From a virus: DNA of 26,378 bases. The first letter of the stretch is position 1. The number at the start of each line of letters is the position of its first letter. The notes under the pieces were generated by a model. That model was given only the letters and a program-made list of their open reading frames with translations, had not been told where the DNA came from and made no database searches. This document shows, one piece after another, positions 1 through 26,378 of the stretch. A program made the translations under genes and the position numbers. Location of the stretch: positions 1 through 26,378 of the IMG/VR virus record IMGVR_UViG_3300031660_000048; one strand, given 5' to 3'.

Positions 1-835
1 TTAATGCTCTTCTATTATCCACTATAGTACCACCTTGTAAAGTAATAGAATCTTGGTAGTAACTGTCAGGTATTACAGCGACATAATAATTGTTAAGATT
101 GGTAGCCTTATTAATAGCTTGCATAAGAATTGCTTGTGATGCTTCGTTGGCTATTGTTAAGGCATTGGTTGTATTAGCTAAAAGAAATTGCATCTCAGAG
201 TCTTCTTCATCTTCTTCTTTGTCTTCCTCTGCTTGTTCTTCTTCAGATAAATCTCTATCTGTTGTTTCTTGTGCTAATTTAACTGCCTCATCTTCTAATG
301 CATCATAGTCAGGAATGTCAGGTATTGGAGGCGGTTTAGGTTTGACATATCCCGGACAGTTAGGGTCGCTTTGTGGGATAAAACAATTATCAAATCGGTA
401 GATGTATTTAACGTCTGCACCTTCAATGCTTCCTGTGCCTTCTTGTTTGAGTCTGCCATCACCAAATACTGCAATTGGTGTATAGGGTAATGCTATTGTT
501 CTTCTTACCTCTAGACCGCCTTCTCGTTGTGACCAATCTTGTTTATCTTGAAACACGTAACCACCACCTACCTTGTCATTCTCTAGTGTGACAACGTAAT
601 CATCTGCTTTGTTTTTAATTGGTGTGTACTTGTAAATGACTCCTGATACCTCCATACCACCAACAGCATTAGTGCCAATATAGGTTGGGTTCATTGACCA
701 CTCTAAGCCATTTAACGCTGCGTTAGGTGTGTAACCAAATGTGTAAGCAAATGTACTAAAAGAATAAGAAAGCAGAAGCAACAGCGCCCATAATCTTAAT
801 GGCACTATCCCTCTTTTCAGCAGTCGTTGCTTCAT
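1..835 (-). CDS. Exported acidic protein of unknown function, C-terminus cut by window edge
   Basis: An uninterrupted reading frame of 278 codons begins at the ATG at 835 and runs off the left edge without a stop. The start is fixed by a strong GGAGGA Shine-Dalgarno at 841-846, five bases upstream. The first 30 residues form a Sec signal peptide: basic MKQRLLKR, a hydrophobic stretch rich in Leu, and a likely cleavage after Thr-Phe-Ala. The mature part starts with an aromatic-rich domain, has a closely spaced Cys pair (residues about 151 and 158), then a Pro-rich linker (about 163-175) and a very acidic Glu/Asp segment (about 195-210), followed by a Gln/Asn/Ala-rich helical stretch. It overlaps the end of the preceding gene by 80 bases. 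I do not recognise a family. Export to the periplasm or envelope is inferred from the signal peptide; a role in host-surface modification, lysis or superinfection exclusion is only a guess. Confidence 0.82.
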   Translation of the reverse strand, partial: MKQRLLKRGIVPLRLWALLLLLSYSFSTFAYTFGYTPNAALNGLEWSMNPTYIGTNAVGGMEVSGVIYKYTPIKNKADDYVVTLENDKVGGGYVFQDKQDWSQREGGLEVRRTIALPYTPIAVFGDGRLKQEGTGSIEGADVKYIYRFDNCFIPQSDPNCPGYVKPKPPPIPDIPDYDALEDEAVKLAQETTDRDLSEEEQAEEDKEEDEEDSEMQFLLANTTNALTIANEASQAILMQAINKATNLNNYYVAVIPDSYYQDSITLQGGTIVDNRRAL

Positions 836-1331
836 GTTGTTCCTCCGGCATTGGTATTTCTTCAGTACGCACAGCCCAAGCACGTTTAGCGGAATCACCA
901 ATTAATCCATCTATTGGGCAGTATGTTCCGGCGTTAGCCATGGCTTTAAAAATCGCTGGGTCTTGACAAAGCAAAGATACGCTGGCGACTTTCATACCGG
1001 CGGAGAATAAAATCCTCGCTTTTTTTATTAGCAAACAATTGGCCTCTGTATATGTAGCTCCAAAGCTCAAGGATAAGATTTGAGTGCCTAAAGCTCCGCT
1101 AGATGAAATAGTGCATAGGTCTGAGTTGCTTCCGCCTACATTTGGAGATATGGCGCTTGGCGGTGCAGATTTTACTGTGGTCTCGTTTACGCCATTGCTT
1201 GTTACTGTAGACGTTGTGTTTTGGTTGATGGTGCTTTCTTCTGCCATGGCTGAGAAAGATAGGATCAAGAAACAACATACAATACCAAACGCAACAGCAT
1301 TGTATGTTTTGCTCCTTATTCTGTTAGACAT
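756..1331 (-). CDS. Exported hypothetical protein with signal peptide and C-terminal hydrophobic segment
   Basis: This 191-residue protein has an N-terminal Sec signal peptide: basic residues at 4-8, a hydrophobic core at about 13-27, and a likely signal peptidase I site after Ala-Met-Ala at residue 30. No lipobox cysteine is properly placed, although two Cys lie in the core. The mature part starts with a Ser/Thr/Asn-rich linker, then a conserved-looking domain (about 80-155) with Cys residues suitable for disulfides in the periplasm, and ends in a short hydrophobic stretch (about 177-191) that could insert in a membrane. Its ATG overlaps the stop of the upstream gene as TAATG, implying translational coupling. 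Its 3' end overlaps the next gene by 80 bases. Function unknown; it sits after the fibre gene at the distal end of the virion operon. Confidence 0.8.
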   Translation of the reverse strand: MSNRIRSKTYNAVAFGIVCCFLILSFSAMAEESTINQNTTSTVTSNGVNETTVKSAPPSAISPNVGGSNSDLCTISSSGALGTQILSLSFGATYTEANCLLIKKARILFSAGMKVASVSLLCQDPAIFKAMANAGTYCPIDGLIGDSAKRAWAVRTEEIPMPEEQHEATTAEKRDSAIKIMGAVASAFLFF

Positions 1332-1564
1332 TAGGCTACTTCAGCTTCCTCTGGCTCACTCTCTAAAGACGCACTGAGAGCATTAACAAAGGCTGACTTA
1401 CCAAACATTAATTGGTCTAGGTTAAACTGGCTTGTATTAATCTTTCTATTTAGATCATTAATGTGATTTATCATTGATTGTTCTTCAGCAGTCATATCTT
1501 CATAAATATGTTCTACATCGTTTACTGTAATGACTGTCTTTTCTTTTTTAGTTTTTTTAGACAT
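1331..1564 (-). CDS. Small conserved-type phage protein, possible DUF6447-like helical hairpin
   Basis: A 77-residue protein with a lysine-rich start (MSKKTKKEK), a short beta-like segment (about 10-22), then a long helix with the pattern of a two-helix hairpin (about 24-65: MINHINDLNRKI, NLDQLMFGKSAF) and an acidic tail. The helical part, ending in a 'Gln-Leu-x3-Lys-x-Ala-Phe' pattern, reminds me of small proteins grouped as DUF6447 in marine phages, but this is from memory and unverified. An AGGAG ribosome binding site lies six bases before the ATG. It is encoded between the fibre-associated small gene and the exported proteins, with a one-base overlap to the latter. No function can be assigned. 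Confidence 0.75.
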   Translation of the reverse strand: MSKKTKKEKTVITVNDVEHIYEDMTAEEQSMINHINDLNRKINTSQFNLDQLMFGKSAFVNALSASLESEPEEAEVA

Positions 1565-1578
1565 TCTATTCTCCTAAA

Positions 1579-1809
1579 TTATGATGCTATAGCTGCATCG
1601 ATAGCTGTAAAGCTCTCACTTCCCCACCAAGATGAATCATCATCGTGTGTCTGTGCTTTTTGTAATACTAGGTGTTCTTTATTCCTAGCTTTTCTTGCTG
1701 TAAATTCATCCGCAGTTTCACCATCAGCTTGACTGCTGTTTACTTCTGCTACTGAATGACCCATTGCAACATAGTGTGCTGCGATTTCATCGGCTGTTTG
1801 ATTTGCCAT
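1579..1809 (-). CDS. Small hypothetical protein downstream of fibre gene
   Basis: A 76-residue protein with an AGGAG ribosome binding site seven bases before its ATG and tight spacing on both sides (15 bases after the fibre start side, 14 before the next gene). The first 60 residues are predicted helical and charged (ADEIAAHYVAMGHSVAEVN, then ETADEFTARKARNKEHLVLQK), followed by a run of Asp and a Trp-Trp pair near residue 62. No motif that I recognise. Its position directly behind a long self-assembling fibre could mean a fibre assembly chaperone or a base attachment protein, but that is only positional inference. Confidence 0.72.
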   Translation of the reverse strand: MANQTADEIAAHYVAMGHSVAEVNSSQADGETADEFTARKARNKEHLVLQKAQTHDDDSSWWGSESFTAIDAAIAS

Positions 1810-1824
1810 CTTCTTACTCCTGTG

Positions 1825-4800
1825 TTATGCCTCTAGGGCGGTTATACGAGCTACGAGAGCATCGTTCTTTGTTGATAGTTCTTGTATTGCTTTTACTAGG
1901 ACTGGGATTAATGCAGCTTCTGCTACTTCCTGTGAGCCATCATCTCTGTCATCCCACATTCTAAATCCATCTTTAACACCAGCATCAGCATCAATAGCAG
2001 TCTTAACTTCCTGTGCTATGAAACCGTGGTTGGTATTAGAGTTCTTAAAGACTTCAGTAGAGTCAGCTTCATAAGCAGTGAATGTAGTTGGTAGTTCACC
2101 AAGTGTCTTGTACTTGAATGTTCTAGGTTGTAGAGCATTAACAAGACTAAGTCCTGCTGTTGAGTCTGCTATGTCTTTCTTATAGCGTTCATCTGAAACT
2201 GCTGCCCAAGTTGCAGTACCATTTGCTGCTCGTATGTCACTAGTAGAAATACCTATTGTTGTATAACCTGACTCCGAAGTAACAAGATGCCCAAGTGCGT
2301 TTGAATTATATGTACCAGCCGCCCCTACCTTTACTTTATATCCGAGTAAAGTATTCTGATATCCTGTTGTCAAGTCAGTACCATTTGCACCAGCTTGATA
2401 GCCTATCAATACATTACCGTGACCTGTAGTTACCGACTTACCAGCCTCAAAACCACTAGCTACATTATTTGAAGCTGTAGTGTTGTTATATAAAGCATCT
2501 CTACCCATCGCGGTGTTACCAGAACCCGTGGTGTTTTGGCGCATTGATTTTGTACCAACAGCAGCATTACTAACACCTGTGGTGTTAAGGAATAAAGAGG
2601 TTCTACCCAAGGCTGTGTTATATGATGCTGTGGTGTTAGCGTTTAATGCCCTCTCACCAACCGCTACGTTTTCAGCACCTGTATTAGCGTACAAAGCACG
2701 ATAACCGATTGATGTATTTTCAGAAGCTGTAGTGTTAGCTCTTAAAGACTCAAAACCAACTGCTACGTTATTAATACCTGTAGTGTTAAGATGCAGAGCA
2801 GACACACCATCGGCAGTATTATTATTACCTGTAGCGTTTGTATATAATGCTTGTTTACCTGTAGCAGTATTATTAGCACCAGTTGTATTAAAGTATAAAG
2901 ACTTTCTACCAAATGCAGCGTTTCCAGCTCCTGTGGTGTTAGAATACATAGAATAATAACCCACTGCTACATTCTCAGATGCTGTGGTGTTTGTTCTTAA
3001 AGAATTCCTACCGACTGCAACATTATCTAATCCAGTGGTATTAGAGTACATAGCGTGGTAACCGCTGGCTGTATTAGACGAGCCAGTAGTGTTAGCATAT
3101 AAAGCATCCTTACCGACTGCTGAATTATTAGAAGCGGTGGTACTAAGTTGTAATGCTCCTGAACCATAAGCTACATTAGAAGAACCTGTGGTGTTTGTTA
3201 ATAATGCACGGAAACCGCTTGCAACATTCTCTTGTCCTGTAGTATTGCTTTGTAAAGCATTCACACCTAAAGCAACATTATAAGCACCTGTGGTGTTTGT
3301 TTTTAAAGACTCTGTACCAAGCGCTACATTACTAGCACCAGAAGTAGTGTACTTCATAGCCTCACGACCAACTGCTGTATTATTAGAAGCGGTGGTGTTA
3401 TTAAGTAAAGAGTCACGACCTACTGCTGTATTATAAGAACCTGTGGTGTTAGCGTATAAAGCATTATAACCAGTGGCGGTATTGTCATTACCTGAAGTAT
3501 TGAGAGCTAAGGAAAGGTATCCAGAAGCTGTATTATAAGAGCCTGTAGTGTTAGAGTATAAAGACTGTCTACCAGAAGCTGTATTTTTAGTACCTGTTGT
3601 ATTAGTATTTAAAGATTGGTAACCAAAGGCAGAATTATAAGCACCTGTAGTATTAGCTCTTAAAGAATCTTTTCCAACTGCTACATTATTAGCACCTGTA
3701 GTGTTAGCAAATAAAGCTGATGAACCGACTGCCGTGTTGTTTGCTCCTGTGGTATTAGTTCCCATAGCACTAGTACCAATCGCAGTATTCTCTGAAGCTG
3801 TGGTATTAGCGTCTAAGGCTACAGCACCAAGAGCTACATTAGCAGTACCTGTAGTGTTAGCTGATAAAGCATCCTTACCTACTGCTGTGTTGTTACTAGC
3901 TGTGGTGTTAGCATCTAAAGCGCCTTGACCTAATGCTGTGTTATTTGAAGCAGTTGTATTGACTGTTAAAGCACCTGTACCTACAGCTGTATTTGCAGTA
4001 CCTGTGGTGTTAGCCGCTAAAGCAACTCTACCAACAGCTGTGTTGTTGTCTGCTGTGGTATTAGCTAATAATGCCTGATAACCTAGTGCAGTATTATATG
4101 CACCTGTGGTGTTAGCGGTTAAAGAAGCATAGCCCACGGCAGTGTTGTTATCTGCTGTTGTGTTAGCAAGTAAGGCACTTCTACCAACAGCTACGTTCTG
4201 CGCACCTGTAGTATTAGCATATAAAGCATTAAGACCAACAGCTGTATTGTCACTAGCTGTCGTGTTAGATGTTAAAGCAGTTCCACCTATAGCAGTATTG
4301 TACTGTCCAGAGATGTTGTCTTCTAGAGCTTTGTCACCAACAGCTGTATTAAAAACAGCGGTGGTGTTGGCAGCTAAAGACAAGTAACCAACTGCAACAT
4401 TATTTGTGCCTGAAGTAACAGCAGTCAAAGCATTATCACCCAATCCTACATTATAGTCACCAGTAGTAATTGAATCTACCGCACTAGTACCTAGTCCGAT
4501 GTTTGAGGTTGCTGTGGTTGTTATCTGTAAGCCACCGACAGTATTCGTACCGAGTACAATAGCACCTGTCATAGTGCCACCCGCTAACGGTAGCTTAGTT
4601 CCTAGTTGAGTTTGAATGGCGCTTGTAACACCATCTACATAGTTAAGTTCAGCAGGTGTTGCTGTTACTATAGTTCCATCAATCTCTAAGTCTGTTAGGT
4701 CAGGAGAAATTTGCGCTCCACCATCCAACAAGTTGTCTATTGTGTCTAAATTTGTGTTTAGTTTTGTTCCCCAAGTATCCGCAGAAGCACCGACCTCTGG

Positions 4801-4839
4801 CTTTACAAGAGCATAAGTAGTAGTAGTAGTATCAGCCAT
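1825..4839 (-). CDS. Long tail fibre / adhesin with YadA-head-like repeats and C-terminal S74 chaperone
   Basis: This 1004-residue protein has three parts. Residues 1 to about 112 are a fibre N-terminus ([19 protein letters not shown] is typical of phage fibre anchoring regions). Residues 113 to about 808 are some 41 tandem 17-residue units of the form N-[TV]-A-x-G-x-x-[AS]-[LM]-x-x-N-T-T-[GA]-x-x, the pattern of the YadA/Hia-type left-handed parallel beta-roll head, so a trimeric stalk is expected. The last 123 residues begin at SDERYKKDI (Ser882) and match the peptidase S74 / endosialidase intramolecular chaperone family, which helps fibres trimerise and usually cleaves itself off at that serine; the following Lys is the likely catalytic partner. 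A coiled coil ends the protein. GGAG lies six bases before the ATG. The role is receptor binding outside the host cell; the receptor is unknown. Confidence 0.93.
2416..4503 (-). repeat. 51-bp tandem repeats encoding the 17-residue fibre units
   Basis: About 41 in-frame units of 51 bp lie inside the fibre gene. The most conserved DNA is the segment for Asn-Thr-Thr (plus-strand gtggtgttag or variants), recurring every 51 bases. One unit near 2685-2700 is a codon shorter (16 residues, one Thr missing), and the units at the promoter-distal end (about 809-850 in the protein) become irregular. Synonymous positions vary a lot between units, so the repeat is kept mainly at protein level. Confidence 0.9.
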
Positions 4840-4857
4840 GCGTCACTCCGTTAATGT

Positions 4858-5148
4858 TTAAAATGTTCCTTTCCATACTCTTAGCTTATCAAAATCTCCA
4901 CTAAGTAATTTTTTGCGTACAATCTCTTTACGAGCATTTACATCACTCCATTTAATTCCAGCCTCTTTGCACCATTCTTTCATTACGTGCATAGGGATAG
5001 AACCAACAAAACGATTTTCTCCTGTAACACCTAGTCCTGTCTTTCGTATATCTTGGACACGATCTAGATAAATTTGGTTTTCGTGTGTACTCTTGACAAT
5101 AATTTTATCATTTTTATTGTCATAAGATACTTGTTCATTTGTTTTCAT
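4858..5148 (-). CDS. Hypothetical protein between capsid and fibre genes
   Basis: A 96-residue protein lying between the major capsid gene and the fibre gene. An AAGG ribosome binding site precedes the ATG. The sequence is charged and mixed alpha/beta: an N-terminal strand region (about 8-30), then RFVGSIPMHVMKEWCKEAGI (about 46-65), which looks like a folded helical core with Trp and Cys, and a C-terminal helix with KEIVRKKLLSGDFDKLRVWKG. No signal peptide or membrane segment. I do not recognise a named family, although similar small proteins follow coat genes in some marine podoviruses. A head-completion, decoration or fibre-attachment role would fit the position but is not shown. Confidence 0.75.
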   Translation of the reverse strand: MKTNEQVSYDNKNDKIIVKSTHENQIYLDRVQDIRKTGLGVTGENRFVGSIPMHVMKEWCKEAGIKWSDVNARKEIVRKKLLSGDFDKLRVWKGTF

Positions 5149-5164
5149 ATTTTACCTTTTATAA

Positions 5165-5194
5165 GTGTGGGAAGTTAAGGAGGACTCCCCACAC
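5165..5194 (-). terminator. Hairpin after the major capsid gene, terminator- or attenuator-like
   Basis: Read on the transcribed strand, GTGTGGGGAG (5194-5185) pairs with CTTCCCACAC (5174-5165): ten pairs with one G-U wobble and a ten-base loop. It begins about 19 bases after the capsid stop codon and is followed by TTAT, a weak U tract, just before the ribosome binding site of the next gene. It could act as a partial terminator that keeps capsid mRNA abundant, or as an mRNA processing or stabilising element. The stem is clear; the role is inferred. Confidence 0.6.
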
Positions 5195-5212
5195 CGATAG
5201 TTTACCTCAGAT

Positions 5213-6172
5213 TTATGAAGTAGTACAATCAGCAACTAAGCCTGATGCCGCTTCATTCTTTGAGACCAACGTAAGCTCCGTAAGGACTTGACGAGTGGTA
5301 TTATCACCAGTCTTAGCCATTTCAGTATTCTTAGTAGGTCGTAGTACCGCTACACAGAAATGCTCATTGTCAATAATCCACACATCTCTCGACTGTGATT
5401 CTCTAACGGGGGAAAATTCAACTGTACCCCATGGCGTAACGTATACGTCTAGAGATTTAACAACTTTCTGATCACCAGCCTGAACTTGTGAGCGTTGGTT
5501 GTTGTTACCAGTAAATGCTAGAGCAAGGTTCATTTGGAAAGATGACAAGTAAACTGAGTCAGCTTTACCACCATTCACCCAAATAGACTGCATAACAGTA
5601 TCAAAGTCAGCTTGAGTAAACGCTGTCTGAGTACCGTTAGTTCTTGCAGTTGCGCCAGGAACAGAACCAGTAGGGTTAGCACCACCTGATCCACCAATGT
5701 TAGCAACATTAGATGTAACGTATGCGCCTAGACCAGCTAGTTCACGAGCTGTAGTTGCATTACCTGCAACATAAGCGTTATTCGCAAACAAAGCCTTCTC
5801 AATGTCTAGCTTCTGCTCTTTAGCAATTTTAAGCACTTGATATGCCATCTCAGCAGAACGACCAGCTTTATCTAGTCCTTCGTCTGTATCAGGTATAACA
5901 ACTGCATTCTTAAAGATTTGCGTGTAGTTACCAAGACGTGTAGTTGCTACTCTTGCTTCCGCAGTAGTTGCGTCACCCTCAATATGAGCGTTAGCGGCTG
6001 AAGCTCTAAGAGTATCAGTCTGCCACTCATGGTAAGTATTACTTGCTTTAACTTTTTTCAGCGATGAGTAAAAAGGAGTCTCTTCAGGACTAATATCATA
6101 TATTACATTTGATAAGTCTTCTCTTAGACCTTTTACGTCATAACTGTCGAACGTATTTGATGGCTGTGCCAT
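5213..6172 (-). CDS. Major capsid protein, SU10-like HK97-fold family
   Basis: This 319-residue protein matches the SU10-type major capsid family (formerly DUF5309) by its N-terminal signature: YDVKGLREDLSNVIYDISPE followed by TPFYSSLKK and HEWQTDTLR (residues about 11-55). These belong to the HK97-like coat fold that polymerises around the scaffold to form the icosahedral head. The middle carries a Gly/Ala/Asn-rich insertion (about 135-180) typical of the surface A domain. A GGAG ribosome binding site lies seven bases before the ATG. It directly follows the scaffold gene and is followed by a hairpin, the usual arrangement for a gene needing high expression. Length is close to the family norm. 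No cleavable propeptide is evident. Confidence 0.93.
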   Translation of the reverse strand: MAQPSNTFDSYDVKGLREDLSNVIYDISPEETPFYSSLKKVKASNTYHEWQTDTLRASAANAHIEGDATTAEARVATTRLGNYTQIFKNAVVIPDTDEGLDKAGRSAEMAYQVLKIAKEQKLDIEKALFANNAYVAGNATTARELAGLGAYVTSNVANIGGSGGANPTGSVPGATARTNGTQTAFTQADFDTVMQSIWVNGGKADSVYLSSFQMNLALAFTGNNNQRSQVQAGDQKVVKSLDVYVTPWGTVEFSPVRESQSRDVWIIDNEHFCVAVLRPTKNTEMAKTGDNTTRQVLTELTLVSKNEAASGLVADCTTS

Positions 6173-6184
6173 AATATTTCTCCA

Positions 6185-7186
6185 CTATGTTGTATTAAGA
6201 ATTAAGTTCAGCGCATCTTCAATGCTACCTGAACCCTTGAGTTTTGCCTGTTGGCGTGAACGAACTTTTGCAGTTGGCGTAGCAGTTCTTTTAGCACCCG
6301 GCTTCATTACAGGTCTCGCAGACTTAGTTTTCACTTGCGCCTTTGTTTTACCTGAGATAATATCCTGATACTTCTGAGCATCATGCAAAACTGAAATAGC
6401 TCTTGCATCCGTTATTTGGGAAATTTCATCAGTCGTGTAACCATAATGATTTGTTCCTGTTTCAACCAATTTTTCCCTTAATAACGTGCCTTTTTTAGAG
6501 TCAGCGAAATCAGGAATTTTCTTTTGGAGTATTTGCATTTGCTCGTTTAAATACGCTTGTTGGGCATTTTCTGAAGCCGCACTACTTTGCTGTGAGACTT
6601 GCTGAATTTGTGCCATCTGCTGTTGATAAACACCCATCTCTTCTTCATAAGCAATGTTCTTTTGCATATATCCAATTGGATCAGCATCAAACAGTTCTTT
6701 AGTAGGTTTAACAGGTTGAGTTGCAATACCACCTTGTTGCATTGATTGATATAACGCAGCTATCTGCTGTCGTTCATTATTTAAGGCTTCATAAACAGTA
6801 GTCACTTCTTTTTTCATGTCTGCTGTCTCTTGCATACCTTTTTGGACATACTGTTGTCCGCTATAGCCTTGCTTTAAGTCCTCTAGAGTTACTTCAGTTT
6901 CCTGTCCATCTACCTTGACAGAATACATTGAAGGCTCACTAGAACTGGCATCCTCTACTTGGTCATCGTTATCCTCATCAGATTCGGAATATTCTTCCTC
7001 GTCTTCTGTAACATCTTCTTCGGAGTCAATTTCATTTTCTACCTCAGACTCAGCAGAAATTTCTTCTGTTTCCTGAGTTTCTTCTTCAATAGTATTTTCA
7101 ATTGTCTCTTCTTCTACTGGCTCAATGATGCTATTTAAAGCACTATCAATGTCAGTTATTTCAGTCTCAGTCGTTGATTCACTCAC
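6185..7186 (-). CDS. Capsid scaffolding protein
   Basis: A 333-residue protein immediately upstream of the coat gene. Residues 1-85 are extremely acidic, mostly Glu, Asp and Ser. A compact segment follows (about 86-115; MYSVKVDGQETEVTLEDLKQ), seen in many podovirus scaffolds, then a long Gln-rich coiled-coil region (about 115-240). The C-terminus is basic (about 277-318, many Lys, Arg and Pro) and ends with a short helix (EDALNLIL). An acidic body with a basic C-terminal coat-binding tail is the classic scaffold design. The start is a GTG overlapping the previous stop (GTGA), with AAAGGAGA upstream. It guides procapsid assembly and should be lost from mature heads. Family assignment is from architecture and position rather than a catalytic motif. 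Confidence 0.88.
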   Translation of the reverse strand: MSESTTETEITDIDSALNSIIEPVEEETIENTIEEETQETEEISAESEVENEIDSEEDVTEDEEEYSESDEDNDDQVEDASSSEPSMYSVKVDGQETEVTLEDLKQGYSGQQYVQKGMQETADMKKEVTTVYEALNNERQQIAALYQSMQQGGIATQPVKPTKELFDADPIGYMQKNIAYEEEMGVYQQQMAQIQQVSQQSSAASENAQQAYLNEQMQILQKKIPDFADSKKGTLLREKLVETGTNHYGYTTDEISQITDARAISVLHDAQKYQDIISGKTKAQVKTKSARPVMKPGAKRTATPTAKVRSRQQAKLKGSGSIEDALNLILNTT

Positions 7187-7431
7187 GGTGCTGATTCTCC
7201 TTTGGTTTGTTTATGATTGTACATTACCTCATCCGTCTTAATGGAGTCGAAATAATCATCAATCTTTCTAAGCGCACATATCATATCGTGTGCTTCCTCA
7301 CGCTGTTCTAAACTAGAATCAGCATCTACAAAAACAGCAACTTGCTGCTCAGTAATCTCTTTTAAGGCTAATTGAAACGTGTCATCAGCCTGTAATGTTC
7401 TCATCTTAGCACCTTTTTCCACAATATGCAC
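7183..7431 (-). CDS. Small protein between portal and scaffold genes
   Basis: An 82-residue, mainly helical, acidic protein. The GTG start at 7431 overlaps the portal stop as TAGTG and is preceded by GGAGG nine bases upstream, inside the portal gene's last codons. An alternative ATG at 7404 (73 residues) has a weaker AAGG seven bases ahead. The core (about 17-72) reads as two or three helices containing EQREEAHDMICALRKIDDYF. No known motif. Small genes at this position are common in SU10- and T7-like structural operons, but their role is not established. The four-base overlap with scaffold (GTGA) suggests coupled translation. Confidence 0.78.
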   Translation of the reverse strand: MHIVEKGAKMRTLQADDTFQLALKEITEQQVAVFVDADSSLEQREEAHDMICALRKIDDYFDSIKTDEVMYNHKQTKGESAP

Positions 7432-9530
7432 TAGAATCTGCCTCCACTTACTGCTTGTGCTGGTGATGCATCCGGGTATCTAGCCTCATCTTGTGCCTTC
7501 TTAATATTTGCAGTATCCACAGCAGTTCCGTATTTACCTAATATCTCTGCGGCTTTTATTAATAAGTCTTGATCCATCTTATCCCGGTCTCTGTCATCTA
7601 CTGCTATTGCTTTCTGTGCTTCAATCTGAAGTTTAAGCTGTTGCATTTCCATTTGTTTGTCAGCGTTGTATTGCTCAGATTGTACTAGAGCCTCTGCATC
7701 TGTCATTGCACCTTCTTGTTCTTCTGCTGCTTGAGCTTCTTGTTGTTGTATAAGTTGCGCTTCAGTTTCAGCATTCATTGGATTAAAGTATCTGTCAACA
7801 TTTTTAACACCCGCTATAGCCAACATATCGCCTAGAGTATTTCTTATGCCTGTCATAGTAACTAAACCATTTGACGTTCCATATGTAGACCATATCTGCA
7901 TCTGCATTTGTAGTGCTTGGTTTAATGCCATTGATCTAGCTTCTTCAGCGCCAGTACCAAGACCTACATTAGTTGAAACATCCATGCCTGTATTCCAAGA
8001 ACGTGGATCAATAGGAACATACTCACCATTTAAACGCATCATAGTCTCTTCACAGCTATTTTCTACTAGGAGATGTAACATTAGCTTAAACAAACGTTTC
8101 ATACCGCCCTCTGCAAGATTTCGAGCCATTGTCTCTATCTGAGCTGAACCTTGTTGAGCCTGTAATCGAGCCGCAGTTGCTGAAGTATTCTGTAGTGCAT
8201 CAGGATCAAGTCCTTGCGATGCCTTTGAAACTCCTGTCTTTCCCTCAATAGCCATGTCTAGGTATTGCATTGCTGTCAAGACTTGACCAGCTACAAATGG
8301 TGTTGCAATATCTACTAGAGCTGCTGGAGACTTCATTCTTACTAAACCGCCAATCTCATTGTTCATTAAATCGTCTACGTTGACCTGTCCTTGTACATAA
8401 CCCTGTCTAGGAGAGTTTGTTAACGCTACGTTGTCCATCATTCCTCTGAGCATAGCTGTAGAAGAGTCTTGGTCATTCATAATTAGGTCTGAAACACTTC
8501 TACCAAAGAATGTATGTGGCTCTGGATCAATTTCAAATACTGCGAATGGTACTTCACCCCATGGCTCACACTCAAGAAGTGAATTATCACCACCACCCAT
8601 TAAAATGCGATACATTGACGCTATACCAGTACCCTCTTTATCGAGTTTCATATAGGCTTCAGTAACAGCAACTTTTTTCATTGAGATGTCTGCTGTGTTT
8701 GCTTCCTCGTCTTGCTCGTAACCTTGGCGTTCAAATGCCTCAGTATCTGTGTAGGTGTCATCTGAGCTTAGACCTGATAACTCGGATACTACATCAAATT
8801 CATAACCCATCTGCACTAAGTCACTTACAGTCATCTCAGTTCTATGTGCAACAATGTATGCATCATCTACTGACCTAGCATTACGATCAACAATAAACTC
8901 TTCAGGAGGTAACGCCTCAATACATAACTTACCTTTCTCTTTTTTATAGCTTACCTTGAGTGTGTACTGTGGCATTTGCATTTCCATGCCTTCAGGACTC
9001 ATTTCTGTAGTCATCTCAACAGACTGCTCAATAACTGTAGCATCTTTTTCATTGACAATGGCTGTCATCTCTTCTTCGGTAACATTAGAAAAATTAAAGA
9101 ACTCTTCATCAGTATTGTCTTGCCACCAAACTTTTAGTACGCCTGTCTTCTTAACAAGTGCATCGTGAATAACATCATTTAATAAGGTGTAACCATTCAG
9201 CTCACTAAAGCGATAATTCGCATACTTGGTAGCCTGTTCAGCGCCTTTGACATCATCTTGACTGCTAGGAACATACTCTACCGGGTTCTCTGAAGATAAA
9301 AACACACGCATTAGACTTGGCTTGATTGCTCGGATTGTGTCTCTTACCTTAGTAGCAACAATCTTAGACCGCCCATCCTCTTGTCCTATGTCTACCTCAC
9401 CTTCAAAGTAACGCTGAGATTTTATCCGATCTTCTGCAATCTCACTCTCAACAAAATTAATGGCGCTTTGTACAGCATCACTTACAATGTCCTGTACCTC
9501 ATCATCTGTCATTTTCTTTAACTTTGCCAT
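7431..9530 (-). CDS. Portal protein, P22/SU10-like
   Basis: This 699-residue protein matches large podovirus portals. Residues 1-135 show the typical opening: an N-terminal helix, RYFEGEVDIGQEDGRSKIV, then VRDTIRAIKPSLMRVFLSS and a KYANYRF helix (about 98-108) and KKTGVLKVWW (about 127-136). Further on, EALPPEEFIVDRNARSVDD and the central wing/stem sequence follow, and the C-terminus (about 595-680) is a long Gln/Glu/Ala-rich helix resembling the P22 portal barrel. Twelve copies form the ring at one head vertex through which terminase pumps DNA and to which the adaptor binds. Its ATG overlaps the upstream stop (TAATG). It is oddly placed: it follows the ejection genes instead of the terminase. 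Confidence 0.93.
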   Translation of the reverse strand: MAKLKKMTDDEVQDIVSDAVQSAINFVESEIAEDRIKSQRYFEGEVDIGQEDGRSKIVATKVRDTIRAIKPSLMRVFLSSENPVEYVPSSQDDVKGAEQATKYANYRFSELNGYTLLNDVIHDALVKKTGVLKVWWQDNTDEEFFNFSNVTEEEMTAIVNEKDATVIEQSVEMTTEMSPEGMEMQMPQYTLKVSYKKEKGKLCIEALPPEEFIVDRNARSVDDAYIVAHRTEMTVSDLVQMGYEFDVVSELSGLSSDDTYTDTEAFERQGYEQDEEANTADISMKKVAVTEAYMKLDKEGTGIASMYRILMGGGDNSLLECEPWGEVPFAVFEIDPEPHTFFGRSVSDLIMNDQDSSTAMLRGMMDNVALTNSPRQGYVQGQVNVDDLMNNEIGGLVRMKSPAALVDIATPFVAGQVLTAMQYLDMAIEGKTGVSKASQGLDPDALQNTSATAARLQAQQGSAQIETMARNLAEGGMKRLFKLMLHLLVENSCEETMMRLNGEYVPIDPRSWNTGMDVSTNVGLGTGAEEARSMALNQALQMQMQIWSTYGTSNGLVTMTGIRNTLGDMLAIAGVKNVDRYFNPMNAETEAQLIQQQEAQAAEEQEGAMTDAEALVQSEQYNADKQMEMQQLKLQIEAQKAIAVDDRDRDKMDQDLLIKAAEILGKYGTAVDTANIKKAQDEARYPDASPAQAVSGGRF

Positions 9531-11665
9531 TAATTACCCCCTAAGTTGAACGCATTACTTAATAAACCTTGCATTGCTGCACTTGTACCAGCTAATGGTT
9601 GCGTAGCTTGATTTAAGTCAGTTCCTCTAACTTTTGCAAATGCTTCTCCACCTTTATTACCTACTTGCATTATAAAAGCATCAACCAATTTTTGTAAAGC
9701 GTTCATTGCATTTGCATCTACTAATGCAGTTCTAACTAAATCAGGATTTGTCTGTGTAATTGTTTCAACAATTTTCATTGCTTCTGCTTCAGGTATTGAT
9801 GCATCATTCAGGATTTTAAAAATAAATCTTGATCCTTGCGCTATATCGCCACCAGCAATTGCACTATTTTGTGCAATATCTTGTGCAGCCATAGCCATTG
9901 GATTAGTTGGCGATCCAGCCTGTCCTGATAGATACCCTTGAGCAGCATTAGATTGTGAGGCTACATTTGCTTTGTTTATAATCATGTCTACATCTTCTTC
10001 AGGAAAAATACTATAAATTATTTTTTGTAAATTAGTTCTATCATCTGCTATTTTTCTAAAGTTTGCTGCTTGATCTTTATTCTTTAGTGTTACTAAAAAT
10101 CCATCTCTTATACTTTGCATGAAGTTTGGAACATCTTTATGCCTATCTAACACCATGGCTAAGTCTTCAGGTTTTTGGCTAAGTAGTTTTTGTCCATAAT
10201 CGTAACCATCTCTAGCAACTCTTAAATGATATGCATCAGTCCGAACAGCTGCAAGTTCAGGAGAAAAAATATCAAGTTGTGCTTTTAAATCATCTTGTAC
10301 GTTTTGAAATGCTTTTCCTAGGTTACCTTTGCCACTTCTATATAATTCATCTGTTTTGTCTCGAATTGATCTATAGATAATTTCAGCATCTTGTACTGTA
10401 GGTTGTCTAATTAATTTAATAGAACCATTTTTTTGTACTTCATAAAAAGGCACTAAATTACCATTTGCTTTAAACATTGCATTAATATCATCTGCACCAT
10501 CAGCAAATGATTCTATAGTTCTTAATACTTGCCCAGTAGTTGCGTTATCAAGCTCAACATTGTTTTCTTTAAATATTTTATCGTATTTCACTCTTTCAAC
10601 TTTTCTGAACTCAGTATCTTTTAATAGGTGTATTTTCATTAAGTTTTTATCGCCTGAACCACGTCCTATTGATTCTTGCATAGTATCTTTAAGTTGATCT
10701 GCTGTTACTTTTCCCCTACTTGGTGTACTTTTTGTAGCTTCTTCAATAACCTCACCAGCTTCATTTAGTATTGCTGGAGTATTAGGAGTTCCTGTCATAG
10801 TATCCATCAAAGTTTTTTGAGGTACTCCACTATCAGACAATTTCATAGTTTGTTTAACCCATTCTTTTAATGTTGCATTTTCAGCAATAATTTCGCCATC
10901 TGCTACTTTTCGTATAATTTGTTCTTCTGTTAATCCGCTAATTTTAACCATACGTTGTAATTCTTTTCTTACCGCCTTACTCATTCCATCTGTACCCTTA
11001 CGCATTTTCTCTATTTGCTTAACGACAAATGGACTAAAAACTTTTGCTAAAGCAGCTACACTACCACCTAATGTAGCACCAATACCGTATGCACTTGCTG
11101 CATCTTCTACATAGCCACCTAAATTTGCATCCTCACCTATAATTTCTTTTTCGTTTGCACCAACACTATAAACAGCAGTAGCACCACCTGATTTGTTTGC
11201 TGTATTTAAAATACTTTTTGTTGTACTACCAGCTTTAAAAATAGATTTACCTGATTTAGCCAATCGTGCTATGTTTGCTAAAGATGCACTCCATGTAGCT
11301 GGGCCGCCAAAAATTGCTAATATAGTTCCCGGTATTGCACCAGCAAACTCTGCTGCTAACGCTTTACCACCATTATTTTCTGCATATTCTGCCATTTTTT
11401 GTCTAATTTCATTTCTTGCTGTCGTGTAGTCTACGTCTTGATCAAACATTGATTGAGCCATCGCCTCTATCTCATCTGCAAAGCCAAATGTAGCACCTTG
11501 TGCAACAAACCGACCTAGTTGGCTAGGTTGTTCAGCCATGTCAGGATCAAATTCTTTTCTTATGTCAGGCATATTATCAATTAACTCCATACTCCCAACA
11601 GAAAGTGATTGATCTTTTTCAGCAATCATTGTATCTAATAGTGCATCTAGTGATTGATTACTCAT
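9530..11665 (-). CDS. Putative internal virion / DNA ejection protein (711 aa)
   Basis: A 711-residue, mostly alpha-helical protein. Residues about 50-66 (LGRFVAQGATFGFADEIEA) followed by a Gly/Ala-rich hydrophobic region (about 100-135) and a second one (about 187-215) form a pattern I associate with phage minor head or ejection proteins: a conserved amphipathic motif and then membrane-active segments. The remainder (about 215-640) is charged and helical with no catalytic motif, and the end is Ala/Gln/Asn-rich. The ATGA overlap with the preceding gene and its place next to the portal suggest a protein packed in the head or portal that enters the envelope with the DNA. A lytic transglycosylase motif was looked for and not found. 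Confidence 0.7.
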   Translation of the reverse strand: MSNQSLDALLDTMIAEKDQSLSVGSMELIDNMPDIRKEFDPDMAEQPSQLGRFVAQGATFGFADEIEAMAQSMFDQDVDYTTARNEIRQKMAEYAENNGGKALAAEFAGAIPGTILAIFGGPATWSASLANIARLAKSGKSIFKAGSTTKSILNTANKSGGATAVYSVGANEKEIIGEDANLGGYVEDAASAYGIGATLGGSVAALAKVFSPFVVKQIEKMRKGTDGMSKAVRKELQRMVKISGLTEEQIIRKVADGEIIAENATLKEWVKQTMKLSDSGVPQKTLMDTMTGTPNTPAILNEAGEVIEEATKSTPSRGKVTADQLKDTMQESIGRGSGDKNLMKIHLLKDTEFRKVERVKYDKIFKENNVELDNATTGQVLRTIESFADGADDINAMFKANGNLVPFYEVQKNGSIKLIRQPTVQDAEIIYRSIRDKTDELYRSGKGNLGKAFQNVQDDLKAQLDIFSPELAAVRTDAYHLRVARDGYDYGQKLLSQKPEDLAMVLDRHKDVPNFMQSIRDGFLVTLKNKDQAANFRKIADDRTNLQKIIYSIFPEEDVDMIINKANVASQSNAAQGYLSGQAGSPTNPMAMAAQDIAQNSAIAGGDIAQGSRFIFKILNDASIPEAEAMKIVETITQTNPDLVRTALVDANAMNALQKLVDAFIMQVGNKGGEAFAKVRGTDLNQATQPLAGTSAAMQGLLSNAFNLGGN

Positions 11666-13020
11666 TTTACTTTCCTCTGATCAAATATAGCACGTCTTTG
11701 TTCGTAACTAAAGTCCATGTATTGTTGTCGACCATAACCCCTTGATGCTAGTCTTTCTATCTCTTCTGTAGTTAATTCTGACCATACAACTGCATCATGC
11801 TTATCAGTTTCTTCCATAGAAAGTTTAATAAAGTTAGACCAAGTACCATCGCCTTCAAATTTTGCTCTCTTAGCCATTTTTTCATATTCTTGAGCAAGTT
11901 TTCTTCTTGCTTTGATCTGTTGCATTGCCATTTCTCGCAATTCTGCTGGTGGAAGGCTTAGATCAATGTTAGTTCTCATTGCCATTTCCATCTCACGTTC
12001 AGATAATGCACCAAAGGTTGCACTATTAATAACGCTAATACCCAGTTCATTGACTAGACCATGAAGAATACCTGTTGCATCATCAAAGGCTGGTAAATGT
12101 TGTCCAAGTAAACCTGATACTGCATCATCATTTGAAGCAGCAATAATACGTTCAAACTGATCTACTTGTCTACGGTATTCTTGCGCTTTCACATAGTATT
12201 CCGTACCCATCTCTTGTGCTTGTTTTTTATCTAGTATAAGTGCTTCCTGTTTAGCAATTCTTTGTTGTTTACCTATAAGTGTTTCACCATACGACTCAAG
12301 CCATACTTTGTCTGTGTCACCTGTGCCTTTATCTGTTTGTATTTGGTAATGTTGTCCTTCACGAGAGACACCATCTATAAGTTCTTTGCCTTGATGAGTA
12401 AAAATTTCGCTTAAACCTAAAGCATAATCTTTAGCAGTAGGATCAAGTCCTGTTAGTTGCATAGCAATTTTAAATGCTTCGTCACTCATTGAGTTATCGG
12501 CTTCTACTATCTCAGCTAAGTCAGCAAGTTTTGCAGTAATCTCAGGATCGGCATTTGGTTTCTTTAAAAAGTTTATGACTGCTGCTATATCTTTACCTTT
12601 GCCGGGTTCTAATGAGTATTTTGATGCTTCAGATACACTTATAGCACCTATTTCTAACAATTGAGCAATATTGTTTTTTCCTTGCTTCTTTAATACTGCA
12701 ACTAATGAGCCTCTGCTTTTATTTATAGTAGAAGCATCAATTCGTTTCTGAAATGAAGCGGCTAAGTTAGCATCAGGACGTAAACGCATAGAGTTAAAGC
12801 CCATACCCATACGAGCCATTTTTTCAGGACTAATGTTATTAAACATATCCATAAAACCACCACCTTGTTGCTGTGGAGCTTGAGCAGTTTGTTGAGGTTG
12901 TTCAGGCATTTGAGGTTTATCTCCACCCAAGCCACCTAATAATCCACCAATTCCACCTTTTTTACCGATTTCATTGCCTAGTAGACCACCTATAAGCATT
13001 TGTCCTAATCCTATTGCCAT
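11662..13020 (-). CDS. Putative internal virion protein with glycine-rich N-terminus (452 aa)
   Basis: A 452-residue protein. The first 40 residues are hydrophobic and Gly-rich (MAIGLGQMLIGGLLG and GGIGGLLGGLGG), able to form a membrane-active helix, followed by a Gln/Pro linker (about 36-52). The rest is helical and charged: SPEKMARMGMGF (about 63-76), a middle domain with alternating helices, and a basic C-terminus. GGAGG lies just before the ATG, overlapping the stop of the upstream gene. No enzyme motif is visible. Size, helicity and a glycine-rich N-terminus are typical of podovirus ejection proteins such as P22 gp7/gp20 analogues, which form a conduit across the envelope; this is architectural inference, not sequence homology. 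Confidence 0.65.
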   Translation of the reverse strand: MAIGLGQMLIGGLLGNEIGKKGGIGGLLGGLGGDKPQMPEQPQQTAQAPQQQGGGFMDMFNNISPEKMARMGMGFNSMRLRPDANLAASFQKRIDASTINKSRGSLVAVLKKQGKNNIAQLLEIGAISVSEASKYSLEPGKGKDIAAVINFLKKPNADPEITAKLADLAEIVEADNSMSDEAFKIAMQLTGLDPTAKDYALGLSEIFTHQGKELIDGVSREGQHYQIQTDKGTGDTDKVWLESYGETLIGKQQRIAKQEALILDKKQAQEMGTEYYVKAQEYRRQVDQFERIIAASNDDAVSGLLGQHLPAFDDATGILHGLVNELGISVINSATFGALSEREMEMAMRTNIDLSLPPAELREMAMQQIKARRKLAQEYEKMAKRAKFEGDGTWSNFIKLSMEETDKHDAVVWSELTTEEIERLASRGYGRQQYMDFSYEQRRAIFDQRKVK

Positions 13021-13021
13021 C

Positions 13022-15037
13022 TTAACCTCCTCTCATTGATGCAGCTAATGTTAAGTAATCAAACAATCCTTTCTTGGAAGTTAATGTTTCAGAACCAACA
13101 TTAGGAGTTACTCCAAGAGCATTACCTAAATATCCTATACTCTGTCCGGGTTGTCCAGTATAACCAGCAAACTTGTTTTGAGCATTGTCATATATTGCTT
13201 GTTGTAGAGCTTGTTGCATAGCACCTTGTTGAGATAGATTGTTATTTACTGTCTGCCCCATGTTAAATCCAAGGTTAGATATATTGCCTAATTGGTTAGC
13301 AGCTCCAAGTCTCTGTTGATTTCCTGATAATCCAGCAGATTGATTAGCAAGTGCAGCTTGTAATCTATTTGAAATATCTTGTTGACCAGCTTGTTGATTC
13401 GCTAACTGTCCTTGCATATTATAGGATTGGTTCATACCAGCAGCTTGTAATGCGTTACCTTGATTTGCTAAACCTGACTGCATACCAGCAGATTGGTTAG
13501 CAAGTGCAGCTTGTAAAGCGTTTTGTTGGTTCTGTTGCGAAGCCTGTAAATTAGCCGCTTGGTTTGCTCTTTGAGCTGCCATGTTTGTGTTAATATCAAA
13601 CTGACCACCTTGTTGGTTAGCCATTTGTGATTGGAAGTTATTTGTTATATCTTGACCAGCCATTTGCTGTGCATTTTGATAACCAGCTTGTCTAAGTCCA
13701 GCAGACTGTCTACCTAACGTATCCGTTAATCCTCTACCAATCTCACCCATTGCTATGCCATGTCTTGATCCACCAAATCCACCTGCCGCTTGTGCTTGTG
13801 CGCCTAACATATCTAATCCCATGTCAGCAGCTCTACGGGTATCTCTTTCATTTGCTGAAATAACTTGATCTGTGTAAGGGTTCATGTATTGAGACATATC
13901 CGTATTAGATAATCTCTCTGCCATTACTTGTGGACTAGCATTTTGTTGAGCAATTTGGTTAGCAGTGATGTTTGAGCCAACTACGTTAGCGTTGACTACA
14001 TTTGATCCGACAACATTTGTTGGATTTACTGAAGCACTACTACCAGCTACAGATACTTGCTGTGGGTTAAATGATAGTCCTTGCCCAGTTGCTGCTCCAG
14101 CCGCTTTTATACCTTCAGCAGCCAATGTGTTAATGTTTGCTGGTTGTTGCGTACCGGGTGAAGGTGAGGATGTTGCTGGTCTAGGTAATCCATTAGTAAA
14201 CTTTTGACCACCACCTTGTTGCCAATCACTACTTGGAGGTGTAAACCCTGTACTCGGAGCGTTCCAAGTTTCACCTGTTACTGAGTTAGTCCAAGGAATT
14301 ATTCCTCTACCACCACCACCGCCAGTAAATCCTGCAGGCATCTGATTAGTAATACTACCACCGGGTAGTGGAGTTATACCTCCGTTCATATTGGACATTC
14401 CTCCTCCGGGCATTCCTTTCATATTTGGATCAAGTGGAGCTGAGAATCCGGGTATTGGGCTACCATCTTTTCTAAGCATTTCAGGAACTCTATTCCAGCG
14501 CTCCGACTCAATACGATTCTTCTCTGCCATAACATTCAAGTTATTTGGATTGGCTAAGTTATATGCCTCTATTGTATCTTCTCCATAATCCGCTCGTGGA
14601 GCTAGACCTTCTTCGACACGTCTTTTATTGTCTATATCTCTAAGGTGAGGAGGTAAAAAGTCTCCCCAAGTGTCAACTGTCATACCCAATGTAGGATGTC
14701 CAAGTGAATCAGTTCCACCTCTTGCACCTTCGGGAACTATAAACTTACCTCCACCATGGTTAGGATTACCTACGTATCTACCTTGATCCATCGGTTTAAA
14801 CGTACTACCGCCAGTACCATATGAATTATTGTCTCTTACAGGCATAGCTTGTGGTGGCATGCCACCAACAAGTCCTGGTATCGGCGATCCTTTAAAAGAC
14901 ATGTCTTCTGGATTTCCACCTCGGTTACGGTTACCCCCATACTTAGTTAGCATATGAGTTGAGCCGCCCATCTGTTCACCATTCATACTATTGCGTCTAG
15001 GCGGAACTACCTGACCACCGTTTGCTTGTCCAGCCAT
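13022..15037 (-). CDS. Gln/Asn-rich virion protein, probable ejection protein (671 aa)
   Basis: A 671-residue protein in two halves. Residues 1 to about 310 are disordered-looking, rich in Gly, Pro, Asn and Met. Residues from about 370 hold a conserved-looking segment, DMSQYMNPYTDQVI then GGFGGSRHGIAM (about 415-428), which I have seen in marine podovirus virion proteins near the ejection genes. From about 470 to 590 the sequence is an amphipathic helical repeat with LQAALANQSAG occurring twice (about 508 and 559). No catalytic motif. It shares the peptide TFKPMD with the upstream 496-residue protein. It probably rides in the virion, but this has not been shown here. Confidence 0.68.
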   Translation of the reverse strand: MAGQANGGQVVPPRRNSMNGEQMGGSTHMLTKYGGNRNRGGNPEDMSFKGSPIPGLVGGMPPQAMPVRDNNSYGTGGSTFKPMDQGRYVGNPNHGGGKFIVPEGARGGTDSLGHPTLGMTVDTWGDFLPPHLRDIDNKRRVEEGLAPRADYGEDTIEAYNLANPNNLNVMAEKNRIESERWNRVPEMLRKDGSPIPGFSAPLDPNMKGMPGGGMSNMNGGITPLPGGSITNQMPAGFTGGGGGRGIIPWTNSVTGETWNAPSTGFTPPSSDWQQGGGQKFTNGLPRPATSSPSPGTQQPANINTLAAEGIKAAGAATGQGLSFNPQQVSVAGSSASVNPTNVVGSNVVNANVVGSNITANQIAQQNASPQVMAERLSNTDMSQYMNPYTDQVISANERDTRRAADMGLDMLGAQAQAAGGFGGSRHGIAMGEIGRGLTDTLGRQSAGLRQAGYQNAQQMAGQDITNNFQSQMANQQGGQFDINTNMAAQRANQAANLQASQQNQQNALQAALANQSAGMQSGLANQGNALQAAGMNQSYNMQGQLANQQAGQQDISNRLQAALANQSAGLSGNQQRLGAANQLGNISNLGFNMGQTVNNNLSQQGAMQQALQQAIYDNAQNKFAGYTGQPGQSIGYLGNALGVTPNVGSETLTSKKGLFDYLTLAASMRGG
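13332..13516 (-). repeat. Pair of 32-bp direct repeats 153 bp apart
   Basis: Positions 13332-13363 and 13485-13516 are identical but for one base. Both encode the LQAALANQSAG segment of the 671-residue protein in the same frame, exactly 51 codons apart, with weaker Ala/Asn/Gln-rich units between. This looks like an internal duplication of an amphipathic helix. Confidence 0.8.
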
Positions 15038-15412
15038 TAGTCTATCTCCGTTTTAATGTTATTCATTATCTACCACCTACTCGTCTACTATAACTAGAGT
15101 AACTCTTAGAAGGTGCTGATTTCTTTTTCGCAACATTACCTCTACCACCTCGGCTACCAGTTGATCTAGTAGGTTTTGGTTGTGGAGTTCTTTTAGGTTT
15201 ACTCTTCACAACTACTGGTTTGTTTCTATTATAAGCTACTTTAACCTTTGGTTTTGCTATAGGTTTTGCTATAGGTTTTGGTTTTGGTTTTGGTTTTACA
15301 ACTGCAACTGGTTTAGGTGTATAACCTTTTCTATCTGCAACCGTTTGTTTTGGTGTTACTACAACTGGTTCTTTTTTCTTGAGGTGAGTTTTATCCATCG
15401 GTTTAAACGTAC
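14786..15412 (-). repeat. 20-bp identical direct repeats in two adjacent virion genes
   Basis: The 20 bases at 14786-14805 and 15393-15412 are identical (plus strand atccatcggtttaaacgtac). One copy is in the 671-residue gene (about residue 78), the other in the 496-residue gene (about residue 382). Both are read in the same frame and give TFKPMD. The flanks differ immediately on both sides. Confidence 0.8.
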
Positions 15413-16556
15413 CAGCATCTTTTTGTTTTGCTATTTTTATTGCATCTTCACTAGGCGGTCTGTTAAGTAAACCGTGAATATTTTGACCAATAGAATGTGC
15501 TTTATCAAGGAATGGAGCATTACCACTCTGCCTTAAACCTTCTATGTTATCCATAGACTGTAAGAACGCATTGTATCCAAAAGTACCACCTACATCACTA
15601 AGATTAGCTTTACCTCTACCCATAACACCATCCAATAAACTACTATCTGCAATACCATCTAATTGTTGATACGCCATTGCACCAAGAGTTGCTGGAAGAC
15701 CACCACCGGGTAAATCGCCTTTAGTCATTGATCCATAATCTTTACCTGATGCTATATGGTATCCATCAGTAGCATCTGAAACTGCATTATTTATAATATT
15801 TTGGTTGTTATACGCCACATTACTTCTGTCATGTGGGTTACCACTAGTAGGTGTAAACTTTTGTTTATCTAAATGATTTTCTATTTGTTGGTCTGTTACA
15901 TCAGCACCACCTAATAATCTATTTAGGTTCATCATAACACCTGAATCTTTTTTATAAAAATCAGGTACTAATGCATCGCCAGTCTTTTGCAACAACCCAC
16001 GATTATTGTCCATACCTTGAAAAGCGTTCTCTGCATTGTTGACGTTGTATTCAGCCATTATTTGGTCAATAGTCTTATCATTAGGATCACCATACTTACT
16101 TTGAATATTTTCAGTCATTCTCATAACATCGTTTAAACCATCTCCCATACCTGAAGCAACATCTCTTCCTATAGTATTTGACAATGATGTGTCTACACCT
16201 CTACTATTAGAACCGTTAGCCATCATATTCTGTCGTAAATATTGTTGTGCATCTCCAATACCTCGTTCTTGTAGTGTTGGCATTGTCATTCCACTACTTC
16301 TATTGCCTCTGCTACCTCTTGTGCTTGAACCATTAGCCATAAGATTTGGTATTTCTTGTATTCCTAAATATCCATTAAGTATATTGTTTGGTTTAATTGC
16401 TTCATCTCTTATCGCATTGTAATAATCTGTGCCATCAACATTACCAACACTTCTGTCTTGGTTTAATAAACTAGCATCCATTCCTGAACCTCTTTCCGCA
16501 GCCATAGCATCAAATGCAGCTCTCTGTTCGGCATTAAAATCTTTACCGAAGGTCAT
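15066..16556 (-). CDS. Virion-associated candidate with a highly basic Lys/Pro/Arg tail (496 aa)
   Basis: A 496-residue protein, low in complexity at both ends. The N-terminal 200 residues are Asn/Gly/Met/Ser-rich with two related stretches containing MANGS-[SN]-x-RG. The middle (about 200-370) is more globular. The last 110 residues (about 385-496) are strikingly basic: KPKPKPKP and IAKPIAKPK, then Arg/Ser/Gly-rich sequence, resembling a histone H1-like nucleic-acid-binding tail. It shares IDQIMAEY with the C-terminus of the 266-residue protein and TFKPMD with the 671-residue protein. No known domain. Binding packaged DNA within the head or during ejection is a reasonable inference from the basic tail and the location, but unproven. 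Confidence 0.68.
   Translation of the reverse strand: MTFGKDFNAEQRAAFDAMAAERGSGMDASLLNQDRSVGNVDGTDYYNAIRDEAIKPNNILNGYLGIQEIPNLMANGSSTRGSRGNRSSGMTMPTLQERGIGDAQQYLRQNMMANGSNSRGVDTSLSNTIGRDVASGMGDGLNDVMRMTENIQSKYGDPNDKTIDQIMAEYNVNNAENAFQGMDNNRGLLQKTGDALVPDFYKKDSGVMMNLNRLLGGADVTDQQIENHLDKQKFTPTSGNPHDRSNVAYNNQNIINNAVSDATDGYHIASGKDYGSMTKGDLPGGGLPATLGAMAYQQLDGIADSSLLDGVMGRGKANLSDVGGTFGYNAFLQSMDNIEGLRQSGNAPFLDKAHSIGQNIHGLLNRPPSEDAIKIAKQKDAGTFKPMDKTHLKKKEPVVVTPKQTVADRKGYTPKPVAVVKPKPKPKPIAKPIAKPKVKVAYNRNKPVVVKSKPKRTPQPKPTRSTGSRGGRGNVAKKKSAPSKSYSSYSRRVGGR
15250..15297 (-). repeat. Short tandem repeats encoding Lys-Pro runs
   Basis: Two 12-bp units (plus strand ggttttgctata) are followed by four ggtttt hexamers. 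They encode KPKPKPKP and IAKPIAKP in the basic tail of the 496-residue protein. Slippage at this tract would lengthen or shorten the tail in steps of two codons without a frameshift. Confidence 0.85.
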
Positions 16557-16582
16557 ACCGCTAATTGTAGCTGTGTTCTGTG

Positions 16583-16607
16583 GTAGGGAGGAGTCTTCAC
16601 TCCCTAC
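16583..16607 (-). other. Intergenic hairpin at the end of the 266-residue gene
   Basis: On the transcribed strand GTAGGGAG (16607-16600) pairs with CTCCCTAC (16590-16583), an eight-pair stem with a nine-base loop. The first base belongs to the stop codon of the preceding gene. No U tract follows, so a factor-independent terminator is unlikely; an RNA-processing or stability element is possible. It lies in one of the few gaps of about 50 bases in the operon. Confidence 0.5.
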
Positions 16608-17407
16608 TACTTTCCCGCTTGTTTCTCCAAATATTCTGCCATAATTTGATCTATTGGTTTACTTACATTAGTAGGCGTGTAACCTTTTGAGTCTAATCTA
16701 CTGGATAATGAACTTCCATAATTAAACGCTCCATCATCACTAGGAACATAAGGCATAGTTGTATCTAATGTTGATGTGGGAGTCATAGATGGTGTATAAG
16801 CTGGTGTGCTTGGTGTGTAATTGTAATTTGATGGATGACCGGGAGAGTTCATTGGATTACTGGCATTTAAATGAGGATTTCCCATGGGAGTATAATTTGA
16901 TGTGTTTGTAGCATTAGCTCTATCATCACGTAATTTTTGTATAGCTAACATATTAGGATCAATTGGATTGTTTCCACCGCCTCCGCCGCCATTACCACCA
17001 CCAGCGCTTGGGTTTCCAATAGGTAAATTAGCAGCAGGTGCGCCACTATCAAACAAGGCTTGATACTTATCCCATGCTACAGGATCGTATGCCTTAGAGT
17101 CTAATAGAGCTTGGTCATAAAGGCTGTTAGAGTCATATCCAAATGAACCATCTGCATATTGTGTAGCTTCAGGCAATCCACCCATTGCATCTACTGGAGC
17201 ATTAAAACCAAAAGCTCTTGCCGCATCTGCGTTATTTTGAAAAGCCGATACTTGATTAGGATTAAAGGCTGCAACTTCCGCACCACGATATGGCATAAAA
17301 GGTAACCTTTGCAAGTCCTCTGCCCGTTGTAAATTTCTTTGTACCGGGTCTAGTAACCAACTTGGTAAGGTTGTCTCTGTTGTTTCGCTACCGCTTTTTG
17401 AACTCAT
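16607..17407 (-). CDS. Neck-proximal virion protein candidate with Gly/Asn-rich linker (266 aa)
   Basis: A 266-residue protein. The N-terminal part has LPSWLLDPVQRNLQRAEDL (about 14-32), then LPFMPYRGAEVAAFNPNQV and QNNADAARAFGF, a pattern that I recall from marine podovirus virion proteins encoded near the nozzle. A Gly-rich linker follows (about 133-148), then an Asn/Pro/Thr/Tyr-rich low-complexity region (about 165-235). The C-terminus contains IDQIMAEY, shared with the next gene's product. GGAG lies before the ATG. No catalytic site. It starts a run of three related-looking low-complexity proteins, which may act together in the ejection apparatus. Confidence 0.68.
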   Translation of the reverse strand: MSSKSGSETTETTLPSWLLDPVQRNLQRAEDLQRLPFMPYRGAEVAAFNPNQVSAFQNNADAARAFGFNAPVDAMGGLPEATQYADGSFGYDSNSLYDQALLDSKAYDPVAWDKYQALFDSGAPAANLPIGNPSAGGGNGGGGGGNNPIDPNMLAIQKLRDDRANATNTSNYTPMGNPHLNASNPMNSPGHPSNYNYTPSTPAYTPSMTPTSTLDTTMPYVPSDDGAFNYGSSLSSRLDSKGYTPTNVSKPIDQIMAEYLEKQAGK

Positions 17408-17408
17408 T

Positions 17409-17786
17409 TCAAAACTCCTTTAATAATGTTGTAAACTGTTCTGACCAACCTTTAGATTTTAATATTTTCTTCCATCCCTTTCTACCTGTTACGGTCATCC
17501 CTACACAGCCTTCTGATTTACCCCATGCAACTGCACTATCATGCATATCTGTTACTTGTTTAATTCCTTGTCCTTTATCGCCTCCAGCTAAGAAGACATG
17601 AAGCACTTTCTTGTTAGGATACACTACAAGTTCAGTTACCGCACAACCGTTGTCATTTAACCACAATTGCATATGCCCACTTATCACTCCATCAACTACA
17701 TCTTGAAAGTTGTGCGTGTCTCCACCTTTATTAAGTGCTGACTGTATCCAGTCCTTGCACCTAGCTAATTCTTGATCTAATGTCAT
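17409..17786 (-). CDS. Conserved small phage protein, possible GNAT-like fold
   Basis: A 125-residue protein with alternating helices and strands: an N-terminal helix (about 3-19), GHMQLWLNDNGCAVTELVVY (about 37-56), KVLHVFLAGG (about 60-69), a helix, then GMTVTGRKGWKKILKSKGW (about 96-114). The strand-helix pattern and the closing Gly-Arg-x-Gly-Trp with a repeated Lys-Gly-Trp remind me of the GNAT acyltransferase fold, and similar proteins occur beside nozzle genes in other podoviruses. The usual acetyl-CoA loop (R/Q-x-x-G-x-G/A) is not clear, so activity may be absent. The ATG overlaps the previous stop (ATGA). It may be structural. Fold assignment is tentative. Confidence 0.75.
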   Translation of the reverse strand: MTLDQELARCKDWIQSALNKGGDTHNFQDVVDGVISGHMQLWLNDNGCAVTELVVYPNKKVLHVFLAGGDKGQGIKQVTDMHDSAVAWGKSEGCVGMTVTGRKGWKKILKSKGWSEQFTTLLKEF

Positions 17787-17998
17787 GGATCGTATTTTAA
17801 CTTAACCCAAGCTCCATTCTTAGATACTACAACTGCATCTTGTGCTTCATCCCACATTAAAATACCGTCTTGTGTTGCCTTAGACGTTGCATCTTTAAAC
17901 TGTAATTTGTTACGTGTACTGGTAAGGAAAGAGTTAATACGCTCTCCCCATGGTTTCCAATTATCTCCGAAAGGCGGTGGTGGTGTAGCAATACTCAT
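17783..17998 (-). CDS. Small virion-cluster protein (71 aa)
   Basis: A 71-residue protein nested between the nozzle and the 125-residue gene, with ATGA overlaps on both sides. It opens with a Pro-rich stretch and the pattern NWKPWGERINSFL (about 13-25), then ATQDGILMWDEAQDAVVVSK (about 41-60), which looks like a small beta hairpin with an attached helix. Comparable small proteins follow nozzle genes in marine podoviruses, in my recollection. No function known. Strict coupling to the nozzle gene implies a related stoichiometry, perhaps as a tail accessory. Confidence 0.72.
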   Translation of the reverse strand: MSIATPPPPFGDNWKPWGERINSFLTSTRNKLQFKDATSKATQDGILMWDEAQDAVVVSKNGAWVKLKYDP

Positions 17999-19473
17999 CG
18001 CTTACCTCCCGGAGTGGCTTCCATTCTCATTACACCTGAACGCCAGTTAGTATTTCCTACACCCTGTATCTTTAATCTAATCTGTCGACCTGAAAATCTA
18101 ACATCTGTAGGATTACTTAACGAAAAAGCGCCATGCGTTGTTTCTGTATCATTTGGATAAAATCTACTTTTAAAAGTTACTTCAACTTCTCCAAGCGTTC
18201 TTTCATCAGATATGAGGTTGGTTACTCGCATAATGTTGTCACCATTACCTAGACTGATTGAACCTGACTCAGCAAATGGTTGTACAGAGCCATGATCATA
18301 TCCAGTTTCTTGGTTGTATAAATTGCCACTAGCATCTGCCCATATAGGTCTATCAAATGTTCCTTGATCTACTGCGGCAGTTCTATCTAAAACGCCAACA
18401 TTCCAATGTCCTTCCTTGTAATCAAGTGAAATATACCTGTTGTTTTCAAGACCATCTGCACTAGGATAAAACCACCATATCTCACCATGCTGTGAATTAT
18501 GGACTGCGTATACCTTACTGATCTGCGCTCTATTGATGTCATCGAAGACATAATCTAACGCCTCACATGGTAATGGTTTAGCTGAAGAACCATCATAACT
18601 AAAGAAACCATTCTTACCCATCCAAAACGCTCCGTCATCTACAGCTACTAAAGCCTTTCTAGATGCAATACCACACGCTGTTCCTACCCTTTCAAATCCA
18701 TAGACAAATGGCGCACCTGAGTATTGTGCCACATGAGCATCAGTATCCGTAAGGATTAATGTAGAGCCTCGCATTCTAATGCCACACATTATCTGACCAG
18801 TTGTCTGTAACTCCATATCACCAGCCTCGTTTGTAGCTGAAGCAGTCCATACTGTATTTGCTTCTTTGTCACACCATTGAACTTTACGTGGATTACCACC
18901 AGCACCAAGTGCAAACACAAAGCGCTCTTCTGTTACTACAATTGATACATTTGACGTTGGCGCATTAGCAACTACTTGTGCTACTGTACTTGTGTTAAGT
19001 TGCCACTCGTAAATTTTGCCATCTGCAGAGGAACACGCTACTAGGTATTGCCCCCATGTATCTAATGCCCATGTTGTTGCTTCAGCGTAAACTCCTGAAT
19101 AAGCTGGAGGACTATTATAAGCGGTAGAGCCATAAAAACTACCACCATAACCAGTATTTACAGCAGCGTTTATATCTCCAGCAGTAAAACTTGTAGGAGT
19201 TATGTCAAATACTGTACTACCAGCATTAACATGATAAAGTTTATTGTACGTGCCACTTGCTAACTTTTCATCATTTCCATTGTCTGTCCAAGAGATCATA
19301 GCTCGTGGTGGAGCTGCAAATGCACTAGCTTTTCTTGTTGTCCATCCACCTACTGGTCTTAGTGATCCGTCTTGCCATCTGATAAGACTTGCATCACGCC
19401 ATCTATTAGAAGACTGAAAATCTGTTCCGTTTCTATGTATGCCCGGTGGTATGTCTAAAGGTATTAATGCCAT
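17995..19473 (-). CDS. Tail nozzle / packaged-DNA stabilisation protein, P22 gp10-like
   Basis: A 492-residue protein with the character of the P22 gp10 / SU10 nozzle family, which forms a hexameric ring below the portal-adaptor complex and closes the short tail. The N-terminus (MALIPLDIPPGIHRNGTDFQ, then RWRDASLIRWQDGSLRPVGGW, about 22-44) is a signature of these proteins. The body has beta-propeller-like repeats: W-containing strands about 70-360, including GFERVGTACGIASRKALVAV and MGKNGFFSYDGSS, as in other family members. The C-terminal part (about 400-492) is beta-rich. GAGG stands five bases before the ATG. Length fits the family. Confidence 0.9.
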   Translation of the reverse strand: MALIPLDIPPGIHRNGTDFQSSNRWRDASLIRWQDGSLRPVGGWTTRKASAFAAPPRAMISWTDNGNDEKLASGTYNKLYHVNAGSTVFDITPTSFTAGDINAAVNTGYGGSFYGSTAYNSPPAYSGVYAEATTWALDTWGQYLVACSSADGKIYEWQLNTSTVAQVVANAPTSNVSIVVTEERFVFALGAGGNPRKVQWCDKEANTVWTASATNEAGDMELQTTGQIMCGIRMRGSTLILTDTDAHVAQYSGAPFVYGFERVGTACGIASRKALVAVDDGAFWMGKNGFFSYDGSSAKPLPCEALDYVFDDINRAQISKVYAVHNSQHGEIWWFYPSADGLENNRYISLDYKEGHWNVGVLDRTAAVDQGTFDRPIWADASGNLYNQETGYDHGSVQPFAESGSISLGNGDNIMRVTNLISDERTLGEVEVTFKSRFYPNDTETTHGAFSLSNPTDVRFSGRQIRLKIQGVGNTNWRSGVMRMEATPGGKR

Positions 19474-19480
19474 ATCATCC

Positions 19481-20320
19481 TCATGCTGCTAATTGTGTCC
19501 ATGTTACTGAATCGTTAGTCACATTATCCCACGTTATTGAATCGTTAGTAATATCAGTCCAAGTTACTGAATCATTAGTAATAATTTCCCATTTCTCTCT
19601 GCCTATTGTAGCAGTTCCTGACGTTGCACTTAATGCACCTGATGTACTTTGTACTCTATTACACGTTGCAGTAACAACTGCTTCAGGTTGTATAATAGCA
19701 TAAGGCTGTTGTATTCTTTCGGAGTCTGCAACTAAAGTAGCAGTTCCTGTCGATGATGCAATACCACCCATTGTCGCAAATCCAAGTACAGTTATACTTG
19801 CGCTTGCTGTTGGTGTACCTGATCCAAATCTTACCCGGTTGCAGATAGCAGCTATGGTTGCTGTTGCTGTTAAAGCGGCTGCACCACTTACCATAAACAC
19901 AGCAGAAGCTGTAGCTGAACTTGTTGCACTTATTGCTACACTTGTTGTTCTAACTAATACCGCACTCTGAGTAATTGTTGCAGTTGAGGATGATGTCGCA
20001 CCACTTGTTCTGACTCTTGCGCCATTGCCAGTAGTTGTTACTGTAGTTGTGGATACTCCATTTCCTAACGCAGAACCCTGTTGAATCCTTCTTGCACTTG
20101 CACTAACTGAAGAGCTTACATTTACAGATGCAGCACCAAAGTTGACCTTAGTACCAACACAGGCAATTGTAGAGCTAGAAGATACTGCTGAAGCTGCGTT
20201 AAATGTTCCTACTGCTGTAGCACTAATTGAAGCACTAGCATTTACAGTAGCAGCGCCATCTAGAACTTCGCCTGTACTAAAGGCTAAATTACCATAATAA
20301 TAACTGCCATAAACTGACAT
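19481..20320 (-). CDS. Repetitive Ser/Ala/Thr-rich beta protein, putative fibre or tail surface protein
   Basis: A 279-residue protein made almost entirely of tandem repeats. From about residue 17 to 240 there are around ten units close to 20 residues long, each of the form x-R/K-V-x-x-G-x-A-x-x-S-A-T-A-T-I with alternating small and beta-branched residues, as expected for a beta-solenoid or stacked beta hairpins. The C-terminus (about 243-276) has three copies of a ten-residue unit containing TNDS-[VI]-TW. No signal peptide, membrane segment or enzyme motif. It sits between the small 126-residue virion gene and the nozzle, so a tail-surface or host-contact role is likely. I do not recognise a named family. 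Confidence 0.8.
   Translation of the reverse strand: MSVYGSYYYGNLAFSTGEVLDGAATVNASASISATAVGTFNAASAVSSSSTIACVGTKVNFGAASVNVSSSVSASARRIQQGSALGNGVSTTTVTTTGNGARVRTSGATSSSTATITQSAVLVRTTSVAISATSSATASAVFMVSGAAALTATATIAAICNRVRFGSGTPTASASITVLGFATMGGIASSTGTATLVADSERIQQPYAIIQPEAVVTATCNRVQSTSGALSATSGTATIGREKWEIITNDSVTWTDITNDSITWDNVTNDSVTWTQLAA
19503..19592 (-). repeat. Three 30-bp tandem repeats at the 3' end of the beta-repeat gene
   Basis: Units 19503-19532, 19533-19562 and 19563-19592 each open with plus-strand gttactgaatcgttagt or a close variant. They encode TNDSVTW-type decapeptides. The differences are mostly at third codon positions and in the linker residues. Confidence 0.85.
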
Positions 20321-20331
20321 ATATTACTCTG

Positions 20332-20712
20332 TTAGTTAAGCGTTATATCTAAGTCACCCGATGGAACACGGAATACATCACCAGTAGCAATCGCTTTAGA
20401 GGCTGATAAAGTCGCATAAGCCATTAAGTTACCTGACGTTAACGCATCAAAAACTCCAACATGAGTTACTGTACCCCAACTACCTGTGGCTGTTGGAAAC
20501 TCAATTGCCGCATTGTTAGATGTTGTATCACCTGACGTTGCAAATGCAACTGCTTTTCTTACATAGGCACTTCCTGAAAGCTCAGTACCTCCACCAGTCT
20601 CACCCGGTGCTGCTGTAAACAATGCTAAGTAATGTGTACCCGGAGCTGTGTAAGCCGCCCCAGCAAATACATGGTCTAAAATTTCCGTTTCTAAAAAGTT
20701 TGTAAAACTCAT
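20332..20712 (-). CDS. Small conserved phage virion / tail fibre-like protein (126 aa)
   Basis: A 126-residue beta-rich protein of a type commonly annotated as a phage structural or tail-fibre protein. It starts with FLETEILDHVFAGAAYTAP and then YLALFTAAPGE (about 5-40), followed by AYVRKAVAF (about 49-57), AAIEFPTATGSWGTVTHVGV (about 68-87) and a closing strand region. The sequence pattern of 'ExxILDHxF ... LALFTAAP ... FPTATGSWGTVTHxGxFD' is widespread in phages of Proteobacteria. It has an ATGA overlap with the adaptor gene. Family recognition is good; the precise place in the virion is unknown to me. Confidence 0.85.
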   Translation of the reverse strand: MSFTNFLETEILDHVFAGAAYTAPGTHYLALFTAAPGETGGGTELSGSAYVRKAVAFATSGDTTSNNAAIEFPTATGSWGTVTHVGVFDALTSGNLMAYATLSASKAIATGDVFRVPSGDLDITLN

Positions 20713-21335
20713 ACTAATCCCCTCACTTTAAGTGTTAACCCTGATCCGCTAAACATAGCATCTTCAGAGACTTGGTTTAAACGCTGTACAGCCGCACCAT
20801 ATAACTGCGCCCATATAGCTACTCGTTGGTCATCTGCTAAATACGGTGCTGAATGTAATAACGATCCATAGAGATATACATCAGGTGCTTCTAGTAAAAG
20901 CCAGTTATCTGTGTTGGTTATTAACGAAGGTATCTTCTGATAATAAAGCAACTCAAAATCTGTGTCCACGCTTGGTGTTGGGTATAACTGAAACTGTCCA
21001 TCTGCGTGTGTGTAATATGTAGGTGTTCCTGCGTCATCATTGTTGGCTTGACGTTTGTCTGCCATGGCATCTCTTGATATTAGATTAACGGTTGACGTTC
21101 CTGTGCCTGTTAAATGCATTCTAATTGTTTCTACCCAGTCTGCTGGTATCTGCATGTACTCATCTGCGGCTGATTGTTGTCCACTTGATCGTGCTTCCAT
21201 CTTCCAATGACGTATGTCTCTATTAATCTGAGACTCCGCCAATGCAATGAAGTCAGGTATAACTGTTGTCAGATCATCTCTGTTTAAGAAGTCAGCAATA
21301 CTTGCTTTTAAGCCTGTGTAGTTAGTTAATGCCAT
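20709..21335 (-). CDS. Head-tail adaptor protein, SU10/P22 gp4-like
   Basis: A 208-residue protein matching podovirus adaptors that bind below the portal ring. The N-terminal helical domain has LKASIADFLNRDDLTTVIP then DFIALAESQINRDIRHWKM (about 9-47), and a central beta section (about 58-135) contains YMQIPADWVE and FQLYPTP. A C-terminal helix bundle (about 148-195; PDVYLYGSLLHSAPYL then WAQLYGAAVQRLNQ) completes the family pattern. AGGA lies six bases before the ATG, and a promoter-like sequence lies in the preceding gap. It bridges portal and nozzle. Length is typical. Confidence 0.88.
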   Translation of the reverse strand: MALTNYTGLKASIADFLNRDDLTTVIPDFIALAESQINRDIRHWKMEARSSGQQSAADEYMQIPADWVETIRMHLTGTGTSTVNLISRDAMADKRQANNDDAGTPTYYTHADGQFQLYPTPSVDTDFELLYYQKIPSLITNTDNWLLLEAPDVYLYGSLLHSAPYLADDQRVAIWAQLYGAAVQRLNQVSEDAMFSGSGLTLKVRGLV

Positions 21336-21356
21336 AGTCAGTCCTATTTTAGCGTA

Positions 21357-21385
21357 AGTATATCATTTATTAATCATAGTGTTGA
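21357..21385 (-). promoter_or_regulatory. Candidate sigma70-type promoter before the adaptor gene
   Basis: Read on the minus strand, TCAACA (21385-21380; 4 of 6 to TTGACA) and TATACT (21362-21357; 5 of 6 to TATAAT) are 17 bases apart, and TG one base before the -10 makes an extended -10. It is in one of the few non-coding gaps of the operon (21336-21388) and would start transcripts near 21350, just ahead of the adaptor ribosome binding site. The AT-rich background makes chance matches likely. Confidence 0.4.
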
Positions 21386-21388
21386 TTG

Positions 21389-23302
21389 TTATAGTAGTAA
21401 ACCTTGTTTGTCTTTGTCTTGGCTCATTAACAAACCACTTGTTGGCATTGCTAATCCAATAAATTGTAATTCAGGGAATTTTTTAAGTAATTCCATCCGT
21501 TCTTTAGATGAACCATAACGTAATATTTTTTGTATACCTGCATCTTTTAATAATTTTTCTATATATTTTGATGTTTCTTTAGGTATTAACGCACCTTTAA
21601 ATTCATTAATGTCAACTAAACGATTAGACTTTGACTCAAAATACGTTGTTTCTAATTCTTTACCTTTATTTTTTAATTCCTTAACTAAATCTTCTACCCA
21701 AGTTAAATTTTCTCTTGTTGATTGGTCAAACATACTCATGTATTCTTCAGGTACTTTTCCATTGCCTCTTAACATTTCTTCTATCATATCGTAAACGTTA
21801 TCGTTGTCATTATATGAAATACGTGTGCGTTTATCATTTTTAATAGCTAATCGTACATCATCTCTTGCTAATTCAAATTCATCTCCTATGTCATGAAACA
21901 AACCTCTTTGTACAATACTGTCTCGTGAATCTTTAATTTCTTGTAAGTTTTTAAATTTCTTAGATGTTAAAGCTCTTGTTTGACCTACAGAGTTACCTTC
22001 CATTTCTGTACCGGGAAGATATGCTTTTTTCTTTTTCATTATTTTTAAGGCTAACTCAGGATCGTAAGGAACATCAGCTCTTCTTTTTCCTGAAGGAGTT
22101 CTATAACCTTTAGGATTAGACATCATTTGTATACTTTCACCTAACAAACCACTTGGAGGAACTGTATCGCTGTTATAAGTTAACAAACGCCCTACCATGT
22201 TGCCATGTTTTTCTTTATGAGCTTTATTAATTTCACGCACCATCTCTCTGTAATTTTCATAATCGTATGGGTTATATCCATTTGCTTTTGCTGTGTCAAC
22301 ATTAAGCATTTGTCTTTCTAATTGCCCCGGACTCCAATCTTCAAACTTTCTTCTCATTGTTTGCAAATAACCTTTACCAGTTTCAGTTGTATAATCAATG
22401 TCACCATCTTTTAACCAATTAGGTGCAGTATGACCAATATGCCATTGCATTTCTTGTGGGTTTACTGAATTAAATACCTTGTCAATATTTTTGTAATTTG
22501 TAAAGTCGTGAGGCGCACGACCTGAATACATATCAGAGTTGTAAGTATTAGTCGTTGCACTTGGTGTAATCATTTTAGGTGTACCAAGCAACGTTATATC
22601 ACCAAAATTTTCAAGTAGTCCATCAGTTTTACTAATAGCCATTGAGGGCATTGGTATTTTATTGTAACCTTGACCTGTATGTTTCATTAATGCTTCTTCA
22701 GACATATTATGTGTGGCTATCATTGGATTTTTAATTGAAACATCTTTCATTGACAAACCTACAGGAGTTGAACCAACTTTTCTGATTTCATCCATTAATC
22801 CATTTGCTTCTGCTTGTGCAAGTGCTTTTTTAAGTGTAGGTGTACTAACTTTACGTACTTGGTTTGCAACTGCGCCAATACCTGATGCAGCTAACAACGT
22901 GTCAAATGGGTTGTTTTGTATAGTTTTTTTAACAGCATCTAAAGAACCAAGATTTTTCTTTATATCTTCGTATGCATCTGAAGCCATTTGCGATGTGTTT
23001 TCACTTGTAATAAGATTATTAGGAGCTATCTTTAACAAGCCTTGATCTATAAAATCAGGAGTTAATTTACCTATAGCACCTCCTCCTAATTCTAATGCAC
23101 TTTTAAGAGCTACTCTTGGGTTGTCTATTATTGTTTGCAGATCATCAACACCTTCTTTCATGTCAGGGATAAAGTTTCTAGCTAACAAACTATACTTAAA
23201 GTCATCACCTAATTTAGATTCATTTTTTTTTGAAAAGATATCAAAGATTCCACCAACTACACTCTCTTTGTTATCCCACATATTAGCCAATAATCCCTTC
23301 AT
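21389..23302 (-). CDS. Large protein of unknown function with polyvalent-protein-like modules
   Basis: A 637-residue protein whose ATG overlaps the terL stop (ATGA). Residues 1 to about 180 are helical, with a Gly/Ala hydrophobic stretch near 135-147. A module at about 193-270 contains ATHNMSEEALMKH, IPMPSMAISK, NFGDITLLG and a SGRAP segment. The C-terminal part (about 552-637) has TTYFESKSNRLVDINEFKGA, then LIP and a helix with ERMELLKKFPELQF. Both ends resemble modules that I recall from phage 'large polyvalent proteins', which are injected with DNA and carry enzymatic domains; the resemblance is from memory. The middle (about 300-550) is very Lys/Asp/Glu-rich. It takes the place where a portal gene is normally found but is not a portal. 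Internal virion protein or injected effector is my inference; no catalytic residues can be named. Confidence 0.7.
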   Translation of the reverse strand: MKGLLANMWDNKESVVGGIFDIFSKKNESKLGDDFKYSLLARNFIPDMKEGVDDLQTIIDNPRVALKSALELGGGAIGKLTPDFIDQGLLKIAPNNLITSENTSQMASDAYEDIKKNLGSLDAVKKTIQNNPFDTLLAASGIGAVANQVRKVSTPTLKKALAQAEANGLMDEIRKVGSTPVGLSMKDVSIKNPMIATHNMSEEALMKHTGQGYNKIPMPSMAISKTDGLLENFGDITLLGTPKMITPSATTNTYNSDMYSGRAPHDFTNYKNIDKVFNSVNPQEMQWHIGHTAPNWLKDGDIDYTTETGKGYLQTMRRKFEDWSPGQLERQMLNVDTAKANGYNPYDYENYREMVREINKAHKEKHGNMVGRLLTYNSDTVPPSGLLGESIQMMSNPKGYRTPSGKRRADVPYDPELALKIMKKKKAYLPGTEMEGNSVGQTRALTSKKFKNLQEIKDSRDSIVQRGLFHDIGDEFELARDDVRLAIKNDKRTRISYNDNDNVYDMIEEMLRGNGKVPEEYMSMFDQSTRENLTWVEDLVKELKNKGKELETTYFESKSNRLVDINEFKGALIPKETSKYIEKLLKDAGIQKILRYGSSKERMELLKKFPELQFIGLAMPTSGLLMSQDKDKQGLLL

Positions 23303-24612
23303 ACAATCCCTTTTATATTTCTTCTAATAGGTTTATCCCACGCCTCATTATAAGGTTGATAACCAATCGCAAGGTAACGAAATGAATCTGCACCATGTGA
23401 TGCCCAGTTATGCGATGGTCTCATACGCCATGTTTTACCAGTATCATCCCATGCTCGTTGATAATTCGTTAGTGAATCTATTCCTTTCTCACACTTCTCT
23501 TCATCAAACCAACACTTATCTAGCATAGCTCTAACAGCTTGTATGCCATCATCTATAAGTAATGAAGGTGCTATCTCTATATCTCTGATGCCTAATCCTT
23601 CTAATGTCTCGATCCGACTCTTGCCAGTACCAAGCTCTCTAACTCTAACGTCATGTGGGAATACGTGTTGATCATAAACATAACCTTTGTCTTGTAATAT
23701 TTTAGCATAATGCTCTAAGCCAACTCCTGATGCCTCATAGTAATCTATTAGATGTACCTCAGTACCAATAAATTGTGCAAACCATATAGCTGTTGAATCT
23801 CCTACACCTAAATCCCAACTGGTTACAACACCTTTACCTCTATCATATTTAACATTACTTATCCGATCCTCATCCCTAGCTCTTCGCATTTCTGAGGCAT
23901 AGTAACTGCCTTCTGAAAAAATTAAAAACCCTCCAGTCCAAATATGCTCATACATCTCAGGTCGTTTCTCTTTGTCTTCTAGTCTTGTCTGCTCTAGTAC
24001 ATCAGGAAACCATTCGTTGTCTGTGTAATTAAGCATTACGCCTTTGCTATTAGCTGGAGGATTAACTCTAAACCGTTCGTGGGTTGCTGAATACTTTGAC
24101 TCTGGATTCCATGTTACCCATATCTCTGAGTCTACTTCCCGGACAGTTGGTATTAATACATCGTAAGCTCTACCACTTAACGCTTCAGCTTCATCTACCC
24201 AACACAATAAGATACGAGCCTTTGACTTAATTGAGTCTAGTGATCTCCTAAGACCTGAGAACGTGTACTGTATGTTGCCATCCTTCGATTTTATGAATTT
24301 GTCTCCACATATATAATAGTCAGCTAACCATGGTACTGAGAGTATTGCAGACTTAATCTCTTCTAATGAGGACTCACTAAGGCTGTTCATAAACTCTCTA
24401 GCACAAAGTATCTGACCTTTCTTACCACTCTTGCCCCAACGATAACCATAGACTGCTGTCATTAATGCGAATGATCTAGTTTTTCCTGAACCACGACCAC
24501 CATAAGCATATCTTGTTCTTGCCTCACCCTCAAAGACAGGAATTAATTTAGGTGGTAATTGTATCTTAGCTATTTCACTTTTATCTACCTTACGCTGTGC
24601 TACTTCAATCAT
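23299..24612 (-). CDS. terL: Terminase large subunit (packaging ATPase/nuclease)
   Basis: The DNA-packaging motor. The ATPase half has Walker A GGRGSGKT (about residues 38-45), Walker B ILLCWVDEAE (about 134-143) with the catalytic Glu, and a coupling motif around SEIWVTWNPES (about 162-172). The nuclease half, of RNase H fold, has SWDLGVGDSTAIW (Asp at about 267), FPHDVRVRE (about 318-326) and SHGADSFRY (Asp at about 409), the three acidic positions expected for metal binding. It resembles the Sf6 gp2/PBSX-type terminases. The ATG at 24612 is preferred; a TTG directly before it would add one residue. It overlaps terS by eight bases and the next gene by four. Confidence 0.96.
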   Translation of the reverse strand: MIEVAQRKVDKSEIAKIQLPPKLIPVFEGEARTRYAYGGRGSGKTRSFALMTAVYGYRWGKSGKKGQILCAREFMNSLSESSLEEIKSAILSVPWLADYYICGDKFIKSKDGNIQYTFSGLRRSLDSIKSKARILLCWVDEAEALSGRAYDVLIPTVREVDSEIWVTWNPESKYSATHERFRVNPPANSKGVMLNYTDNEWFPDVLEQTRLEDKEKRPEMYEHIWTGGFLIFSEGSYYASEMRRARDEDRISNVKYDRGKGVVTSWDLGVGDSTAIWFAQFIGTEVHLIDYYEASGVGLEHYAKILQDKGYVYDQHVFPHDVRVRELGTGKSRIETLEGLGIRDIEIAPSLLIDDGIQAVRAMLDKCWFDEEKCEKGIDSLTNYQRAWDDTGKTWRMRPSHNWASHGADSFRYLAIGYQPYNEAWDKPIRRNIKGIV

Positions 24613-24979
24613 CAATCTTGCCGACCAATTGAATAATAGTTGGCGGCTTCATAGTTCCATCACTCGATGTTATATCTGTTTCTGTCTTAATAACTAAGCC
24701 ATGATTCGAGCTTAATGCTAGAGTTGCAGTCCGCTCTCTGAACTCTCCACTAAGCGAGCCATTCATAAGTTTTCTGCCTTGGTGTGTCATTAAAGTTCTT
24801 ACGATGTCGGAAAATTCAGGATACTTCCTCTCCCAATCGTTGACTGTATCCCTGTGAATGCCTAGTTCTAAAGCCAATCCATCAATCATAGGTATCTTAT
24901 CACCGTACTTAATATAGTTCTTTATATAGTCTTCAGCTTTCTCTAGTATCTTGTCATTATATTTACTTGGTCTAGCCAT
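24605..24979 (-). CDS. terS: Terminase small subunit
   Basis: A 124-residue protein directly upstream of terL. It opens with MARPSKYNDKILEKAEDYI and has a helix-turn-helix at about residues 31-58 (GLALELGIHRDTVNDWERKY), the DNA-recognition domain of P22 gp3/Sf6 gp1-like small terminases. A helical oligomerisation part follows (about 58-95), and a C-terminal beta/tail region ends in an acidic stretch, as needed for ring formation and contact with the large subunit. The ATG has GAGAAGG upstream and lies within the end of the previous gene (eight-base overlap). It should bind the pac site and regulate TerL; the pac site itself, often within or near terS, was not identified. Confidence 0.92.
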   Translation of the reverse strand: MARPSKYNDKILEKAEDYIKNYIKYGDKIPMIDGLALELGIHRDTVNDWERKYPEFSDIVRTLMTHQGRKLMNGSLSGEFRERTATLALSSNHGLVIKTETDITSSDGTMKPPTIIQLVGKIDD

Positions 24980-25202
24980 TTAGTTTACCTTCTCTCGGAA
25001 AATTAGTTCCAGTTGTGCCATACAATCCAACTGTCCTTGCTATATGTTTATCTATAACTTTTATTGGATCACCTGTTAGCTCTGAGCAATATTCAAGCAA
25101 GGCGATATACAAATAAGGTAATACAGTTGTGTCTGATATTTCCATTTCTGTTTCACCGTCTATGTCAAATTCATTGCCATCTATGTCAAATTTATTATCC
25201 AA
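24972..25202 (-). CDS. Small acidic hypothetical protein
   Basis: A 76-residue protein starting at a TTG (25202), which overlaps the end of ninB. A GGAGAG ribosome binding site stands six bases upstream, and no in-frame ATG occurs before residue 20, so the TTG start is well supported. The N-terminus holds a tandem FDID-Gly heptad (FDIDGNEFDIDGE), a 21-bp direct repeat in DNA, followed by an acidic stretch and a helical part with LPYLYIALLEYCSEL (about 28-42). It overlaps terS. No recognised family. An accessory to packaging or DNA processing would fit the location only. Confidence 0.68.
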   Translation of the reverse strand: MDNKFDIDGNEFDIDGETEMEISDTTVLPYLYIALLEYCSELTGDPIKVIDKHIARTVGLYGTTGTNFPREGKLNG

Positions 25203-25608
25203 CTAACTCTCTCCAATTATCAGGAAGATTAAGTGTGATTCCTAAGTCATTCTCAACCCAAGCTATAACGTCATCTAAAAAAATAGACATCTCTTTTGTA
25301 TTAAGTTCTGTTGTCGATTTTAACACCAGTCTTTGTTTCTTAGCAACCTCTTCAATTCTAGTATCAAGAAATTCTGTCTGACAATGTACCTTTATAGCTT
25401 TTTTAGTGTTACGAGTCTCTACTCTAACTTGATCTACAATGGCGTGATACAATTTGTTCTGTTGTCCGCTTCTAGTCATCTTATGTGGCTTAATACTTAT
25501 CACAGCTTCATCTCCGCTAGTGTTCTTAAAGAAACTTCGAGTCATATTCTCTATAATCTCCGCTTTAGGCTTGTCTCTCCTAAGTATTCTAGTTAATGTC
25601 TCACTCAT
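25195..25608 (-). CDS. ninB: NinB-like recombination protein
   Basis: A 137-residue protein resembling the NinB (Orf) family of lambda, which in lambda substitutes for RecFOR by binding single-stranded DNA and SSB during phage recombination. The family pattern is seen in RSGQQNKLYHAIVDQV (about 46-61), a middle helix (KAIKVHCQTEFL), and the C-terminal STTELNTKEMSIFLDDVIAW segment (about 98-117) followed by GITLNLP. Length fits (lambda Orf is about 146 residues). Its ATG overlaps the preceding stop (ATGA). Neighbouring YbcO-like and PD-(D/E)XK genes make a nin-region-like cluster. Moderate certainty because conservation is limited. Confidence 0.75.
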   Translation of the reverse strand: MSETLTRILRRDKPKAEIIENMTRSFFKNTSGDEAVISIKPHKMTRSGQQNKLYHAIVDQVRVETRNTKKAIKVHCQTEFLDTRIEEVAKKQRLVLKSTTELNTKEMSIFLDDVIAWVENDLGITLNLPDNWRELVG

Positions 25609-26078
25609 ATTGTATTCAATTGTTCTTGATCTAAAGCATAACCATCACCATGACCAAGGTTTGTTATGTTTTTAGTTTTAATAAGTTTCTCTGACTCAAC
25701 CCATCCGATTAAGTCGTATTTTGGAAACTGTCCAACCACTAAAAGATATATATCGCAGTCATCTATTTTTTTATTAAGAGTTGCTAATAGTTTTCCATTT
25801 TTATATTTAGTAGTTTTAACATCAACCCTAGAGCCTTTCTTTGTCATTAGGTCATATTTAGGCATGTCATACAAATCAATTGCAGTATCAGGGTATACGC
25901 CAAAATGCTTACAACACGCAACCTCACCACCAATACCATCAAGGTCTGTAATCCAATTTGGTTGGCTACCTATCTTCTTATCTATAATTCCTTTTGATCT
26001 AGCGTTATCATATCTACCAAGCGCAATACTGATTGACATCTGTTGCTCAATAGAATTTAAATTTACTTCTTTACTCAT
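25605..26078 (-). CDS. PD-(D/E)XK-like nuclease candidate
   Basis: A 157-residue protein from the ATG at 26078, chosen because it overlaps the upstream gene's stop by eight bases; earlier TTG (26123) and ATG (26120) starts would sit deep inside that gene. It shows the restriction-endonuclease-like core: a helix with Glu at residue 52 (GIGGEVACCKHFG), Asp at 76 (KYDLMTKKG), and the DVK triad at 86-88 (SRVDVKTTKY), followed by a strand (CDIYLLVVGQF). These are the expected E, D and D-x-K metal-binding positions. Many phages carry such single-domain nucleases for recombination, junction processing or host DNA breakdown. The specific substrate cannot be told. It is encoded next to NinB- and YbcO-like genes. 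Confidence 0.75.
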   Translation of the reverse strand: MSKEVNLNSIEQQMSISIALGRYDNARSKGIIDKKIGSQPNWITDLDGIGGEVACCKHFGVYPDTAIDLYDMPKYDLMTKKGSRVDVKTTKYKNGKLLATLNKKIDDCDIYLLVVGQFPKYDLIGWVESEKLIKTKNITNLGHGDGYALDQEQLNTI

Positions 26079-26378
26079 ACGGTGTCCGGGGAGCAGAAGC
26101 CGCCTCTGAATAGTATTCATCAACCAATAAAGACCGAACTAACTGTCTCTTGGTTCTTGTAATAGCAAACTGAGCCATCTCTTTAATGAAGTGCGGCTTG
26201 TAGTATGGATGCTCTAATGTGTCATAGAGTTTATGGCATGCATAACAACCGTAAAATCCTATGTCGTTTCCATGACCATCTTTAGCCTTAATTCCAACTC
26301 CCTGAACATTCTCATGACAGAAAACTACGTTCTCATTATTAACTCCTGAGTCACAGACATCGCTTTTAAAGGTACATG
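26071..26378 (-). CDS. YbcO-like HNH-type nuclease, N-terminus cut by window edge
   Basis: An open frame enters from the right edge and ends at TAA 26073-26071; 101 codons are visible. It begins at Cys (CTFKSDVCDSG) and continues through VVFCHENVQGVGIKAKD, GCYACHKLYD and a C-terminal helix with MAQFAITRTKRQLVRSL. The paired Cys, the Cys-His, and the CxxCH group match the YbcO family (DUF1364), zinc-binding HNH-like nucleases of lambdoid prophages such as DLP12. In that family only about ten residues precede the first Cys, so little is missing. A Tyr/Ser/Ala-rich tail extends past the usual end. It overlaps the PD-(D/E)XK gene. Probably single-strand DNA or junction nuclease activity, by family. 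Confidence 0.8.
   Translation of the reverse strand, partial: CTFKSDVCDSGVNNENVVFCHENVQGVGIKAKDGHGNDIGFYGCYACHKLYDTLEHPYYKPHFIKEMAQFAITRTKRQLVRSLLVDEYYSEAASAPRTPYE

Follow-up and report, generated by a model that had tools for sequence, protein, structure and literature searches.

In a survey of spanins, 91 of 677 phage genomes, many of them from phages of marine hosts, had no identifiable spanin, and the survey did not settle how such phages get through the outer membrane (PMC6139136). It was suggested there that type I proteins with a C-terminal transmembrane segment might be unrecognised spanins. In the lambda Rz/Rz1 class, whose genes often sit in lysis operons, the overlap is that of the i-spanin and o-spanin genes, and there is one lipoprotein. 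In the pelagiphages HTVC115P (gp54/gp53/gp49), HTVC023P (gp45/46/48) and Mosig (00202/201/200), three genes, denoted here as the g1-B-C core, encode proteins annotated only as hypothetical. Curli (T8SS) modules occur in other pelagiphages (PMC9599517, PMC9004378). The DUF1353 family includes TtaP, a proven phospholipase A2 (PMC11525133).

We analysed a linear IMG/VR virus fragment of 26,378 bases (the window), whose portal, scaffold, major head protein, structural protein and terminase genes identify it as coming from a podovirus. A 40.7-kb record with the same gene plan (G062, locus L010) matches the Pfam families SU10_portal and SU10_MCP. At the left edge of the window, transcribed leftward and located downstream of a tail-spike gene (1825-4839) and two small ORFs, are two genes, g1 and g2. 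They open a conserved cassette g1-g6, and their features are the following.

756..1331, minus strand: g1, predicted exported protein of 191 aa, first gene of the cassette (ORF, family, conserved order)
1242..1331, minus strand: g1 signal peptide, residues 1-30, MSNRIRSKTYNAVAFGIVCCFLILSFSAMA (rule-based scan; cleavage site placed by eye)
876..1163, minus strand: g1 conserved domain, approximately residues 57-152, four invariant cysteines, predicted helical (75-sequence alignment, AlphaFold2)
759..812, minus strand: g1 C-terminal hydrophobic tail, possible membrane anchor (conserved; predicted helix 170-190; hydrophobicity compared with shuffles)
842..846, minus strand: GGAGG ribosome-binding sequence for g2, inside g1 (sequence)
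2..835, minus strand: g2, predicted exported protein, cut by the window end (translation, relatives)
746..835, minus strand: g2 signal peptide, residues 1-30, encoded within the end of g1 (rule-based scan; overlap kept in relatives)
386..745, minus strand: g2 beta-sandwich domain, residues 31-150 (AlphaFold2, mostly high pLDDT; generic jelly-roll matches only)

The tail-spike gene contains many diverged NTTG..NTAVG repeats, with 64-72% DNA identity among copies, and its C-terminal region matches tail spike and fibre families.

Signal peptides were identified by a simple rule (charged start, hydrophobic core, small-x-small cleavage site). In the window, g1 and g2 were flagged strongly, and among the other 25 called ORFs there was one weak flag (24972-25202). 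The same rule was passed by 80 of 94 g1 and 82 of 84 g2 family members, and the g2 signal peptide begins within the end of g1 in 124 of 127 related loci, with overlaps of 50-89 bases; thus the export signals are not due to chance. In the window g2 starts at the ATG at position 835 of the minus strand, its frame leaves the window at the left edge, and the overlap is exactly 80 bases (756-835). The sequence-only reading, which described two consecutive Sec-type signal-peptide proteins with genes overlapping by 80 bases, was accurate in both respects.

Within the overlap, the encoded g1 tail exceeds the average hydrophobicity of synonymous g2 shuffles in all 94 loci (mean z 1.26), which are related and hence not independent, and in 47% of such shuffles a stop codon would fall in the tail. 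Automatic annotation can hide overlapping exported genes: the annotated start of HTVC115P gp53 (L046:6359-6560) is probably wrong, as the frame extends upstream and, where it overlaps the final part of gp54, encodes a signal peptide.

The g1 family was observed in more than 600 IMG/VR stretches. The g1 protein has a Ser/Thr/Asn-rich stretch, the four-cysteine domain and a C-terminal hydrophobic helix, according to the alignment and AlphaFold2, and this predicted layout is that of the type I proteins with a C-terminal transmembrane segment described in the spanin survey (PMC6139136). A Foldseek search of PDB with the g1 model, of moderate confidence, gave no match (best E 5.1). In g2 the beta-sandwich is followed by acidic helices modelled by AlphaFold2 at low confidence.

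The window shows only two of the five exported proteins of the cassette. Reading to the left of position 1, as the sequence-only reading had proposed, was possible through a relative, L007, whose g2 is 99% identical to that of the window and complete (296 aa). There the operon runs on for seven more genes. Three of them, g3 (163 aa), g4 (125 aa) and g5 (141 aa), encode signal peptides; g6 (156 aa) has one transmembrane segment and a coiled coil, g7 (65 aa) a transmembrane segment, g8 (146 aa) three hydrophobic segments identified by eye, and g9 (166 aa) belongs to DUF1353. Genes beyond g9 are on the opposite strand. Thus the placement of g1 and g2 at the distal end of the virion operon holds for the window and fails in L007. 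Each of the genes g1-g6 shares 4 to 80 bases with its neighbour. L010, L025, the 201-kb phage contig L026, which has a small additional ORF, and L210, a phage contig from a Rhodobacteraceae bin, all keep the g1-g6 order. Of the distinct g1 loci, 86 have 4.5 kb or more of downstream sequence, and 75 of these contain the complete ordered g1-g6; since the loci were gathered by similarity to g1, g2 or g3 with the best matches retained, which is a source of bias, and are related to each other, this and the other cassette fractions overstate its prevalence.

No Pfam family was matched by g1-g5, and PDB searches with g1-g4 gave nothing credible. Two cysteines near the ends of the g3 protein are invariant, and a lipobox is present in one lineage (L040, L041, L183 and others). 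Homologs of g4 are present in 179 Vibrio phage records. A search of 84,980 bacterial and archaeal species for g5 gave only two contigs, both in a single Rhodobacteraceae bin, of which at least one is from a phage.

Directly upstream of g1, L026 encodes a 263-aa signal-peptide protein (L026:757-1548) that resembles an outer-membrane porin, ends in F and has no relative among the loci compared; L007 encodes a 488-aa protein (L007:2511-3977) similar by eye to flavin-dependent tryptophan halogenases; and L010 and L025 have 2OG-Fe(II) oxygenase-type genes in this position. Beside ssb, on the opposite strand, L010 also has a 64-aa lipoprotein-like ORF with an LVTGC lipobox (L010:11635-11829, minus strand), seen in L025 and L007 as well. 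It is a possible o-spanin or exclusion lipoprotein.

The sequence-only reading was right that no lysis gene is recognisable within the window; this is, however, simply a matter of where the window ends, as the probable lysis genes are found just past its left edge. Lysis genes were read in the relatives, and there, as judged from gene order and family matches, the cassette is part of a lysis operon: holin, endolysin, DUF1353 or lipase genes follow immediately, and the core recurs in pelagiphages. Among 63 distinct loci readable past g6, a holin or three-transmembrane g8 was observed in 51, a DUF1353 gene in 17 and a GH19/GH108 endolysin in 11. The clearest arrangement, g1-g6, an EF-hand transmembrane protein, holin and endolysin in that order, occurs in ten loci, and a dozen loci have the EF-hand protein placed after g6 and before the holin. 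A GTA_holin_3TM gene is situated two genes downstream of g6 in L210 (2.9e-24) and just upstream of the g1 homolog in Mosig (1.6e-5). In L026 a class 3 lipase gene (Lipase_3, 1.2e-23) directly follows g6. In HTVC023P an M15 peptidase gene (1.3e-14) lies four genes past the g1 homolog, and in T5-like Vibrio phages g3-g5 are followed in turn by a small lipoprotein, a T-type holin and an M15 peptidase. Against the lysis reading, six of the 63 loci with a complete cassette lack a recognised lysis gene beyond it, and in Vibrio phage D81, where g3-g4 come after the tail fibre gene, the nearest 4 kb or so contain no lysis gene.

Also against it, g8, which is the candidate holin in the lineage of the window, is holin-like in hydropathy only, as homology to three-transmembrane holins was not supported (hhalign 6%), and no endolysin was identified in G062. 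A general lack of endolysins in cassette phages was rejected: Phage_lysozyme, Amidase_2, SLT and M15_3 gave one match in all, but GH19/GH108 endolysins were found elsewhere, so the absence holds, as tested, only for the SU10-like lineage of the window. The Pfam families listed for G062 (25 of 27) include a single envelope-active one, DUF1353. Elsewhere, L107 encodes a D-alanyl-D-alanine carboxypeptidase (Peptidase_S11, 1.4e-27; L107:5687-6370) shortly after the g1/g6 core, and a gene annotated as lysozyme, CRP-810 gp51 (L049:5204-5626), reads as a g6-like transmembrane coiled-coil protein ending in NPLGR and is probably misannotated.

The cassette resembles lambda Rz/Rz1 in its place in the lysis operon, in the overlap of exported genes, in the lipoprotein signal of g3 in one lineage, and in g6, which in the relatives (it lies outside the window) is predicted from hydropathy to have one N-terminal transmembrane segment and a periplasmic coiled coil, an i-spanin-like layout. 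However, it has five exported proteins instead of one lipoprotein, and the long overlap is that of g1 and g2. No homology to Rz (PF03245) was found in 27 cassette records, and a lipoprotein is not obligatory: g1 and g2 of the window have no lipobox, and that of g3 is confined to its one lineage. Therefore the cassette does not belong to the Rz/Rz1 class. The pelagiphage core has homologs of g1 and g6 (hhalign 98.9% for g6 and the pelagiphage transmembrane coiled-coil protein) with an exported protein between them, and in HTVC115P also an overlap, whereas g3-g5 are absent. Homology of g2 to the middle protein B was not supported (hhalign 7%). As to TtaP, a DUF1353 gene (Pfam PF07087) follows the holin-like gene in the nearest relatives of the window (2.9e-11 in L007, 1e-13 in L010), and by inspection its product keeps an HD pair and a later Asp. 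However, TtaP is encoded in a bacterial islet and not in a phage lysis operon, and the phage protein, encoded outside the window, is a putative enzyme.

The reading that we favour, with a probability of about one half, is that g1 and g2 would open a new exported system of several components, which acts on the outer envelope during lysis and is carried, as far as the sequences tell, by SU10-like and other marine phages. The sequence-only reading took the secreted products to suggest a periplasmic or envelope task, which is supported, and named a superinfection block, envelope alteration and release as options. Release is the best supported of these, since in relatives holin, endolysin and lipolytic genes come directly after the cassette. 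The same position beside holins would also suit proteins that sense or regulate lysis from the periplasm, in the manner of antiholins or lysis inhibition, and would not disrupt the outer membrane. The EF-hand protein next to the holin and the small disulphide domain of g1 are consistent with such timing, but a set of six envelope proteins would be large for a regulator, and the moderate-confidence g1 model showed no similarity in the Foldseek search of PDB to regulators of solved structure, or to known periplasmic exclusion proteins. We consider this explanation unlikely.

Alteration of the envelope to keep out further phages, by superinfection exclusion or receptor blocking, seems similarly doubtful. 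The products are exported, and tail-fibre genes precede the cassette genes both in the window and in Vibrio phages; exclusion genes can adjoin receptor-binding genes, as does llp of T5. However, the neighbours in L210 and Mosig are lysis genes, not fibre genes, and a conserved six-gene order would be unusual for exclusion. It is still harder to see the proteins as virion components or as an extracellular pilus- or curli-like structure. This would agree with the position at the end of the virion operon, with the existence of curli modules, likewise phage-encoded exported envelope proteins of marine phages (PMC9599517), and with the pilin-like g3 and PapD-like g4 noted by eye. But virion assembly in the cytoplasm does not fit exported products, and a chaperone-usher pilus was rejected: hhalign comparisons with SCPU, FimA-type pilins and PapD_N gave at most 19%, from alignment of the signal peptides, and g3-SCPU and g4-PapD about 1% or less, although hhalign did recover the 98.9% relationship of g6 to its pelagiphage counterpart. 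No usher, CsgA/B, CsgF or CsgG family was matched by g1-g5 in Pfam.

Under the favoured reading, action on the outer envelope at lysis, we infer that the genes are expressed late and that the exported proteins would accumulate in the periplasm late in infection and form a complex. g1 may be held by its C-terminal tail as a type I protein, and g6 by its N-terminal transmembrane segment with the coiled coil in the periplasm, while g3 would be periplasmic or, in the lineage with the lipoprotein signal, anchored in the outer membrane. After the holin has triggered and the wall has been weakened, the complex would disrupt the outer membrane or join it to the inner one, that is, do the job of spanins. 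In the lineage of the window the DUF1353 enzyme, if it is phospholipase A2-like, may assist. The exported proteins would thus probably contribute to breaking the host envelope, by a route that is not known from earlier descriptions.

A broader proposal, which we put forward tentatively, is that many marine phages without Rz/Rz1 get through the outer membrane at lysis by means of a non-spanin machine of five secreted proteins and an inner-membrane coiled-coil protein; in some lineages this machine appears to adjoin a phospholipase-like or lipase enzyme. The cassette is a concrete, conserved and testable candidate for the breach of the outer membrane in phages without spanins, and both its core and g3-g5 are available in cultured phages, the former in pelagiphages and the latter in Vibrio phages.
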